Below, one piece after another: positions 1 to 64,000 of a stretch of DNA of 64,000 bases (position 1 is its first letter; every line of letters begins with the position of its first letter). The notes under the pieces are model-generated. The model saw nothing but the letters and a program-made list of their open reading frames with translations. It ran no database searches and was not told the DNA's origin. The DNA comes from Planctomycetota bacterium. GTDB taxonomy: Bacteria > Planctomycetota > UBA1135. The translations under genes were made by a program, and so were the position numbers. The stretch is from contig JABHIE010000003.1 of the NCBI GenBank assembly GCA_018671175.1, positions 100,560 through 164,559 on the forward strand. Direction: 5' to 3'.

Positions 1-269
1 AAGTCGAGCAAATGTTGCGCCCCATGTTCCGCACGCAAATCGAATACAACCAATCCATTGGCCGCCGTTATCGCCGCCAAGACGAGATTGGCACACCGTT
101 TTGCATTACTGTAGATGGCGAAACAGCCACCGATGCAAGTGTCACCGTGCGCGAGCGAGACACCATGGATCAACAGCGCGTGGCGATTGTTGATTTGGCG
201 AGTTTCTTGCAAGACAAAATGTCGACTTGGCAGCGTTTCACACCTGTGGAGCCTGAGCCAGAGTCATGA
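1..269 (+). CDS. glyS: Glycyl-tRNA synthetase, C-terminal fragment (5' end outside window)
   Basis: Charges tRNA-Gly with glycine in the cytoplasm. Only the last ~89 codons are present and the frame is open from the window edge. The fragment contains the motif [15 protein letters not shown] followed by [12 protein letters not shown], which is typical of the C-terminal anticodon-binding domain of the single-chain (GlyQS/eukaryote-like) class II enzyme, not of the alpha2beta2 type. The stop codon overlaps the next start by four bases (ATGA), so translation of the following PTS enzyme I gene is probably coupled. An internal ATG at 12 is not the true start because homology continues upstream of it. 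The family call is firm; the rest of the enzyme cannot be seen. Confidence 0.9.
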
Positions 270-2035
270 GCCGACTCGACCTCACCGGCACCCCCGTCGC
301 GCCTGGTGTAGGCGTTGGCGTGGTTCGAGTAGTGGTCGAGCCAGGGATGGGCCCCAAAGCCGAGCGTCATTTGGCTCGCAAAGATGTCGAGTCGGCGATT
401 GAGCGGCTTGACCAAGCGATGGCTGCGGCCGTCAAAGGCCTTGAGAGTATTCAAACGGCTACTGCGGCTGAGTTGGGCATCCAAGATGCGGCGATTTATG
501 GTGCGCAGATTGCGGTGATTCACGACCCAACAGCGCTCAAAGAAATCCGGCAGTCGATTCGTGAAGATTTGCTCGTGCCAGAGAGTGCGGTGCAGGCTCT
601 CCTAGAGCGTTTGACAGGCCATTTTGAGGCACTTGAGGGCGGCGACATTAAGAACTGGGCCGCTGATTTGCGCGACCCCTGGTTTGCGGTACTGCGTGAA
701 TTGAGCGATGCTGATATTCAGCTCACTCAAGAGACGGATGAAACGGTCATCCTTGTTGCCGAAGAGTTGGCGCCGTCTTTGGTGACTCGATTGCCGCGCC
801 AGCAGGTGGCCGGTATTTTGTGCGCGCGCGGTGGTCGATTTAGTCATGGCGCGGTGGTGGCTCGTTCTTTCGGAATCCCTGCGGTTACGGGGCTAGAAGG
901 CGTCCATCTCAAAGCAAAAGAGGGTGAGCGATGTGTTGTGTTTGGCGAAGATGCGCGTGCGTTACTTGGTGCCCGGGCTTCTGAGGTAAAGAGTGCCCAA
1001 AAGAAATCAACCGAGCACGCGCAGGTGCAGAAAGTGCTGTCGAGCCAAGCTCAAGAAAAGGGGCGTTTGGGTTGCGGGCACCCGGTTTCGATTTTTGCAA
1101 ACATTGAGTCGCCTCGCGATTTGGAAATGTTCGATCGCAATTCGGTCGCCGGGGTTGGGCTTTTTCGCACCGAGTTTGCCTACATGGAACGGCCTGCTTT
1201 TCCGAGTCTTCAAGAGCAGGAAGACCTCTATTTACAGGTTTTGAGGGGGTTTTCGGGTAAGCCCGTAGTCTTCCGTACGCTTGATGTGGGCGGCGATAAG
1301 CCTTTGCGCTATTTCAAGATGCCGAAAGAGGCTAACCCTGCCATGGGCTGGCGCGGCTTGAGGTTGAGCCTTGAGTGGAAAGATCTTTTCTTGGTGCAAG
1401 TCCAGGCGCTTTTGCAAGCTAATGCCATTTCCGCGACTGTAGATGGCGGCATTGCGCGCGTGATGTTGCCCATGGTGACCACTGTCGAAGAATTGCGCGA
1501 AGCGAAAACTTTGTTAAGCGATACGCTTGGTAAAGCCTTTCAGGAGATCGAGTTCGGCATCATGGTTGAGGTGCCCGCAGCGGCCATGGCTCTCAAAGAC
1601 ATGGTGAAAGAGGTCGATTTCGTTTCGGTGGGCACAAACGATCTGGCTCAGTATCTATTTGCTGTAGACCGAGATAACCCATGGGTCGCCAACCTTTATC
1701 AACCCTATCACCCGGCACTTTTGCGCACTTTGCGCTACATCGCAAAGACTTGCCAGCGAGCAGGAGTGCCCTCCTCGGTGTGCGGCGAAATGGCTGGGCA
1801 CAGGGCAGGGGCCTTGTTTCTCGCAGGTGCTGGATTTGACGGCCTCTCGATGGCGCCGCCTTTTGTTGGCGAAATTAAGGCTTTGTTGCGCGAGACCGAT
1901 TTCGAGAGTTTGCGTATTTTGTCTTCTGAAGCGGCCCTCTGCACGACTTCAGGTGAGTCTTTCGGCATGTTGCGGGCTGAGGCCGATCGCGCTTGGGCGG
2001 AAGTCCTCGAAAAGTCGATGGGTGGGCGTCCTTAG
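266..2035 (+). CDS. ptsI: Phosphoenolpyruvate-protein phosphotransferase (PTS enzyme I)
   Basis: First enzyme of the PTS: it takes phosphate from PEP onto a histidine and passes it to HPr. At 589 aa it has the usual length. The phospho-histidine is His194 in [19 protein letters not shown], which matches the family pattern GG-x-x-SH-x-A-x-x-ARS. The C-terminal PEP-binding barrel shows [10 protein letters not shown], the VGTNDLAQY motif and the active-site cysteine in SSVCGEMAG near residue 511. The start overlaps glyS by ATGA. No HPr, HPr kinase or EII gene lies in this window, so it may feed a regulatory PTS elsewhere in the genome. The alternative, PEP synthase or PPDK, is excluded by length and domain order. 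Confidence 0.95.
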
Positions 2036-2063
2036 AAAAGTCGCAAACAAACGCTAGAATTCC

Positions 2064-2093
2064 TTGCATAAGTAGGGGTATTTGTTTCATACT
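2064..2093 (+). promoter_or_regulatory. Candidate promoter for the 2161 gene
   Basis: The 125-bp gap after ptsI holds TTGCAT (2064-2069), 18 bases, then CATACT (2088-2093), an acceptable sigma-70-like pair. It would give a leader of about 60 bases. No terminator hairpin is seen after ptsI. Inferred from sequence only. Confidence 0.35.
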
Positions 2094-2160
2094 GCAAAGA
2101 ACCCCTTGGGCGTGCAACCCCCCGTGCGCCCGCTTCTCAATCTCACATTAGCGGAAACCG

Positions 2161-2895
2161 ATGCCTCACTCAGTCAGCGGAAACGGTCACAGGAAAGGCC
2201 CGTGGTCGCAAGCCGAAATCGACAAATTGATGTCGCGATATGGGCAATGCCCAGATCCTCAACTCGCCCGCGAGTTGAATCGCCCCATTGATAGCGTTCG
2301 TCGCATGGCCAAGCGTCAGTTTTCTGGTGATATGCGCGTCGGTCCGTGGTCGGCCTCCGATGTCATGAAACTTCGTGAGTGCTTCGGCGTAGCGTCGATT
2401 GAAACGCTCGCTTTGGTTTTGCGGCGCTCTTCCAGCGAGATTCAAACCAAAATTGACGACTTGCGTTCCTCCCAAGTCGATCGCAAATGGTCACGGCAAG
2501 ATGTCCAGACGCTCAAGCGTTTTTATGGCACTCGCGTTGACTCTGATTTGGTGGTTATTTTGGGGCGTTCGCCAGAGTCGATTTTGGCCAAAGCCGACGA
2601 CCTCTGCCTCGCCAAAGACAAGGGCTTCCGCCGCCGTAAAGAGGGCGTGGGCACCACCCGCATGCCTCGCTGGTCAGAAGAGCAACTTGAGCTTCTGCGC
2701 GAGATGTACCCTGAGTCTTGCAATCTTGATATTGCTCAGCGACTCAACCGCTCTGAAAAGAGTGTCGTTTCTAAAGCCCACAGTCTTGGCCTGAAAAAGT
2801 CCAAGTTGCGTTTGCGCACCATGGGTCAAGAAAATGTAAACAAGCGATATAAGCCTGAAGATATTGATTTGGCTGAATCGCAACTCGAGGCTTAA
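2161..2895 (+). CDS. Protein with four tandem Myb/SANT-like helix-turn-helix repeats
   Basis: A 244-aa, basic, apparently cytoplasmic protein. It consists of four repeats of about 45-55 aa, each opening with a conserved Trp-Ser and an acidic/Leu helix, then a helix with L-x-R-S/P-x-x-S/I: GPWSQAEIDKLMSRYG (res. ~13), GPWSASDVMKLRECFG (~62), RKWSRQDVQTLKRFYG (~109), PRWSEEQLELLREMYP (~165). The second halves are similar (ELNRPIDSVRRMAKR, VLRRSSSEIQTKIDDL, ILGRSPESILAKADDL, RLNRSEKSVVSKAHSL). This spacing resembles Myb/SANT or GcrA/transposase-type HTH units, so DNA binding is likely. No effector domain is visible. It is followed five bases later by the DUF971 gene. The target and exact role are unknown. 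Confidence 0.6.
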   Translation: MPHSVSGNGHRKGPWSQAEIDKLMSRYGQCPDPQLARELNRPIDSVRRMAKRQFSGDMRVGPWSASDVMKLRECFGVASIETLALVLRRSSSEIQTKIDDLRSSQVDRKWSRQDVQTLKRFYGTRVDSDLVVILGRSPESILAKADDLCLAKDKGFRRRKEGVGTTRMPRWSEEQLELLREMYPESCNLDIAQRLNRSEKSVVSKAHSLGLKKSKLRLRTMGQENVNKRYKPEDIDLAESQLEA

Positions 2896-2900
2896 CCTTC

Positions 2901-3200
2901 ATGGATATCTCGCTGACCGGCATCCAACGGTCTGATGGTGGCATCCGTTTCGTTTGGTCTGATGGCATCGATGGCGTTTTGATGCCGCGTACTTTCCGTT
3001 TGGCTTGCCCCTGCGCGCATTGCATTAGCGAAGTCACGGGCAAGGCTTTGCTTGAGCCGGGTTCTGTCCCCCAAGATATCGAGATCAAAGACATGCAGCC
3101 CGTCGGGAATTACGCGTATAAGGTTTTATTTTCAGATGGCCACGATTCCGGGCTTTACCCACTCGAGCTGCTTGCTTCCCTGACCCACACATCCACATGA
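2901..3200 (+). CDS. DUF971 / gamma-butyrobetaine-hydroxylase-like N-terminal domain protein
   Basis: A 99-aa protein that matches the small DUF971 fold throughout: an N-terminal strand around IRFVWSDG, then LACPCAHCISEVTGK with three cysteines that may bind metal, then the C-terminal VGNYAYKVLFSDGHDSGLYP with the conserved DGHDSG-Y motif. DUF971 stands alone in many bacteria, often next to iron-sulfur or Mrp/ApbC genes; its biochemical role is unsettled. Five bases separate it from the Myb-like gene, and its stop overlaps the next start by four bases (ATGA), so it sits inside a translation-coupled operon. The family assignment is good; the function is unknown. Confidence 0.75.
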   Translation: MDISLTGIQRSDGGIRFVWSDGIDGVLMPRTFRLACPCAHCISEVTGKALLEPGSVPQDIEIKDMQPVGNYAYKVLFSDGHDSGLYPLELLASLTHTST

Positions 3201-3610
3201 GCCCAGCCGCACAACTGCTTGCCGCATACCTTGATTATCGCTTGGTCGGCCTAGCGTTGTTTTTCGGATGGTGGGCAATTTGGTTTACTCTTGGGCGCAA
3301 TTTTGGTCGCACATCTTTGCTTTGCGTTCTCGCTAAGGGCGTTTCCTTGTTAGCCGCATGGGGCGTTTTTGCATCGGGTGCTTTTGGGGTTACGCTGGCT
3401 TCATCTCAAGCTGAGATCTCGCACCCCTCTGCTAGCGCCCTGATGGTTTCAGGCGTTTTGTTTGCTTTAGTGTTTTTGGGGCTCGAGCTTTTGGTCTTGC
3501 GGCGCGTGATGCGCAAAGATCGACCTAAGTGGGGCTGGAACACTTACGACTTGCGCGTCATGGCGACGGTGCATGCCATCCATGTCGCATCGGCCGTCTG
3601 GCTTGTTTGA
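3197..3610 (+). CDS. Small integral membrane protein, unknown function
   Basis: 137 aa with about four hydrophobic segments (roughly residues 15-33, 42-65, 82-102 and 118-136), joined by short basic loops such as RRVMRKDRPKWGW. I recognise no catalytic motif. It starts on an ATGA overlap with the DUF971 gene, and the GT-C-like gene begins at its stop, so the three are probably co-transcribed. It could be an accessory to the following glycosyltransferase; that is inference from position only. Confidence 0.55.
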   Translation: MSPAAQLLAAYLDYRLVGLALFFGWWAIWFTLGRNFGRTSLLCVLAKGVSLLAAWGVFASGAFGVTLASSQAEISHPSASALMVSGVLFALVFLGLELLVLRRVMRKDRPKWGWNTYDLRVMATVHAIHVASAVWLV

Positions 3611-5436
3611 TTTTGCTGCACACTTTTAAAAAGCGTGAATTGATTTGGGCGGCACTTGGCTACGGCCTCGTGACTTTCCTCTACTACTGGCCGATGGTTT
3701 TTGAGCTCGACGCCGTTTGGTCGGTGGGGCGAGATTATTTCCAAAACAACTGGAATTTTTGGTGGGTCGAGCGCGCGGCCGAGCAGGGGCGCAGCTTTTA
3801 CGACAACGACACGCTATTTGCGCCTACCGGCACTTCGCTGGCTTACCACACGATTAGTTTTGCCAATACGATGCCCGCTTTGGCCGCCATGAAGATTTTT
3901 GGTTGGTCGCCGCAATTCGTGCATAACCTTTTCTTCTTGCTTGCTTTTCCCGCGGCAGGTTTAGGCGGTTGGGCTCTAGCTCGTTTTGTAACTGGCTCGG
4001 CTTGGGGCGCGTTTTTTGCTGGCCTACTTTATAGTTTCAACCCATATCACGGGGCGATGATTACGCAGGTGAACAATATTCAATTTCACTGGATCCCGCT
4101 TTTTTTGCTAGGGCTGCTGTTGCTTTACCGCGATGGAAAAACCTGGCAGTGGGTCATGACAGCTTTCTTGCTGGCAGCGGCTGGTTATGCCGATTGGTAT
4201 CAACCCGTGTTCTGCGTGATGGCGGGCGGTGTTGTGCTTCTAGTCAAGATGCTTCTCGGTAAGCGCCTTTTCGATTTTGGGCTTTGGGGCAAAATCCTGC
4301 TGATGGGTGGGTGTTCCGCAGTCTTGATGCTCCCCGGCGTTTATGAGCTCATTGGCCTAATGAGCGAAACGGGCGGTGGCGAGCTGGCTGAGCCGTTTCG
4401 GTTTGTCGGTGCCATGCAATTGCTTGGAATCGCTCCACAAGGCTCACCTTTCTATCACTTCTGGCCTGTTTTCTTCGGCTGGACGACCTGCATCCTCTTG
4501 GCTCGCACGGCTTGGCGCACTCGTGTCGCCGGGATTTCCGCCTGGTGGTGCTTGGCGGGTTTGGCATTCTTGCTTTTGCAGGGGCCCTATCTCGTGGTGT
4601 TAAATCATCATTTTCCTCAAATCCCACTGCCGCTGACATTTTTTTCAAAGATCCCCATCCTTGATGTCTTGCGCGTGCCGCACCGGTTTTTGATTTTGCT
4701 GCTTCTAGCCTTTGCCATGCTCCTGTCTTGGGGTTTGCAAGATTGGCTCGCCCAACGGAAACGATGGCTCGTTTTGATTTTCTTCGCAGCCTACGCTTTT
4801 GAAATGCGTCCGACACCTAAGCAGCCTATCGATTTGCAGCCTGCTCAAATTTATGCTTCTATGGCGCAAGACCGTGACGATTACACGGTGCTTGAGCTGC
4901 CGCTTGACTACCGCGATGCCTATTCGATGTATCTGCAACGCTCTCATGGCAAAAAGTTGGTCGCTGGCTACACTTCGCATATTTTGCCTTCAGCGATTGG
5001 GCATTTAGAGAGCAGCTTGATGCGCTCGCTGCATCCTGCTGTGGTTGATACTGATATCCTTGGCTTGCCTCAGCACATCCGCCTTAATCTTGAAATTTTG
5101 TCTGAAAAGCAACTTGAGCTTTGGCGGGAAGAGCTCCTTGAGGCCTTGGGTGTACGGGTTGTGGTTTTTCATCACGGTCCTGATTTTGAGCCACCTCAAA
5201 TCGAGGTGCCTGATGTCGATCTGGGCTTTAAGTTGTTTGTCTCTTTGGCGCCATATGCTCTCAACGCATATGCCAATAACACGAGCCCCTTTCAGCAAGT
5301 TGGCGCTGCTCGTTTTCAGACTGAGCTGGCGAAACAATCATCGCAAGCGCGTGAATTGATTGCGGCACTCTTTGGCCCGCCCAATGCCGTTGATGGCACG
5401 ACCGAAGTCTGGGATTTGCGTAACCGAACTTTTTAG
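3607..5436 (+). CDS. Polytopic membrane protein, GT-C glycosyltransferase-like
   Basis: About 609 aa with roughly ten membrane spans in the first two thirds and a soluble C-terminal part. The first large loop has D-A-V-W-S and NNWNFWWVERAAEQG, then FAPTGTSLAYHT, which resembles the acidic catalytic loop and the FxPxG-x-x-x-x-xH pattern of GT-C / YfhO-like lipid-linked sugar transferases. It likely adds sugars to a cell-envelope glycan from a polyprenyl donor. The reading frame extends back to an ATG at 3529, but that would overlap the upstream gene by 82 bases; TTG at 3607, touching the upstream stop, or TTG 3613 are better starts. It converges on the sulfatase-fold gene with a four-base stop overlap (TTAG). 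The substrate is not predictable. Confidence 0.6.
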   Translation: MILLHTFKKRELIWAALGYGLVTFLYYWPMVFELDAVWSVGRDYFQNNWNFWWVERAAEQGRSFYDNDTLFAPTGTSLAYHTISFANTMPALAAMKIFGWSPQFVHNLFFLLAFPAAGLGGWALARFVTGSAWGAFFAGLLYSFNPYHGAMITQVNNIQFHWIPLFLLGLLLLYRDGKTWQWVMTAFLLAAAGYADWYQPVFCVMAGGVVLLVKMLLGKRLFDFGLWGKILLMGGCSAVLMLPGVYELIGLMSETGGGELAEPFRFVGAMQLLGIAPQGSPFYHFWPVFFGWTTCILLARTAWRTRVAGISAWWCLAGLAFLLLQGPYLVVLNHHFPQIPLPLTFFSKIPILDVLRVPHRFLILLLLAFAMLLSWGLQDWLAQRKRWLVLIFFAAYAFEMRPTPKQPIDLQPAQIYASMAQDRDDYTVLELPLDYRDAYSMYLQRSHGKKLVAGYTSHILPSAIGHLESSLMRSLHPAVVDTDILGLPQHIRLNLEILSEKQLELWREELLEALGVRVVVFHHGPDFEPPQIEVPDVDLGFKLFVSLAPYALNAYANNTSPFQQVGAARFQTELAKQSSQARELIAALFGPPNAVDGTTEVWDLRNRTF

Positions 5437-7580
5437 CGCACAAAGGGCCGCACTTGCAGCTTGCTTGACCCAGATTCTTCGGATGAGTCGGCGGGTGCAT
5501 CACCCGTGTAACCAAGTTGCTCAAGGGCTTGCTTGCTCTGTGCGTTGGCTTTGGCGTTGCTCCTGGAGGCATGATGCGACAGCAGTAAGTTACGCCGGCG
5601 GCTGTATTCATTCAGGATTCGGTGCATCTGCAGCTCAAGCTCATGCCCGCGCAAAGGGAAATCACTAGGCGCAACCTTAATCTCGCCCGCATCTTCATTT
5701 GGGTCATGGCTAAGTGGAATAAACGAAGCGAGCCCATCACCGTAGCCCACAATTTTTTCATCGGCCGTGCGCATCGTGGTGGCAGAATGCATCCAGTCAA
5801 GGTAAGGGAAGTCAAGAAGATCACCCTGAGCAAACGATGGGAAACCCTGATAATAGGCCGCTAGATGCCCATAATGCGCCAACACCATATTGCGCGCGGG
5901 TTTCGCCTCAAGAATCGCTGGAAGTTGACTATAGCCCTCTAGAGCCAATGTCGCGGGGTGCAAGGGCAAGGCCGTGCCCGTTGCCTTTTGAATGACATCG
6001 AGCACTGTAGGGAAGACATCAACCAAAGAGGCTAGCGAGTGCACTCGTTTTCCGGCAGGGAGCATGGTTGGGTAGCGCATGATGAGCGGAACATGAAGCA
6101 AGCGATCGGCCAGTGTGCCTTGGTGGCCATAGCGTTGGTTTTGCTCACCGAATTCTTCTCCGTGGTCGGCGGTCACAATGACCAGCGTGTTTTCCATAAT
6201 TTCAAGCTCGCGCAAGCCTTGGAAAAGAATATCGAGCAAGCCATCTTGATAGAGAATCTCTGCGTCGTAGAGCGCACGAAGAATCTCTGGCTCTTGTTTC
6301 TCTTCGTGTCGTAAACCGCACAGCAGATTTTTGCGTGAGATAGGGCCCTGAGGCAAATCGATACTGGCCTCTATAGTGACTCCTTCAGGAAGAAAACGCG
6401 ATCGCAAATGCGCCGGCGGGATATATGGATCATGCGCCTCATTGAGATTCATGAATGCAAAAAAGGGCCGAGTGGAATCGCGGCCAGTATCAAGCCAGTT
6501 GAGCGTGGCATCGACCACGCGCGCGCCACCTTTGTCATCTGGCAAACTCGCGCCAAAAGGAGGCCCGAAGGTGCGGCCAAGATACCCTGGCAGCAACATG
6601 TTTTGCTGAGGCGAGTTGATCGAGAAATCAGTGTATTGACTAAACCCCTGCAAGAGGCCCGAATCAGCCGTTAGCCATGATTTGTCGCTGGCTCCGTGGG
6701 TTTGATAGCCGCGCAATGACAATTCTTCGGCAAGGGTGTGGAAATTAGTCGCAGGGTCTTGCTGCCAAGGAAACCCGATTCCTTCGAGTCGCGGATGTTC
6801 CCAACCCGTGTGGTGAGTTGTTGCATGAAGCCCCGTAAACAAACTCGCATGAGAGGGGAGCGTCCAGGGAGCTGCGGAAAAGGCCTTTTCGAACAAAACC
6901 GACTCGGAAGCGAAGGAGTCAAGAGCCGGGCTTGTTGGGCGGTAATAGCCGTAGCAGCCAAGGTGGCTAGAGGCCACGGTGTCGAGCACCACCAATAAGA
7001 CATTTGGCGATTTTGAATTAGCCGAGCTTTGGGCTTGCGGTGTGAATGCCGCGGGTTGGAGAGGCACAAGCGAGCTCAGGCCTGCGAAAAGCGTAATTGC
7101 CGCCAAGAGCACTGCTTGGCTGAGCGGTGCAAAAAAGGTAGCAAGGCGCCATCCGTATTTGGAGAGGGCTAGAAAATAGAGCACGCCGTATGCGAGCAGC
7201 CCACCAAGCAGGATTTGCCCAGAGAGCATGATGGATGGCATGCTTGTGGGGGAGAGTGCCTGTGGGAGCCATTCGGTTTGGGCCTTGAGCAAAATCGCTG
7301 CTGTGGTGAGCCCGATGAGAACAAGGATGGCTGCGTGAAGCCAAGGTTGTGCTTCGCGGTCTTTGCGGCGTGAAAGCAGTGGGAGCAGTAATCCAGCGAT
7401 CAAGCCAATGCCTGCGCCGACCACGAGGTGGGATGGCAGAGTGCTCAAGAACAGCCCAAAATCTGTTTCGTAAGGGCCGGAATGTAAGGCGCACGCCGCA
7501 TCAACTAAACCTGCTAAGCCGGCAAAGGAAGCACCTGTAAGTGCGCAGTGAAAGATTTGTTTTTTCAAGATTCTAACCAA
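5433..7580 (-). CDS. Membrane-anchored sulfatase-fold (alkaline phosphatase superfamily) hydrolase or transferase
   Basis: 715 aa. The N-terminal ~180 residues carry about five membrane spans; the periplasmic catalytic domain follows from SPNVLLVVLDTVASSHLGCYGY. Metal-site motifs are visible: D in VVLDT, the nucleophile region WTLPSHASLFTG, VIVTADHGEEFGE and GHQGTL. The nucleophile site reads T-L-P-S-H where true sulfatases have Cys/Ser-x-Pro-x-Arg, so formylglycine cannot form; a phospho-group transfer or phosphodiester reaction is more likely. The C-terminal ~100 residues are a charged tail. It overlaps the upstream gene (start 7909) by 16 bases and converges on the GT-C-like gene, so the two may act on the same envelope polymer. 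Confidence 0.7.
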   Translation of the reverse strand: MVRILKKQIFHCALTGASFAGLAGLVDAACALHSGPYETDFGLFLSTLPSHLVVGAGIGLIAGLLLPLLSRRKDREAQPWLHAAILVLIGLTTAAILLKAQTEWLPQALSPTSMPSIMLSGQILLGGLLAYGVLYFLALSKYGWRLATFFAPLSQAVLLAAITLFAGLSSLVPLQPAAFTPQAQSSANSKSPNVLLVVLDTVASSHLGCYGYYRPTSPALDSFASESVLFEKAFSAAPWTLPSHASLFTGLHATTHHTGWEHPRLEGIGFPWQQDPATNFHTLAEELSLRGYQTHGASDKSWLTADSGLLQGFSQYTDFSINSPQQNMLLPGYLGRTFGPPFGASLPDDKGGARVVDATLNWLDTGRDSTRPFFAFMNLNEAHDPYIPPAHLRSRFLPEGVTIEASIDLPQGPISRKNLLCGLRHEEKQEPEILRALYDAEILYQDGLLDILFQGLRELEIMENTLVIVTADHGEEFGEQNQRYGHQGTLADRLLHVPLIMRYPTMLPAGKRVHSLASLVDVFPTVLDVIQKATGTALPLHPATLALEGYSQLPAILEAKPARNMVLAHYGHLAAYYQGFPSFAQGDLLDFPYLDWMHSATTMRTADEKIVGYGDGLASFIPLSHDPNEDAGEIKVAPSDFPLRGHELELQMHRILNEYSRRRNLLLSHHASRSNAKANAQSKQALEQLGYTGDAPADSSEESGSSKLQVRPFVR

Positions 7581-7909
7581 GAAATGTGAAGACGCTCGCC
7601 GTCAGATTCACCCCAAACATGGAATGGAGGGCGTGTGAGGTCGACCGAGGAAATGGCCGTCTGGATTTTACTCAGTACCGCACCACTCATAAAACTAGCG
7701 CCGCTAAATTGAAAGGCACTCAAAGTCATGCCACCCAAAGTCGATTTTGCACGAGCTGAGAGTGTGCAGACCCCAGCCACTGGGACTTTTAGTTGAGCAG
7801 AAAATTGATCCTTCTCAAGAGAAAGCTCAAGAATTTTGACTCCAGCAGGCAATAGAGGTGCGATTGCATCTTCTAGGCCAAGGAGTTCGGTTACCAAGTT
7901 CACGCGCAT
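7565..7909 (-). CDS. Hypothetical protein (114 aa)
   Basis: Not recognised. No signal peptide or membrane span. It is a mixed alpha/beta sequence, with alternating hydrophobic patterns such as GVKILELSLEKDQFSAQLKVP and GGMTLSAFQFSGASF that suggest a beta-sheet lipid- or ligand-binding fold. Its 3' end overlaps the sulfatase-fold gene by 16 bases, so the two form an operon. The start codon is preceded by TAGACT with only five bases between, as at other apparent leaderless genes here. A role connected with the membrane hydrolase is only inferred from linkage. Confidence 0.5.
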   Translation of the reverse strand: MRVNLVTELLGLEDAIAPLLPAGVKILELSLEKDQFSAQLKVPVAGVCTLSARAKSTLGGMTLSAFQFSGASFMSGAVLSKIQTAISSVDLTRPPFHVWGESDGERLHISWLES

Positions 7910-7913
7910 GCCC

Positions 7914-7920
7914 TAGTCTA
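7914..7920. promoter_or_regulatory. Overlapping divergent -10 elements, leaderless on both strands
   Basis: In the 17-bp gap between divergent starts at 7909 (-) and 7927 (+), TAGTCT (7914-7919, plus) and TAGACT (7920-7915, minus) are the same bases read on both strands. ATG follows after seven and five bases respectively. A possible plus-strand -35 is TTACCA (7891-7896). Transcription would begin at or next to each ATG. Confidence 0.5.
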
Positions 7921-7926
7921 TCTGCT

Positions 7927-9219
7927 ATGCGCCGCTCCTTTCTGCCGCTTGTACTTGCCTTGGCCATTGCCGCCGGGGGTGCGTCAGCCATGCCCGCACA
8001 GCAGAATGAAATCCTTATTGAGCGTTTAGGTGACCGAAAGTTGGCCAGCTCAGCCCGCATTGATGCGCTGTCGATTTTGAGCTTTCGCGGGCGGGCAATC
8101 TCATTAGATTCACTCAAAGCGGTGCGGCGTTTGTCGCGGAATGAGAACCGCGAATTAGATTATGTGCATATGCTCGGCCTGATTGGCGGGCAAGGTGTTG
8201 AAAAAGATCTCCGCCAATTTTTAAAGAGCAACAACGCAGAGCTGCGCGCAGAAGCCGTATTTTTTTTGAGTCGCGACTTCCCCGCTGGGGAAGCCATGGC
8301 CCGCGAATACCTCGCCGACACTGAGCAGCCTGATTCCGTGCGGGTGGCTGCATTACGGGCTTTGGTCGAACGCGGCTCGATTTTCGCCCATGTGGAAGCG
8401 CTGCGCAGATTAACCACGGCAAGTGGCTCACTTTTGCTTGAGTGCTTGGCCGAAATCAGGCGGCGGCCAAATCTGGAAGATGTCCCCTTTTTGATTGATT
8501 TGCTCCCTGAAAATGATGGTCGAGCTCGTAATGAGGCCGTGAATTTGCTGCGTGAAATTACGGGCTACGCCATTGGGCCAAATTACAAAAGTTGGCGCTG
8601 GTTTTACTTAAAACATCGAGCTGAGGGCACGCCGTTTCGCGCTCCTGAGAGTCAGGCGGCTTCCGGGACATCCGCGACGACGGCTTATCTAGGTGTGCGC
8701 ATTCTTGGCGATCGTGTTGCTTTTGTCGTTGATTCTTCGGGCTCGATGGACCAATCATTGCAATATTCTCGACAGTTGTCGAGAGGGCAGAGTGCGGTCA
8801 AAGAGCTCGTGGCCTTGCTTCCGCAATTGCCGCCATCGACTCGGTTTACGGTTATTTTCTTTTCGAGTGTCATCCAGATGCTGTCGGGGCAAAAGCTCGT
8901 ACCCAAGAGCGATGCGCAGCTTGCAAAAACCTATTCTTGGTTAAAGTCCAATCTTTTCCAGGGCGAAACCGACTTGCATGGCGGCTTAAAGGCTGCTTTT
9001 CTATGTGATGATGTCGACGAGATTGTCCTTCTGAGTGATGGCGAACCCTCGGGCCGGACGATTTTGAATACAGAGCTTATTCGTGCTCATGTTGCCTCAT
9101 GGAATCGCTGGCGGAATATCCGCGTGAGCTGCATTTCTTTTGGCGCCCCCGTAGTCGCGCGTCGTTTTCTGGCCCGTTTGGCGCAAGAGCATGGGGGCGC
9201 AATGCGGGTTTTTGAGTAA
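7927..9219 (+). CDS. Secreted HEAT-repeat protein with von Willebrand factor A domain
   Basis: 430 aa from ATG 7927, which gives a clean signal peptide (RRSFLPLVLALAIAAGGASA). An ATG at 7858 is rejected because it would overlap the divergent gene. Residues ~30-210 are helical HEAT/armadillo-like repeats (for example RVAALRALVERGSIFAHVEALRRL). From ~250 a VWA domain runs to the end, with a MIDAS DSSGSM (D-x-S-x-S), a downstream T in ETDLHGGL and D in LLSDGEPSG. VWA MIDAS sites bind Mg2+ and mediate protein contacts, so this is probably a periplasmic or surface scaffold. HEAT+VWA proteins are common in planctomycetes. No enzymatic motif is seen. Confidence 0.75.
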   Translation: MRRSFLPLVLALAIAAGGASAMPAQQNEILIERLGDRKLASSARIDALSILSFRGRAISLDSLKAVRRLSRNENRELDYVHMLGLIGGQGVEKDLRQFLKSNNAELRAEAVFFLSRDFPAGEAMAREYLADTEQPDSVRVAALRALVERGSIFAHVEALRRLTTASGSLLLECLAEIRRRPNLEDVPFLIDLLPENDGRARNEAVNLLREITGYAIGPNYKSWRWFYLKHRAEGTPFRAPESQAASGTSATTAYLGVRILGDRVAFVVDSSGSMDQSLQYSRQLSRGQSAVKELVALLPQLPPSTRFTVIFFSSVIQMLSGQKLVPKSDAQLAKTYSWLKSNLFQGETDLHGGLKAAFLCDDVDEIVLLSDGEPSGRTILNTELIRAHVASWNRWRNIRVSCISFGAPVVARRFLARLAQEHGGAMRVFE

Positions 9220-9227
9220 GTGTTGTT

Positions 9228-9233
9228 TATACT
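9228..9233 (+). promoter_or_regulatory. Candidate -10 element (TATACT)
   Basis: TATACT lies in the 35-bp gap between the HEAT/VWA gene and the next gene, 21 bases before the ATG. The same TATACTGC string recurs at 52303, upstream of the M28 peptidase gene. No convincing -35 was found. Confidence 0.35.
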
Positions 9234-9254
9234 GCTCGCCAAGGAATTAACACC

Positions 9255-10043
9255 ATGCATACCACTCTCTTACTTTCCCTTCTCGCCCTTCCATTTTTCG
9301 CCCAGCCTCAAGAAGAGTGCTGTCAAGAAAAGTTGACTGCTGGTGAGCCCCCATGTTGCGCCGCAGAAGAGGCACCACTGGTCGAAGAGCCCGCCACCGA
9401 CGAGATGTTTGCCAAGTGGCTTATCTTGCCGATGGGGCAAGGCGAGCTTGCCAAGGCGGTCCGTCACGATTTGGCTGCACTGGCCGTGCGTAAAAAGTTC
9501 ATCTTTAAAGTTTATGGCTTTGGTCTCTATTTTGATTCCGCCGCCATGGCCGCCGACGCTGAGCTGAAAAAAGCCGCTGGCGATTCAACCCTGAAAGAAC
9601 TCAAAAAAGACAAAGACTTCCACCAAGCCATGCTTAGCGATAGCTTTGGCAAGAGCTTGGCCTGGACGATGGTTCGTGATGTTGATGCCGAAGATATTGG
9701 CGAAGCATTTGATGATCAACTTGAGCCACGGCTCGAGTCCAAGACTAAGGACAAAAAAGAACTGACCGCAGCCAAAGAAGCGCTTGGCACATTTGCAGGC
9801 TACTTTTCTGTTGGCGAGCTAACAGAAGGCACAACCCTGCTCTTTTACTGGGAGCCAGGCGGTCGTCTCCATACTTGGATTGACGGCAAGAAAAAGGGTG
9901 TCATCGAAAGCACTCAACTTTGCTGGGCTTTGTTTGATGTCTATCTCGGCGATGGCAAAGGTGTCGTGAGCTCTGATGCACGCGATGATGCAGTCGCGGC
10001 AGTTCACGCTGCCTTAAACCCGCAAGTCGCTGCAACGGAATAA
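9255..10043 (+). CDS. Secreted chalcone-isomerase-like domain protein
   Basis: 262 aa with a signal peptide (LLLSLLALPFFAQ) and a Cys-rich mature N-terminus (ECCQEK, PPCCAAEE). From ~residue 60 it shows the chalcone isomerase-like fold: LPMGQGELAKAV, then VRKKFIFKVYGFGLYFD, which matches the bacterial CHI-like core R-x-K-x-x-x-x-K-V-Y-x-x-x-L-Y, then LCWALFDVYLGDGKGVVSSDA near the end. Plant CHI catalytic residues are not evident; bacterial members are usually non-catalytic and may bind fatty acids. A PilZ gene follows four bases later and then nqrM, so the three are likely one transcript. The link to NQR is unexplained. Confidence 0.65.
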   Translation: MHTTLLLSLLALPFFAQPQEECCQEKLTAGEPPCCAAEEAPLVEEPATDEMFAKWLILPMGQGELAKAVRHDLAALAVRKKFIFKVYGFGLYFDSAAMAADAELKKAAGDSTLKELKKDKDFHQAMLSDSFGKSLAWTMVRDVDAEDIGEAFDDQLEPRLESKTKDKKELTAAKEALGTFAGYFSVGELTEGTTLLFYWEPGGRLHTWIDGKKKGVIESTQLCWALFDVYLGDGKGVVSSDARDDAVAAVHAALNPQVAATE

Positions 10044-10047
10044 TTTT

Positions 10048-10305
10048 ATGTCTTCCGAGCAACGCCGCAGTGAGCGGAAGACTCTTCAAGTGCCGACCGC
10101 CCTCATGTTGGCGGCCGGCTCTCTTGAGGGCGAGACCGTCAACATTAGCCGTCATGGGCTTTTAATTCGCGCTACGGGGGCCATTTCTGTGGTCGTCAAA
10201 GTTGACGGCCGTGAATACCGAGGGCGTCTAGTTCGTGCCGAGCCCCAGCAAGACGGTGGCTCTCTCTACGCACTTGAGCTCGACGACCCGATCCAAGAGG
10301 TGTAG
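10048..10305 (+). CDS. PilZ domain protein (c-di-GMP-binding type)
   Basis: 85 aa, a stand-alone PilZ domain. The N-terminus QRRSERK fits the RxxxR c-di-GMP-binding loop, and NISRHGLLI fits the (D/N)-x-S-x-x-G motif that closes around the nucleotide; strands around VVKVDGREYRGRLVRAE complete the barrel. It probably binds c-di-GMP or is a degenerate PilZ, and could signal to an unknown partner. It lies four bases after the CHI-like gene and three bases before the GTG start of nqrM. Confidence 0.7.
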   Translation: MSSEQRRSERKTLQVPTALMLAAGSLEGETVNISRHGLLIRATGAISVVVKVDGREYRGRLVRAEPQQDGGSLYALELDDPIQEV

Positions 10306-10308
10306 CGC

Positions 10309-10662
10309 GTGCAGGATTGGCTGTCTATGGTCGCCATTACGGCTGGTGTTTTTGCGCTAGCCATGATTGGCATGGGCGTAGGCGTGATTTTCTCCAATCG
10401 CAAATTATCGGGCTCATGCGGCGGCGTGGGCGTAGATGGCGAGTCTATCGGTGACTGCCTCTGCACCGAAGAAGCCGAAGCCATCCGCGAAGAGCTTGCC
10501 CAAGACCAGATGGCGCAGATGGCAAGTCTTGGCTTCCCTGGGCGAGATAGCCCACTTGCGGCTTACACAGGCGCCGCTGGTTCAGCTGAGTGGGTTGAGC
10601 TTGCCGCCAAGCCACACGATGGCGATTGCTCCGACGACGACCGCGAAAACTGCGGCTGCTAA
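10309..10662 (+). CDS. nqrM: Na+-NQR maturation factor NqrM
   Basis: 117 aa, starting at GTG three bases after the PilZ stop. One N-terminal membrane span (ITAGVFALAMIGMGVGVIF) is followed by SGSCGGVGVDG and DCLC, the cysteine signature of NqrM (formerly DUF539), which is needed to place the iron centre between NqrD and NqrE. Further cysteines sit at the C-terminus ([14 protein letters not shown]), longer than usual for the family. It faces the nqr/apbE genes tail to tail: its stop overlaps the apbE stop by four bases (CTAA). Context and motif agree, so the call is strong. Confidence 0.88.
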   Translation: MQDWLSMVAITAGVFALAMIGMGVGVIFSNRKLSGSCGGVGVDGESIGDCLCTEEAEAIREELAQDQMAQMASLGFPGRDSPLAAYTGAAGSAEWVELAAKPHDGDCSDDDRENCGC

Positions 10663-11798
10663 TCGGCTTTTGCCTTGCTGGCAAACCCAGAGGTCTGGGT
10701 CGTTATAAAACGGTTTGAGTCGCGCACGACAAAGAAAGCCTCAGCTTGTGGCTCATCTTCAATGAGTTGCAGGCCAGCGACAGGGCCCAAAACCATAGCA
10801 GCCGTGGCGAGTGCATCGGCGGTCATGCAACTTGGGTGCAAGACCGTAACCGAGGCCAATGTGTGCGCAATCGGATGCCCCGTGCGTGCATCAAGCGTGT
10901 GACTCACTCGCCGCCCATTAAGCTCGCGATAATTGCGATAATCACCTGAAGTCGCAATGGCGTGGTTATGGCTATGGACGACTCCCGAAAGTTGTGCGCC
11001 CGGCGTGGCCGCCGATTCGGGAGTGTCAATCCCGGTGCGCCAAGCTGTACCGCGTGGGCTGTTGCCGTGGGTGCGGACTTCCCCGCCGACTTCGAGATAA
11101 AAGTCATGAAAGCCACTTGCGAGCAGAGCAAGCGCCGCCACATCTACGCCATAACCTTTTGCAACGGATGAGAGGTCAAGGCTCACATCATCTCGGGTGC
11201 GCATCAGGCTGGCTGGAGTCTCGTCTGCGAGGCTCTGGATGGCCGTGAAATCGACAAGATTAAGGGCCTCTTGCAAGGCCGCCGAGTCGGGTGCCGTCAG
11301 CTCGCGTTTGGCGGGCCCAAAGCCCCATAGATTGACCAGGGGCATGATTGTGGGGTCGTAGGCGCCTTTGGAAAGAGCGGCAATACGCAGGGCTTCCGTA
11401 ACGACGGTGCAAGTCTCTTGGCTGACGGGGAAGAGCGTGTTGGCTGCGGCTTGCGCGAAGCGGCTAATTTCACTGCTAGCTTTGTAGGTCGACATGCGAG
11501 TATCAACCCGAGCCAGCGTTTCTACGATGGCCTCAAAAGCAACCGTCGTGGGGATGGCATTGCCATTTGTAAAAACAGCCGTTTCAACAATCGTTGCATG
11601 CCAAGTCGTACCCATCGTTTGACCTTGGTAGGACTGGCTGGATAGGGGCTTTGATTGCACCGATTCCGCCGCAGTGGGTGCGCTGTTGGGGCTTTGTCGC
11701 GTGCATGCGAAATGGCCGATTGAGCATGGCAGGGCCAAAAAGAGCAGGCAGGCAGCCCGGAAGCTGCCTGCCTGAAATCGATTCGTCAACGGGATCAA
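10659..11798 (-). CDS. apbE: FAD:protein FMN transferase (ApbE family), probably exported
   Basis: Covalently attaches FMN from FAD to threonines of NqrB and NqrC. Motifs: [49 protein letters not shown] and a metal-site region near [14 protein letters not shown]. The frame is open to an ATG at 11906, but that would overlap nqrF by 112 bases. TTG at 11798 overlaps the nqrF stop (TTGA) and TTG 11789 is also possible; both give a signal-peptide-like N-terminus ([20 protein letters not shown]), expected because ApbE works outside the membrane. A strong terminator hairpin lies within these first codons. The first ATG beyond the hairpin (11618) would make a leaderless cytoplasmic form. About 379 aa. 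Confidence 0.88.
11737..11774 (-). terminator. Intrinsic terminator after nqrF, inside the apbE N-terminal codons
   Basis: A perfect 12-bp inverted repeat (arms 11745-11756 and 11763-11774, CAGGCAGGCAGC type) with a six-base loop. On the minus strand it is followed by CTCTTTTT down to 11737. It begins 21 bases after the nqrF stop. It would end most nqr transcripts before apbE unless translation of apbE or read-through prevents folding. Confidence 0.85.
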
Positions 11799-13030
11799 CC
11801 GCCGAAGTCGTCGAGGAAAATGTCTTCGCGCTCGACGCCAAGGTCGAGGAGCATATTGATGACGGCTTGGTTCATCATTGGTGGGCCGCACATGTAGTAC
11901 TGACATTCTTCGGGTGCTTCGTGGTCTTTCAGGTATTCCTCGAAGAGGACATTATGAATGAAACCAGTGTAGCCTTCCCAGTTGTCTTCTGGCAGTGGGT
12001 TGTCGAGCGCCAAATTCCAGGAGAAGTTTGGGAAGTCTTCAGCAATCTGGTCAAACTCGTCCACATAGAAAGTCTCACGCAATGAGCGCGCGCCATACCA
12101 GAAGCTCACCTTTTTGTGAGTCTTGTCGGTTAGGAACAACTGCTTAAGGTGCGAGCGCATTGGCGCCATGCCGGCACCACCCCCGATGAAGACCATTTCT
12201 TTCTCGTTGTCTTTAAGGAAGAACTCGCCATAAGGGCCTGAAATGATGACTTTGTCGCCAGGCTTTTGGTTGAAGATGAAGCTTGAACCTTTGCCCGGAG
12301 GGATGCCCTCTGGCCCACGCGGAGGTGGGGACGCGATACGGACATTGAGCATCACGCGGTTGCCTTCGGCTGGGAAGGATGCCATGGAGTAAGCCCGCTC
12401 AACCGTTTCGTCAGTGACGGAACGATAGCGCCAGAGGTCGAAGTGATCCCAGTCGCCGCGGTACTCTTCTTCGACATCAAACTCGGTGTAAGGGATATCG
12501 TGCGGAGGAATCTCAATTTGGATGTAACCACCCGATTGATAATCAATGCTCTCGCCCTCAGGCAATTGCACGATGAACTCTTTGATGAAGGTCGCGACAT
12601 TTTCGTTTGAAATGACCTCGCACTCCCATTTTTTAACCGAGAAAATCTCAGCAGGGATGGCAAGGCTCATGTCTTGCTTGACCTTTACTTGACAAGCGAG
12701 ACGCCAGTTTTCTTTGGCCTCGCCGCGAGAGATGTGGCCCTCTTCGGTGGGCAGCAAATCGCCGCCGCCATCGATGACCTGAATGTTGCACTGACCGCAA
12801 GTGCCGCCACCGCCACACGCAGAAGGTACAAAGACCTTTTGCATTGCGAGTGAAGTCAGCAAAGTGCTGCCAGGGCCAACAGTAAGTGTTAAGTCAGCAT
12901 TGTTGTTGATCAAAAGGTCAACTGAGCCGCTCGCGACCAATTTGCTCTTAGCGAAAAGCAGCAAAGCCACCATGCTTAAGAGGATGACGCAGAACATGCC
13001 TACGCCGATTGCAATGGTTGTGTAATCCAT
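11795..13030 (-). CDS. nqrF: Na+-NQR subunit F (NADH dehydrogenase, FAD and 2Fe-2S)
   Basis: 411 aa. Electron entry subunit: it oxidises NADH and passes electrons through FAD and a 2Fe-2S centre. It has one N-terminal membrane span (~5-27), then a ferredoxin domain with C72, C78, C81 ([11 protein letters not shown]) and C113 (LACQVKV), an FAD-binding segment RAYSMASFP and an NAD(P)-binding domain with [14 protein letters not shown] and the C-terminal [12 protein letters not shown] and DDFGG. All family residues expected are present. It is the last gene of nqrABCDEF; ten bases separate it from nqrE. Confidence 0.97.
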
Positions 13031-13040
13031 GATGAGCCCT

Positions 13041-13652
13041 CTAGATTTCGATGCCAGAGAAGAGCATGAACCCCATTGCCATCAGGCCGGTGATCATGAA
13101 GGTAATACCCAAACCACGGAGTGGTGCGGGCACATTGGAGTAGCGCATTTTTTCGCGGATAGCAGCCAAAGCCATAATCGCGAGGAGCCAGCCAAAGCCA
13201 GAACCAAGGCCGTAAACCGTGCTTTCAGCAAGGTTGTAGTTGCGCTCAACCATGAATAGTGAGCCACCCAAGATGGCGCAGTTCACGGCGATGAGTGGCA
13301 AAAACACACCCAAAGCTGCATAGAGCTTAGGTGCGAACTTGTCGACAGCCATCTCAACAATTTGAACCATCGCGGCAATCGTTGCAATGTAAGCAATGAA
13401 GCCAAGGAAGCTCAAGTCGAGAGTTGCGTATTCAGCACTCAACCAAACCAACGCACCCTTTTTAAGGAGGTAGGTGTAAATGAGATTGTTAAGCGGCGTT
13501 GTGATACCCATCACAAAAATCACTGCAAACCCAAGGCCGACAGCCGTGTCAACTTTTTTCGAGACGGCCAGGAAGGAGCACATCCCGAGGAAGAAAGCGA
13601 GCGCCATGTTCTCGATGAACACGGAGCGAATGAAGATGCTAAATAGTTCCAT
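13041..13652 (-). CDS. nqrE: Na+-NQR subunit E
   Basis: 203 aa with six membrane spans. It forms with NqrD the inverted pair that holds an iron centre in the membrane. Cysteines in [11 protein letters not shown] (first span) and [12 protein letters not shown] are the expected ligands. The start codon overlaps the nqrD stop by one base. NqrE and NqrD are homologous to RnfA/RnfE, but the complete NqrA and NqrF in the same operon identify the NQR type. Confidence 0.96.
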
Positions 13653-14275
13653 TAGGAATCCTCCTGGAGGTCAGTGGCGAAGGCTCGTTGAACCCAGATG
13701 AGTATCCCGATGAGGAAGAACGCACCCGGAGCAAGCACGAGTAGCCCGTTAGTTTGATACCAGCCGCCGTCTTGAACCAGTGGCAAAACCTCGAAGCCGA
13801 GCAGTTTGCCTGAGCCGAAAAGCTCACGCACCGCGCCAACAATGACGAGCACGGCCGAGTATCCCAAAGCGTTGCCGAGGCCGTCCCACATGCTCGCGAG
13901 CGGGGGGTTGGCCATGGCAAAAGCCTCGGCGCGACCCATCACGATGCAGTTAGTGATGATTAGACCCACAAACACCGAAAGCTGTTTGGAAGTCTGGAAC
14001 AAGTATGCCTTGAGAATCTGGTCGGCCACAATCACCAAGGAAGCAATAATGGCAAGCTGAACAATAATGCGGACGGCGCCCGGGATTTTATTGCGCAGAA
14101 GCGAAATCACAACATTAGAGCCCATGAGCACGAATGTGAGTGCCGCAGACATGACGAGTGCGGTTTCGATTTTGGTCGTAACCGCCAACGCCGAGCAGAT
14201 GCCGAGCACCTGAAGCGTAATAGGGTTGTTGACATGAAGTGGGTCAAGCAGGGTTGCTCTTGTTTTGCGATCCAT
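13652..14275 (-). CDS. nqrD: Na+-NQR subunit D
   Basis: 207 aa, about six membrane spans. Cysteine motifs [11 protein letters not shown] and [14 protein letters not shown] are the iron ligands shared with NqrE and mature with the help of NqrM (10309-10662). The N-terminal [19 protein letters not shown] is characteristic of NqrD. It sits two bases after nqrC and overlaps nqrE by one base. Confidence 0.96.
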
Positions 14276-14277
14276 GA

Positions 14278-15030
14278 TTAGTTCCCTTTGTTGGTTTGCG
14301 CTTTAAGGAAGGGCCCGTAACCGAGGTCGCCGAACCACAATTGCATGACGCCCGTGACGCCATTAATAGTGAGTGTCGCACCCGAAAGGCCATCGATTTG
14401 ATGCTCGGGGTTTGATTGAGGCGCGCCAGCTTTAACGACTTCAAGACAGGAGTTGCCGTCAGCGTCATAAGCTTTTTTACCCGGCCAGAGAGCTTTCCAT
14501 TTTGGGTTGTCAATTTCGCCACCCAAGCCAGCAGTCTCGGCATGTGCGTAAAAAGTCAAACCTTTGATGGTGTTGTTGTCATCTTCAAGAGAGATGTAGC
14601 CCTGAAGCGTAGACCAAAGCCCCTTGCCCCAGACGGGGAGGATCCAGCATTCTTTGCCTGGAGTTGTGACTTTGTAAACCACGAGCTCGTTTGGCAAGCT
14701 TGGCATTTTGCCAGGGTTTTTGATGACCTCTTGCGAGGCGTCTTCGTGGGGGTTGAATGTGCCAAACTCAATCTGACCCAAAACCTTGCCCGTCTTGCGG
14801 TCGACTTTGTAAGTCAGGATGTCAGCCGAATCGCCCGCGAAGTGGGCCAAAACAGCTTCTTTGGTTGATTCTGTAATGCCCGCAACCACCAAAAGGTTTT
14901 GTTGCTTGTCGAGCTTGATGTTTTCTTCTTGCAGAGGCTTGAGGCCAACTGCGAAGGCTGACACCACAAGTGCGCAGACCAAACAGACGGCGAGCGAGAA
15001 GGAAACGATGTACTTGTTACTGTAGTCCAA
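14278..15030 (-). CDS. nqrC: Na+-NQR subunit C (covalent FMN)
   Basis: 250 aa. One N-terminal membrane span (~8-30) and a periplasmic flavin domain. The flavinylation motif DGLSGAT (res. 213-219) places the FMN-linked threonine at Thr219. Other family marks are [14 protein letters not shown] and THFYAHAET-like [17 protein letters not shown]. Electrons pass from the 2Fe-2S/Fe centres to this FMN and on to NqrB. It overlaps the 3' end of nqrB by 14 bases. Confidence 0.96.
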
Positions 15031-16168
15031 GGCGTTGCTCCCGTTTTTTAATGTTTGATTTCACGACATAGTAGTCGATGACCGGTGCGAACAAGTTCAT
15101 GAAGATGATCGCCATCATCATGCCCTCGGGGTAAGCCGGATTAAGAACGCGCACCAACACAGTCAGGACGCCAATCATGATGCCGTAAACCCAACGGCCC
15201 GTATCGGTTTGTGCGGCAGAAACAGGGTCGGTCGCCATGAAGACGGTACCGAATGCAAAACCACCAAGAACCAAATGCCAGTACCAAGGCACCGCCATGT
15301 AATGTGCCGCGTCAGGCGCGAAAGTCTTGAGCAAGTAGCTCATACCGATGAGACCGAAAACCGAACCCAACATGATGCGCCAAGAAGCGACTTTGGTAAA
15401 AATCAAAATCAAAGCACCAATCAGGCAGGCTAGAGCCGAGGTCTCGCCAAGTGAGCCGGGTAGGAAACCGATGAAGGCGTCCATCCAGCTAAGGTCACTC
15501 ACCGCGCTCATGCCATCAGCTTGGAGGTTGCCGAGGGGGGTCGCCATGGTGAAGCCGTCAACCGAAGTATCGAGCCAAACCTTGTCGCCCGAAATTTGCC
15601 CGGGATAGGCAAAGAACAGGAACAAGCGCCCAGTCAGTGCGGGGTTGAGGATATTCATGCCCGTGCCACCGAAAACCTCTTTGCCGATAACTGTGCCGAA
15701 TGCAATGCCGAGGGCCACTTGCCATAGCGGAATCGTCGGAGGCACAATCAGTGGAAAGAGCATCGAGGTTACAAGGAAGCCCTCGTTAATCTCATGCTTG
15801 CGAACCACAGCAAAAACCGTTTCAAGGATGCCGCCTACCGCCAAAGTGACAATGTAAATCGGCAGGAAGACCATTGCGCCACGCGCGATTGCAGCCACAA
15901 GACCGATATCGCTCATCGCAACATTTTCAGAGAGCAGACCCTGCACGCCTGTGTTGTAAAGCGACATGAAAATCGCTGGCAACAGGGCAATGATGACGGT
16001 CATCATTAATCGTTTGAGGTCAATGCCATCGCGCACATGCGCACCACCTTGGGTGCGAGCGGCTGAGGAATACATGAAACTCTCGCCCGCCTCAAAAAGC
16101 GGATAGTACTTTTCGAACTTGCCACCCTTTTCAAAGAGGGGAGCCATCTTTTTAAACATAGCTTTCAT
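15017..16168 (-). CDS. nqrB: Na+-NQR subunit B (covalent FMN, riboflavin, Na+ channel)
   Basis: 383 aa, about ten membrane spans, the main Na+-translocating subunit. The flavinylation motif DGFTMAT (res. 204-210) gives Thr210 as the FMN-linked residue; it departs from the commoner S-G-A-T but keeps D-x-x-S/T-x-A-T. GGTGMNILNPALTGRLFLFFAYP is a typical NqrB/RnfD segment. It ends 14 bases inside nqrC and begins three bases after nqrA, so the operon is tightly coupled. Confidence 0.96.
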   Translation of the reverse strand: MKAMFKKMAPLFEKGGKFEKYYPLFEAGESFMYSSAARTQGGAHVRDGIDLKRLMMTVIIALLPAIFMSLYNTGVQGLLSENVAMSDIGLVAAIARGAMVFLPIYIVTLAVGGILETVFAVVRKHEINEGFLVTSMLFPLIVPPTIPLWQVALGIAFGTVIGKEVFGGTGMNILNPALTGRLFLFFAYPGQISGDKVWLDTSVDGFTMATPLGNLQADGMSAVSDLSWMDAFIGFLPGSLGETSALACLIGALILIFTKVASWRIMLGSVFGLIGMSYLLKTFAPDAAHYMAVPWYWHLVLGGFAFGTVFMATDPVSAAQTDTGRWVYGIMIGVLTVLVRVLNPAYPEGMMMAIIFMNLFAPVIDYYVVKSNIKKREQRLGLQ

Positions 16169-16171
16169 TTC

Positions 16172-17521
16172 TTAGCCCTCTTTTTCAATGATGGTGAGCA
16201 TGTCGCGGAGCTTGCCCGTGACATCGGTTTTAGACTGGCAGACATATTCCATGAGTGCGACATCTTCTTCGGCGAGCTCAAGCACACCGAGTTGCTCGGA
16301 ATACTCAAGGTCTTGTGAAGCGAGTGCTTTGACCATTTGGGTGGCCATAATGCTCATGGGCATGACTTCCTCGTAGGTGCCGGTCGGGACGATGGCGCGA
16401 TGGCCTCCGTTGAGGTCGGTATCCCACTTCATCTTGCCGATGAATTTATTAAGCAGCGTGTTGCTGGTCGTGTGGCGCTTGCCAATTGGCATGACCCAGT
16501 TCACGAACTCAGATTGCGTGTCATCGCTCAGGAGAGTGACTTGGTTGCAGTAGCGGCCGAGATAACCCGTGACTGAACTCGGGTTGGTTGTCATGCCGCC
16601 AAGCACCGAGCCAGAAATCACGCGAGTTTGCTTGTCGGACTTGAGGTGTGAGCCCAGCATCTCTTGCATGCAAGCACCTCGGTGGGTGCGCATCAGGTGC
16701 GGGTTGTCACATTCAGGGCCGACCATCGCAATCACGCGAGTGTTTTCGTATTTGCCCGTAGTCAGCAAGGCACCAATAGCAGCAACATCTTGATAACCGA
16801 TGTGCCAAACAAATCGCTCGGCGCCAACAGGGTCAAGGGCATTGATGTGGACGCCCGCATTGCCTGCTGGGTGTGGCCCGTAGAACTCGGTAGTTTCAGC
16901 GCCAGCCGGTGTCATGGCCGAGAAGTCAGCGCCAGCATCAGTACACAGATGGACGGCGCCCTCGGTAAGCTTGGTGAGAGCCTGGAGCCCGGCACGGAAA
17001 GTGTCTTGGTGACCGGCGAGGACATCAAGTGGCTTTGGCGCCAAAGGATGCGTATCACTTGCCGTCACAAAAATACTGCGCGGGGTCTCGGAAGTGTGGG
17101 CAACCGTATTAAATGGGCGGCGGCGCAAAACAGGCCATAGACCTGATGCGATGATTGCAGCCCGAATCGCGGTGCCGTCAGCTATGTTGAGGTCGAGAAC
17201 CGAAGTTTGGATTTGGTCGGTGAAATTATCGACGGCGACCACGACAGACTGGACAGCCCGGCGGTAGCCACGATTGATTTCAACGACTTCACCGGCGGCG
17301 GGTGAGCCGAACACAGCCGCTTCGTCGCGGCGGTCACAGAAAAGGGGCGAACCGACTTTTACCTTGTCGCCAACGCGCACGAGCATCTTTACTTTGATGC
17401 CCGGGCACTCCTGCGGAAGCAGGGCGACACGGCTAACGTCAGGAACGTCAGTAATGTTTTGGGCTGTAAGACCGCCAGGAATAGGCAGGTCGAGCCCTTT
17501 TTTGATGTGGATCACAGGCAT
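16172..17521 (-). CDS. nqrA: Na+-NQR subunit A
   Basis: 449 aa from ATG 17521, cytoplasmic subunit that binds the quinone-side assembly. The start MPVIHIKKGLDLPIPGG matches the family N-terminus. An upstream in-frame ATG at 17614, with a fair AAGGGC ribosome-binding site, would add 31 residues (RKILLLLSSRNPSESG...) not found in typical NqrA; I prefer 17521, but it lacks a clear ribosome-binding site. Internal marks: PAAGEVVEINRGYRRAVQSVVVAVD, GPHPAGNAGVHINALDPV and VSGSVLGG. It is the first gene of nqrABCDEF and is divergent from the HtrA-type gene. Confidence 0.94.
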   Translation of the reverse strand: MPVIHIKKGLDLPIPGGLTAQNITDVPDVSRVALLPQECPGIKVKMLVRVGDKVKVGSPLFCDRRDEAAVFGSPAAGEVVEINRGYRRAVQSVVVAVDNFTDQIQTSVLDLNIADGTAIRAAIIASGLWPVLRRRPFNTVAHTSETPRSIFVTASDTHPLAPKPLDVLAGHQDTFRAGLQALTKLTEGAVHLCTDAGADFSAMTPAGAETTEFYGPHPAGNAGVHINALDPVGAERFVWHIGYQDVAAIGALLTTGKYENTRVIAMVGPECDNPHLMRTHRGACMQEMLGSHLKSDKQTRVISGSVLGGMTTNPSSVTGYLGRYCNQVTLLSDDTQSEFVNWVMPIGKRHTTSNTLLNKFIGKMKWDTDLNGGHRAIVPTGTYEEVMPMSIMATQMVKALASQDLEYSEQLGVLELAEEDVALMEYVCQSKTDVTGKLRDMLTIIEKEG

Positions 17522-17629
17522 GGGGGAGTTGTCACTTGCAACAAATGCGAACTTGCCCTTTGTGCCACTCTCGGAAGGGTTTCGGGATGACAAAAGGAGC
17601 AAGATTTTACGCATTTCAGCGCCCTTATG

Positions 17630-17682
17630 GATAACTCATTCCCTATGTATTCCTAGGGGTGCTCAAGGCGCAATAATGGGGC
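17630..17682. promoter_or_regulatory. Divergent promoter region, nqr operon and HtrA-type gene
   Basis: The 68-bp gap between ATG 17614 (-) and ATG 17683 (+). Minus strand: TTGCGC, 18 bases, TACATA is a possible promoter, giving a leader of about 25 bases to 17614. Plus strand: AATAAT (17672-17677) ends five bases before ATG 17683, consistent with the leaderless pattern seen elsewhere. Low certainty. Confidence 0.3.
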
Positions 17683-18771
17683 ATGGCGAACTTCTTCCCC
17701 CCTCACCGATTTTCTTCGTTTTCGAGCCTGCGTGTTGCCTGCATGCTTGGGCTTTTTGGAGCGTTTCTGGCTGTTGGGCTAGCGTTCTTTACGCCCCAGG
17801 CCCATGGTGAAAGCGATTTGAGCGGCATAAACCTGCCTGAATTATCGATGGCTATGGCTGATTTGGCTGAACCCGTTTTAGCTGCAACGGTTTATTTGCG
17901 TGTAGATCAATTCGAATCAGCAGAATCTGACCAAGACGCTCAAAGCGGTCAAGGTAGTGGCTTCGTCCTTGACGCCGCCAAGGGCCTCATTGGCACAAAC
18001 GCACATGTGGCCGGTTCGGCTCGCTCTATGGTTCGCGTAACCTTCGATGACGGAAGGGTTTGCGACGGCGTTGTCGTCGGCGCTGACCCGCAGTTTGACC
18101 TTGCCATTGTCAAAATTGAGCCTGGGTTCGCTAAGGCGCAACTCGAATGGGGTCAAAGCGACGCGCTCCGCCCAGGCGATTTCGTTTTGGCTGTTGGCAA
18201 CCCTTTCGGGCTCAAAGGCACGGTTAGTTTCGGTCTAGTCAGCGCACTCGGTCGCCGCCTAGATATGCGTGAGGACAGCTACGAAAGTTATGTGCAATTT
18301 GACGCGTTTATCGCTCCCGGTTCATCGGGTGGCCCGCTCGTTGATATGCGGGGGCAGCTCATCGGCGTCAATACCGCAATTGGCGGGCAAACGGGCTCAT
18401 GGGAAGGTATCTCTTATGCCGTGCCAGAAGCCATGGCTCAAAGTGTGCTTGAGGCACTGGCCAGCGGTAAGCCATTGCAGAGAGCTAAGTTAGGAGTGGC
18501 TGTACGAGATGTCGATGCCAAATTTGGACGGCTTGTCGACCTAGACCCACCTCGTGGGGCCCGCATTACGAAAGTCATGCCCGATTCACCAGCTGCGCAA
18601 GGCGGCCTTGAGCTTGGTGATGTCATCCTTAGCCTTGATGGTGTGGCGATTACAGATTCAGCACATCTCCGCGCTCGGATTGGTGCGTTGAGCCCTCAGA
18701 CGACCATTAAGCTTGAGGTTTGGCGAGATGAGGAGATGCAGCTTGTGCGTATCGCTTTGGCCGCTAAGTAA
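17683..18771 (+). CDS. HtrA/DegP-type serine protease with one PDZ domain
   Basis: 362 aa, exported by an N-terminal hydrophobic segment (~17-38). Trypsin-like domain with catalytic triad His108 (GTNAHVAG), Asp139 (FDLAIVK) and Ser215 in APGSSGGPLV; the residue before the serine is Ser instead of the usual Asn. A PDZ domain follows from ~265 (AKLGVAVRDV, ITKVMPDSPAAQGGLELGDVILSLDG). A single PDZ suggests DegS/HhoB-like envelope protein quality control. It stands alone and divergent from nqrA. The 15-bp palindrome 18769-18783 spans its stop and the stop of the convergent gene. Confidence 0.88.
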   Translation: MANFFPPHRFSSFSSLRVACMLGLFGAFLAVGLAFFTPQAHGESDLSGINLPELSMAMADLAEPVLAATVYLRVDQFESAESDQDAQSGQGSGFVLDAAKGLIGTNAHVAGSARSMVRVTFDDGRVCDGVVVGADPQFDLAIVKIEPGFAKAQLEWGQSDALRPGDFVLAVGNPFGLKGTVSFGLVSALGRRLDMREDSYESYVQFDAFIAPGSSGGPLVDMRGQLIGVNTAIGGQTGSWEGISYAVPEAMAQSVLEALASGKPLQRAKLGVAVRDVDAKFGRLVDLDPPRGARITKVMPDSPAAQGGLELGDVILSLDGVAITDSAHLRARIGALSPQTTIKLEVWRDEEMQLVRIALAAK

Positions 18772-18783
18772 TCGAGTCGATTA
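18769..18783. repeat. Perfect palindrome joining two convergent stop codons
   Basis: TAATCGA-G-TCGATTA contains the TAA of the HtrA-type gene and the TAA of the minus-strand gene. The stem is short (7 bp) and there is no T-run, so it is a weak terminator at best. Confidence 0.4.
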
Positions 18784-19911
18784 TTTGTGCTTGACCTCTT
18801 TCAGGAGGAAATCGAGATCTTTGTGCTTTTGGCTGACGCGTTTGTGGAAATTCTTCACGAATTTCGGGTCGTAGCGTAAGAGTGCTTCCATTAGATGGTC
18901 GGGTGATGGGTCGGGCATTTGAGCGCATTCCAGAAGGAAATCACCCAGATTTCGTGAGCCTTTTTTGCTGTTCTGCCATTTTCTAGTTTCGAGCAATTTT
19001 TGCGCGATTCCCCAATTCCAAGAGAGAGCCACTAAGTCTATGCCTAGGCTCTCCTGGCGCAAAAGCTCGTGCAATTTGTTTGTGATAACGGATTTTTTCT
19101 TGCCTAGGTTCGATTGGAGGATGCGGAACTCGAGTGCGTAGCCAATGTGATAATTGCTAGGAATCACGCCAACGCGCGAGCCACGCCGCGCAAAGCAGAA
19201 GTGTCCGCCAGAAAAAGCGACTTCAAGGATTTCACGAAAGCCAAGAAAAACGGGCGGGATAGCGCCAAACTGATCTTTCAGGAGCTGCTCAGCAACTCGG
19301 CTAACGAGATTAGAGAGCGGGACAAAAGCTTCCCAGTCGCAGCTTGTTACATCACCGCAAGAGCCTGGATAGGAGTTGGGCTCGCCGATGCAAGCTTCGT
19401 GGTTATAAGGCTTTAAGGGAGTGTAAATGAGGCGATTGATGAGGTGCAGGCCATCTCTAGGCATCATGTTGAAGAGCTCTCGATCGAGCAGTTTGTCGAC
19501 GACTAAAATGAAAATGGGCTCGATGGGTTTGGCCGAAGCTGGGCTAGCCATTGGCTTCATCGTGGGCTGGGGTGTCATGTAATCGCATGCCAGCCAATCA
19601 AAAATCTGATTTAGTGCACTTTCGAGAGAGACTTTTCGCCCACTCGGGCGAGATTTTGTGCTTGCCATTGCAAAAAGTAAATCATGACCTTTAGGGGCGA
19701 TGACAACGACTCGCTCATCGCAAATCTTGTGCAATTGGAATTGCGGCTGGCTGGGGTTGGCCGAAAGCTCTGCGATGCGTTCGCGGCACTCAATCAGGGT
19801 CAAAGACTCTTTTTGCGCTGGAGCGAGCGCATCTTGACTTGGGTGAAAGGCAGATAAGGATGGTGCGCAGACCATGCAGAAGAGAATTGGAAAAAGGAAA
19901 CGAGAGTTCAT
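18781..19911 (-). CDS. Secreted protein of unknown function (376 aa)
   Basis: Not recognised. An N-terminal signal peptide (FLFPILFCMVCAPSLSA) directs export. The mature part has several Cys (IECRERIAEL, KICDERV, CIGEPN, SCGDVTSCDW) that could form disulfides, an N-terminal domain with VVVIAPKGHDLLFA, a proline-rich linker (PQPTMKPMASPASAKPIEP) and a helical basic C-terminus. No known catalytic motif. It is monocistronic: preceded by a terminator 46 bases upstream of its ATG and facing the HtrA-type gene. Codon use looks more A/T-rich than that of its neighbours. Confidence 0.5.
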   Translation of the reverse strand: MNSRFLFPILFCMVCAPSLSAFHPSQDALAPAQKESLTLIECRERIAELSANPSQPQFQLHKICDERVVVIAPKGHDLLFAMASTKSRPSGRKVSLESALNQIFDWLACDYMTPQPTMKPMASPASAKPIEPIFILVVDKLLDRELFNMMPRDGLHLINRLIYTPLKPYNHEACIGEPNSYPGSCGDVTSCDWEAFVPLSNLVSRVAEQLLKDQFGAIPPVFLGFREILEVAFSGGHFCFARRGSRVGVIPSNYHIGYALEFRILQSNLGKKKSVITNKLHELLRQESLGIDLVALSWNWGIAQKLLETRKWQNSKKGSRNLGDFLLECAQMPDPSPDHLMEALLRYDPKFVKNFHKRVSQKHKDLDFLLKEVKHK

Positions 19912-19956
19912 CTATTCAGGAAGAGAGAAAACCGAAGGACTGGGACAGGGAATTTC

Positions 19957-19996
19957 AAAAAAAAATGAGCCGCGATGCCCCCCGGCACCACGGCTC
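19957..19996 (-). terminator. Intrinsic terminator between the EboC/TatD-like gene and the 19911 gene
   Basis: Minus-strand stem GAGCCG...CGGCTC (19996-19967; 13 positions, two mismatches) with loop GGGG, followed by A and nine T (19965-19957). It lies ~70 bases after the stop at 20067 and 46 bases before the next start at 19911. It may simply end the upstream operon or act as a leader attenuator for 19911; the loop matches that of the 29532-29570 terminator. Confidence 0.8.
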
Positions 19997-20066
19997 TCCA
20001 TCCCCTCTGAGAAATGGGCAGGAATAACCCCTGCATGTCTCCTTATACGACGAGAAAAGAGAGTTG

Positions 20067-20870
20067 TTACTTCCTTTTTTCGAGTTTTAGGCGATTTTCA
20101 CCATAAAACTCGACAGGGTTGTCCCAGACCAGCTTTTGGATCGCCTCTCGGCTTGCGCCACGCTGCTCAAGCATTGCCGCTGCTTTGACGACTAGCATGG
20201 GGTCAGATTTGCCCCAATCGCCACTCGTATTGACAGTGATGTGCTCATTGCCAAACTCAAAGAAAATATTCGCGAATCGCTCCTTGGTTAGTTTGGTAGC
20301 GGGGTAAAGCGTGTGCCCAGCCCAGAAACCCGCATCAAGAATCATCTTGGTGGTTTCTTCGGTCGAATGGTCGATGATGACGCTGAGCGGGTCAAAATCA
20401 AATTCTTTGACAACATCAATCGTGAGTTGAGTGCCGCGAGCTTTATCACGGTGCGGGGTATGCACCATTACCGGCAGGTCAAACTCTTTGGCCATCTCAA
20501 GTTGTTTGCGGAAGGCGCGGTCTTCGGCGTCAGTTATCGAGTCGTAGCCCAGCTCACCAATTGCGACGCAGCCCTCGCGAGCTAGGAAGTCGGGCAAGAT
20601 TTCTAAGACCTCGTCGGCTAGTTTTTCATTGTTGGCCTCTTTGGGGTTTAGGCCAATGGTGCAACGATGCTCAATGCCAAAAGTGGCGGCCCGCTCGCGT
20701 TCCCATTCGAGGATCATTGAAAAATAATCGATGAATGTGCCGACACTGGTGCGCGGCTGGCCCAACCAAAAAGAGGGCTCGACCACGGCTCGCACGCCCG
20801 CGAGATACATGTTTTCGTAATCATCGGTCGTCCGCGAGATGCAGTGGATGTGTGGGTCGAAGAATTTCAT
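20067..20870 (-). CDS. TatD-like metal-dependent hydrolase, EboC-like
   Basis: 267 aa amidohydrolase-type barrel. Metal ligands: DPHIH at the N-terminus, GELGYD near residue 122, VHTPH (~155) and DHSTEE (~190). The segments SRTTDDYENMYLAGVRAVVEP, FWLGQPRTSVGTFIDYF and CTIGLNPKEANNE resemble, from memory, the EboC branch of the TatD superfamily more than true DNase TatD. The substrate of EboC is not established; other ebo genes are not adjacent. Its start overlaps the Lon-like gene stop by four bases. It ends with a basic tail before a terminator. Confidence 0.68.
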   Translation of the reverse strand: MKFFDPHIHCISRTTDDYENMYLAGVRAVVEPSFWLGQPRTSVGTFIDYFSMILEWERERAATFGIEHRCTIGLNPKEANNEKLADEVLEILPDFLAREGCVAIGELGYDSITDAEDRAFRKQLEMAKEFDLPVMVHTPHRDKARGTQLTIDVVKEFDFDPLSVIIDHSTEETTKMILDAGFWAGHTLYPATKLTKERFANIFFEFGNEHITVNTSGDWGKSDPMLVVKAAAMLEQRGASREAIQKLVWDNPVEFYGENRLKLEKRK

Positions 20871-23332
20871 GATTCTTTTTTCTTACTTGATTTGGTTCCG
20901 TCTTTTGAATCACTTTTCGATTCATCGTCACTCGACAGTTTTTCCAATCGAGCAGCCACTGCTTTTGAGACAGCCTGAATGGATTTTCCAGTTAAAAGTG
21001 CAATGCCCTGATCGACATGCTCAACTTCATAAAGGTGGAATTTGCCCGCACGAATGGCCGCCACAACATCAGGTGGCAACATCAAGTCTTCGACATTTGC
21101 TTTGGGGAGCAAAATGCCTTGGGTGCCCGTCAAACCCCGCGCTGCGCAGAGATTGAAGAAGCCCTCAATCTTTTCATTGATGCCACCGATTGCGAGGACA
21201 TCACCCTTCATGTTAATCGCACCTGTAACAGCTAGATCATTACGCACAGGGAAGCCGGTCAGCTCACTGAGCACGGCATAAACCTCGGTCGAGCTGGCGG
21301 AGTCGCCATCAATAGGGCCGTAGCTTTGATCAAAGACCAGCGACATGCGCGCAGGGATGGGTTTTTCTTGGCCATAACGCCAGCGCAAAAAGTTGACCAC
21401 CATATGCATGCCTTTGTTATAAATCGAACCCGCGAGGTCAACATCGCGCTCGATGTTGCTCATGCTCTCATCACCAGCGCTAACCATTGCCGAAACGCGA
21501 CAGGGGCGGCCAAAACCGAGAGGCCCAATTTGCACAACGGTGAGTGCGTTTACGGTGCCAACCATCTCGCCATCGGTTGTGATGTCATAGATGCCTTCTT
21601 CGAGCATACGCTGGTGCCACTCGGCATCAGCCGAATGCTGCCGCATGTAATGGGTGCGTGCAGCATTGACGACATCACGGTCGATACTCTTCTTTCCGTC
21701 GAGTCGCGCTAAATAGGCGGCTTCGCGTGCGAAATCCATGATTCGAGGCAATCGCGTGCTGACTCGGTTGCGGCGGCCAGTCGTGCGCACACCTAATTCA
21801 ACCACGGCGCGCATGCCAGATTTTGTGAACTTGGGGAGACCCTCAGCCGCAGCGGTTTCGCGCAAACTTGACACGAGCGAGCTCACATTTTTTGCGCTAA
21901 GTTCAAGTGTGTTTTGAAATTCAGCTTTAACTTTGAAAATATGGCGGAACTCATAATCATCGTCATGGAGGAAATCCCACATGTTGCCGGAGCCTACCAA
22001 AATCAATTTTAAGTCAGGGCGCAAAGCTTCGGGGCGGATGCCTGTTGAGCCAAGTGGTGACATGGTTTCGAGAGCGTGGATCTCAAGTCGCCCAGTTTGC
22101 ATCGTGCGTTTGAGTGCGCGCCAGACTTCCGCCTCTTGAAAAATATCGCGCGCATTTAGCACGAGATAACCGCCATCGGCTTGCAAAATCGAACCAGGGC
22201 GGACGGCCATATGGATGCGCCCCAGCCCACCCGCTGCAATGCGTCGCTCAACCGCACCGAAGAGGTTGGCGTAGTTTGGGTGTTGCTCGAAAATGATTGG
22301 GCAACCTTCGTTGGCATGGCGGACGAGATTAACCTGAAAGCATTCCAGGCCGACCGCGTCTTCAACATCGTCTTCAATCCCCTCGCCTGTTTCTTGCGTG
22401 ATGTGTTGGCGCAAGAAAAGTTGCGGGCTTTGCAGTGCGAATTGCGCACAGTCACCGAGCCAAGAAGCGAGCTCAATATCGGCATTTAATTCTTCGGCGA
22501 GTGCGAGTGTTACATCTTCGACGACTTCTTGGATAACCTCTTCGTCCATGGCCCCAACTTCGCGAATCAGGCGCAAACCGAGTTTGCGTGCTTTGCGGTG
22601 AGCTTGGCTCAATTCAGTGAGGAAGGTTTCGCGCAGAGCAATAAGTTGTTTCAGCTCTTCGGCTTTTGGCCGTGCATCGCCAGGTAATTGAAGCGCGTCA
22701 TCAGGCGAGAAAACCTTGCCACCGATTAAGAAGTAAATGTCATTGCGTGTACCGCTTTCCGCTTCGACTTGAACGAGAGCTAGCCCCTTGCCCTTGGCGC
22801 GTCGACCTAAGCGTTGGAAGAGCTGCGACTCGCGCTTTTCGTAACGCTTGGACATCTCGTTGCGCCGCGCTTGATGCTCGTCACTGGACAAGTACTTCGG
22901 AATTTCGCGTGCGAGTACATGCACCCAGCCTTCCATGCCTTGGCGTAGCAAAGTGCCCATTCCTGCGGGTAATGCAAGGTGAGCTGGGCGGAAAGGATCA
23001 GCGAAATTATGGACATAAACATGATCTTTAGGTAGATCGCATTTGAGTGCCATGTGCTCGAGCAACTTGGCCACAACTTCGGCTTGGCCGATGCCGCCAA
23101 GACCACACACGAAAACGTTATAGCCTGGTGCGTCAACAGCGAGCGCCATCTTGAGCGCATCGAGTGCACGAGATTGACCGTGCAAGCCCGGGATTGGAGC
23201 ACTCGCCTCGGTTTGCTTTTGAGCCTTTGGAATCCAGGATGCAGGGCAAACCCAAGTCGTTTCGGCGGGCTTGAGCTTGCGAGGAAGTTTGGGATAAGTC
23301 GTTGGGGTCATTGTGGGTTTTGCTGAAGCCAT
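20867..23332 (-). CDS. Lon-type ATP-dependent protease (AAA_32/LonC-like family)
   Basis: 821 aa. The C-terminal Lon protease domain is clear: catalytic serine in PIDGDSASSTEVYAVLSEL and lysine in GGINEKIEGFF, the Ser-Lys dyad. The middle has GSTGIRPEALRPDLKLILVGS and a long helical insertion. The N-terminal nucleotide site reads CGLGGIGQAEVV where Walker A would be G-x-x-G-x-G-K-T, so ATP binding may be altered, as in other members of this family. It is cytoplasmic, likely for degradation of damaged or specific proteins. It overlaps the GT-C gene by 25 bases and the EboC-like gene by four. Not classical Lon, which has a different N-terminal domain. Confidence 0.82.
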   Translation of the reverse strand: MASAKPTMTPTTYPKLPRKLKPAETTWVCPASWIPKAQKQTEASAPIPGLHGQSRALDALKMALAVDAPGYNVFVCGLGGIGQAEVVAKLLEHMALKCDLPKDHVYVHNFADPFRPAHLALPAGMGTLLRQGMEGWVHVLAREIPKYLSSDEHQARRNEMSKRYEKRESQLFQRLGRRAKGKGLALVQVEAESGTRNDIYFLIGGKVFSPDDALQLPGDARPKAEELKQLIALRETFLTELSQAHRKARKLGLRLIREVGAMDEEVIQEVVEDVTLALAEELNADIELASWLGDCAQFALQSPQLFLRQHITQETGEGIEDDVEDAVGLECFQVNLVRHANEGCPIIFEQHPNYANLFGAVERRIAAGGLGRIHMAVRPGSILQADGGYLVLNARDIFQEAEVWRALKRTMQTGRLEIHALETMSPLGSTGIRPEALRPDLKLILVGSGNMWDFLHDDDYEFRHIFKVKAEFQNTLELSAKNVSSLVSSLRETAAAEGLPKFTKSGMRAVVELGVRTTGRRNRVSTRLPRIMDFAREAAYLARLDGKKSIDRDVVNAARTHYMRQHSADAEWHQRMLEEGIYDITTDGEMVGTVNALTVVQIGPLGFGRPCRVSAMVSAGDESMSNIERDVDLAGSIYNKGMHMVVNFLRWRYGQEKPIPARMSLVFDQSYGPIDGDSASSTEVYAVLSELTGFPVRNDLAVTGAINMKGDVLAIGGINEKIEGFFNLCAARGLTGTQGILLPKANVEDLMLPPDVVAAIRAGKFHLYEVEHVDQGIALLTGKSIQAVSKAVAARLEKLSSDDESKSDSKDGTKSSKKKES

Positions 23333-24945
23333 TCTTGAATGGCTTGAAGATTGCGTGCGGCCAGCGCATGTTGCGGGTCAAGCCCAAGAGTTGCGCGCAA
23401 CTCGTCGATGGCTTCAGGCCAGCGCTCAAGTTTCATGAGTGTTTGCGCGAGATCAAAGTGAGTCGTTGCCGTGTCGTAGCCACGGAAAATCGCTTGCCTT
23501 AGATTTTTTTCTGCCAGCGCCAACAAGATTTGTGGCTCTTGCAAAGGGGTGGTGTTTTCAGTCGGAGTGCCCACGACGGCGCCATCGGCTAGAACACGGT
23601 AACTCGCGCCCAAACTGTGCTGGAATTGGCCACGAAAGTCATTGGGCGAATCAGCGGGGTTAAGGCTTGGTAAGAAAACGCTTACAAAAAGAGCGAGCCA
23701 AAGCCAGTAGCGATTATGCTCAGTGAGCCGTTGCAAACCCCAAGGAATCAGGAATACAGCAATCGGTAAAATGGGCATGCGGTAGCGCGGGCCATACCAA
23801 AAAATCAACACCACTAAAACGGGCATAAGGAAGAGCAGCAAAATACCTTTTGCCTGATGAGCATCTCGGTCACGCCGCTTGCGCCACAAAAGGAAAATCG
23901 CGGGCAGGGCCAACCAAATTGCATTAGCCGTACGAATGGGAGTGCGCAACTCAGCCAGCGGCGAGCCAAAATCATCGTTGCGCGATTCGAGAGTGGGCTG
24001 GTAAACATCGCCGTAATGGACGGAAGTCATTAGCCAAGCCAGCTTGCGCCCATGCAACAGCAGCGCATCAACGGGCTTATCCATTAAGAAAGTCAGCCCT
24101 TGGGCGAAGAAATAGTTAGAAGTTGCGCTCCAACTGGCTTCCCCCGTGGCCTTGCTTGCCATTGAAAAGGCGTCGGCATTTTGTTGAAGCCGCGAAGCTG
24201 AGACGCCTGGGATGGCGTGGTAAATGCCCGTCGCGCCCTCTGCATTTCCGTGAAAATAAGTTACACCTGCCTGCGCGCTAATCGGGATAAACTCAGCTCC
24301 GCTGGTCGTGCGGGAAGTTGCAACATAGTTGTGCAGCGTGGCAGGGCTGATGACCAATAGAGCAATCGCGGCAAATCTCAACCTCGACTTGACTTGCGGG
24401 GCCGACCACCATGCAAAGAACGGAATCGTCAAGAGCATGGCCGGGTTGGCTAAACAAGATAGGCCAAGAGATGCCGCAAGTGAGCGCCGCCTTTGTTGCT
24501 CGGCAAGCCAAAGGACGAGTGCAATCGTGAATAACTGCACGCTTGGGTTCAGCAATCGCGCTGCGTAAAAAGTAGGCTCGCTACAGAAAAGGTAGAAGAG
24601 ACCGCTGAGTAAACCGCACTTCAGATTAAAGTGCCGCCGCGCGGCATCGGCGATGAGGAAAACCGTTGCGCCGTGCAAGAGGCTTTGTGCGGCCAAAATT
24701 CCAGGGAGCCCAAAGCCCAGAGTACGCAAGAACCCCAAAAAGTAGGGGTAGAGAGGCGCCGATAAAAAAGGTGTCTCGCCGACCAAGTGCCCGTCTGCTA
24801 TGTCATTTGCCCAATCCCAGTACATGGCGGCGTCTTCGACGGGCAAGCGGGCAAAAGGGTTGCCTTGCCACGCGGCCCACGCACCAAGGCCTTGCCAGAA
24901 AATGGCAAAGAAAGCGAGATGGATGGGGCGCAGGCGTGAGAACAT
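23308..24945 (-). CDS. GT-C (ArnT/PMT-like) membrane protein with C-terminal TPR
   Basis: 545 aa, about eleven membrane spans. The first loop contains RLPVEDAAMYWDWANDIADGH, with the acidic pair typical of PMT/ArnT-type glycosyltransferases (dolichyl- or undecaprenyl-phosphate sugar donors). The last ~75 residues form TPR repeats (AEKNLRQAIFRGYDTATTHFDLAQTLMKLERW and RATLGLDPQHALAARN), probably periplasmic. First gene of the operon GT-C / Lon-like / EboC-like. TAAACT seven bases before ATG suggests a leaderless start. The acceptor is unknown. Confidence 0.72.
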   Translation of the reverse strand: MFSRLRPIHLAFFAIFWQGLGAWAAWQGNPFARLPVEDAAMYWDWANDIADGHLVGETPFLSAPLYPYFLGFLRTLGFGLPGILAAQSLLHGATVFLIADAARRHFNLKCGLLSGLFYLFCSEPTFYAARLLNPSVQLFTIALVLWLAEQQRRRSLAASLGLSCLANPAMLLTIPFFAWWSAPQVKSRLRFAAIALLVISPATLHNYVATSRTTSGAEFIPISAQAGVTYFHGNAEGATGIYHAIPGVSASRLQQNADAFSMASKATGEASWSATSNYFFAQGLTFLMDKPVDALLLHGRKLAWLMTSVHYGDVYQPTLESRNDDFGSPLAELRTPIRTANAIWLALPAIFLLWRKRRDRDAHQAKGILLLFLMPVLVVLIFWYGPRYRMPILPIAVFLIPWGLQRLTEHNRYWLWLALFVSVFLPSLNPADSPNDFRGQFQHSLGASYRVLADGAVVGTPTENTTPLQEPQILLALAEKNLRQAIFRGYDTATTHFDLAQTLMKLERWPEAIDELRATLGLDPQHALAARNLQAIQEWLQQNPQ

Positions 24946-24952
24946 GGGGGCT

Positions 24953-24958
24953 AGTTTA
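24953..24958 (-). promoter_or_regulatory. -10-like TAAACT directly before ATG 24945
   Basis: TAAACT (minus strand) then AGCCCCC and ATG, so transcription would start at the ATG. The same TAAACTAG string occurs before ATG 46721. No -35 match was found. Confidence 0.4.
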
Positions 24959-24984
24959 TGCCCTTGCCTCGGTAGATTTCTTCC

Positions 24985-25012
24985 TTGAGGCTTTTGTTTT
25001 ATGCCCTATATT
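24985..25012 (+). promoter_or_regulatory. sodB promoter, leaderless
   Basis: TTGAGG (24985-24990), 16 bases, TATATT (25007-25012), then six bases to ATG 25019. This is the best promoter pair in the window and supports 25019, not 25001, as the start of sodB. Confidence 0.55.
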
Positions 25013-25018
25013 GAGCAC

Positions 25019-25591
25019 ATGACATACGAACTTCCGGAACTCCCGTTTGGCAAGCAAGATCTCGAGCCACATATCTCAGCTGAGACGCTCGATTATCACC
25101 ATGGCAAACACCACGCAGCCTATGTTGCCAACTTAAATAAACTAACTGACGGTGATTCGTCAAAAAGTCTTGAAGCTCTTATCGCTGAGAGCTCAGGTGG
25201 CCTTTTCAACAATGCCGCTCAAGTCTGGAACCACACTTTTTACTGGTCTTGCATGAAGCCAGGCGGTGGCGGCGCCCCAGAAGGCGATTTGGCGGCTCGT
25301 ATCGATGCTGATTTTGGCAGCTTTGCCGAATTCATTACGGCATTTAAAGCCGCTGCGATGGGCCAATTCGGTTCGGGTTGGGCCTGGCTGGTCGAGAAAG
25401 ACAGCAAGTTGTCAATCGTTGCCACAGGTAACGCCGGAAACCCAATGACCGACGGCTACAAGCCCTTGCTAACGGTCGATGTCTGGGAGCATGCTTACTA
25501 TGTTGACTTCCGCAACGCCCGCCCGGGGTATCTGAATACTTTCTTTGAAAGTCTCGTCAACTGGGCATTCGTTAGCCAAAATTTGGGCTAA
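25019..25591 (+). CDS. sodB: Superoxide dismutase, Fe/Mn family
   Basis: 190 aa cytoplasmic enzyme that converts superoxide to peroxide and oxygen. The N-terminus TYELPELPFGKQDLEPHISAET matches the family; ligands are the first His of YHHGKHH (His27), His in WNHTFYW (~74), and Asp and His in DVWEHAYY. GQFGSGWAWLV and the WNHTFYW form resemble iron-type SodB, but metal cannot be fixed by sequence alone. ATG 25001 would add six residues inside the promoter and is rejected. A strong terminator follows immediately. Confidence 0.95.
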   Translation: MTYELPELPFGKQDLEPHISAETLDYHHGKHHAAYVANLNKLTDGDSSKSLEALIAESSGGLFNNAAQVWNHTFYWSCMKPGGGGAPEGDLAARIDADFGSFAEFITAFKAAAMGQFGSGWAWLVEKDSKLSIVATGNAGNPMTDGYKPLLTVDVWEHAYYVDFRNARPGYLNTFFESLVNWAFVSQNLG

Positions 25592-25605
25592 TCAGGAACT
25601 ATACT

Positions 25606-25641
25606 GCCCCATTTTGCCCGCGCGGCAAAATGGGGCTTTTT
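25606..25641 (+). terminator. Intrinsic terminator of sodB
   Basis: Perfect 13-bp stem GCCCCATTTTGCC / GGCAAAATGGGGC (25606-25618, 25624-25636), five-base loop, five T (25637-25641), 14 bases after the sodB stop. Confidence 0.92.
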
Positions 25642-25681
25642 GCGTATATAGGCATGGGCTATTCCTTGTCAGAGGCGCACC

Positions 25682-26404
25682 ATGTTCGATCCCGTACTGA
25701 CTACCCTGCTCACGACCGCGATTGGATTGGCAGTTTTTCACACCGTGGTGGGGGTGGATCACTACCTTCCATTTGTTGTTCTTGGGCGAGCTCGGAGTTG
25801 GGGCTTAGGGAAGACCCTTTGGGTCGCAAGTTTGTGTGGGTTCGGACATGTGCTCTCTTCCATCCTTCTAGGTGGAGTTGGTTTGGCGCTCGGCTTTGGG
25901 GTCGAGCGCTTATCTTTTATGGAAGAAACACGCGGCGGATGGGCGGCGTGGTCGCTCATCGTCTTTGGCTTGGTTTATGCGATTTGGAGCTGGCGCCGTG
26001 AGAGAGCTGGCGTGGTGCATGAACATGCGCATGCACATATCGATGGCTCAGTGCACAAGCACGAGCACAATCATGCTGAGGCTCATGCGCATGCTCATGT
26101 CGAACCCGGGAAGCACATGACATCTTGGGCGCTGTTTATCGTTTTTGTGCTTGGCCCGTGTGAGGTTTTAATTCCGTTATTGATGGCGCCTGCAGCGATG
26201 CATCACTGGAGCTGGGCGATGACGGTGGCGCTTGTCTTTGGTGTTGCCACCTTGACGACAATGCTAGTTATGACGGTCGTTGGGTGGCTGAGCGCCGATG
26301 TACTAAAACGCACGCCATTGCGCCGATTTAGACCCTACGCCGGCACTTTGGCCGGCGTAGCGATTGCTGCAAGCGGCCTAGCGATTCAGCTGTTGGGCGC
26401 CTAA
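25682..26404 (+). CDS. NicO/UreH-like metal transporter with His-rich loop
   Basis: 240 aa with about six membrane spans. The first contains HTVVGVDHYLPF, close to the H-x4-DH signature of the NicO/RcnA/UreH nickel-cobalt transporters. A cytoplasmic or periplasmic loop at ~118-145 is very rich in histidine (HEHAHAHIDG, HKHEHNHAEAHAHAH), as in metal carriers. The second half (LGPCEVLIPLLMAPAAMHHW) repeats the fold. Likely moves Ni2+, Co2+ or another divalent metal; direction unknown. It follows the sodB terminator and shares a four-base stop overlap (CTAA) with the convergent barrel gene. Confidence 0.6.
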   Translation: MFDPVLTTLLTTAIGLAVFHTVVGVDHYLPFVVLGRARSWGLGKTLWVASLCGFGHVLSSILLGGVGLALGFGVERLSFMEETRGGWAAWSLIVFGLVYAIWSWRRERAGVVHEHAHAHIDGSVHKHEHNHAEAHAHAHVEPGKHMTSWALFIVFVLGPCEVLIPLLMAPAAMHHWSWAMTVALVFGVATLTTMLVMTVVGWLSADVLKRTPLRRFRPYAGTLAGVAIAASGLAIQLLGA

Positions 26405-27282
26405 AAGACCGCCGAGATAGCGAAGTAGGGGCCGCTGAATTCGAGGTCGGCGTTTAGGTTGTTGCTCTCAATCACGCCTTCAAGATCCATCATGATCGTG
26501 CGGTAGCCCACTCGCAATTCGACTTCCGTGACGGTTAAATCCCATAGGATGTAGTTGATGTTTGCATCAATATCAAGATAAGTGATATCAATTGATTGCG
26601 TGCTGTCGTCAATGGCGACTTTCAAACCCGTAGCTTCGGCTCCAGCGCGAATCCCTGCAAAAGGAAGAAGCGCATCGGCACGCACGCCGACCATGGGGAT
26701 AGGAAGAGATTTATTTGTGACGATTTCTCGAGTTTCTCCGCTATTAATGAGAGTACCTCCGCCAACTGTGCCGTCTCCTTCTGTAGTGATGGAGAAGTCG
26801 GCGAAATCAAAATTGTCAACTCCGAAAAGCAAGCCCATTCGAAAAGCAGGCGTGTTTAGGATGTCGATGCCAAGCATCAACTTTTGTACTGAGAGATCTA
26901 GATTAGAGCTGATGGGGATCGGGGCGTCGAGGCTGCCTGATACTCCCCCCCAAGTCACAGTGCCACTTAGAGTGCCAGCGTGAGAAGCTGCGTAGTCAAA
27001 TTGGGAGACGACCAGCTCAAAAGGTGCAAAGCCAAGGCGCCCGCCGATGATTGCGCCTGTGGCATTTCCGTCATTAATATCAAAGTCGCCCGTGGTCTCG
27101 ATGGCGCCCGAGTCGTCGGTAATTGAAATTTCAGGCGTCGTGAGACTGAGATCGGTCAAAATGCTCCCCGCGTAAACATCGGCATGGAGATCACTCCAGG
27201 CCGCATCGCCAGGGATTGCACACGATGGCGCGGAAATCGCCATTGCGGCGAGCAAGAGAAGAGTCGTAGAGCGCATTTGCAT
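26401..27282 (-). CDS. Probable outer-membrane beta-barrel protein
   Basis: 293 aa from ATG 27282. Signal peptide QMRSTTLLLLAAMAISAPSC ends with a Cys that could be lipidated. The mature chain shows alternating hydrophobic strands with Gly and aromatic girdles (LDLSVQKLMLGIDIL, RMGLLFGVDNFDFADFSI, ILWDLTVTEVELRVGYRTIMMDLEG) and ends in Phe (YFAISAVF), the C-terminal signal for barrel insertion. An ATG at 27339 would overlap the divergent cca gene. TATGCT six bases before ATG 27282 agrees with the shorter form. Exact family unknown. Confidence 0.6.
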   Translation of the reverse strand: MQMRSTTLLLLAAMAISAPSCAIPGDAAWSDLHADVYAGSILTDLSLTTPEISITDDSGAIETTGDFDINDGNATGAIIGGRLGFAPFELVVSQFDYAASHAGTLSGTVTWGGVSGSLDAPIPISSNLDLSVQKLMLGIDILNTPAFRMGLLFGVDNFDFADFSITTEGDGTVGGGTLINSGETREIVTNKSLPIPMVGVRADALLPFAGIRAGAEATGLKVAIDDSTQSIDITYLDIDANINYILWDLTVTEVELRVGYRTIMMDLEGVIESNNLNADLEFSGPYFAISAVF

Positions 27283-27288
27283 GGAATC

Positions 27289-27294
27289 AGCATA
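27289..27294 (-). promoter_or_regulatory. -10-like TATGCT before ATG 27282
   Basis: TATGCT then six bases and ATG on the minus strand; supports 27282 as the start and a leaderless transcript. Confidence 0.4.
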
Positions 27295-27307
27295 CCTTCG
27301 AGACAGA

Positions 27308-27319
27308 TAGGATAGGAGG
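27308..27319 (+). promoter_or_regulatory. -10-like TAGGAT and adjoining AGGAGG before ATG 27320
   Basis: TAGGAT (27308-27313) followed by AGGAGG (27314-27319) touching the ATG. AGGAGG is a perfect ribosome-binding sequence but has zero spacing, so it cannot work normally; the hexamer may instead mark a leaderless start. Ambiguous. Confidence 0.3.
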
Positions 27320-28690
27320 ATGTCTTCCCTGTTACGCACCCGCGCAATCCAACTTTCTTCCGATGTGCAGGAAGCTGGAGGTCGAGCCTTTTTCGTGGGC
27401 GGCTGCGTTCGTGATAAGTTTTTGGGGCTTGAGCCGAAAGATTTTGATTTAGAGGTATACGGTTTATCCGCCGAGAAACTTCAAGCAATCGTTGGAAATC
27501 ATGGCGCCGTCCATCTTGTGGGCGTGCAATTTGCTGTTTTGCTCGTGTCGACCCCTGACGGGGAAATAGAAGTCAGTTTGCCGCGGCGCGAGTCGAATAC
27601 GGGGCCTGGGCATCGCGGTTTTGTCGTCTCGGCCGACCCTGATATGACCCATGCCGAGGCCTCCTTGCGCCGTGATTTCACGATCAATTCCATGCTAGAA
27701 GACCCTTTTACGGGTGAAATCATTGATTGCCATGGTGGGTTGGCTGACATCGAAGCCAAACTCTTGCGGCATGTTTCGCCAGCATTTAGAGAAGACCCTC
27801 TGCGTATTCTGCGGGTCGGGCGTTTCATGGCACGATTTGGGAAAGATTGGTCGGTGCATCCCGAAACAGTGGCCTTTTGTCGTGAAATTGACTTAAGCGA
27901 GTTGCCCGTTGAGCGTATCGAGGGCGAGTGGAAAGAGATTCTGCTTAATGGGGCCTTCCCCGGTCGGGGCTTGCTTGCTCTCGAAGAATGCGGCGCACTC
28001 GAATACTTCCCTGAACTCAAAATCCTGCGAGATACGCCGCAAGACCCCGAGTGGCATCCCGAAGGTGATGTTTTGATTCACACCGCGTTATGTCTCGATG
28101 CCGCCGTTGAAAAGCGGGATGAAATGGAAGATGCCTTTGCCGAGATGCTGGGCGTGCTGTGCCATGATCTTGGCAAGGCAACGACGACTGAATTTGTTGA
28201 TGGGCATATCCGCAGTCATCGCCATGATATTGAGGGCGTGGCTCCGACTAAGAGCTTGTTGGCTAGGCTGAGCCGACGCTCAGATTTGGCGCGGTTGGTC
28301 GTGCCATTGGTGAAGTGCCACCTCTTGCCTTTTCAGTTTCATGAAATGGGGGATCAATTAACCGATGCTGCCATTCGTCGTCTATCTTTACGCGTTTCTA
28401 TTCCGGCGCTTTGTCGCGTGTCATGGGCCGATGCGGCCGGCCGTGGTGAAAAAATGAATTGGCAAGACTGGCCTGCCGGCGATTGGCTTTTGGCGCGAGC
28501 AGAGGCCGTTGGGGTCATAGACGGCAAACCGAGGCCTTTTTTGATGGGCCGCCATCTGATTGATCTCGGGGTGAAGCCGGGGCGTCGCCTTGGCCGCATC
28601 TTAGAGCAGGCCTATGAGTTGCAATTAGACGGAAACTTAAAGTCAGAAGTCGAAGCCCAGTCTTGGGCAGAAGCGAGAATTAAGAAATAG
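27320..28690 (+). CDS. cca: CCA-adding enzyme / poly(A) polymerase family nucleotidyltransferase with HD domain
   Basis: 456 aa. Class II nucleotidyltransferase head: FFVGGCVRDKFLGLEPKDFDLEVYG with the catalytic D-x-D, RRDFTINSM and DPLRILRVGRFMARFG. An HD phosphohydrolase domain follows (LCHDLGKATTTE, RSHRHDIEGV). Adds or repairs the CCA end of tRNAs; the HD domain is seen in E. coli-type Cca and removes 2',3'-cyclic phosphates. A poly(A) polymerase role cannot be excluded from sequence. It is divergent from the barrel gene and converges on an SDR gene three bases apart. Confidence 0.85.
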   Translation: MSSLLRTRAIQLSSDVQEAGGRAFFVGGCVRDKFLGLEPKDFDLEVYGLSAEKLQAIVGNHGAVHLVGVQFAVLLVSTPDGEIEVSLPRRESNTGPGHRGFVVSADPDMTHAEASLRRDFTINSMLEDPFTGEIIDCHGGLADIEAKLLRHVSPAFREDPLRILRVGRFMARFGKDWSVHPETVAFCREIDLSELPVERIEGEWKEILLNGAFPGRGLLALEECGALEYFPELKILRDTPQDPEWHPEGDVLIHTALCLDAAVEKRDEMEDAFAEMLGVLCHDLGKATTTEFVDGHIRSHRHDIEGVAPTKSLLARLSRRSDLARLVVPLVKCHLLPFQFHEMGDQLTDAAIRRLSLRVSIPALCRVSWADAAGRGEKMNWQDWPAGDWLLARAEAVGVIDGKPRPFLMGRHLIDLGVKPGRRLGRILEQAYELQLDGNLKSEVEAQSWAEARIKK

Positions 28691-28693
28691 GGT

Positions 28694-29488
28694 TTAATTC
28701 TTGCGCGCCATGCGCGAGCCTAGCATTTCGCCAGCGATGGCTGCCACCCATCGACGCGGGAAAACCCGCGCACTAAAAGTCATGGCCTTGTTGAGCCAAC
28801 CGTGCACAAAACTGCGTTGATGGCCGAGTCGTTGCAAGGTTTGCTTGACGACATCTTCAGGTGAAGCAGACTTGCCTGTAACCGATCCGCTTACTCCTGC
28901 CCGTTCGTGAAATTCAGTTTCGGTGTGCCCCGGTGAGACGGTGACGACATCGACATTGTGGTCTTCGAGCTCAACTCCGGCGGCTTCGCCAAAGTGTAAG
29001 TCAAAGACTTTGGTGGCACCGTAGACATTCATCCAGGGGGTGGGCTGATAAGCTGCAGCACTTGCGACCATGACCATTCCGCCTTTTCGACGGCGCATCA
29101 TTGAGGGGAGCAATGCTCGAGCAAGGCGCACAGGCATCTCGCAATTAAGGCGAATCATTTCGGATAATTGACGGTCTGTGATGCTGATTAGCGGCCCCGT
29201 TTTTCCGAAGCCAGCATTGTTGACCAAGAGGCCTATTTCGAGATCTTTGACGGCCGATATGATTTTGGCGAAGCCCGCTTCGGTGGCCAAATCGGCCGGA
29301 ATAACGAGCACCCGCGCGCGTTCCTTTTCGCGCAGCTCATCGGCTAACTCTTCGAGGCGCTCACCCCGGCGGGCAGTCAAAATGAGATCGACTCGGCGGT
29401 GAGCCAGCTCACGAGCGAAGCAAAGCCCTAAGCCAGCAGATGCGCCCGTTACAAGAGCCCAAGGCCCGTAGGTGTCGCGAAAACTCAT
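28694..29488 (-). CDS. Short-chain dehydrogenase/reductase
   Basis: 264 aa Rossmann enzyme. NAD(P) site VTGASAGLGLCFAREL, then NNAGFGKTG, the catalytic region VASAAAYQ... YGATK (Tyr-x3-Lys), and VSPGHTETEF. Arg at LTARRGERL suggests NADP(H). It resembles the DltE/YqjQ-type SDRs that act on keto-lipids or small carbonyls; substrate not predictable. Preceded by a terminator-like leader (29532-29614) and by TATCCT six bases before the ATG. Confidence 0.82.
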   Translation of the reverse strand: MSFRDTYGPWALVTGASAGLGLCFARELAHRRVDLILTARRGERLEELADELREKERARVLVIPADLATEAGFAKIISAVKDLEIGLLVNNAGFGKTGPLISITDRQLSEMIRLNCEMPVRLARALLPSMMRRRKGGMVMVASAAAYQPTPWMNVYGATKVFDLHFGEAAGVELEDHNVDVVTVSPGHTETEFHERAGVSGSVTGKSASPEDVVKQTLQRLGHQRSFVHGWLNKAMTFSARVFPRRWVAAIAGEMLGSRMARKN

Positions 29489-29494
29489 GAGTGC

Positions 29495-29500
29495 AGGATA
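29495..29500 (-). promoter_or_regulatory. -10-like TATCCT before ATG 29488
   Basis: TATCCT, six bases, ATG on the minus strand. If real, the SDR gene is leaderless and the hairpins upstream belong to a separate small RNA. Confidence 0.35.
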
Positions 29501-29529
29501 GCCGAAAAAAGGAGAATTGCCGCGGATTG

Positions 29530-29700
29530 CTAAAAAAATGAAGCGCCGGCAACCCCCCGGTCAGCGACGCCTCTCCTCGATTGAGGGATAAAGTGAAGTC
29601 GTCCCCCCGGACGAGCAGCACACCAACCTTTACTCAGCAACTTCCTACCGGTTTGCCTATTTTCCTTTATTTTTTTACGGTTTTCTTTTAATCGCTACTG
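29530..29700 (-). ncRNA. Candidate small RNA or structured leader
   Basis: The 228-bp gap between divergent SDR and recG genes holds, on the minus strand, a hairpin TCGTCC-GGGG-GGACGA (29614-29599), a small CCTC-AATC-GAGG hairpin (near 29586-29575) and the 29532-29570 terminator. No open reading frame of note. The 5' end is unknown. It could be a riboswitch-like attenuator for the SDR gene or an independent sRNA. No known riboswitch family was recognised. Confidence 0.4.
29532..29570 (-). terminator. Intrinsic terminator 44 bases upstream of the SDR gene
   Basis: Minus-strand 12-position stem (arms 29570-29559 and 29554-29543) with a single C-C mismatch, three G-U pairs and a GGGG loop, followed by seven T (29538-29532). 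No minus-strand gene lies upstream, because recG begins on the other strand at 29717. It must therefore end a short RNA or act as an attenuator. Confidence 0.75.
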
Positions 29701-29704
29701 GGCG

Positions 29705-29710
29705 TAAGGT
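29705..29710 (+). promoter_or_regulatory. -10-like TAAGGT before recG ATG
   Basis: TAAGGT, six bases (AAGCCA), ATG 29717; fits the leaderless pattern. Confidence 0.35.
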
Positions 29711-29716
29711 AAGCCA

Positions 29717-31717
29717 ATGCCCCAATCTCAACCCGCTCAGGAGGTTGCTTGCCCGCAATCTTCTGATGAGCGGGCCAAGGCGCCATTGACCACATTGGCG
29801 GGTATCGGCCCCAAGCGAGCCGAAATCTTTGCGCGTGAGTGGGGGGTGCAACAGATTTCGCAGTTACTCACCCTTGTTCCGAAGCGGTTTCAAATACCTG
29901 CTGAGCCTTGTGCCTTAGATGCGCTGCAAGACGGCGCGTTCGTACGGATTTCCGCCACTGTCAAAAAGGTCTGGCTTTGGGGTCGCAACCGCCGCCGCAA
30001 TTTATATGTGCAGCTCGAAAATTCATCCGGCGGCATCACGGCTGTTTGGTTTCAGCAGCCATTCTTGCGGTCTCATTTTGAAGAGGGCGCTGAGGTTGAG
30101 CTCGAGGGTAAGGTTTCTCAAAACCGAGGTTGGCAACTGCTGTCCCCTCGAGTGATTCACCCAGGCGAGCTGCAGGATGGCCGTCCAATTCCTGAATACC
30201 CCTCGGCAGAGGGTCTTCCTGCAAAGATAGTTGCCAAAGCTGTGGCCGCGGCCATCGAGTGCCTTGAGTTTCCTGCGGAGTCTTTACCGACTGCATTGCT
30301 CAAAGAAATTGGCCTGCCGCCCCTGCCGCTTGCTTGGCAAACGATGCATTCGCCTGAGTCGCTCGATCAACTTGAGCCAGCTCGGAGGCGACTTGCTTTG
30401 GCCGAAATTATTCACCTTGAGCGCCGCCGACGAAAGGTGATCGCCGCGCGCGTCGATCTGCCGACGCCCATTCGCTGTTCCGAAAAAGTGTGGCAGCGCA
30501 TCTACAAGCGTTTGCCGTTTGAGCTGACATCCGAGCAAAAAGAAGTCTTGCAGCTTCTTCGAGGCGACCTGGCCGCCGAGACTCCCATGCGGCGGCTGCT
30601 TCACGGTGAAGTAGGCTCAGGCAAGACAGCCGTGGCCTTTGCCATTGCCCTAGCTGTTGCCGCAGAAGGTGGGCAGGTGGCTTTGCTCGCGCCAACCGAA
30701 ATCCTTGCCAGGCAACACCTTGCGACTTTTCGAAAATGGCTCGAAGGCTCTCGATTAAAGGTCGTCGGGCTCTTTGGCGACGACAAGGCTCCGCAGCGTT
30801 TGGCGACCCGGGCCGACCTCCTTCAAGGTCGAGCTCAAATAGCCATTGGCACCCATGCGCTATTTTCTGGTGATATCGATTTTCAAAAACTTCAGCTTGT
30901 TCTTTTTGATGAACAACATCGATTCGGGGTCAAGCAAAAAGGCGCGCTCGTGGCCAAAGGCAAGTCGCCCCATGTACTCACCATGACCGCTACACCGATT
31001 CCGCGCACTCTTGCCTGGGCGCAACATGGCGCTCTTGAGCCGTGCGTTTTGCGGCAACGCGCAGGCACGAGTGCGACGGTGAGCACCCACATTCATGACA
31101 TGGGGCACTGGCCTACGCTTGCTCGCGAGATGCGAAAACGAATCGAAAAGGGTGAACAGGCTTTTGTGGTTGTGCCACGAATTGACGGCGAAGTTGGGCT
31201 CACTGAGGTGGCAAAGGCATTGACGCAACCGGGCGGTTTGTGGCATGGCATCCCTTGTGCGGTCGTGAACGGGCGGCTTCCGAGTGAACAGGTTGAGTCG
31301 CGGGTGCGCGCATTTCGCGATGGGGCGGCGCGGGTCTTGCTTGGCACAACGGTGGTCGAGGTGGGGCTCGATGTCCCAGGTGTCACCCTGATGGCGATTT
31401 TGAGTGCAGATCGATTGGGTTTGGCCAGTTTGCATCAACTTCGCGGACGACTTTCGCGAGGCGCTGGTGCTAAAGCCGGTTCATGCTGGATGCTTGGCTC
31501 CCCTGATTCCATCGAGCGCCTCCAGCTCCTCGAAACTCATACGGATGGCTTTCAAGTAGCTGAGCTCGACCTCCGGATGCGCGGTGCGGGCGCATTGCGT
31601 GGCGTCCGTCAGAGTGGTCGAAGCGATTTTCAGGTCTTCCAGCCACTCAAAGATGCCGATTTAGTGGCTTTGCTGCGTGACAATCGCGTTACGCTCGACG
31701 AAAACACACTAAACTAA
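29717..31717 (+). CDS. recG: ATP-dependent DNA helicase RecG
   Basis: 666 aa. Remodels stalled forks and Holliday junctions. N-terminal wedge (OB-fold) with LTTLAGIGPKRAEIFAREWGV and NLYVQLENSSGGITAVWFQQPFL; helicase motifs GEVGSGKTAV (Walker A), APTEILARQH, FDEQHRFGV (DEQH), MTATPIPRTLAW, TTVVEVGLDVPGVTLM and QLRGRLSRG. The DEQH box and wedge distinguish it from PriA and Mfd. Length is slightly short of the usual ~690 because the N-terminus is compact. The HEAT-repeat gene follows 45 bases on. Confidence 0.96.
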   Translation: MPQSQPAQEVACPQSSDERAKAPLTTLAGIGPKRAEIFAREWGVQQISQLLTLVPKRFQIPAEPCALDALQDGAFVRISATVKKVWLWGRNRRRNLYVQLENSSGGITAVWFQQPFLRSHFEEGAEVELEGKVSQNRGWQLLSPRVIHPGELQDGRPIPEYPSAEGLPAKIVAKAVAAAIECLEFPAESLPTALLKEIGLPPLPLAWQTMHSPESLDQLEPARRRLALAEIIHLERRRRKVIAARVDLPTPIRCSEKVWQRIYKRLPFELTSEQKEVLQLLRGDLAAETPMRRLLHGEVGSGKTAVAFAIALAVAAEGGQVALLAPTEILARQHLATFRKWLEGSRLKVVGLFGDDKAPQRLATRADLLQGRAQIAIGTHALFSGDIDFQKLQLVLFDEQHRFGVKQKGALVAKGKSPHVLTMTATPIPRTLAWAQHGALEPCVLRQRAGTSATVSTHIHDMGHWPTLAREMRKRIEKGEQAFVVVPRIDGEVGLTEVAKALTQPGGLWHGIPCAVVNGRLPSEQVESRVRAFRDGAARVLLGTTVVEVGLDVPGVTLMAILSADRLGLASLHQLRGRLSRGAGAKAGSCWMLGSPDSIERLQLLETHTDGFQVAELDLRMRGAGALRGVRQSGRSDFQVFQPLKDADLVALLRDNRVTLDENTLN

Positions 31718-31762
31718 TGCGCTAGCGATTTGTCCGCTCCGTCTTTCGACCACGACCTCACT

Positions 31763-34714
31763 GTGACCTCTTTCTTCCGATTTTTCCTTGCAGCCACAAT
31801 GTTGGTGGCGGCACTCCCCGCTCAGGATGCACCCGATTTGCCGCGCCGTAATGGCCGCCGTCGTGGTGGGCGCCTTGAGCTTCCGCAATCGGTTCCTTCT
31901 GGGGGGCAAGTGCCCAGTCAAGATTCCGAGGCCGACGGTGACCCCAACAGCGATGGCGTCCCGGCTCTTTGGGTAAACGCTACGACATCAAGTGAATTGA
32001 TTTTCCTCGATTTTGAAAGGAAACAGAGCAAATCCGATCGAGTCCGCAAAGATGCTCTTGCAGATTTACTCGCTCTCGGCTTGGGCACGCGCGCTACCGC
32101 TATTTACGCGCTCGATTCCACTTGGCCTCCGACCGTCATGCTCGGCGCCGATTTATTGCTTTCAGTTGGCATCGACGAAGACGCAGATGCGCTTGTTATT
32201 GCGGCTTCGCGTGTTTCTGAAATGCAGGCTATTACACGGTGCCTTGATGCGGCAATGCGATTGCAGGGTGGGTGGCTTCCAAAGCTTGCATTGAATATGC
32301 TCGAGCACCCACTCAAGTCGGTGCGCGCTGCGATTGAGGCGCGCGTTACTCGATCACCGCATTCAGATCATCACAATGGCTTGGTTCGGCATTTGCGCTT
32401 CGGGCGAGACGATGATGTGCGTTTGCGTGCTGTCCGCTTACTTGGGCTACTTTCCGACCAAGAAACCATTCGCCCCATTTTGCGAGCGTTGCTCCCTGAA
32501 GCCAAGCCGACTTTCGCATTCGCCCTTGTTGATGCTTTAGCGGGCTTGGCTCTCGATTCAGAGGTCGAATCTTTGCGCGCGGATTTGTTGCGGCTCGAGC
32601 CTTCGCAAGAATTTGCTTATCTATTACTTGCACTTTTGCAGCAACAGCAAATGCGCGCAGAGCCGTTGATCACAGATGAGCTTGCTAAAGTTTTGCTCCC
32701 TGGCCTTGAACATGGTGATCTGTTTATAGCAGGCACCTGCGCAGTGGCTTTGGCGAATTGGTCTTACCTTTCCTCTGAAGAAACGCCTGACACATCACTC
32801 GACGCTACTTTGGTGCACCGTCTTGTCGCTGCGGTTGATGGCGATAAGTTCTATCCTCAATATGCGAGGTTTTCGCCGCTTGCCGAGGTCACGCTTAGGC
32901 GAGTCACTGGCGAACATTTCCCCGCGCAAAACCGCTCAGCATGGCTGACTTGGTGGCTTGAGCACGGGCAGGGCTTCCGCATGGTGCGGGGCAATTTGTC
33001 CCTTGAGGGTGATGTGGTTAATGAATTGGTCTTTCGGTGGTTTTATGAGGGCAAAAGCTATGCGCTTTTCGCACCCAATATGTTGCTCGTCAATTCAGAG
33101 GGTGGCCGTTGGTTGCCAGAATCATCATTTGCTTCTCTGCGTGATTTGATTGAGGGTTCCGGAATCCTTTCGGAAGATATCCGTCCTGGAACTTATGGTC
33201 CAGCTGAGTTTGCTGTTTCGGCTCAAATCGAAATTGAAGTTGGGGTTCGCCGCAAAGTTGTCAAGTACCGAGGTGCATTTCCTGACCCACTCAAGCCGTT
33301 GCTCGTTGGTGCGACGGCGTTATGGGAAGAGCAGTTTTGGCAAGTTCTTGCTGGGCCCAATGACGCGGGTTTCGTTTCGGCTCATCTTTCATCGATGCCA
33401 GATTCAGACTGGGAGCAAAGCAATTGGCTCATGGAGCGTGCGCGTGGCCGCTTGAGCTTGCTAAACACCTCTCAAATGGCACTCTTTTTGCAGTCTTTTG
33501 TCGAAAGAGATCCATCGGCATTGTCGGTTGATTATGGCTTTTATCAAGAGCTCCTAAATGAGCTCCTGGCGCGCTCCGAGAATCACACACTCGCGCGACA
33601 ATTATTTAATTTGTTGGTGTCGACGGCACACGCCAAGGGGCAGGACCTATGCAAAAGCCTTGTCGATCTTGAAGAACCCATTCGTTCTGACTTGCTCCAA
33701 TTGACATTTGAGCGGCTTGGTTTTGAAGCCGCTGTTGATGGCCTAAATGATTTTCACCCGGTTGTTCGAGTTATTGCAACTCAAGCTCTTGGCTCGCATG
33801 GGGCGCAAGCTCAAGACGCTTTGTTTCGGGCATTAACGGATCAAAGCCAAACTGTAGTGCAAGCGGCCATTCGATCTTTTGGGCATCGAAAAGAAACGGC
33901 TGCTGCAGGAGCATTGGTGCCCCTAGCTTGCGCAGGCACTCCAGACATAACGCGTTGTGAAGCTCTTTGGGCTCTTGGCAACATGGATTACACAAATGCG
34001 CTGTCCGTTTTCCTTGAAGGGCTTGCCGCAACATCGCCAGGCGTACAAGCTACATCGATTGCAGCCTTGGGTTCGCTCACCTCCGCTGAGGCCGAGCAAA
34101 CTTTTGCAGCACTCTTTTCAAACTGCCAAGGCACGCCACTTGAGACACCCTATTTGCAGGCTCTCTATAAGCGCGGAGCTGATTACACGCGCAAGGTTTT
34201 ACGAGTCAGCCTGAATGATTCTGAGCCCCAAGTGGTGCATCGTGCATTGTTCACTTTGGCCCAGCTCGGCGACCCATCTGTAGCTCCTATGCTGATTGAT
34301 CGGTTGGCATTCTCTCCGCATAGCACAGACATCCTTGATGCCTTGGCCTTCGCGACGGGCGTTGATTTTCGCGACCTCCCAGACCCGGCAGGTGTTTATC
34401 AGGTTTGGTGGCCTGAAAATTTCTTAAATGATTCTTCGACATGGTTGGCGCGAGGCGCTGCCGATGCTGGGTTTGAGTTACCCAAGCCACTGATCGATGC
34501 CACTCAAGTCTCACAGTCAACCGCGGTGCAGGCCTTGCTTCAACTGATTGAGAAGGGCCCCGCTCACTTGCGCGGGCTTGCTAGCTACCAACTGCACCGA
34601 ATCACCGGCATTGACGGTTCCGTTATTTTGCCAAAAATGCCAGCCGCTTTGGTCAGCCGCAAGGCGCAGGTCTGGCATGATTGGCTCGAGGCTCAACGCC
34701 CCGCACAAGGATGA
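31763..34714 (+). CDS. Large secreted HEAT-repeat protein
   Basis: About 983 aa from GTG 31763, chosen because it gives a signal peptide TSFFRFFLAATMLVAALPAQ; TTG 31730 is the longer alternative. Residues ~90-350 and ~610-960 are helical HEAT repeats (VRLRAVRLLGLLSDQETIRPIL, AIRSFGHRKETAAAGALVPLA, HRALFTLAQLGDPSVAPMLIDRL). The middle (~360-590) is a different region with WWLEHGQGFRMVRG and beta-rich segments. HEAT arrays bind proteins or peptides; an envelope scaffold is likely. Its stop overlaps the lytic transglycosylase start (ATGA), so the two may work together on the cell wall. No catalytic motif. Confidence 0.65.
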   Translation: MTSFFRFFLAATMLVAALPAQDAPDLPRRNGRRRGGRLELPQSVPSGGQVPSQDSEADGDPNSDGVPALWVNATTSSELIFLDFERKQSKSDRVRKDALADLLALGLGTRATAIYALDSTWPPTVMLGADLLLSVGIDEDADALVIAASRVSEMQAITRCLDAAMRLQGGWLPKLALNMLEHPLKSVRAAIEARVTRSPHSDHHNGLVRHLRFGRDDDVRLRAVRLLGLLSDQETIRPILRALLPEAKPTFAFALVDALAGLALDSEVESLRADLLRLEPSQEFAYLLLALLQQQQMRAEPLITDELAKVLLPGLEHGDLFIAGTCAVALANWSYLSSEETPDTSLDATLVHRLVAAVDGDKFYPQYARFSPLAEVTLRRVTGEHFPAQNRSAWLTWWLEHGQGFRMVRGNLSLEGDVVNELVFRWFYEGKSYALFAPNMLLVNSEGGRWLPESSFASLRDLIEGSGILSEDIRPGTYGPAEFAVSAQIEIEVGVRRKVVKYRGAFPDPLKPLLVGATALWEEQFWQVLAGPNDAGFVSAHLSSMPDSDWEQSNWLMERARGRLSLLNTSQMALFLQSFVERDPSALSVDYGFYQELLNELLARSENHTLARQLFNLLVSTAHAKGQDLCKSLVDLEEPIRSDLLQLTFERLGFEAAVDGLNDFHPVVRVIATQALGSHGAQAQDALFRALTDQSQTVVQAAIRSFGHRKETAAAGALVPLACAGTPDITRCEALWALGNMDYTNALSVFLEGLAATSPGVQATSIAALGSLTSAEAEQTFAALFSNCQGTPLETPYLQALYKRGADYTRKVLRVSLNDSEPQVVHRALFTLAQLGDPSVAPMLIDRLAFSPHSTDILDALAFATGVDFRDLPDPAGVYQVWWPENFLNDSSTWLARGAADAGFELPKPLIDATQVSQSTAVQALLQLIEKGPAHLRGLASYQLHRITGIDGSVILPKMPAALVSRKAQVWHDWLEAQRPAQG

Positions 34715-35280
34715 AAAAACGCACATTTTTCCTAGCACTTGCATTTCTTGCCGTTGCAGTAGCCGTGATTGCAATTCCTGCTTTTCGGTTTCAAACCGAT
34801 CTTGAGCGAGTGAGCTCTTATCGTATTCAAATCGAGCATGCGGCTAAAGGTGAGGGGCTTCCACCGAGTCTTTTGGCGGCTCTTGTCTTTGCAGAATCTC
34901 GTGGCCACTTTGATGCTGTTTCCTCCGTTGAAGCTTTTGGCTTATGCCAATTGTTGCCATCCACGGCCGCTGAAATCGCAGAACGGCTTGGGTTGTCGCC
35001 GCAAGCAGATGGTGGTTGGTCGACATCCGACAACTTGCAAATGGGCGCGCATTATTTGGCGCGCGTGACTCGACCTTACGCAGACGACCCCGAGGCCGTG
35101 GCACTTGGTTTGCTTTGCTATCGCCTTGGCCCTGGCGCCACAGCTCGCGCAATTCAAGACGAAGGCGGCGCCGCGGTGTGGCTTAAAGGTTTGCGGCAAA
35201 ATAAACAATCTGTTTGGCCTTATGTCGATCAGGTCTTGCACATGCAGACCGTCTTTGCAGCTCATTGGAGCGACTCGTAA
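34711..35280 (+). CDS. Lytic transglycosylase-like protein (SLT domain)
   Basis: 189 aa. One N-terminal membrane anchor (RTFFLALAFLAVAVAVIAIPA) and a goose-lysozyme-like SLT domain: LLAALVFAESRGHFDAVSSVEAFGLCQLLP contains the catalytic Glu in AESRG and the family motif GL-x-Q-L-x-P. GAHYLARVTRPYADDPEAVALGLLCYRLG continues the fold. It cleaves peptidoglycan glycan strands, forming 1,6-anhydro ends. ATG 34711 overlaps the HEAT gene stop; the earlier ATG 34681 is rejected since the membrane anchor would be displaced. The next start overlaps by one base (TAATG). Confidence 0.82.
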   Translation: MKKRTFFLALAFLAVAVAVIAIPAFRFQTDLERVSSYRIQIEHAAKGEGLPPSLLAALVFAESRGHFDAVSSVEAFGLCQLLPSTAAEIAERLGLSPQADGGWSTSDNLQMGAHYLARVTRPYADDPEAVALGLLCYRLGPGATARAIQDEGGAAVWLKGLRQNKQSVWPYVDQVLHMQTVFAAHWSDS

Positions 35281-35582
35281 TGAATGCACAATCGCAGCCG
35301 AGCCAATACCTTTTCGTCTGCACCCGCACTCGCGAATCGTCCGCCCGCGAATCTTGCGGGGCCAATCATGCCTCTGGTGCACTCGTAAAAGCCATCCGCG
35401 ACGAGATTAAGTCGCGTGGCCTCAAGGCGCAAATTCGCGCTACGAGCTCGGGGTGTTTGGGGCGTTGCCAAGATGGGCCTCACGCGCTGGCTCACCCCTC
35501 TGGCGAATCTTTTTCACAATTTGGCCTGGAAGATGTCTCAAAGATAGCCGACAGTCTCCAATATGGCAAAAGTTCAAATTGA
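35280..35582 (+). CDS. Thioredoxin-like [2Fe-2S] ferredoxin
   Basis: 100 aa from ATG 35280, overlapping the previous stop by one base. Shethna-type/thioredoxin-like 2Fe-2S fold: cysteines in YLFVCTRTRESSARESCG and, after a helix, in ATSSGCLGRCQDGPH. The spacing C-x11-C ... C-x3-C matches this family, which is often an electron carrier or the FdhE/NuoE-like module. Overlaps the plant-type ferredoxin gene by 20 bases. Redox partner not identified. Confidence 0.8.
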   Translation: MNAQSQPSQYLFVCTRTRESSARESCGANHASGALVKAIRDEIKSRGLKAQIRATSSGCLGRCQDGPHALAHPSGESFSQFGLEDVSKIADSLQYGKSSN

Positions 35583-35841
35583 AGGCTCTGACGCTGTTCA
35601 CGAATGTGAAAGCGGCACCCGCATGTATGAAGCGATTGAAGATGGCAATCTAAAAGTGCCTCTTGGTTGTTTGCACGGGCATTGCGGCGCTTGCGTGGTT
35701 GAAGTCGTCAGCGGTAGCTTGGCCGAAATCAAAGAGGGCGAAAAACTGGCTCTGCGGGCTTTCGACACCGAAGAAGATATGCGCCTCGCTTGCCTCGCCT
35801 ACTTGGATGGCGATGTGGTCGTGCGTACCCTAAAGCCCTGA
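35563..35841 (+). CDS. Plant-type [2Fe-2S] ferredoxin
   Basis: 92 aa. Cluster ligands in GCLHGHCGACVVEV (C-x5-C-x2-C) and the fourth Cys in MRLACLAYLDG give the standard plant/putidaredoxin-like fold. The acidic surface (EDGNLK, IKEGEKLALRAFDTEED) is usual for an electron donor. It overlaps the thioredoxin-like ferredoxin gene by 20 bases: two different 2Fe-2S proteins are made from one transcript, which suggests one electron-transfer chain. No reductase or oxygenase is adjacent. Confidence 0.85.
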   Translation: MAKVQIEGSDAVHECESGTRMYEAIEDGNLKVPLGCLHGHCGACVVEVVSGSLAEIKEGEKLALRAFDTEEDMRLACLAYLDGDVVVRTLKP

Positions 35842-35886
35842 AGTTTTAGGCCGCGACACTCGCCGCCTGACTTCCGGAGAATCATC

Positions 35887-36570
35887 ATGGTTGTTATTGG
35901 AGTTTGTTTGGCTGGGTCTGGAGTCTACGACGGCTCCGAAATTCACGAATCGGTGATCACGCTGCTCGCTCTTTCACGAGCAGGCGCCACCGTTATTTGT
36001 TTTGCACCAGACATGCCGCAGATGCATGTTGTGAATCACCTCACCGGCGAGGTGAGCCCAAACGAGACGCGCAATGTTTTAATCGAGTCAGCCCGCATTG
36101 CCCGCGGCGACATCCGCTCTGCAGCCGATTGCTCCGCCACCGATTGGGACGCCCTTATTGTGCCGGGTGGGTTTGGTGCGGCCAAAAACTTATGTGATTT
36201 TGCGGTAGCGGGTGCGAGTGCACAGGCTCACCCTGAAATCGCGCGTTTGCTACAAGAAACGGTTGCTGCCCGTAAGCCGCTTGGCGTGGTTTGCATTGCA
36301 CCTGCTCTTTGTGCGACGGTCTTTCGCGGCTCAAATGTCGAGCCTAGCTTGACCATCGGTACGGACGAAGGCACGGCTGATGCCTTATCTATGATTGGTG
36401 CGCAGCATCAACCGCGCAATGTTGACGAAATCTTAATAGATGAAACCAATCGCATTGTCAGTACTCCCGCTTATATGTTGGCCGATTCGATTGCCGAGGC
36501 CGCACACGGGATCGAAAAATTGGTCGATGAAGTTCTAAAAATGACCGCATCCAGCGAGTGCTCATCATGA
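35887..36570 (+). CDS. elbB: ElbB-like glyoxalase (DJ-1/PfpI superfamily)
   Basis: 227 aa. Marks: VCLAGSGVYDGSEIHESVITLLALSRAGA, CFAPDMPQMHVVNHLTGE, DALIVPGGFGAAKNLCDFA and the nucleophilic Cys in GVVCIAPALCA. These are specific for ElbB (YhbL), reported as an isoprenoid-related glyoxalase; the physiological role is still debated. GGAGA ribosome-binding site ten bases before ATG. Its stop overlaps the M1 peptidase start by four bases. The 45-bp gap before it holds no other signal. Confidence 0.9.
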   Translation: MVVIGVCLAGSGVYDGSEIHESVITLLALSRAGATVICFAPDMPQMHVVNHLTGEVSPNETRNVLIESARIARGDIRSAADCSATDWDALIVPGGFGAAKNLCDFAVAGASAQAHPEIARLLQETVAARKPLGVVCIAPALCATVFRGSNVEPSLTIGTDEGTADALSMIGAQHQPRNVDEILIDETNRIVSTPAYMLADSIAEAAHGIEKLVDEVLKMTASSECSS

Positions 36571-38156
36571 TTATTCTATTCCTCTTATTGACCTCACTCA
36601 CGGGCGACACAACACCATGGGAAGGCTTCCCTGAGGCCGATGCATTGCGCTATGAAATTGACTTGACCGCTGACATTGCCAGTGAAAAAGTGCAGTTGCA
36701 AGTAAATTATGTTTTCCGCGCCGATGCGGCTTTATCGCAAGTGCGATTGCATGCTAAGGCGGGTAAAGATTGGCAGATGTCTTTTCAAGATAGTCAAGGC
36801 GTTGACATGAGCTTTACGCGATCGAGCGAAGATGTCATCGCCGTTGAGTTGCCAAGTGAAGTGCCGGCAGGCCAAGAATTCACTTTTTCAGCCGAGCTTT
36901 CAGGCACACCACCAGATGGGCTCTACTTTCGTAAAAACCGTCAGGGCAAGATGGTGATGTTTACCGATCATTTTGCAGCCCGAGCGAGAGGGTGGCTTCC
37001 CTGTGAAGATGCGCCAGATGACCGAGCTGCTTTTCATTTGCAGTTGACCGTTCTACCGCAGCCTGGCGTGAAGCAGCTTGATGCGATTGGCACCGGTGAT
37101 TGGCATGGCGAGCCGTTGCCAACGGGGCAGGCCGCTAAGGGCAGCCAACGCTGGGTAGGCCACACGCAGGCTGATATTACGAGTTATCTGTTTTCATTTG
37201 CGGTTGGCCCGTATGTGCGCCTTGCGGAAAAGGGCGACGACCGATTGATTCCGCATTTTGTTTTTCGCGCAGACAAACCCAAGGCGCGCCGCGGCCTGAA
37301 GCATCACGCCGATTGGATGACCTGGATGGAAGACCGCTTTGGGAAGTATGCGTGGGCAAAATATTGCGTCGTGCAAGTGCCGACTCAGTGGGGCGGAATG
37401 GAGAACCCTGGCAACACTTGGGTCATGGAACGATTGTTTGATGGCCCCGACCATGGCGTGGGCACGCTCGCCCATGAATTTGTGCACCAATGGTTCGGCG
37501 ATGCCGTGGGTTACGGCACTTGGCAAGACGCTTGGCTCAGCGAGGGTTTCGCAACCTATTTTGGTCCATGGCTACATGAGCTGTCGGGTGGCCCAACTTT
37601 GGCTGCGGCGATGCGCGCTGCAAAAAAAGGCTGGCTGCAAGCTCGAATCGCACGCTCGCGTCCCATTCGTTGGGATGGTTTTGAAAACCCTGACGAGCTC
37701 TTCGGAACAAGCGCGCCAAACACTTATAAAAAAGGTGCGTGGGTGTTACACATGCTTCGTGGGCAGATGGGGGACGAAGCTTTTTTTGAGGGTCTAAGGC
37801 TATACGCCGAGCGCAAAAAAGGCTTGCCGGCCAAAACGCTCGATTTACGCAAAGCATGCGAAGAGGCACATGGCTCTGATTTAGAGTGGTTTTTCGACCA
37901 GTGGCTCAATCGCCCCGGTTGCCCAGAGCTCTATTTTGATTGGAGCGGAAGTGGCGTCACGGTGACTCAAGCCCAGGCCGTTGAGGCTTACCGATTTGAT
38001 CTCTGTCTTTCATGGAAGACCGCTGACGGCTCGCGTCATGAAGGCGTTTTTGAAGTCAACGCCGATGAAACAGTCATTGAATTGCCTGCTGATTATCGTA
38101 CGCCAATTGTTGACCCCCATGGCCAACTCTTGTGGGTGAAAGCCCGCTTGCGCTAA
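36567..38156 (+). CDS. Secreted M1-family aminopeptidase
   Basis: 529 aa from ATG 36567 (ATGA overlap with elbB), with a short signal peptide IILFLLLTSLTG. Gluzincin motif HEFVHQWFGD at ~302 with the downstream Glu in LSEGFATYFGPW; the substrate-recognition motif is WGGMENPGNTWV (G-x-M-E-N). The C-terminal ERAP-like helical domain is missing (M1 enzymes are often ~850 aa), as in short planctomycete forms. Removes N-terminal residues from peptides in the periplasm. It converges on the lipoprotein gene with a four-base overlap (CTAA). Confidence 0.88.
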   Translation: MIILFLLLTSLTGDTTPWEGFPEADALRYEIDLTADIASEKVQLQVNYVFRADAALSQVRLHAKAGKDWQMSFQDSQGVDMSFTRSSEDVIAVELPSEVPAGQEFTFSAELSGTPPDGLYFRKNRQGKMVMFTDHFAARARGWLPCEDAPDDRAAFHLQLTVLPQPGVKQLDAIGTGDWHGEPLPTGQAAKGSQRWVGHTQADITSYLFSFAVGPYVRLAEKGDDRLIPHFVFRADKPKARRGLKHHADWMTWMEDRFGKYAWAKYCVVQVPTQWGGMENPGNTWVMERLFDGPDHGVGTLAHEFVHQWFGDAVGYGTWQDAWLSEGFATYFGPWLHELSGGPTLAAAMRAAKKGWLQARIARSRPIRWDGFENPDELFGTSAPNTYKKGAWVLHMLRGQMGDEAFFEGLRLYAERKKGLPAKTLDLRKACEEAHGSDLEWFFDQWLNRPGCPELYFDWSGSGVTVTQAQAVEAYRFDLCLSWKTADGSRHEGVFEVNADETVIELPADYRTPIVDPHGQLLWVKARLR

Positions 38157-38707
38157 AATTCGAAATCGATTTTTGTTTCGATGGCATTGCGCCCTCGCAT
38201 GTCAGTAACATGCACGCGCAAAGTTTCGCCTGCAGCGACTGACCACGGTATGGCCAACTCAATAAAATGCGCATGTTCACCCCAAGCGCGGGTGTCGCCG
38301 CGAGCGAGTAAAGTGACCTTTTCACCATCACCTGTAATGAGCCAGGCGCGCGAAGGGTAAGGGCTGAGCACTTTTGCATAGGCTTGATAGCGGTTGTGTA
38401 TATAGCGAAAGCCAAGTTCGCGCACACTTTGGCTGCTCTGTTGCCCAGTTAAGCCATAAGCGGGCGCATGGCCACTTGCCCAGGCTTCGGCTAGGCGAGA
38501 GCCTGGTTTGGCATGAAGCTCACCTGCGGTGTGAGTCGCACCGACTCCATCAGCCCAATTTACAGTTGTCGTCGGGGCTTGGTATTGCGCAAAAATTTGG
38601 TGATCGAAGTCGGCCAGCTTGGCCGGCAAATCAAGAGGAGCTGCGCACGCACCCAGCCCGAAAACGAGAGAGGCGAGTATGAAATTGGCGGGGAGTTTGA
38701 GTGCCAT
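38153..38707 (-). CDS. Lipoprotein of unknown function (184 aa)
   Basis: Signal peptide with lipobox LGAC (FILASLVFGLGAC) predicts an N-terminal lipid anchor. The mature part looks beta-rich, with SRAWLITGDGEKVTLLARGD and ETLRVHVTDMRGRNAIETKIDFEF resembling a carbohydrate- or Ig-like fold. No family recognised. Divergent from the M16 peptidase and convergent with the M1 peptidase. TATTGT lies eight bases before the ATG. Confidence 0.6.
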   Translation of the reverse strand: MALKLPANFILASLVFGLGACAAPLDLPAKLADFDHQIFAQYQAPTTTVNWADGVGATHTAGELHAKPGSRLAEAWASGHAPAYGLTGQQSSQSVRELGFRYIHNRYQAYAKVLSPYPSRAWLITGDGEKVTLLARGDTRAWGEHAHFIELAIPWSVAAGETLRVHVTDMRGRNAIETKIDFEF

Positions 38708-38715
38708 GAGCCTTC

Positions 38716-38757
38716 ACAATAACATCTGCCAACATGTGGCGGAAAGGAGCGTAAAAT
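38716..38757. promoter_or_regulatory. Divergent -10-like hexamers, lipoprotein and M16 genes
   Basis: In the 58-bp divergent gap TATTGT (38721-38716, minus) lies eight bases from ATG 38707 and TAAAAT (38752-38757, plus) eight bases from ATG 38766. GGAAAGGAG just before TAAAAT is too far from the ATG to be a usual ribosome-binding site. Confidence 0.35.
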
Positions 38758-38765
38758 GTTGCCCC

Positions 38766-41612
38766 ATGAAACGCTTCCTCCTAGCTTTTGGCGTCATTTG
38801 CGCCGCCCTTCAGTTCACGATTCCCGCAACAGCACAAGAGGTTCAACCTCGCGCCTGGGAGCACGAAACCTCCGACATTGCTCCAAACGACCGCATCCAT
38901 TTTGGCCATTTCGCCAATGGTGTGCGTTTTGCTTGGGTGCAAAATACTGAGCCGCAAGAGCGGCTCTATTTGCGTTTGCATGTCGATGCAGGCTCTTTAG
39001 GCGAAAAGCCAAGTGAGGCAGGCATGGCTCACTACCTTGAGCACATGGCCTTTAATGGCTCTGAGCATTTCGAGGCTGGCACATTAGTCGAGTGGTTTCA
39101 AGAGCGCGGGATGAGCTTCGGCGCTGACTTGAATGCGCATACTGCTTTTTCTGAAACGGTTTATAAATTAGACCTTCCTAATAATGATGAGCAAGCTCTC
39201 CGTGAGGGTTTGCAGGTCTTGCAAGATTTTGCTTTCTTGCTTGATTTGACCGACAAAGAAGTTCAGGCCGAAAAAGGAGTCATCGACGGTGAGCAGCGCG
39301 AGCGTGATTCTGCACAATGGCGCGTTTTGCTAAAGCTGCTTGATACGATTTTTGGCGGCACGCTTGTTCCAACTCACTTGCCTATCGGCACAGAAGACAT
39401 CCGTGCGGCTTTTACTGGCCAGACGATTCGTGATTTTTACACGAAATGGTATCGCCCCGAAAATATGACACTCGTTCTTGTTGGCGATTTGCAGGGGCTT
39501 AACCCAGAGCCGTTGTTTCACGAGTTCTTTGGTCAAGTCTCAGTTCCTGAAGGTCCTTTGACGGCTGAGCCTGAAATTGGTCGCGCAGATGTGCTTGACC
39601 AAAAAGAAGTGATCTTCTCTATCTATGAGCCAGAGATTCCGACCGTTTCGATTAGCATGGGCAAGCTCAAGCCTTATGTTGAAAAGCCGCAGACGGTGGC
39701 CATCCTGAAAGAAGAGATGCCTTTTCATGTGGCAAACGCGATGTTGAATTTGCGTTACGCCGAGCTCGTTAAAAAGGAAGAGTGCAAGTTTCTTGGTGCT
39801 GCAGCGGCATCCATGTCTCAGGGCCTCGGCGTTTTTGACGGCGGCTCGATTGATGTCAACGCTGAGCCCGCAAACTGGGAGGCCGCGCTTGTGCAGGCTG
39901 AGGTTGAGTTGCGCCGTGCACTTAAATTTGGCTTTCAAGAGGCAGAGCTTGCTGAAGTCCGCGCGGGGATGATGCGCGGGCTTGAAGAGTCTGCTGAGCG
40001 TGCAAGCACTCGCCACTCCAAGGCTTTGCTAGGAGATGTTGTTATGGCTTGCGAAAAGCGCATCGTCCCAAGCAGCCCTGCAACCGATCTTGAGGTGGTT
40101 GGCGCAATTCTTCAGGCGATGACCGTTGACGATTGCCTTGACGCCATGCGCGCCCACTGGAAGGGCGGCACTTTGATGCTATCCACCACGGGCGACCTTG
40201 ATCTTGGCGAAACCGCCGAATCCGAGCTGAAGCGCGTGCATGAGTCCGTTAAAAAGATGAAAATCGAAGCCGGTGCTGCTGTCAGCGTTGCAGATTTTGC
40301 TTATGCCAGCGACGAGACGATTCGTGGTGTTGTTGTTCAAAAGGGCCAAGTGGCTGACATGAGCATCCAGACTTATGTCTTTGAAAATGGTGTGCGACTT
40401 AATCTGAAAAAGACTGATTTTAAAGAGCGTCAGATTTTGCTCAATGCCCGCGTTGGCGAAGGTTCTTTGAGCTACGATTCGAGCGGTGCGGTTGTGGCCC
40501 ATGTCGCAAGTCAAGCCATTCCAGCTGCGGGCTTAGGCAAGCATACGGCTGATGAGCTGCGCCGAATGACCGCTGGCAAAACAGTGGGCACTTCGTTGGG
40601 CTTTGGCGCTGATGCGTTCGAGCTGGGTGGCTCAACCACACAAGAAGACCTCTTGCTGCAACTTGAGTTGATGGTCGCCACCATGAACGACCCCGGCACT
40701 CGCACAGACGGCCTGCGTATGTTCGCTAAGCAATATCCACTTCAACTTGAGCAAATGAAGCACATGCCTCAGGGCCCACTTCTTCTTGATTTCTTCCCTC
40801 AATTGGTGGGAGGCGATGTGCGGCATATCCCAATGCCTAGCCTCGAAGAAGCCTTGGCTGTTGACATGGATGCCATCCACGCCTGGCTCAAGCCGGCGCT
40901 TGAGGCTGCACCGATTGAGTTGGCGATTGTTGGCGATATCGACATCGATGCCACCGTTGCGGCTGTTGCGCAGACCTTCGGCACTTTGCCAAAGCGTCGT
41001 GAGCGTCATGACACAACCGAGCGGCGTCAATTCGCAGGGATGGTCTCTGGCCTTTCTGTTGAGTCAACAATTGAGACGCAAACCCCACAGGCGTTGGTCT
41101 TTATCGCTTATCCAGCATGTGATGGCACGCAGGCGGCTAATCGTCGCAATTTGACCATGCTTGGTGAGATTCTTGGCGATCGCATTCGTCTTATTGTGCG
41201 TGAAGAATTAGGTGCTGCCTATTCTCCATCTGCTGGCGCAGAGGCAAATCAAGTCTTCTTTAACATGGGTGTCCTGCAAATTTACTCGATGGCCCAACCT
41301 GACAATGTTCCTAGTTTGCGCGAGGCTTGCTTGAAGGTCGCATCCGATTTGGCAAAAGATGGCGTCACAGAAGAAGAGGTGAACCGTTTGGCTGAACCGC
41401 TCTTAAAGGGTATCCGCGACAGCAAGCGTAAAAATGGTTATTGGCTAAGCGTTTGTTCAGAAGCTCAAACCGATGCTGAGGGCCTAGAAGACTTCCGTAG
41501 CGTAGAGGGTTTCTTCCAGAACTTGTCCGCTGCTGCTTTGTCTGAAATGGCCGCAGAGTACTTGGTTCGTGATAATGCTTCCGTTCTCTCGGTTACTCCA
41601 ATGGTTAAATAA
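38766..41612 (+). CDS. Secreted M16-family zinc peptidase (pitrilysin-like, two halves)
   Basis: 948 aa from ATG 38766, which gives a signal peptide KRFLLAFGVICAALQFTIPATAQ; earlier in-frame ATGs run into the divergent gene. The active inverzincin motif is HYLEHMAFNG at ~88-92 with a distal Glu in EVQAEKGVIDGEQRER. The second half (from ~520) has the M16_C fold without HxxEH, as usual. It degrades oligopeptides in the periplasm. It probably forms an independent transcript. Only 98 bp separate it from the H1-like gene. Confidence 0.9.
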   Translation: MKRFLLAFGVICAALQFTIPATAQEVQPRAWEHETSDIAPNDRIHFGHFANGVRFAWVQNTEPQERLYLRLHVDAGSLGEKPSEAGMAHYLEHMAFNGSEHFEAGTLVEWFQERGMSFGADLNAHTAFSETVYKLDLPNNDEQALREGLQVLQDFAFLLDLTDKEVQAEKGVIDGEQRERDSAQWRVLLKLLDTIFGGTLVPTHLPIGTEDIRAAFTGQTIRDFYTKWYRPENMTLVLVGDLQGLNPEPLFHEFFGQVSVPEGPLTAEPEIGRADVLDQKEVIFSIYEPEIPTVSISMGKLKPYVEKPQTVAILKEEMPFHVANAMLNLRYAELVKKEECKFLGAAAASMSQGLGVFDGGSIDVNAEPANWEAALVQAEVELRRALKFGFQEAELAEVRAGMMRGLEESAERASTRHSKALLGDVVMACEKRIVPSSPATDLEVVGAILQAMTVDDCLDAMRAHWKGGTLMLSTTGDLDLGETAESELKRVHESVKKMKIEAGAAVSVADFAYASDETIRGVVVQKGQVADMSIQTYVFENGVRLNLKKTDFKERQILLNARVGEGSLSYDSSGAVVAHVASQAIPAAGLGKHTADELRRMTAGKTVGTSLGFGADAFELGGSTTQEDLLLQLELMVATMNDPGTRTDGLRMFAKQYPLQLEQMKHMPQGPLLLDFFPQLVGGDVRHIPMPSLEEALAVDMDAIHAWLKPALEAAPIELAIVGDIDIDATVAAVAQTFGTLPKRRERHDTTERRQFAGMVSGLSVESTIETQTPQALVFIAYPACDGTQAANRRNLTMLGEILGDRIRLIVREELGAAYSPSAGAEANQVFFNMGVLQIYSMAQPDNVPSLREACLKVASDLAKDGVTEEEVNRLAEPLLKGIRDSKRKNGYWLSVCSEAQTDAEGLEDFRSVEGFFQNLSAAALSEMAAEYLVRDNASVLSVTPMVK

Positions 41613-41620
41613 ATAGGATA

Positions 41621-41661
41621 TTGAATCGATTTAATGGAAACAAATACATATACTTGTTTCC
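41621..41661 (+). promoter_or_regulatory. Candidate promoter and palindrome upstream of the H1-like gene
   Basis: The A/T-rich 98-bp gap holds TTGAAT (41621-41626), 18 bases, TACATA (41645-41650). An 8-bp inverted repeat GGAAACAA / TTGTTTCC (41636-41643, 41654-41661) with a ten-base spacer encloses the -10. It could be an operator for autoregulation by the HTH domain, or a weak RNA hairpin. Confidence 0.4.
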
Positions 41662-41710
41662 GCGACTCGATTCGCTTACTCCTCCAGGAAACTTAATACA
41701 TAAATAAATC

Positions 41711-42346
41711 ATGGCCTCACTCGCTAATGTCCTCAAGAATGAAATCATTCGCCTTGCTCGTAAAGAGGCTAAGGCGGCTACAAAAGATTTGTCCACTGCA
41801 CTTAAAGCAGAGCGCAATCGTGTAGCTTCTATGGAAAAAGAAATCGCAGCTTTGCGTGGAGCCATGGCAAACAGCTCTGCTCCTGCCACACCGACTGCTG
41901 CTCCAACTGCTGCACCTGTAAAGCAGGGCCGCAAGTTTGCTGGCCGGCGGGTTTCTGCTCTCCGCAAAAAGCACAAAATGGCTCAGTCCACTTTGGGCAA
42001 ATTGGTCGGGGTTGGCACCAACACAGTTTGGCTCTGGGAAAAGAAAGGCACTACGCCTCAAATGGCCCAACAAGCCAAACTCAATGCACTTTCCGTTTTG
42101 ACTGGTCCTGAAATGAAAGCCGCTTTGACTGCTGCGGGCCTTGACGGTGCGCGCAACAAACCCGGCCGCAAGCCAGGCACAAAGATGGCTAAAAAGCCCG
42201 CTGCTAAGAAAACGGCTAAAAAGGCCACAAAGAAAGCCGCCAAAAAGGTAGCAAAAAAAGCCCCTAAAAAGGCTGCTAAGAAAGCTCCCAAAAAGGCTGC
42301 CGCCAAAAAAGTAACCAAAAAGCGCAAATACACAAAACGCAGCTAG
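41711..42346 (+). CDS. Histone-H1-like nucleoid protein fused to an HTH-like domain
   Basis: 211 aa, extremely basic. Three parts: an N-terminal coiled coil (~1-50, KNEIIRLARKEAKAATKDLSTALKAERNRV), an Ala/Pro/Thr linker, then an XRE-type HTH-like segment (~78-130: VSALRKKHKMAQSTLGKLVGVGTNTVWLWEKKG, with a typical W-x-W-E-x-G end), and a C-terminal ~65-residue tail of Lys/Ala/Pro repeats (AKKTAKKATKKAAKK type) like eukaryotic H1 and bacterial Hc1/AlgP. The layout suggests dimerisation, specific DNA contact and non-specific compaction. The Lys tail is repetitive but encoded with varied codons. A strong terminator follows; likely a highly expressed single gene. Confidence 0.75.
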   Translation: MASLANVLKNEIIRLARKEAKAATKDLSTALKAERNRVASMEKEIAALRGAMANSSAPATPTAAPTAAPVKQGRKFAGRRVSALRKKHKMAQSTLGKLVGVGTNTVWLWEKKGTTPQMAQQAKLNALSVLTGPEMKAALTAAGLDGARNKPGRKPGTKMAKKPAAKKTAKKATKKAAKKVAKKAPKKAAKKAPKKAAAKKVTKKRKYTKRS

Positions 42347-42360
42347 TAAATCTTTTTTTT

Positions 42361-42403
42361 AAGACCCGAGAGAATTAGGAAAGCACCTATTCTCTCGGGT
42401 CTT
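42361..42403 (+). terminator. Terminator of the H1-like gene
   Basis: Arms AAGACCCGAGAGAAT (42361-42375) and ATTCTCTCGGGTCTT (42389-42403) are perfectly complementary, extended by AGG/CCT with one bulge; TCTCTAT follows. A T-run precedes the stem. It is stable enough to end transcription and protect the 3' end. Confidence 0.8.
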
Positions 42404-42419
42404 TCTCTATATATAGGGG

Positions 42420-42425
42420 TAAACT
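42420..42425 (+). promoter_or_regulatory. -10-like TAAACT before ATG 42434
   Basis: TAAACT, eight bases, ATG; fits the short-leader pattern and supports 42434 over the TTG at 42425. Confidence 0.35.
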
Positions 42426-42433
42426 TGCCACTC

Positions 42434-44269
42434 ATGTCTGCTGCCTTCCTCCTCCTTCTCGCGCTTCTTCCTGCTCAGCAAAGTGTGACACCCGATTCTT
42501 TGCTTACGGGCCTTCAATACCCTGAGCACCTGATGGTTGCCCCTGCCGGGTCGATTACTACAAGTTTTCTATCTGAAGATCAACCGAGCGTTACTCTGCA
42601 TGGCCCTGGCTTGCTGCAGCGTTTCGAAGCAACAACTGTAGGCACACTAAAGCTAGAGTTCGCAGGCCTTGACGCCATTGAGCTCGACTTGGCGTCGCTC
42701 GCCGATGGGCAGCAAACGGGCTTCCCCCTCCCTCTCGTCGCGCTCGAAGATGGCTGGGTTACTTGCTCTTTGCCATTGCCTTATTCGGATGAATTGATTC
42801 TGACTGTTTCAGGTGGCGCGCAAGTTTCCGTGCAGTCGTTGGCTTACCCAGCTGGCACGATTACACCAAACGGCTTGGGGCTTGATCAAGAAGCCGTTTC
42901 TACGACAGCGGCTGCGTTGGCCGTTGAGGTCGTCCCCGACTGGACTCGTATGGGGCTCTTTGTTGGCCCATGTTCAAAGAAATTCCCGTTCCGCTATCAA
43001 CTTAAGGCAGATGGCCTGATCCGCTGGATGGAATTTACATTTATTGCAGAGCCTGAGGGTGTGTCGCGAGAAGAGCTTTTGCGCAGTTTGCATTTTTCTC
43101 TGGCGCGCATGAATCCTGATGATTTGGCAGGCCCACCGCTGCCAGCCACTTTTGATGTGCCGCTAGGTGATCTCTTTGGGCATCCCGGCGAGTTTGGTCA
43201 AGGCGGCACCCGCGCTCAAGCGAGTGATGGCGGCGATACTTTTTGGTTGCGGTATCCAATGCCCATTCCTAAAGGCACTCGTATTTATATCTACAACGAA
43301 GCACCAGGCAAAGGGATGGTGCGTTTCAAAATGCGTGCGGCCGTCGAGCCTGGTTGCCCTGATATGCATCTTCATGCGCAATTCGTTCAAGGGCAGACTA
43401 CACCTGGCGAAACTCTTGAGTTGCTCAGTATCTCGGGCGATGGCATCCTCGCAGGCACGACTCTTGGGGTTCGCAATGAGTCGCGCACTCCGCATGGCTT
43501 GACGCCTGTTGTTCAGGCGGGCGATTCTGTATTGCGACCTGGCGCATGGTGGGGGCGCGGCGGTTCTGATTTGTATCAGACGCCTTTTTCTGCTCGTACC
43601 CGCCTCGACGGCCCGGGTGATTTCGGTTACTCGTCCTACTCTCGTCCACTCTGGGATGCACCCATTCCCTTTCAAGGTGGTTTGACGCTCAGCGCTGAAG
43701 CTGCACCAAATGCGGCACCCGTCGAAATCGGTGCAACGGTTTTCTGGTATGCGCCCTCTAAGTTTCCTTATGAGACAACTCATGTTGCGGTCGAAAAGCG
43801 TCAGTACCTAGGTTTTGAATCAACGGGTGATTTCCAAGTCATGAGTCATGCTCACGAAGGCGAAAAAATGACCATGATGCAGGCCTCTGGTGGCCGCGTG
43901 GTGACGACTGAGTTGCAGGGTGCGCTGCGCTCCAAAGCCAGTCGCGGCGAAGTAGCTATGTGGTCGGGCGCCCGCGAAGCTCAGCAAGCGATTTGGTCTT
44001 TCGGTATAGAGCGTTCTGGTTTTTACAATCTTGATTTAAACTTGGTCGCTGGCCCTAATGCGGCTGTGATTCAAGCCTATCTTGATGGCCGTCGACTTGG
44101 CAAAGCCATTGACTTGCGACAAGATTCTGTTGCCATGCGCAAAGTTTCATTCGGCGAGCGCGAGCTCGCTGCAAGAGAGCATCGTTTGACTTTGCGCATC
44201 GTTTCAAACGCTCCAGAAGCGGGTGCTGAAATTGGCCTTGATTGCCTCCAAACAATATTGGCTGAGTAA
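42434..44269 (+). CDS. Secreted DUF2961-like protein
   Basis: 611 aa from ATG 42434, with a signal peptide SAAFLLLLALLPAQ. The central part (~260-500) resembles DUF2961: a jelly-roll half with GGDTFWLRYPMPIPKGTRIYIYNEAPG, a second half with GATVFWYAPSKFPYE and paired Gly-rich turns (RPGAWWGRGGSDLY). Some DUF2961 proteins are now described as glycan-active hydrolases or transferases, so carbohydrate processing is possible. The C-terminal ~140 residues look like a CBM-type beta-sandwich (QQAIWSFGIERSGFYNLDL). Homology here rests on pattern recall and is moderate. It overlaps the M32 gene by one base (TAATG). Confidence 0.5.
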   Translation: MSAAFLLLLALLPAQQSVTPDSLLTGLQYPEHLMVAPAGSITTSFLSEDQPSVTLHGPGLLQRFEATTVGTLKLEFAGLDAIELDLASLADGQQTGFPLPLVALEDGWVTCSLPLPYSDELILTVSGGAQVSVQSLAYPAGTITPNGLGLDQEAVSTTAAALAVEVVPDWTRMGLFVGPCSKKFPFRYQLKADGLIRWMEFTFIAEPEGVSREELLRSLHFSLARMNPDDLAGPPLPATFDVPLGDLFGHPGEFGQGGTRAQASDGGDTFWLRYPMPIPKGTRIYIYNEAPGKGMVRFKMRAAVEPGCPDMHLHAQFVQGQTTPGETLELLSISGDGILAGTTLGVRNESRTPHGLTPVVQAGDSVLRPGAWWGRGGSDLYQTPFSARTRLDGPGDFGYSSYSRPLWDAPIPFQGGLTLSAEAAPNAAPVEIGATVFWYAPSKFPYETTHVAVEKRQYLGFESTGDFQVMSHAHEGEKMTMMQASGGRVVTTELQGALRSKASRGEVAMWSGAREAQQAIWSFGIERSGFYNLDLNLVAGPNAAVIQAYLDGRRLGKAIDLRQDSVAMRKVSFGERELAAREHRLTLRIVSNAPEAGAEIGLDCLQTILAE

Positions 44270-45768
44270 TGTTGCCTTTGCTCAACCTATGGGCCGAGAT
44301 TAAAGATCTCGCCGCTGCTTCTGCGTTGCTTGAGTGGGATCAAGAAACATATATGCCAAAGGGCGGGCAAACTGGGCGCGGGAAAGTACTCGCGACTTTG
44401 GCCGGTTTTCAGCATGACAAGTTGTCCTCAACCGCTTTACGCGATGCGCTCGATACGGCTGATGATTCACTCCTTGATTGCGCCGAAGCTCATGAAGCGG
44501 AAGTCCTCCGTGCGCAGATTCGTGAAGCCCGAAAAGAAATAGACCGTGCCATCAAGGTCCCAAAAGAGTTAACGGTCGCTTTGGCCGAGGCGCAAAGCCG
44601 TGGCCTGGCGGCTTGGCAAAAAGCGCGCGCAGAGTCTGATTTTTCTCTTTTTGAAACAGATCTCGCCGAATTGGTGCGATTGAATCAAGAAAAAGCTGCT
44701 GCTTTAAATCCGGGCGGCCGTCCTTATGACGCTCTCCTCGATTTGTATGAAGCCGGCTCGACGGAAGCCACTTTACGGCCTTTGTTCGATGAGTTGCGCG
44801 GGGTGCTTGCGCCAATGATTCGGGCTGTTAAAGAAAGCGGCCATGTGATTGATGAGTCACCAGCTATTGGCGATTTCCCAGAAAAGGCGCAGAGAGCTTT
44901 TGGGCTTGAAGTCGCCCAAAAGATGGGTTTCGACTTCGATTCTGGCCGTTTAGACTTGACGACCCATCCGTTCTGTACCAGCTTTAACCATAAAGATGTG
45001 CGCATCACTTGGCGTTATATGCAAGATGATTTCCGCTCCGCGCTTTATGGCATCATGCACGAAGCTGGTCATGGTCTTTATGAGCAGGGGCTGCCTTCTC
45101 GTTTTGAGCGCACTCCTCTTGGTGAGGCCGTGGGGCTTGGCATGCATGAGTCCCAGTCAAGGCTCTGGGAAAATCTCGTCGGCCGCAGTCGAGCCTTTTG
45201 GGAATGGTGCTTACCAGTATTCAAAAAGCACTTTCCCGATAAGGCGCATATCACGCTCGACCAGTTGTACCCCACTTTGCACACTTGCAAGCCGAGTTTG
45301 ATTCGAGTCGAGGCTGACGAGGCTACTTACAATTTACATGTCGCGGCTCGTTTTGAAATCGAGCGCCGCTTGTTCGCAGGCGAAATCGAGGTGCGAGATT
45401 TGCCCGCCGTCTGGGATGACACATACGAGCAGTTACTCGGCGTCAAGGCCAACTCTGTTTCAGATGGCGTATTGCAAGACATCCATTGGGCGATGGGTGC
45501 GTTTGGATATTTTCCAACTTACACGCAAGGCAATTTGATTAGCTCACAATTGTGGGAAGCCATGCAAAATGATATTGGCGACCTTGATTCACTCATGCGC
45601 GTGGGTGATTTAGCTCCGATGCGCGGCTGGCTTGGCGAAAAAATCCATTCCCAGGGCAAGTTGTATTCTGGGTCTGAGTTGGTTGAGCGCGCAACCGGCA
45701 AGGCGTTAACAGCCGAGCCATTTATTGATTCAATCACATCGGTTACGGCTGGTATTTACGGGCTTTAG
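44269..45768 (+). CDS. Carboxypeptidase M32 (Taq carboxypeptidase family)
   Basis: 499 aa, the usual M32 length, with the expected N-terminus LWAEIKDLAAASALLEWDQETYMP. Zinc site HEAGH at 264-268 (GIMHEAGHGLYEQGLP) with the downstream Glu in GLGMHESQSRLWEN. Substrate residues in DVRITWRY and THPFCTSF fit the family. Cytoplasmic removal of C-terminal residues from peptides. The start overlaps the previous stop by one base. Its 3' end overlaps the convergent hydrolase gene by 39 bases. Confidence 0.95.
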   Translation: MLPLLNLWAEIKDLAAASALLEWDQETYMPKGGQTGRGKVLATLAGFQHDKLSSTALRDALDTADDSLLDCAEAHEAEVLRAQIREARKEIDRAIKVPKELTVALAEAQSRGLAAWQKARAESDFSLFETDLAELVRLNQEKAAALNPGGRPYDALLDLYEAGSTEATLRPLFDELRGVLAPMIRAVKESGHVIDESPAIGDFPEKAQRAFGLEVAQKMGFDFDSGRLDLTTHPFCTSFNHKDVRITWRYMQDDFRSALYGIMHEAGHGLYEQGLPSRFERTPLGEAVGLGMHESQSRLWENLVGRSRAFWEWCLPVFKKHFPDKAHITLDQLYPTLHTCKPSLIRVEADEATYNLHVAARFEIERRLFAGEIEVRDLPAVWDDTYEQLLGVKANSVSDGVLQDIHWAMGAFGYFPTYTQGNLISSQLWEAMQNDIGDLDSLMRVGDLAPMRGWLGEKIHSQGKLYSGSELVERATGKALTAEPFIDSITSVTAGIYGL

Positions 45769-46671
45769 TGCTTGCCACAGCACTTTAGCAACGGCATCAG
45801 GCCGATCGACATGGACATGGTGGCTTGTGTCCTTTAGCCAAGTGCTTTCGCCATCACGAAGAGTCTGTAATCGCGTTTGCATCGGGCTATTGTGCTGCGC
45901 AAAAAAACCAAATTCAGGTATCAATACATGCACTTTTGCCGTGACTCGTTTGCACAATTCCAGCCAATGAGATTCTGGAAAACTTAAGGGGTTGGGGCCG
46001 CGCAACTCGCGGTCAAATTGAAACTCAAACCCTGGGCTACCTTGCACTGGCACGAGCGAGGCCGCCAAAAAGCGGTCGATTCCGATAGTGGTCATTTGAG
46101 GGTTATTCTCTTGCACATGCCTAGCCGCATCTTCTTTGCTCGCGTAAATGCGAAAGGCTTTTTTGGGCTTCCGCACAGAATCAAGCACTTCAGCCCAGCG
46201 ATCAATATTATCGACGGCATCTTTTGCAAAGCCTCCGAGGTTGTCGAGGATGATGAGGTGGTCAAGCATCTCTGGCGCTAAACCGGCATAAAGCAAAGCG
46301 ATGCTGGCGCCCATGGAATGTGCAACCAAAGTGCGCGGTGGGGGCGTATTGTTTGCGAGTGCTTCGGCGTGCAATTCGTCCATCAGGCGAGTCAGGTCTT
46401 TGAGATGATCATATTGGTGGTAGCTCGCGCCGCCAATCGCTCGACCACTTTCGCCATGCCCGCGCCAGTCAAGCGCCAAGGGGCGGCAAAAATCGCGCAC
46501 GCCATTGGCCACAGCCGCCCAACTGCGCCCCGCGTCAAGGAAGCCATGCACGAATACAACGGGTGGCGCGTCGTCGAGAGTCGCCCCCCAATCCCACAGG
46601 CGCAGTGGCAACGCACTTTTGCAGAAAGTAAGTGGAATTGGAGGATGGCTTGGTGGAGGCGTCGAAGTCAT
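45730..46671 (-). CDS. Alpha/beta hydrolase
   Basis: 313 aa. Oxyanion-hole segment VVFVHGFLDAGRSW, nucleophile elbow LVAHSMGAS (Ser in A-H-S-M-G), acid likely in the ~250 region and the catalytic His in DTSHHVHVDRP. The fold resembles the haloalkane dehalogenase/epoxide hydrolase/MhpC group; substrate cannot be told. No signal peptide, so cytoplasmic. TAGAAT lies 18 bases before the ATG. The 39-base convergent overlap with the M32 gene is the longest in the window. Confidence 0.85.
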   Translation of the reverse strand: MTSTPPPSHPPIPLTFCKSALPLRLWDWGATLDDAPPVVFVHGFLDAGRSWAAVANGVRDFCRPLALDWRGHGESGRAIGGASYHQYDHLKDLTRLMDELHAEALANNTPPPRTLVAHSMGASIALLYAGLAPEMLDHLIILDNLGGFAKDAVDNIDRWAEVLDSVRKPKKAFRIYASKEDAARHVQENNPQMTTIGIDRFLAASLVPVQGSPGFEFQFDRELRGPNPLSFPESHWLELCKRVTAKVHVLIPEFGFFAQHNSPMQTRLQTLRDGESTWLKDTSHHVHVDRPDAVAKVLWQALKPVNTSRNRCD

Positions 46672-46709
46672 GGCAGAGTCACGGCAAGAATTCTAGCCGC
46701 GTGTGTCGC

Positions 46710-46715
46710 TAAACT
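46710..46715 (+). promoter_or_regulatory. -10-like TAAACT before ATG 46721
   Basis: TAAACT, AGGGC, ATG. The same TAxxCTAGGGC(A)-ATG arrangement is seen before 7909 (-) and 58317 (-). Confidence 0.45.
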
Positions 46716-46720
46716 AGGGC

Positions 46721-47707
46721 ATGGATAGCTCCTTGCCCACCTCAACTCCCGAAGCTTTGCCAAAAGGCACGCTTGCCAAACGCACCTTGCTCTGGGGCCT
46801 TGCCGTCATCATCATGATCTCGGCTGTGATTTATCAAAAAACAACGGGCCCAACTTACCCGCGCAAGGGCTCATTTGAGGTCTCGGGCGAGGTTCACAAA
46901 TACCGCCTCATTCGATCTCAATGGACGCACTCCAAAGATTTTGATTTTGACGCAGAGGTGGCGCTGCCCGCCGTTGAGGGCGTAAGTGGTACTTTGTTCT
47001 GGCGCCGCTACAAGGCGGGCGATGATTTCGCATCCATCCCTATGGCGGTGCGCCTTGAGCAGGGCGGCGATAAAAATGTACTCGCTGCCGATTTGCCCAA
47101 GCAGACTTTTGCAGCGGCCAAATATGAGTATTACATTGAGTTGCAAACGCCGCAAGGTTTGGTCCGCGTCCCTGAAATCGATGTCGCCGCCGCGGTTGAT
47201 ACCGATGGGCCGCCTGCTGACAATGTCGTGATTCGTTTCAAAGATTGGGTCCCTGGTTACATTTTGTGGCCACACATCGTGCTGATGTTCTTCTCCGTTC
47301 TATGGGGTATGCGCACTGCTCTTGCTGCTCTCGCGGGTCACTCTAATTTCCGCCGCTACGCCTGGGTGACTTTCACGGGCATGACTTTTGGCGGAATGGT
47401 TCTCGGCCCGATTGTGCAAAAATATGCTTTCGGCGAGTTCTGGACGGGTTGGCCTAATGGTTATGACCTGACCGACAATAAGATGCTCATCATGTGGGTG
47501 TCTTGGATTGTGGCAACTTCCACAATCGGCCTTAAGCCGCGCCCGAAAGAGAGCGTAGGGCGTGGTGTCGTTGTTCTTGCTGCCTTGGCGATGACTGCCG
47601 TTTATCTGATTCCGCACTCTTTGAGCGGTTCTGAGCTCGATTACAGCAAAATCGAAGACGGCATGACCGCCGAAGAAGCTGTCAAGGCAATTGGTACGGG
47701 CGACTAG
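46721..47707 (+). CDS. Membrane protein of unknown function (328 aa)
   Basis: Not recognised. One N-terminal membrane span (~23-40), a periplasmic beta-rich domain (~45-175: EVHKYRLIRSQWTHSKDFDFDAEVALP, GTLFWRRYKAGDDFASIPM), then four more spans (~187-205, 215-240, 255-275 and 285-305), and a short cytoplasmic C-terminus with a helix (MTAEEAVKAIGTGD). The periplasmic part looks like an Ig-like or cohesin fold. It is followed nine bases later by a small membrane protein, so the two are probably a complex. Confidence 0.5.
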   Translation: MDSSLPTSTPEALPKGTLAKRTLLWGLAVIIMISAVIYQKTTGPTYPRKGSFEVSGEVHKYRLIRSQWTHSKDFDFDAEVALPAVEGVSGTLFWRRYKAGDDFASIPMAVRLEQGGDKNVLAADLPKQTFAAAKYEYYIELQTPQGLVRVPEIDVAAAVDTDGPPADNVVIRFKDWVPGYILWPHIVLMFFSVLWGMRTALAALAGHSNFRRYAWVTFTGMTFGGMVLGPIVQKYAFGEFWTGWPNGYDLTDNKMLIMWVSWIVATSTIGLKPRPKESVGRGVVVLAALAMTAVYLIPHSLSGSELDYSKIEDGMTAEEAVKAIGTGD

Positions 47708-47716
47708 AGTTTTTCA

Positions 47717-48172
47717 TTGTTCGAAACGGCTCAAGCACACCTTTTGCTCGTCCACCTTCCGGTGGTCGGCGGCTTCTTTGCACTGCTCACTCTCGCGGTC
47801 GCGCAATGGCGCAAAGACGAAACCATCTGGAAGCTCGGTATTTTCTTCCTCTTGCTTTGCATGTTGGGCTCGGTCGGCGCTTACTACACCGGCCCGACTG
47901 CGGTCGATGCCCTGCGCCACGCGATCGGAAGCCAGGCCGATGCCATGCAAGACGCAATTGAGCTACACGCCGTTTGGGGCCGTGGCATTTTCGTCGGATT
48001 TATTCTCGTGTGCGTCTTAGGCATCCAGACTTGGCTGCAATCGGCGCAGGGCTTGAATCCTTCGGTTGTATTAAAGGCTGCGGTCATACTTGGCCTTTGC
48101 ATTGCACTTGCCGCAAGTGGCTGGGCCGCTCATCTTGGCGGGCTGATTCGGCATGCCGCCGAGTTGGGCTAA
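47717..48172 (+). CDS. Small membrane protein, DUF2231-like
   Basis: 151 aa starting at TTG 47717. Four membrane spans. HLLLVHLPVVGGFFAL near the N-terminus and AAHLGGLIRHAAELG at the end contain paired His residues on opposite ends of the bundle, as in DUF2231-type haem- or metal-binding membrane proteins. Similarity is by pattern only. Four-base stop overlap (CTAA) with the ZnuA-like gene. Confidence 0.5.
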   Translation: MFETAQAHLLLVHLPVVGGFFALLTLAVAQWRKDETIWKLGIFFLLLCMLGSVGAYYTGPTAVDALRHAIGSQADAMQDAIELHAVWGRGIFVGFILVCVLGIQTWLQSAQGLNPSVVLKAAVILGLCIALAASGWAAHLGGLIRHAAELG

Positions 48173-49116
48173 TGGTCGAGCGCGGCCTCTAAGCGAGCAA
48201 GATTCGCTCGCATAAGCTCGAAATAATCTCGTTGCTTTGTGATGTCATCTTGGCTGCGCATTTCGACCGGAGAAAACCAAACACTCGGAATACCAGAGCG
48301 CGTTAATTCTTTTTGTGTCGCCAAGAGCGGTTGACTTTCCCAAAGGATAAGACACTTGCCATTAGGCGTGCTCGTCGTGGGTGCTGCTGCACTTTTCAAC
48401 TCATTAAGTGTTTCAACACTCAACGGGGTATCAGGGTCGAGATCGAAATTAGTGATACGCCAGCCGTATCGTTTTGCAAGGTATTGATACGCAGGGTGAG
48501 AGCAGAGTATCTGCATCGAATCCATTCTCGGGGCTAGCGCTGCGAATGCGCGGTCTAATTGTTCAAATTGATTTTCGAGAACCTCGTGACGCGTTTGGAA
48601 GATCTCAGTTTGTTCCGGCCAACGCACCACAAAGGCCTCTAGGATGGCGCGCGCTTGCACACCTGCCAAAACAGGGTCAAGCCAAGTGTGGCCATCTAAC
48701 CCTTCATGTGAATGCTCTCCCTGCCCGCCGTGGCTATGGCTGCGCAAACCTTCGATATGCAAAAAGGCCTTTTCGAAACCTGCAGCGGTGTCAATCAGGC
48801 GGCTTGGAGGTAGCGAGGCCGTGCTAAGCCAGCGTTCGAAACCCGCGCCGTTGGTGATGATAAGCGCGGCGTTTTGATAATCCAGAATGTCTTTAGCGCT
48901 TGGCTGCCAGAAAATCGGGTCGGCGTCATGTGGAAGCGGGCAGACGATTTCGAGCAAGTCTCCGGCGATGGCTTCTGCAAATGCAGTCGTTGGGTAGAAA
49001 GTTGTGTAGACCGTTTTTGAATCAACATTTGCGGGAAGCATTTGCGGAGACAATTCGGATCGAGAACAACCCAAAGCGATCATCAAAAAACAAAAAATGA
49101 AAGGGAATGTTTTCAT
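48169..49116 (-). CDS. ZnuA/TroA-type metal-binding lipoprotein
   Basis: 315 aa. Lipobox IALGC anchors it. Cluster A-I substrate-binding protein: ligand motifs LPHDADPIFWQPSAKDI, the His in GHTWLDP (~147), SHPAYQYLAKRYG (~208) and the C-terminal ESQPLLATQKEL. A His-rich loop (RSHSHGGQGEHSHEG) before the second ligand is typical for zinc capture. Last gene of a four-gene minus-strand operon; its ATG overlaps the permease stop by four bases. The usual partners ZnuB and ZnuC are absent, replaced by an FtsX/LolD-type pair. Confidence 0.82.
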   Translation of the reverse strand: MKTFPFIFCFLMIALGCSRSELSPQMLPANVDSKTVYTTFYPTTAFAEAIAGDLLEIVCPLPHDADPIFWQPSAKDILDYQNAALIITNGAGFERWLSTASLPPSRLIDTAAGFEKAFLHIEGLRSHSHGGQGEHSHEGLDGHTWLDPVLAGVQARAILEAFVVRWPEQTEIFQTRHEVLENQFEQLDRAFAALAPRMDSMQILCSHPAYQYLAKRYGWRITNFDLDPDTPLSVETLNELKSAAAPTTSTPNGKCLILWESQPLLATQKELTRSGIPSVWFSPVEMRSQDDITKQRDYFELMRANLARLEAALDH

Positions 49117-50300
49117 AAGGTCTGCACCAAATCTGGAAGAAGTTGAATCGCAATTTGCACGCCCAAGAATGCCAAGCCGGCCGATGCTAGAGCGACAAAA
49201 GTTAGTTCGTAGAGATGCAGCTTAATCGTCGCACTGCGACTGCAGCCAATGCGATGCAAAGTAGCCATTTCGCGGCTACGAAGTTTTGCACTCAAGGTAA
49301 GAACTAGCGCGGTCAGCAACCCAGTAATCAGGAAGAGCACTCCAGAAAAAGCGTCGAAAAAAGTTTTTAAGCGAAAAACAAAACTCATCAAATCACTCAA
49401 GACTGTATGAGGAGAAACGAATTGCAACACGCGGGATTGCTCAAAACGCGTTTTCGCCAGAGTGGTTGCTTTCGCCCATTCGGCCGCGTCAACACCCTTT
49501 GCGGGCGAAATGATTGCACCATGCAGAGGGCGTGCGTCTGGGTCTAGATGGCTATGGAAGGAGGCCAGATTTTCGGAAGTGACTTCGCGGTATTCAAGTA
49601 GTGCTTGGCTAACAACAACCTGATTATCGGTTTTGCCAAGAACGAGTTTTGGTTTAATCGTCTCGGTGTCATCGTGCCCATGTGCAAGCCCATCAAGGAC
49701 CCAAGCCGTGTTGATGCTAACGAAAACGGCATCGTCGTCTGGCGTGTTGGTCGCGGGCAATAAACCGCAAACACGCATTTTAAGTGCGGGCGGTTTGGAG
49801 ATATCGTAGAGCTCGCTAGGGTCGCTAAAAAGTGCGTCTCCAACTTTCAAATCTAAGGCAGCGGCAACCTTGGCGCCGAGTAAAACATCACCGAGTATGA
49901 GTGGTGGAGTGCCCTGTTGTGGTGCAAGGTTATGCAGCTCAAAATACTCAGGAGTCGTCCCGCAAATGGCATAACCCCTTGCAGTGTGTGCTAAATGCAA
50001 CGGGATGACAACGAAGTCATTATCGTTTCTCAAAGCCGAAAGCTCACCCCAGGAAAGGGTTTCAAGCTCGGCGCGGCGGAAGTAAAGAGCATTGAGTGTA
50101 AGGTCAAACCGCGAGCCTTGCGCGCCAACCAAGAAGGGTGTGCTTTCTCCGCGGGCGGCTAAATTGACTTGATAAGCCGAGGTCAAAGCGGTCGTGGCGC
50201 TTGGCAAGAATCCAGTTAGGGCAAGACATCCAATCAAAAGCAGCGTGCGTGCTTTGTGATAACTCAAATGCCGCCAAGCCAACAATTTGAGGCCCTTCAT
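49113..50300 (-). CDS. ABC transporter permease, FtsX/MacB/LolC type
   Basis: 395 aa: an N-terminal membrane span (ARTLLLIGCLALTGFLPSA), a ~220-residue periplasmic domain, then three C-terminal spans with LTALVLTLSAKLRSREMATLHRIGCSRSATIKLHLYEL, the FtsX-like core where the mechanotransmission helix begins. Such permeases do not form a channel for small ions in known members; they extrude or shuttle lipoproteins, peptides or signals, so the pairing with a metal-binding lipoprotein is unusual. Four-base overlaps with both neighbours. Confidence 0.82.
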   Translation of the reverse strand: MKGLKLLAWRHLSYHKARTLLLIGCLALTGFLPSATTALTSAYQVNLAARGESTPFLVGAQGSRFDLTLNALYFRRAELETLSWGELSALRNDNDFVVIPLHLAHTARGYAICGTTPEYFELHNLAPQQGTPPLILGDVLLGAKVAAALDLKVGDALFSDPSELYDISKPPALKMRVCGLLPATNTPDDDAVFVSINTAWVLDGLAHGHDDTETIKPKLVLGKTDNQVVVSQALLEYREVTSENLASFHSHLDPDARPLHGAIISPAKGVDAAEWAKATTLAKTRFEQSRVLQFVSPHTVLSDLMSFVFRLKTFFDAFSGVLFLITGLLTALVLTLSAKLRSREMATLHRIGCSRSATIKLHLYELTFVALASAGLAFLGVQIAIQLLPDLVQTL

Positions 50301-50956
50301 CGCGAAGACCCCATATCAATTACCTGTGCAAAACGCTCAAGCAAGCCGTGGTCATGCGTAACCATGAGCAATGTCGCACCATCTTTTGCGACTTGCTCAA
50401 ATAGCAAATCCATGGCCGCCAATTTTGCCGAGGGGTCAAGATTGCCCGTCGGCTCATCACAAATAACCAATTGCGGTTTGGCAATTAGCGCTCGACAAAT
50501 AGCCACGCGTTGCCGCTCGCCTTGAGACAACTTTTCAGGACGCCGTTGCAGCGTATGTGCGACACCCATCCGCTCAGCCAAATTCTGTGCACGCCCAAAA
50601 TCACTAGCCGCTGGCGATTGCTCCGCCAAATGAAAGGGCAGCAAAATGTTTTCAAGCGCAGTTAAGTAACCGAGCAGCTCAAATTGCTGGAAGACCATCC
50701 CGATTTTGTCGAGCCGGAATGCCCGTCGCGCCGAGTCGCTGAGAGTGCTGATGCCGACACCGCAGACTTCGGTCTGACCACTGCTTGGTGTCAAAATCCC
50801 GGCGATTAAATGAGCAAGTGTCGTCTTGCCGCACCCGCTCGGCCCAATGACAACGGTGTGCTGACCCAACTCAATGTGTAGAGATGCAACGAACAACTCA
50901 AACTCACCCTCGCCATAAGCGAATCGCAAGTCGGCCGCGCGGACTAAAGTCGTCAT
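50297..50956 (-). CDS. ABC transporter ATPase, LolD/MacB type
   Basis: 219 aa. Walker A GPSGCGKTT (38-46), Q-loop FQQFELLGYLTALENILLPF, signature LSQGERQRVAI (~143), Walker B LVICDEPTGNLDP and the H-loop VTHDHGL. FELLGYLTALENILLP and DEPTGNLD are typical of the LolD/FtsE/MacB group. It drives the FtsX-type permease encoded next (four-base overlap). Two bases separate it from the upstream membrane protein gene. Confidence 0.9.
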   Translation of the reverse strand: MTTLVRAADLRFAYGEGEFELFVASLHIELGQHTVVIGPSGCGKTTLAHLIAGILTPSSGQTEVCGVGISTLSDSARRAFRLDKIGMVFQQFELLGYLTALENILLPFHLAEQSPAASDFGRAQNLAERMGVAHTLQRRPEKLSQGERQRVAICRALIAKPQLVICDEPTGNLDPSAKLAAMDLLFEQVAKDGATLLMVTHDHGLLERFAQVIDMGSSR

Positions 50957-50958
50957 GT

Positions 50959-52266
50959 TTAGAGTGTCTCAGGGATGGGCTCGGATGCAACCCGGAACTG
51001 TTCTAGCGTAGTCGATTTTTGAATACGCCATTGATCAATGCGTTTGCCATCTGCGCTGAATCGGCCGACAACTGTGTAGTAGGCGCGGTATTCGTTGAGT
51101 CGTGTATGCGCATGGCCCCAGTGATGAACCGCGCCTTCAACACGCCAGCGCGCGTCGACATCGAAACGCGGATTTGTTGCATCATCAATTTGGTTGGCCA
51201 CAATTTGAAAAGAAACAGGGATGACGGCCTGCACGCGGCTAACTGCACCGCCTTCTTCTCGCATGACGAGCCCTTGATAAACCTGAGCGTAAATTTCATT
51301 GAGTAAATCGCCTTCGACCGATTGTTCAAGGGCGTCGTAAATGTCGCTCTCTTTGGTGTAGTCAAAGGCGCGGTAAATGTTGGCGTGCAGAGGCTGGAAA
51401 ACAGTCAAGGCGCGTTGATCGCTCGATTCGGCTTGTTCGACTCGACCCGTCTCAAGCGTGTCGCGGAACTCAGGCGTTGAGATTGAAAACGCCGAATCGA
51501 GAGTTAAAGAACCCAGCCCAACAAGAAACAAAATGGGTACCCAAATCGTGCCGGGTTTCTTTTTCACGCGGCGACGAATTTCGATGAACGCCCCAAGCAG
51601 CAAAGCACTTACGGCCAATAGATTGATGCTTGAGCTTCCTGAAAAAGAACCTTGCTGGCTATTAACTTTAAGAATAGGCACGGCTTCAAAACGCGGCCCA
51701 ACGCCATCGCGTGGCCTTTGCCAGGAATACTCAGGCTCAAGGGTCGTGAACTCAAGATTCGTATCTTGGCCGTAGGCGATGAGTAGGCCGGCAACATTAA
51801 GCGGGTTGTCGCCTCGGCCTTCGTCTTGAATCCGGTCGGGTGGAAAAGAGCTCCAATGAAAAACGACTCGGTCAGGCGGCGACTTTGTGGAATAGGTGAA
51901 AGAAAGAGTGAGTTGAGTTAAAGCTCTCGCACCAAAGCCCGGAAATAGGGGAAGCAAATCTCGTTTGGGCAGGGTCAGGTGCATCTCGCCCGGCGCACCC
52001 GACACATGGATGCCGTCAATGGTGACGCGGCTAATGTCTGCAAAATAATCAATCAATGCAGCGCGAATCCCGGGCATTTCGACTGCGTCGACAAGCTCTT
52101 CGTCTTCGCGTGCGACATCGATGACCTCGTCGAGGAAGGCTAAATTGCAGGTCACTTCGATGACGATTTGTTCGTCTTCGATGAGCAGCAGCAGGCTGGC
52201 ATCTGGCCCATCTTGCGGATGGATGAACAAGGTGCAAACAAGAAGAAAGAGTGCGCGTAAAAGCAT
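50959..52266 (-). CDS. Exported membrane protein of unknown function, first gene of the ABC operon
   Basis: 435 aa. A signal peptide (LLRALFLLVCTLFIHPQ) and two central membrane spans (~220-235 and 245-262) divide it into two periplasmic parts: an N-terminal beta-rich part (LLLIEDEQIVIEVTCNLAFLDEV, GEMHLTLPKRDLLP) and a C-terminal part with YRAFDYTKESDIYDALEQSVEGDLLNE and a DARWRVEGAVHHWGHAHTRLNEY segment rich in His. Not recognised. Its operon position two bases before the ATPase gene suggests an accessory to the metal-linked transporter. Confidence 0.55.
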   Translation of the reverse strand: MLLRALFLLVCTLFIHPQDGPDASLLLLIEDEQIVIEVTCNLAFLDEVIDVAREDEELVDAVEMPGIRAALIDYFADISRVTIDGIHVSGAPGEMHLTLPKRDLLPLFPGFGARALTQLTLSFTYSTKSPPDRVVFHWSSFPPDRIQDEGRGDNPLNVAGLLIAYGQDTNLEFTTLEPEYSWQRPRDGVGPRFEAVPILKVNSQQGSFSGSSSINLLAVSALLLGAFIEIRRRVKKKPGTIWVPILFLVGLGSLTLDSAFSISTPEFRDTLETGRVEQAESSDQRALTVFQPLHANIYRAFDYTKESDIYDALEQSVEGDLLNEIYAQVYQGLVMREEGGAVSRVQAVIPVSFQIVANQIDDATNPRFDVDARWRVEGAVHHWGHAHTRLNEYRAYYTVVGRFSADGKRIDQWRIQKSTTLEQFRVASEPIPETL

Positions 52267-52300
52267 GCGAGTGGGCGGCGCGGGGCATTCCCGTGGTCGA

Positions 52301-52308
52301 AGTATACT
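52301..52308. promoter_or_regulatory. Palindromic divergent -10 AGTATACT
   Basis: AGTATACT reads TATACT on both strands, 34 bases from ATG 52266 (-) and 53 bases from ATG 52362 (+). It could be a shared -10 for the metal-transport operon and the M28 peptidase. Leaders here are of ordinary length. Confidence 0.45.
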
Positions 52309-52361
52309 GCTCTATTCCTGCCCATTTGGCTACCTGCCGGGCATCCCCAACTCCTCGACCC

Positions 52362-54359
52362 ATGAAGAAATCCACACTCGCTCGTTGGGCGGCCGTTGCC
52401 GCTGGCTGTGCTCTTATTTTTGCATTTACCGCTGTGCCTGCCGTGGCCCAAGAGGCCGATGCTCCACAGTTTGAGGGGCCCGTTGCGATTGCGCTGGCCT
52501 CAATGTCTGAAGATGAGCGCGTTTACAACGACCATATCGTGACGCTGGCCAGCCCCTTCATGGAAGGGCGCGTACCCGGTTCGCGTGGCATGGAAATCGC
52601 CACCGAGTACATGGAGTTTTACTTTAAGGCCGCTGGGCTTGAGCCAGGGTTCGACGGCTCTTGGCAGCAGCCTTTTGAATTAGGCGGCGAGCTCGAGCTG
52701 ACTGACCAGAGCTTGGCCTGTGCGGGCGATGCTCTCATCGGCGGCGAGCAATTCAACGCTTTGGGGCTGGGTACCTCTGGCGACTTCAGCGGCGAGGCCG
52801 TTTTTGTTGGCTACTCCATCGAAAAAGGGCAAGACGACTACACCAGCTTCCCCGATGATCTTGATGTCGCGGGCAAGGCTGTCGTGATGTTCCGTTTTGA
52901 GCCTATGCAAGCTGATGGTTCCAGCCAGTGGGCCAAGGGCGGCGCCTGGACGCGTGGCGCAGGTTTTGCTGCCAAGGTTCGTGCAGCAAGCAAGCGCGAT
53001 GCCGCGGCCATTATTATTATCAACCCACCAGATTGCGCAGATCCTCGCGCAAGTGAGTTGACCTCGGCGGGGCAAGGTGGTCGCCGCCGCGCCAATGTCC
53101 CCGTGATGATGGTTTCTTCCGAAGCCGGTGAAGCCATGGTCAAGAGCTTGGGTTGGTCAGGTTCTTTGCTCGACTTGCGCCATCATGCAGACGAGGGCAA
53201 GGCGTCCTTTTCTTTTGCAAACCCCGTTGAGGCTTCATGCAGTTTTGAAAACAAGGCTCTGATTGCAAACAATGTCGGCGGCATTTTGCGCGGCAAGGGT
53301 GAGTTGGCTGACGAATGGATCGTTCTGGGCGCGCACCTCGATCACCTCGGCATGGGCTATTTCGGCTCAAGAAGTGGCCCAGGCGAGCTTCACCCAGGTG
53401 CTGATGACAATGCTTCGGGTTCAGCAGCGGTTTTGATGCTGGCTGACAAATTGGCTAAGTATTACGCCGAATTGCCCGAGGGCGCTCCAGCTCGCTCGAT
53501 CCTCTTTATGGGCTTTAGCGCCGAAGAGTCTGGGTTAAATGGTTCTTTTTATTACGCCAAAAATCCAATCGTTCCGATGAGCGACCACAAGTTGATGGTC
53601 AATTTTGACATGATCGGTCGCGTGAAAAATAAGCGCTTGTCGGTTTCTGGCTCGACATCGGGCGTTGGCATGGAAGACTGGCTTAGCCCGTTTTATGAGG
53701 CATCTTCACTTGAAATCGTCACGCCTGCCAACATGAGTGGCGCGAGTGATCACACCGCTTTCTATCGCAAAGATGTCCCTGTATTGTTCGGCATCATTGC
53801 TGATTTTCATGGTGACTATCACACGCCAGACGACTTGTCCTGGAAAATTAATCGCCATGATGCGGTCGAAACGATTTATCTTTTCCAAAGCATCCTTCAG
53901 GCCGCATCGATTCGCTCTGAGTTGTTTGACTATCAAAAGATTCAAGGCAAAAAGAAAAAGAAAGTTGCCAAGCCACCTACCCCTAATGCTTCAGCCGTTG
54001 CAAAAGCTGAAGCGGCTCTCGAAGCCGCTCGCGATGAAACCGAAAAGCCTCGCTCTGGTGGTCGCATGGCCAGTATGAAAGTGCGTTTTGGCATTGCGCC
54101 AGGTTCCTATTCTGACGAAGGCGAAGCGGGTGTTTCCGTTGGCGAAGTCATGGCTGACACTTCCGCTTCAGATGCCGGAATTCTTGCGGGCGACCGTTTG
54201 ATTAAGTGGTCGGGCAAAGATATCCCCGATATCCAATCCTGGATGACCATGCTCATGGATTGCGAGCCAGGCCAAAAGGTGCAAGTCACTTTAATCCGTG
54301 ACGGCAAAGAAGTCGTGTTGTGGGTGACTCTTAAAGCGCGACAACAACAAGGCCAATAA
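52362..54359 (+). CDS. Secreted M28 aminopeptidase with PA-like insert and PDZ domain
   Basis: 665 aa from ATG 52362, with a signal peptide ARWAAVAAGCALIFAFTAVPAVAQ; an ATG at 52251 is rejected. PA-like domain at ~130-280; M28 zinc domain with GAHLDHLG (His and Asp ligands), HPGADDNASG (bridging Asp), GFSAEESGLNGS (Glu-Glu), FDMIGR and SDHTAFY. A Lys-rich linker precedes a C-terminal PDZ domain (~570-660: VSVGEVMADTSASDAGILAGDRLIKWSG). Hydrolyses peptides in the periplasm; PDZ may bind substrate or partner. Confidence 0.92.
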   Translation: MKKSTLARWAAVAAGCALIFAFTAVPAVAQEADAPQFEGPVAIALASMSEDERVYNDHIVTLASPFMEGRVPGSRGMEIATEYMEFYFKAAGLEPGFDGSWQQPFELGGELELTDQSLACAGDALIGGEQFNALGLGTSGDFSGEAVFVGYSIEKGQDDYTSFPDDLDVAGKAVVMFRFEPMQADGSSQWAKGGAWTRGAGFAAKVRAASKRDAAAIIIINPPDCADPRASELTSAGQGGRRRANVPVMMVSSEAGEAMVKSLGWSGSLLDLRHHADEGKASFSFANPVEASCSFENKALIANNVGGILRGKGELADEWIVLGAHLDHLGMGYFGSRSGPGELHPGADDNASGSAAVLMLADKLAKYYAELPEGAPARSILFMGFSAEESGLNGSFYYAKNPIVPMSDHKLMVNFDMIGRVKNKRLSVSGSTSGVGMEDWLSPFYEASSLEIVTPANMSGASDHTAFYRKDVPVLFGIIADFHGDYHTPDDLSWKINRHDAVETIYLFQSILQAASIRSELFDYQKIQGKKKKKVAKPPTPNASAVAKAEAALEAARDETEKPRSGGRMASMKVRFGIAPGSYSDEGEAGVSVGEVMADTSASDAGILAGDRLIKWSGKDIPDIQSWMTMLMDCEPGQKVQVTLIRDGKEVVLWVTLKARQQQGQ

Positions 54360-54436
54360 CAAAGTCGGTTACGAGGCCTATCGTCGCGACCACCACAATC
54401 AACGACCCGCAACGGTCTCGCGCTCTCGGCGCTCTG

Positions 54437-55354
54437 TTGCTGGTTGTTGTTATTTGGGGCTGGTCTTTCGTCTGGATTAAAGATGCGCTTGACGCATCCT
54501 CTGCCATTCTTGGCGCCGGCCATGATGCGGTTTCTGTTGGTCTCTTTGTGGGGCTGCGCTTTGGTCTCGCGGCATTGCTGTTGCCACTTTTTCTGCCACC
54601 TGCTCGCGCCATTGCCGCCCGTCCTTTATGGCGCGGCTCATTTGTTTTGGCCGCCTTGATGGGGGGCGGGTTCTTCCTCCAAACCTTTGCTCTTGTTGAT
54701 ATCTCCCCGGCGGTTTCGGCTTTCCTTACGAGTCTCTATGTGGCATTTACGGCTCTCTTGGGCCGTTTGCTGCATCACAAGCGTTTGGGGCTAGCGCTTG
54801 CGATTGGTGTAGCATGCGCCACTCTTGGCGGTGGGTTTATCAGCGGCCCACCTCAACTTCATTTCGATTTGCCCGAGTGGCTTTCCGTCGGTTGCGCGCT
54901 AATGTTCGCAGGCAACATTTTGGCGACCGACCATTTCACGCGCCGCTTGCCACCCTTGCCGCTGACGACTCTTTCTTTCCTTTGGGTCACCCTTTTCAGC
55001 ATCATCATTCTCCTCTTCGGGATGACCTCCGCTGACGCACCTGCTTGGTCTTTGCTCGGGCAATTGATTTTGTCACCAGCCTATGCATGGCCGTTGCTTT
55101 TGTGCACACTTCTTGGCACGGTTTTCGCTTTGTCGGCGATGAACCAATTCCAGCGCGTGCTCGACCCCGTACGCGCCGCAGTGCTTTACGGCCTAGAGCC
55201 CGTCTTCACGGCGATTATCGCCGTTTCACTTGGCATCGAAGACCTAAGTTTCTGGCTTGTCTTTGGTGGCGTCGCTGTTTTTTCAGGCAACATCATTGCC
55301 GAACTTGGGCCGCGTGTCGGTCAGCTAGCCGGTTATTTCCAGCAGCAAAGGTAA
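54437..55354 (+). CDS. EamA/DMT-family transporter, start codon unusual
   Basis: 305 aa from TTG 54437. About ten membrane spans in two EamA repeats (VVIWGWSFVWIKDAL, ISPAVSAFLTSLYVAFTALLGRLL; then YGLEPVFTAIIAVSLGIEDLSFWLVFGGVAVFSGNI). Exporter or importer of an unknown metabolite. The frame is open from 54335 but contains no ATG, GTG or TTG until 54437, where the first membrane span already begins; ATC 54380, ATC 54398 or ATA 54356 would give a more typical hydrophilic N-terminus (TTTINDPQRSRALGALLL). The 3' end overlaps the methyltransferase gene by 22 bases. Confidence 0.85.
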   Translation: MLVVVIWGWSFVWIKDALDASSAILGAGHDAVSVGLFVGLRFGLAALLLPLFLPPARAIAARPLWRGSFVLAALMGGGFFLQTFALVDISPAVSAFLTSLYVAFTALLGRLLHHKRLGLALAIGVACATLGGGFISGPPQLHFDLPEWLSVGCALMFAGNILATDHFTRRLPPLPLTTLSFLWVTLFSIIILLFGMTSADAPAWSLLGQLILSPAYAWPLLLCTLLGTVFALSAMNQFQRVLDPVRAAVLYGLEPVFTAIIAVSLGIEDLSFWLVFGGVAVFSGNIIAELGPRVGQLAGYFQQQR

Positions 55355-56139
55355 GCGATCCAGGCCTCTTCGACTTCAGCAGATTCTGTTGAAATAAAGT
55401 TGCCGTCGCCTTCGCCTTCATCCGTTGCGCCTTCCCAGAAAACTTCAAATTCGGTGAAGCCAGCCTCTAAGGCCAAATCGCGCAATTCAGCCAGAGACCA
55501 AAGCCGCCAGTCGTATGTAAAAGCGCGCTTCATTTTCGAGCCGTCTGGGAAGTCAAAGCTGATATGGCAAATAGCGTGGTGCGTGATGGGGCACATGCCT
55601 TCTTGCTCCCAGAGGTAGTCGAAGCCGTCCATTTCGCGTGGTTCTTCGACCTCTTGTTGAGCTTCGGGGCCACCCATGATGTCGAGACAAAATAAGCCAT
55701 CGACAGAAAGCGCCGCATAGGCTTTACGGAAGTAACTCAACAAAGTTTCGCGCTCTTTGAAGACCCAATACGAGAAATTAAACGCAGTAAGTACATCAAC
55801 TTGAGGGGTCTCAACGGAAAGCACATTTTCCTCAAGCTGCTCAATGCGGTTTTGCTGATCATCGCTTAAACGATGGATATGCCGCTTGCAGCCCCAATGG
55901 AGGGGCTCAGGGTCTAAATCTACGGCCCAAGCCGATCTTTGCTCGCTGGACTTAACCCAAATAACAGACAACTTAGATGTGCCGGAAAAGTCTTCACGCA
56001 GACGCATTGGCTCACGCTCATTGCGGGCTTCAAATTCACGAAGCAAAAAATCTAAATCAGCATCGGGGTCATAAACCGATGCCTCATAAAGCTCGTAGCG
56101 ATTTGATGTCTTCGCTGTGCGGTTGCTCTTTTTTGCCAT
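55333..56139 (-). CDS. SAM-dependent methyltransferase
   Basis: 268 aa class I fold. Motif I is DFSGTSKLSVIWV with AWAVDLDPEPLHWG as the acidic end of strand 2, VDVLTAFNFSYWVF as motif II region, and FCLDIMGGPEAQQ. The middle resembles class I SAM methyltransferases that act on small molecules; no target can be named. It ends with WIAYLCCWK. TAATCT lies nine bases before ATG. Convergent with the EamA gene, 22-base overlap. Confidence 0.82.
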   Translation of the reverse strand: MAKKSNRTAKTSNRYELYEASVYDPDADLDFLLREFEARNEREPMRLREDFSGTSKLSVIWVKSSEQRSAWAVDLDPEPLHWGCKRHIHRLSDDQQNRIEQLEENVLSVETPQVDVLTAFNFSYWVFKERETLLSYFRKAYAALSVDGLFCLDIMGGPEAQQEVEEPREMDGFDYLWEQEGMCPITHHAICHISFDFPDGSKMKRAFTYDWRLWSLAELRDLALEAGFTEFEVFWEGATDEGEGDGNFISTESAEVEEAWIAYLCCWK

Positions 56140-56168
56140 GAGCCGAAAAGATTAAGGCCGCCGTGCGG

Positions 56169-57059
56169 TTAGAGCGAATTAAAAAAAAGAACGAGCAGAA
56201 GAAAGAGAATGGCAATGTAAGGCTGCCAGGTCAATGGAGTGTCGGCTGCTCGCACACCATCTTCTATTATTTGGTTTGCCTTGTGTGTCGTTTCGGGGAT
56301 GAGCTTTTGACTGTGGTAAGCAAGCTTGTCAACTTTCGGAGAGGCGGCGGCTTGGCTATGCACGGATTCACTTTTCATACCTGCGATGCGTTTGTCTGCA
56401 GCCCGAGTCGCTTTCAAATCAAGAGTAGCTGCAAAGTGCGCAGTCTCTCCGTATTTGATTTGCATCCCTAGAGAGATAGCTGTTTCCAGATTGCCCATCT
56501 CGTGGCTATTTGAAATGTATTTTGGCCAGAGCTTAATCGTGATGATTTGATTGGCTGGGTTAGGGATGATAGCACTCCACGCCTCGAGCAAATCTTTTGA
56601 TGGGAAAGTGGCTTCGTGAATAAGAGTCGTTGAATTGCGGAGTGATTCATGTCCGCAAGGAGAAATCAAAAAAAGGCGACCTGGGGGTAAAGGGCCAAAC
56701 CCAGCGATTAAATTTAGCCACGGCAAGACGAGCTCCGCATCGAGGTGGTCTCCTTTCAAGACAACCGCAATCGCAGCGATTTGAAGTCTAGCTGGAGGTG
56801 CAGTCGTCGTCTCTTGAGGTAAAAACTCAGGGACAAGGCCGCAGGACAGAAAAGCCTTTCCGAGACTTTCCCCAAGGGCGTTGTCGCCATTGATAATCAG
56901 GACACTCTTTCGCCTCTGAGGCCCTTGGCCTGTCGCCATTTGAAAACCACGGGGCGGCACTCGCTCAAGCTTAGTTTGAAGTGGTGGTTTGCTTTCATTG
57001 GATTCGACAGTATTTTGAATCGCTTGAAGCTGCTTGAATGATGCGTAGTTTTGGCTCAT
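56169..57059 (-). CDS. Tail-anchored protein with receiver-like domain, unknown function
   Basis: 296 aa. Not a recognised family. Residues ~50-155 look like a receiver-type alpha/beta unit: KSVLIINGDNALGESLGKAFLSCGLVPEFL, AAIAVVLKGDHLDAELVLPWLNLIAGFGPLP, GRLFLISPCGHES; the phospho-Asp position is not convincing (VVLKGD). The remainder is charged and helical, ending in one hydrophobic segment (YIAILFLLLVLFF) that suggests C-terminal membrane anchoring. Monocistronic, between a methyltransferase and an SDR gene. Confidence 0.5.
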   Translation of the reverse strand: MSQNYASFKQLQAIQNTVESNESKPPLQTKLERVPPRGFQMATGQGPQRRKSVLIINGDNALGESLGKAFLSCGLVPEFLPQETTTAPPARLQIAAIAVVLKGDHLDAELVLPWLNLIAGFGPLPPGRLFLISPCGHESLRNSTTLIHEATFPSKDLLEAWSAIIPNPANQIITIKLWPKYISNSHEMGNLETAISLGMQIKYGETAHFAATLDLKATRAADKRIAGMKSESVHSQAAASPKVDKLAYHSQKLIPETTHKANQIIEDGVRAADTPLTWQPYIAILFLLLVLFFNSL

Positions 57060-57097
57060 GTAAGTAATTAAAGGTGAGCCAATCTACCAGAAAAACG

Positions 57098-57964
57098 CTA
57101 GGTCCGATTCATGATTATGAAATCAATCCATTTTCCTGGCAGCCAACGCCCAAGTTGCATCACCCCCCAAGTCCGCCACCCAACGACTTGCCGTAGCGGT
57201 GGTCGTCTTGCGCAAAGTGCCTTTTTAATCGCACGGACGACTCGCTCGGGCGGAAGAGCCGTCTTTTCAGCTGCTTGCGAGTGCTTTTGGATACTGGTCA
57301 TCACGGGCGTGTAAAGGCGAACCTGCTCATCACTCATGTTTGCTTGGACATGTTGAGAGAGCGAGTCGGCCCGTCGCCAAATGGGGGTGCGGATTGGCCC
57401 CGGCTGCACCAGAAACACGCCCACGCCTTGAGGTCGTAATTCTCGCCGCCAAGCATCGCTCATGCCCTCAAGGGCAAACTTTGAGGCATTGTAGGCACCC
57501 AGAATAGGCAAGGCAAAAACGCCACTCATGGAAGAAATGTTCACGACACGCCCAGGTTTTTTTCCGTTTCCTTTGCGAAGTAGCGGTAAAAAAGCAGCCG
57601 TCACACGGTGCACACCCTCGACATTAACGGCCAGCAAATCAGAAAAAGAATCAGGCGGAATGCACTCTAACGGCCCGGGTTGCACAAAACCCGCATTGTT
57701 AACAAGCCCCGAAAGGCCATGCGGAAGTAGCGACTCAAGCAAGCGCACGGCATCGGCGACATAAACATCGGAAGTCACATCGAGCAAAACCATTTCGCAG
57801 CCCGGCACAACATCGCTGTCTTTTCGCACGCCCGCAAAAACGCGCCAGCCAGCCTGAGCCATCGCGATGCATGTGGCGTAGCCGATGCCCTTTGCCGCGC
57901 CTGTAACAAGGATGGCCGGTGCTTGATTTTGAAATTCGGAACTAGGGTCGGTGGATGTCGTCAT
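57098..57964 (-). CDS. Short-chain dehydrogenase/reductase
   Basis: 288 aa. Nucleotide site VTGAAKGIGYATCIAMAQAG, NNAGFVQPGPLE, catalytic SSMSG... YNASKFALEG (Ser, Tyr-x3-Lys) and VQPGPIRTPIW. The C-terminal part is basic, with VVRAIKKALCARRPPLR, common in retinol-dehydrogenase-like SDRs acting on lipophilic substrates. Five bases after the release-factor-like gene, so an operon. Confidence 0.85.
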   Translation of the reverse strand: MTTSTDPSSEFQNQAPAILVTGAAKGIGYATCIAMAQAGWRVFAGVRKDSDVVPGCEMVLLDVTSDVYVADAVRLLESLLPHGLSGLVNNAGFVQPGPLECIPPDSFSDLLAVNVEGVHRVTAAFLPLLRKGNGKKPGRVVNISSMSGVFALPILGAYNASKFALEGMSDAWRRELRPQGVGVFLVQPGPIRTPIWRRADSLSQHVQANMSDEQVRLYTPVMTSIQKHSQAAEKTALPPERVVRAIKKALCARRPPLRQVVGWRTWGVMQLGRWLPGKWIDFIIMNRT

Positions 57965-57969
57965 TTGAT

Positions 57970-58317
57970 TTAATCGTGGTTTGGCTTGCGGCGATCTTTT
58001 TTGCGGTCGCTATGCTGCTTTTTGGCTTTGAGGCGCCGTTCTTTTGAGCCACGCGTCGGCCGCGTTGGCTTTCGCTTTTTGGGACGATGATTTTTGATCT
58101 TGAGCCGCTCAATGAGCCGCTCAAAGGCAAGATCGCGATTTTGATGTTGGCTGCGCCGCTCGCTAGCAATCACGGTGATGCCACTCGGGATATGAAAGAT
58201 GCGCACGGCTGATTCCGTTTTGTTGCGATGCTGCCCGCCTGGCCCACTGGCGCGGTAAAAGGTTACACGCACTTCTTTTTCAAGAGTTTCTCGATCGGTC
58301 GTAAAACGGGGGCCCAT
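57970..58317 (-). CDS. Release-factor-like peptidyl-tRNA hydrolase (GGQ domain)
   Basis: 115 aa. RF-1 domain with the catalytic GGQ at 27-29 ([20 protein letters not shown]), followed by [24 protein letters not shown] and a Lys/Arg-rich tail ([26 protein letters not shown]). It lacks codon-recognition domains, as in ArfB/YaeJ or RF-H companions, and probably frees stalled peptidyl-tRNA on ribosomes. Starts at ATG 58317, six bases after TATTCT on the minus strand, divergent from trxB. Co-transcribed with the SDR gene. Confidence 0.85.
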
Positions 58318-58322
58318 TGCCC

Positions 58323-58329
58323 TAGAATA
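58323..58329. promoter_or_regulatory. Overlapping divergent -10 elements, RF-like gene and trxB
   Basis: TAGAATA read on the plus strand gives TAGAAT (10 bases before ATG 58339) and on the minus strand TATTCT (six bases before ATG 58317). The same bases would serve both genes; only 21 bp lie between the starts. Confidence 0.5.
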
Positions 58330-58338
58330 ACCGCCATC

Positions 58339-59274
58339 ATGACAAGAAATGTTGCCATCATCGGTTCGGGCCCAGCCGGCTACACGGCGGCCATCTATCT
58401 TTCACGCGCTGGGCTCAAACCCCTCATGTTTGAGGGTATGCAGCCAGGCGGTCAACTTACGATCACAACAGAGATCGAAAATTTCCCGGGCTTCCCAGAG
58501 GGCGTCGAAGGCCCCAAGCTCATGATGGAAATGAAAGCTCAAGCCGCGAGGTTTGGCACAGATTTTATCGAGTTTCGCAATGTGAAAAGCATCGACACGA
58601 GCAAGCGGCCTTTTGTGATTCATGACGAGATGGGTGGCGAGACCGAAGCCCATGCCGTCATCATTGCGACGGGTGCGCGCGCCAAAATGTTGGGGCATCC
58701 AGATGAGCAGGGCTTAATCGGTTACGGTTTGTCTGCTTGTGCGACTTGCGATGGCGCATTTTTTAAAGACAAAGAAATCGTTGTTGTGGGCGCAGGCGAC
58801 ACGGCCATGGAAGAGGCACTCTATCTCACGCGCTTTGGCAGCAAAGTCACCGTTGTGCACCGCCGCGATGTCTTCCGCTCTAGCCCTCTCATGAAAGAGC
58901 GCGCCGAAGCCAACGAAAAGATCGAATGGAAGTTGTTCCGCACGATTAAAGACTTCGTTCTTGGTGACGATAAAAAAATCAAAGCCGTCATTCTTGAAGA
59001 CCCGCGTGATGCTTCCACCGAAGAGTTCCCTTGCCAAGGTGTCTTTGTCGCAATCGGGCATTCCCCCAATACCGAGTTTTTGGGCGGTGAGTTTGAAAAA
59101 GATGATGTCGGCTATTTGCAGGTCAGCCATGGCTCGCGCACATCCGTCGAGGGTGTTTTCGCCGCCGGTGATGTCTCAGACGACGAGTATCGCCAAGCGA
59201 TTACGGCCGCCGGTATGGGTTGCTCTGCCGCACTCGATGCACAGCGTTGGCTTGAAGCAGAAGGCCTCGCTTAG
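58339..59274 (+). CDS. trxB: Thioredoxin reductase
   Basis: 311 aa from ATG 58339. FAD site [17 protein letters not shown], redox pair Cys134/Cys137 (SACATCDGA), NADPH site [19 protein letters not shown] and HRRD, C-terminal [21 protein letters not shown]. Complete and canonical; reduces thioredoxin with NADPH. An earlier ATG at 58228 is rejected because it would lie inside the divergent gene. No thioredoxin gene lies in the window. A stem-loop without a T-run (TTGTTGCC / GGCAACAA around 59280-59307) follows the stop. Confidence 0.95.
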
Positions 59275-59316
59275 TCGCTTTGTTGCCGGCCTTACCGCTG
59301 GCAACAAGGCCAAGCG

Positions 59317-60351
59317 TTAATCGCTCGGCAAGAGGCGTTGTATCAGTTGAGCCCAATTGCGGAATTCACTCGCATGCGGGAAGGCCGTGCGCACCCATTC
59401 GCGCATGTCACGACCGTCTCGTGCCGCGCGTTGAGGTTCGCGCACCCACTTTCCGACGGTGCGGCGCATCGAAGCATCATCGCCAAAACGATGAGCCGCG
59501 TTTTCGAGCTCTTTGTGTGCTGAAATGTTGCTCGCCGCAACAGGCGCGCTGCACATCGCCGCTTCAAGCAAAGCGTTGGGTGGGCCACCCTCAGCGCGGC
59601 TTGCGCTCAAAACCAAACGCGCCTTGCGGTAGAGGTATGGCATCTGCTCATGAGGGATTTCGCCAAGCCACTCCGCCCAGCTGAACTGCTCAACTTTGGC
59701 CTGGAATTCTGCGCCGTAACCTTTTTCAAGAATGGGCCCCGCAAACCAAACGCGTAAACCGGGGTAAGCCTCTGCAAGTGACTGCAAGGCCTTCAAAATA
59801 CGCAATTGAGCTTTTACTTTACGGATGCCCGCAGGCACCAAAATCATGGCTGGGTCGACCACGCCATCGCCGTAAGGGTCGCCTGAATTTGCCGCGGGCA
59901 TGTCAGGTAGCCCCTGTGGAGTGACCGGTCTGCCGCTGGGCATGACTGCGCTTTGCGGAATCACAAACATCTTTTGGATGCTTGATGCGTAAAACTCAGC
60001 CGCTCGATCGGCAGAAGACTGCCCAAGAGCCACACAAGCTGAAGCTCCTGAAACGGCGACTAGACCCTCTTTCCGAGGCTTTCCGCCCAAGTCAGTGCCG
60101 CTGAACATGACCAGGTAGGGCACGCCCAAACGCTCGGCAAGCTCTTGAGCCTGCGGTGCTGCATTTTCGGCATGAATCGCAAGAATCACATCTGGGGAAA
60201 ACCCTTCGGGCAACACGAAATCGGCCGCCTCGGCGAGTAGGCTCTCAAAACCATGCCGTTTTAGGCCGCCGGCTAAACGCTGTGCGGTCGTGACATTTCC
60301 GCGCGCGACATCAAGTGCGCACGGGAGCAAAATCAATAAGCGATGCGTCAA
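59317..60351 (-). CDS. Glycosyltransferase, GT-B fold (family 4-like)
   Basis: 344 aa. N-terminal half with DVARGNVTTAQRLAGGLKRHGFE and VILAIHAENAAPQAQELA; C-terminal donor-binding half with ILVPAGIRKVKAQLRILKAL, then SRAEGGPPNALLEAAMCSAPVAASN, the E-x7-E motif of GT4 (EGGPPNALLE). Cytoplasmic transfer of a nucleotide-sugar to a lipid- or glycan acceptor. Five bases after rho, so co-transcribed with it; the functional link is unclear. Confidence 0.82.
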   Translation of the reverse strand: MTHRLLILLPCALDVARGNVTTAQRLAGGLKRHGFESLLAEAADFVLPEGFSPDVILAIHAENAAPQAQELAERLGVPYLVMFSGTDLGGKPRKEGLVAVSGASACVALGQSSADRAAEFYASSIQKMFVIPQSAVMPSGRPVTPQGLPDMPAANSGDPYGDGVVDPAMILVPAGIRKVKAQLRILKALQSLAEAYPGLRVWFAGPILEKGYGAEFQAKVEQFSWAEWLGEIPHEQMPYLYRKARLVLSASRAEGGPPNALLEAAMCSAPVAASNISAHKELENAAHRFGDDASMRRTVGKWVREPQRAARDGRDMREWVRTAFPHASEFRNWAQLIQRLLPSD

Positions 60352-60356
60352 AGGGA

Positions 60357-61838
60357 TTATTTTTTCTGAGTAACAGAAAGATTCATCAGGAACTCAGCAT
60401 TATGCGCGCTTTGCTCCATGCGTTTGACGAGTAGCTCCATGGCTTCGATGGGGTTCATTTCATTGAGGACTTTGCGCATCAGCCAGACGCGAGACAACTC
60501 TTCTTTCGTGAAGAGCAAATCTTCTTTTCGTGTACCAGAGCGGTTGATGTCAATCGCAGGCCAAATCCGGCGCTCAGCCAATTGACGGTCAAGGACGAGC
60601 TCCATGTTGCCCGTGCCTTTGAACTCTTCGAAAATCACTTCGTCCATTTTGGAGTTTGTGTCGACAAGTGCCGTCGCCAAAATCGTGAGTGAGCCACCGT
60701 CTTCCATGTTACGAGCCGCACCAAAGAAACGCTTGGGCTTGAGCAACGCATCGGCCACCAAACCACCTGACATGATTTTGGAATTACCTGGCGCGACATT
60801 GTTGTAGGCGCGTGCGAGTCGAGTGATTGAGTCAAGCAAAATAATGACATCATCGCCTTGCTCAACCATGCGTTTGGCGCGCTCAGTCACCATTTCGGCC
60901 ACTTTGACATGGCGCGATGGGGGCTCGTCAAAGGTGCTTGCAACGATCTCGCGGTTTTCGCCTTGCACACTACGCTCGAAGTCGGTGACCTCTTCTGGGC
61001 GCTCGTCAACCAACAGAATGATCAACTTGGAATCGCTGTGCAGTTTGGTGATTGCATTTGCGATCATCTGCAGCAAAACGGTTTTACCCGCGCGCGGAGG
61101 AGCCACAATCAAACCACGCTGCCCCTTTCCGATTGGGCTAATGAGGTCAATAATACGCGTTTCAATCAGATCGGCTTCCGTCTCAAGACCGAGGCGCTCT
61201 TCGGGGTAAAGCGGCACAAGATCATGGAAAGGCTCAAGAGACCACTGCTTTTCAGGGTCATCGCCAAACACCTCAAGGACCTCGTGCATGACGAACAAAC
61301 CCTCATCATCAGCAGGAGAAACCATCACGCCACGGACGACCTGACCTGGCAGTAAGTGATGCTTTTCAATCAAGCCCGGGTGAACCAGGATGTCGACATC
61401 ACTTGATTCAGTGAAGTCGTTGCACTTATGGCGCAAAAAGCCAAAGCCAAATTCTGTGACATCAAGAGTGCCGCGGACGAAGAAAACGCCGGCGTCTTCC
61501 ATGGCGGTGCGGACGATGCGGCGCATCAAAACGGCACGAGACAAGCCGAGGGCGTCTTCGATGCCAATCTTTTCACCGAGGTCTTGCAGGTCAGGGAGAC
61601 TCTGGTTGAGGTAGGTGTTGAACTGCAGATCAGCCTTTTTCTTTTTAGTTGCAAAAGTCTTGACCGACTTCTGCACCCATTCCTCGGATGGAGCGGATGG
61701 GATGTTTGATGGCTTGAAGTGCTCGGTGCCTTTTTGGTTGACCATCCCGCGCGTGCGTTGACCACCGCCGCGGTAATTACCACCACTCTTATTCGGACGC
61801 CGACGACGGCGACGCTTCTTTTTGTATTCCGCAGACAT
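60357..61838 (-). CDS. rho: Transcription termination factor Rho
   Basis: 493 aa. Ring ATPase that ends transcription. A ~55-residue N-terminal extension begins with seven or more Arg/Lys ([15 protein letters not shown]) and a Gly/Arg stretch ([11 protein letters not shown]), beyond the ~420-aa E. coli form. Then a helical NHB and OB-fold ([16 protein letters not shown]), Walker [14 protein letters not shown] (~235), Walker [15 protein letters not shown]-loop VISTFDEPP-like [12 protein letters not shown], and R-loop KIMSGG. All catalytic motifs are intact. Co-transcribed with a downstream glycosyltransferase. A hairpin in the leader is listed separately. Confidence 0.96.
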
Positions 61839-61857
61839 TTTCGTTTATGAAGGGTTA

Positions 61858-61875
61858 CTGCGGAAATAACCGCAG
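61858..61875 (-). promoter_or_regulatory. Hairpin in the rho leader
   Basis: Perfect 6-bp stem CTGCGG / CCGCAG (61875-61870 and 61863-61858) with a six-base loop, 20-37 bases upstream of the rho ATG on the minus strand and just after the coaE stop. No T-run. A role in rho autoregulation is possible but unproven. Confidence 0.35.
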
Positions 61876-61877
61876 GA

Positions 61878-62594
61878 TCAGGCCTTGCGGTTTACCGGAG
61901 CTTCGTCAGGTAGTGGCCAGCGCTCGCTCAAAGGGCGGGGCGGCAGGTCGCAAAGTAAAGGGAAAAGGGCAGTGGCTTGTTCACGGAGGGAATCAAGCGT
62001 GCCAGAGTTGTGCAGGATAACATCCGCGCGCGTTTCTTTGTCAGAGATTGTGAATTGTGCAGCCTCACGGCTAGCCCATTCGTCTTTTGACCAGCCATGC
62101 CGCTCGCAAGCGCGCGAGGATCGCAGCTCAGGTGGGGTAGAAACAAACACTAAGAAATCACAGGCTGCATCAAGCCCGCCCTCTAAAAGTAGTGGAACAT
62201 CCAGAACCGCCCAAGTGGCTTGCTGCTTTTCGCCGTTGAGGTTTGTTTCGGTTCCTGTTTCCGCGAGCCGCAGGCCGTGGTGCAAATGTCGCCTCACGCC
62301 AGGGTGCAAGATGGCCTCAACATCGCGACGAGCGCTTGGGTCTTTGAAAATGCGTGCGGAAAGTTTGGAGCGGTCGAGCGCACCATTTTCATCGCGCAGG
62401 CTGTCGTTGAGCGCAAACTCAAGTGCAGAAAGGGTTTCCGCGCGTTGAAATAAATCAGATACAGCAGAGTCAGCATCGAGGTGAGGGCAGTCAAGGGCCT
62501 CAGCAATGAAGCGCGCGGCTGTAGATTTGCCTGAGCCAATACCACCCAACACGCCAATGACGCGGAACCCAGGAGGCGCTTCTTGCTTACTCAT
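61878..62594 (-). CDS. coaE: Dephospho-CoA kinase
   Basis: 238 aa from ATG 62594; the earlier ATG 62657 would add 21 residues before the nucleotide site. P-loop GGIGSGKST (~17-25), HLDADSAVSDLF (catalytic Asp), ARRDVEAILHPGVRRHL, VLDVPLLLEGGLDAACDFLVFVS. Phosphorylates dephospho-CoA in the last step of CoA synthesis. Its C-terminus extends beyond the usual ~200 aa with a Pro/Arg tail (LPPRPLSERWPLPDEAPV). Divergent from the coiled-coil gene and 39 bases before rho. Confidence 0.93.
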   Translation of the reverse strand: MSKQEAPPGFRVIGVLGGIGSGKSTAARFIAEALDCPHLDADSAVSDLFQRAETLSALEFALNDSLRDENGALDRSKLSARIFKDPSARRDVEAILHPGVRRHLHHGLRLAETGTETNLNGEKQQATWAVLDVPLLLEGGLDAACDFLVFVSTPPELRSSRACERHGWSKDEWASREAAQFTISDKETRADVILHNSGTLDSLREQATALFPLLCDLPPRPLSERWPLPDEAPVNRKA

Positions 62595-62740
62595 GCCAAT
62601 ATCTTGTGCTTGCCGGTGGGCTGGGGCAAGAGTGTGGTAAAAAAAGCGTTCCCTCAAGCCTCCGCACTACTAATCTAGTGCTCGCATTCATGCGTCCCGG
62701 CCTCCGTTGCCGGTTTCTCTCGACTCCCCTACGAATCATC

Positions 62741-63964
62741 ATGTCTCGTTCGAACCGTGGCGCCGCTCAGGTCAGCCTCATGTGGGTTATCGCTCTTGCG
62801 GTCATCTCACTTGTCGCCTTTCTTTTTGCTTTCATGAGCCAGCAAAAGCTGGTTGATGTCCAAGTCGTCAATGACGCTCTCCGCGCCGAAACGGCCGAAG
62901 CGAAAGCACTCTTTGAGGTTGAGTCTGACAAAGGCCTCAAGATTTCCAAGTCTGTCGGCTACCAAGGCGCAGATGGCTCAATGACTTCCGTTGATACAGT
63001 TAAGGCTGCAACAACTGAGCTTCAAGCGGTCTTCGCCCTTGAGGGTAACTTGCGCGACTTGTCCGCCGCCGTTCCTGGCGTGATTGGCAAGTACAACGCT
63101 TTGACTCGCGAGCGCGATGCTTTCAAAACAGAAGTGGCTCAACTGCGCAACGACCTTGATGCGCGTCAGGCTTCTTTCCAGACGGCGCTTTCTGATAAAG
63201 ATGGCCAGTTACGCGATGCCCGCCGCGAAGGCGAAGATGCGCTGGCTTCTTTGAATAACCAGTTGCTCAATCTTGAGCGCGAGCGTGATGGCCTTCGCGA
63301 GCAGTATCAAGACCTTGATCGCTCAGCCGCCAACGAGCGCTCCGCACACGCTGATGCGATCGTAGCTAAAGATCGTGATTACGCGGTCATGAAGCAGCGT
63401 AACGACATCGTAAACAACCGCCTCAATCAGTTGGTTGGCCGCCAAGAGGTCTCAGACGGCTCGATTTTGGTCGCCGAAGCTTCTTTGAGCAAAGCCTGGA
63501 TCGACAAAGGCCGCATGGCCCGTGTCCGCCCAGGTCTTGAGTTTGAGGTGCGCAACCCACTTTCTGGTGCTGTTAAGGGTCGCATCCGCGTTCTTTCGGT
63601 TGAAGAGGTTCGCGCAGAGGTCGCAATTTTGGCAACAACTGACAAGTACGACCCCATCCGCAGCAACGACGCGATTTTCAATCCAATCTATGATGCAGGT
63701 CGCAGCCCAATTGCCGTCCTCCTCGGTGATGGGTTTGGTCGCTACTCCAAAGGCGATTTGACTGCCATGCTTGGCGAGATTGGCGTGGAGGTCCGCGATG
63801 ACCTCACCGTCGAGTCCGATTACCTTTTGCTTGGCACACCCTTCTTCGACGAAGATTCGGGCGACATGCTGAGCTGGGAGGCCCACGATTCTTACAAGAC
63901 TGCGAAAGCTCTCTCCGTTAAAGTCGTCGCATCCCGTGACTGGATGATCTGGCTCGGCCAGTAG
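62741..63964 (+). CDS. Membrane-anchored coiled-coil protein, possible C-terminal BRCT-like domain
   Basis: 407 aa from ATG 62741. One N-terminal membrane span (SLMWVIALAVISLVAFLFAF), then a long coiled coil (~80-245) rich in Arg/Asp/Glu heptads (LTRERDAFKTEVAQLRNDLDARQASF and LNNQLLNLERERDGLREQYQDLDR). From ~260 a beta domain resembles an FlgT/C-type fold (DKGRMARVRPGLEFEVRNPLSGAVKGRIRVLSVEEVRAEVA). The last ~85 residues (LLGDGFGRYSKGDLTAMLGEIG... DYLLLG... TAKALSVKVVASRDWMIWLG) read like a BRCT domain. A cell-division or envelope scaffold is a guess. It is the last gene in the window; 63965-64000 hold nothing recognisable. Confidence 0.55.
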   Translation: MSRSNRGAAQVSLMWVIALAVISLVAFLFAFMSQQKLVDVQVVNDALRAETAEAKALFEVESDKGLKISKSVGYQGADGSMTSVDTVKAATTELQAVFALEGNLRDLSAAVPGVIGKYNALTRERDAFKTEVAQLRNDLDARQASFQTALSDKDGQLRDARREGEDALASLNNQLLNLERERDGLREQYQDLDRSAANERSAHADAIVAKDRDYAVMKQRNDIVNNRLNQLVGRQEVSDGSILVAEASLSKAWIDKGRMARVRPGLEFEVRNPLSGAVKGRIRVLSVEEVRAEVAILATTDKYDPIRSNDAIFNPIYDAGRSPIAVLLGDGFGRYSKGDLTAMLGEIGVEVRDDLTVESDYLLLGTPFFDEDSGDMLSWEAHDSYKTAKALSVKVVASRDWMIWLGQ

Positions 63965-64000
63965 TTCCTATCGAGCAAACAAGGCCGCTGGAGTAAAATC

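What the first reader, a model, noticed from the sequence alone, without database searches (positions are those of the whole stretch)
48169..52266. ABC operon pairing a ZnuA-type binding protein with an FtsX/LolD-type transporter
Four tightly coupled genes: unknown exported membrane protein with a His-rich segment, LolD/MacB-like ATPase, FtsX/MacB-like permease and a His-loop ZnuA-type lipoprotein. The normal ZnuB/ZnuC partners are missing, and FtsX-type permeases are not known to carry free metal ions. From memory, Vibrio ZrgABCDE is a zinc-linked system that also uses a MacB-like permease, so this may be a distinct branch of such systems, possibly with the 435-aa protein as a new component. 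The adjacent convergent DUF2231-like protein has paired His residues.
Basis: partly seen in the sequence, partly recalled or inferred. Interest (0 to 1): 0.62.

Follow-up and report, generated by a model that had tools for sequence, protein, structure and literature searches.

The report
Zrg-like metal ABC system, unusual parts
A conserved but uncharacterised four-gene ABC system, found across planctomycetes and in two proteobacterial plasmids, joins a zinc-binding-type lipoprotein to a shortened mechanical (FtsX/MacB-class) membrane transporter and a new membrane protein that sits beside a secreted metallopeptidase gene, which suggests a new way of moving or delivering zinc-like metals outside the cytoplasm.

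Summary
Window 48169-52266(-) is one operon: a 435-aa membrane protein (P435), a LolD-type ATPase, an FtsX/MacB-type permease and a ZnuA-family lipoprotein. The set is conserved: all three transporter genes follow P435 in 36 of 62 named P435 loci with enough flank, and it occurs on plasmids of Methylomagnum and Paracoccus. The permease family is one clade (100/99), apart from LolC/E; it is homologous to ZrgB (profile E 1e-21) but distinct from it. New anatomy: (1) every family permease examined ends before the fourth FtsX transmembrane helix; (2) its periplasmic domain carries HGH and HxH, invariant in 77/77; (3) the binding protein lost the first canonical ZnuA histidine (0/70), while four loop histidines are 68-70/70; (4) P435 has a ZrgA/anglerase-like fold, two membrane helices and an NTF2-like domain with invariant HWGHxH; (5) an M28 metallopeptidase gene is divergent from P435 in 68/71 loci, even where no transporter is present. 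Canonical ZnuABC exists elsewhere in the genome. Best reading: an ATP-driven transition-metal (most likely zinc) capture and relay system, a sister of Zrg. Metal, direction and regulation are not shown; nickel remains possible. New variant of a known kind.

The parts
48169..49116 (-). ZnuA-family (cluster A-I) substrate-binding lipoprotein, 315 aa
   Evidence: PF01297 E 7.7e-39; Cys17 invariant in 30 homologues; encoded after the permease in most loci
48706..48738 (-). SBP histidine loop HSHGGQGEHSH (residues 127-137)
   Evidence: H127, H129, H137 in 70/70 and H135 in 68/70 family members, more conserved than the canonical ligands
49113..50300 (-). FtsX/MacB-type permease, 395 aa, three predicted TM helices (fourth absent)
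   Evidence: PF02687 match limited to positions 3-73/120; ends 51 aa after RxxE344 where ZrgB/LolC/LolE/MacB continue 94-113 aa; AF2 model pLDDT 89.8, Foldseek to MacB 2.8e-11
49674..49682 (-). Permease HGH motif (His207, His209), periplasmic domain
   Evidence: Invariant in 77/77 permeases; absent in ZrgB
49548..49556 (-). Permease HxH motif (His249, His251), periplasmic domain
   Evidence: Invariant in 77/77 permeases; absent in ZrgB
50297..50956 (-). LolD/FtsE-type ABC ATPase, 219 aa
   Evidence: PF00005 E 1.8e-30; NCBIfam LolD best, under its cut-off; Walker A, signature LSQGE, Walker B and H-loop readable in the translation
50959..52266 (-). P435: N-terminal extracytoplasmic ZrgA/anglerase-like fold, two TM helices (212-235, 242-259), C-terminal NTF2-like domain
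   Evidence: No Pfam family; AF2 pLDDT 84.5; Foldseek 9gce 2.6e-5, ZrgA/PA4063 about 4e-5, PARC6/BaiE/Tim44 for the C-domain
51106..51123 (-). P435 HWGHAH motif (His382, 385, 387)
   Evidence: Invariant in 46/46 transporter-linked and 21/21 aligned stand-alone homologues
52362..54359 (+). Divergent exported M28 metallopeptidase with PA and PDZ domains
   Evidence: PF04389 E 9.6e-37; divergent neighbour of P435 in 68/71 loci
46721..47707 (+). TM328: membrane protein with extracytoplasmic domain, convergent neighbour; accessory module, membership likely but not universal
   Evidence: Homologue next to the system in L116/G039 and in L238, L239; found in only 7/151 genomes
47717..48172 (+). DUF2231-like membrane protein paired with TM328
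   Evidence: A DUF2231-like match lies next to TM328 in all six loci with a strong TM328 match
52301..52308 (.). AGTATACT palindrome between P435 and M28, probably promoter -10 sequence
   Evidence: AGTATACT in 7 of 69 intergenic regions against 0.03 expected by mononucleotide shuffle

Best explanation
The operon encodes an ATP-driven transition-metal handling complex, most likely for zinc, of the mechanotransmission (FtsX/MacB, 'type VII') class and sister to ZrgABC. The lipoprotein SBP holds the metal with its conserved four-histidine loop and a reduced cleft. It passes it to the HGH/HxH histidines on the permease's periplasmic domain and to P435, whose N-terminal domain resembles ZrgA and metal-fishing 'anglerase' domains and whose C-terminal domain carries HWGHxH. 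ATP hydrolysis by the LolD-type subunit drives the hand-over by moving the periplasmic domain. The net result is capture and distribution of scarce metal, probably uptake-directed, with the co-conserved exported M28 metallopeptidase as a likely recipient or co-regulated partner. Shown here: gene set, conservation, invariant histidines, missing TM4, relationship to ZrgB, M28 linkage. Inferred: metal binding, zinc as the metal, the relay order, direction of transport, role of M28.
For: Conserved gene set in Planctomycetota and two proteobacterial plasmids. Permease homologous to ZrgB, whose system is needed for growth in low zinc (PMC9820375). Three extracytoplasmic components each carry invariant histidine clusters. 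SBP belongs to the ZnuA family. P435 N-domain matches ZrgA, PA4063 and Cu-Ang-1 by fold. M28 metallopeptidase gene beside P435 in 68/71, and an M28-PDZ gene co-directional upstream in another family.
Against: No expression, binding or transport data. No Zur-type box found. Fold similarity to ZrgA is moderate (TM 0.57 on the target) and has no sequence support (hhalign E 0.33). One canonical SBP ligand is lost and, in some members, several. The Methylomagnum copy lies near NikR and a TonB receptor and the Paracoccus copy between DUF4198 genes, a nickel-binding family (PMC12537917). ABC-3 permeases are not significantly rarer in genomes with the system (12/47 lack them against 18/104, p 0.27). 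Of two studied Zrg systems, the P. aeruginosa one was assigned pyochelin-cobalt export, not zinc import (PMC11481552).
Confidence: 0.55

Rival explanations
1. Periplasmic metallation machine: the complex does not carry metal across the inner membrane but uses ATP to load metal into exported metalloenzymes, above all the M28 peptidase. P435 is the loading factor and the ABC part speeds or powers delivery.
For: M28-P435 pairing in 68/71 loci, including 21/21 that have no transporter; HWGHxH stays invariant there; the permease has only three TM helices and the FtsX class usually does mechanical work in the periplasm; the genome already has ZnuABC for import.
Against: Gene neighbourhood only; M28 enzymes elsewhere need no known loading factor; M28 is not next to the system in the two proteobacterial records or several planctomycete families.
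Confidence: 0.2
2. Nickel or cobalt rather than zinc: the same relay, but for Ni/Co.
For: NikR and a TonB receptor near the Methylomagnum copy; DUF4198 genes on both sides of the Paracoccus copy, a family shown to bind nickel best (PMC12537917).
Against: Two plasmid records only; no such neighbours were seen in the planctomycete loci examined, where the partner is an M28 metallopeptidase; SBP is of the zinc/manganese family; ZrgBC is zinc-linked.
Confidence: 0.15
3. Export or extraction system: a MacB/Lol-like pump that pushes a metal chelate or a lipoprotein out of the periplasm, with the SBP as a substrate-presenting lipoprotein.
For: Permease model is closest to MacB; PA4064-PA4065 was assigned pyochelin-cobalt export (PMC11481552).
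Against: No MacA- or TolC-like gene in the conserved set; invariant histidine pairs absent from ZrgB; TM4 lacking; clade apart from LolC/E.
Confidence: 0.08

Closest known systems
ZrgABCDE (Vibrio) / PA4063-PA4066 (Pseudomonas)
   Same: LolD-type ATPase plus separate FtsX/MacB-type permease beside a periplasmic metal-binding protein; permeases homologous over TM1 to TM3 (hhalign E 1.3e-21); P435 N-domain resembles ZrgA by fold
   Different: ZnuA-family SBP instead of DUF2796 ZrgA; no DUF3299; permease lacks TM4 and has HGH/HxH; P435 has TM helices and an NTF2-like domain; M28 partner; separate clade
ZnuABC / cluster A-I metal importers
   Same: SBP is a ZnuA-family lipoprotein with a His-rich loop
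   Different: No ABC-3 permease; canonical first His ligand absent in 70/70; loop histidines invariant
LolCDE / MacAB-TolC / FtsEX
   Same: Same transporter class, ATPase and fold
   Different: Three rather than four TM helices; conserved metal-type SBP partner; no LolA, MacA or TolC in the set; not in the LolC/E branch
Anglerase (Ang-1) domain of HupE/UreJ-2
   Same: Best fold match of the P435 N-domain; extracytoplasmic metal-binding domain tethered to the membrane (PMC12537917)
   Different: P435 has no HupE permease domain; its ATPase and permease are separate genes

Membership tests
ZrgABC zinc system | DUF2796 ZrgA as metal-binding protein | tested here: not met
   P435 has no Pfam hit and no profile similarity to ZrgA, hhalign E 0.33; fold similarity only
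ZrgABC zinc system | Permease belongs to the ZrgB family | tested here: not met
   Homologous (E 1.3e-21), but the 36 family members form their own clade (100/99) and lack TM4
ZrgABC zinc system | Zur-regulated, needed in low zinc | tested here: inconclusive
   No match to two Zur/Fur-type consensus boxes near the promoter; the planctomycete Zur motif is not known and expression could not be tested
ZnuABC / cluster A-I importer | ABC-3 (PF00950) permease partner | tested here: not met
   Partner is an FtsX-type permease; ABC-3 is on another contig
ZnuABC / cluster A-I importer | SBP of the PF01297 family | tested here: met
   E 7.7e-39
ZnuABC / cluster A-I importer | Three-His metal site in the SBP cleft | tested here: not met
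   First His 0/70; the other two 53/70 and 60/70
LolCDE | Permease groups with LolC/LolE | tested here: not met
   Separate clade, though LolC/E are long branches
Type VII (FtsX/MacB) ABC class | FtsX/MacB-type fold with large periplasmic domain after TM1 | tested here: met
   Foldseek to MacB 2.8e-11 and LolCDE about 1e-8
Type VII (FtsX/MacB) ABC class | Four TM helices per permease | tested here: not met
   All 36 aligned members end 50-56 aa after the RxxE motif; a further 49 loci end 0-5 aa after the profile; AF2 model shows three long membrane helices

The most novel reading that the evidence does not exclude
An ATP-powered extracytoplasmic metal-loading machine: a three-helix FtsX-type ABC transporter that does not import metal but hands it, through histidine pairs on the SBP, permease and P435, to exported metalloenzymes such as the M28 peptidase.
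Probability: 0.2. Interest if true: 0.85.

Novelty: new variant of a known kind. Interest (0 to 1): 0.62.

Why it matters
How FtsX/MacB-class transporters such as ZrgBC take part in metal traffic is unsettled (zinc uptake in Vibrio, pyochelin-cobalt export in Pseudomonas). This family, present in about a fifth of sampled Planctomycetota genomes, couples such a transporter to a classical metal-binding protein, has an unusual three-helix permease, and has named invariant histidines that can be mutated one by one. The near-constant M28-P435 pairing makes the question of how exported metalloenzymes receive their metal testable.

Tried and rejected
Chance or local arrangement: rejected by conservation. 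Permease as plain LolC/E: rejected by tree and tail length. SBP as an unrelated neighbour: rejected. Replacement of ZnuB: tested by ABC-3 co-occurrence, no significant effect (p 0.27). Zur box: two consensus patterns gave nothing near the promoter; AGTATACT in the intergenic region is more likely a shared -10 sequence. P435 as a sequence homologue of ZrgA: not supported. P435 TM hairpin standing in for TM4: considered, but the Methylomagnum homologue appears to lack that hairpin (reading), so not general. Whether the permease's four histidines meet in space could not be tested because model coordinates are not exposed. ZepA (PMC10957091) was checked as prior art and is a different system.
Full report
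The observation. SBP 48169-49116 is a ZnuA-family lipoprotein (PF01297, 7.7e-39). Permease 49113-50300 matches FtsX (9.3e-7), but only profile positions 3-73 of 120. ATPase 50297-50956 is closest to LolD/FtsE. P435 (50959-52266) matches no family. The same genome (2.39 Mb, 89% complete) has a canonical ZnuA, ZnuC-type ATPase and ABC-3 permease together on contig C33, and one Fur-family regulator was found.

Conservation. In 151 genomes of the order, 47 carry a close permease homologue (E below 1e-45, 36-49% identity). Loci around 39 of these show P435, ATPase, permease and SBP in the same order in most, with an M28 gene divergent from P435. In the phylum, P435 is in 87 of 392 sampled genomes and the permease in 82 of 392. 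A scan of named genomes gave 332 P435 relatives; the 80 kept are almost all labelled Planctomycetota, including the complete genome of Planctomycetes bacterium Poly30 (Saltatorellus ferox), with single records labelled Verrucomicrobiales, Lentisphaerales and others. Of 62 loci with enough downstream sequence, 36 have all three transporter genes, 23 have none and 3 have a subset; M28 is divergent next to P435 in 68 of 71 loci with enough upstream sequence, including all 21 testable loci without a transporter. These counts are not corrected for relatedness, but the genes flanking the M28-P435 pair differ between lineages. In another family an M28-PDZ gene lies upstream in the same direction; in two complete genomes the TM328-DUF2231 module takes the place of M28.

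Beyond planctomycetes. A plasmid of Methylomagnum ishizawai carries P435-ATPase-permease-SBP, with a TonB receptor and NikR nearby. A plasmid of Paracoccus liaowanqingii carries the P435 C-domain as a separate 166-aa gene followed by ATPase, permease and SBP, flanked by DUF4198 genes. Profile scores confirm the identities (P435 2.6e-41 and 2e-25, permease 1e-121 and 2.5e-119, SBP 3e-79 and 2e-74).

Permease anatomy. All 36 aligned members end 50-56 residues after the conserved RxxE, while ZrgB, LolC, LolE, MacB and other FtsX-type permeases of the same order continue for 94 residues or more; a further 49 loci end 0-5 residues after the profile. The fourth TM helix is therefore absent, as the AF2 model also shows (pLDDT 89.8). 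Two histidine pairs in the periplasmic domain, HGH and HxH, are invariant in 77 of 77, present in both proteobacterial members and absent in ZrgB. The 36 form one side of a branch with 100/99 support; ZrgB groups with other FtsX-type permeases, and E. coli LolC/E are apart, though on long branches. The profile match to ZrgB is clear (E 1.3e-21).

SBP. Alignment to solved ZnuA-family proteins places the first canonical ligand (the His of the P-H-x-x-x-P stretch in YcdH and AdcA) at a position that is never His in 70 family members, although it is His in the genome's own ZnuA. The other canonical positions are His in 53/70 and 60/70 and Glu in 51/70. In contrast the loop H-x-H-G-x(4)-H-x-H has its four histidines in 70, 70, 68 and 70 of 70. 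In V. cholerae ZrgA the His-rich loop was shown to be dispensable (PMC9820375), so this pattern of conservation is unexpected.

P435. AF2 (pLDDT 84.5) gives an N-terminal extracytoplasmic domain, two TM helices and a C-terminal domain; with a signal peptide, both domains would be outside the cytoplasm (inference). Foldseek matches the protein best to the copper-bound Ang-1 domain (2.6e-5) and to ZrgA/PA4063 (from 3.8e-5), and further down to NTF2-like proteins (PARC6, bile-acid dehydratase, Tim44). Assignment of the two groups of hits to the two domains is my reading. No sequence-level relation to ZrgA was found, so the N-domain is similar in fold, not a shown relative. His382/385/387 are invariant in 46/46 transporter-linked and 21/21 aligned stand-alone copies.

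Mechanism. Invariant histidine clusters on three extracytoplasmic partners, a metal-family SBP and a ZrgB-related ATP-driven permease argue for metal relay. Zinc is the default: SBP family, Zrg link, M28 metallopeptidase. NikR and DUF4198 next to the two proteobacterial copies keep nickel open (DUF4198 bound nickel best in PMC12537917). Direction is unresolved: Zrg supports growth in low zinc in Vibrio (PMC9820375), but its Pseudomonas relative was assigned pyochelin-cobalt export (PMC11481552). ABC-3 permeases are absent in 12 of 47 genomes with the system and 18 of 104 without (p 0.27), so it is not a simple replacement. The stand-alone M28-P435 pairs make periplasmic metal delivery to M28 a serious rival.

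Verdict. A real, widespread and, in the papers searched, undescribed system (only open-licence papers are held). It works like a Zrg-type metal system but fails the membership tests for Zrg, ZnuABC and LolCDE. New variant of a known kind, interest 0.62.

Noticed in passing
window 46721-48172 (+); L116 10519-11882; L238 10759-12215; L191, L192, L194, L195: TM328 and a DUF2231-like protein form a two-gene membrane module of unknown function. It lies next to this ABC system in the window genome, G039, G374 and G322; all six genomes of the order with a strong TM328 match also carry the permease.
   Followed up: partly
window 52301-52308 and the P435/M28 intergenic regions of other loci: A perfect palindrome AGTATACT recurs between P435 and M28, probably overlapping -10 elements of divergent promoters rather than a regulator site.
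   Followed up: partly
L208 (Deinococcus wulumuqiensis plasmid) 966-4765; L210 (Thermus thermophilus plasmid) 934-5041: Alkaline phosphatase, a zinc enzyme, is followed by a small conserved protein (looks DUF3299-like by eye, but the Deinococcus one has no Pfam hit), an ABC ATPase and an FtsX-type permease: another FtsX-class transporter beside an exported zinc hydrolase.
   Followed up: no
L072 / G000 C33, about 1536-5156 (-): The genome's canonical ZnuA, ZnuC-type ATPase and ZnuB sit downstream of a 395-aa exported, His-rich, probably outer-membrane protein that may be a zinc porin.
   Followed up: no
Phycisphaerales-type loci such as L101, L102, L131, L140, L147: A DUF2231 plus cytochrome-c-type protein (family f6) recurs two genes from P435 where the ABC genes are missing; it may only be shared synteny of one lineage.
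   Followed up: no
L238 and L239 (complete planctomycete genomes): In these genomes P435 is predicted as a longer protein (about 650 aa) with low profile scores; the extra N-terminal part was not examined.
   Followed up: no
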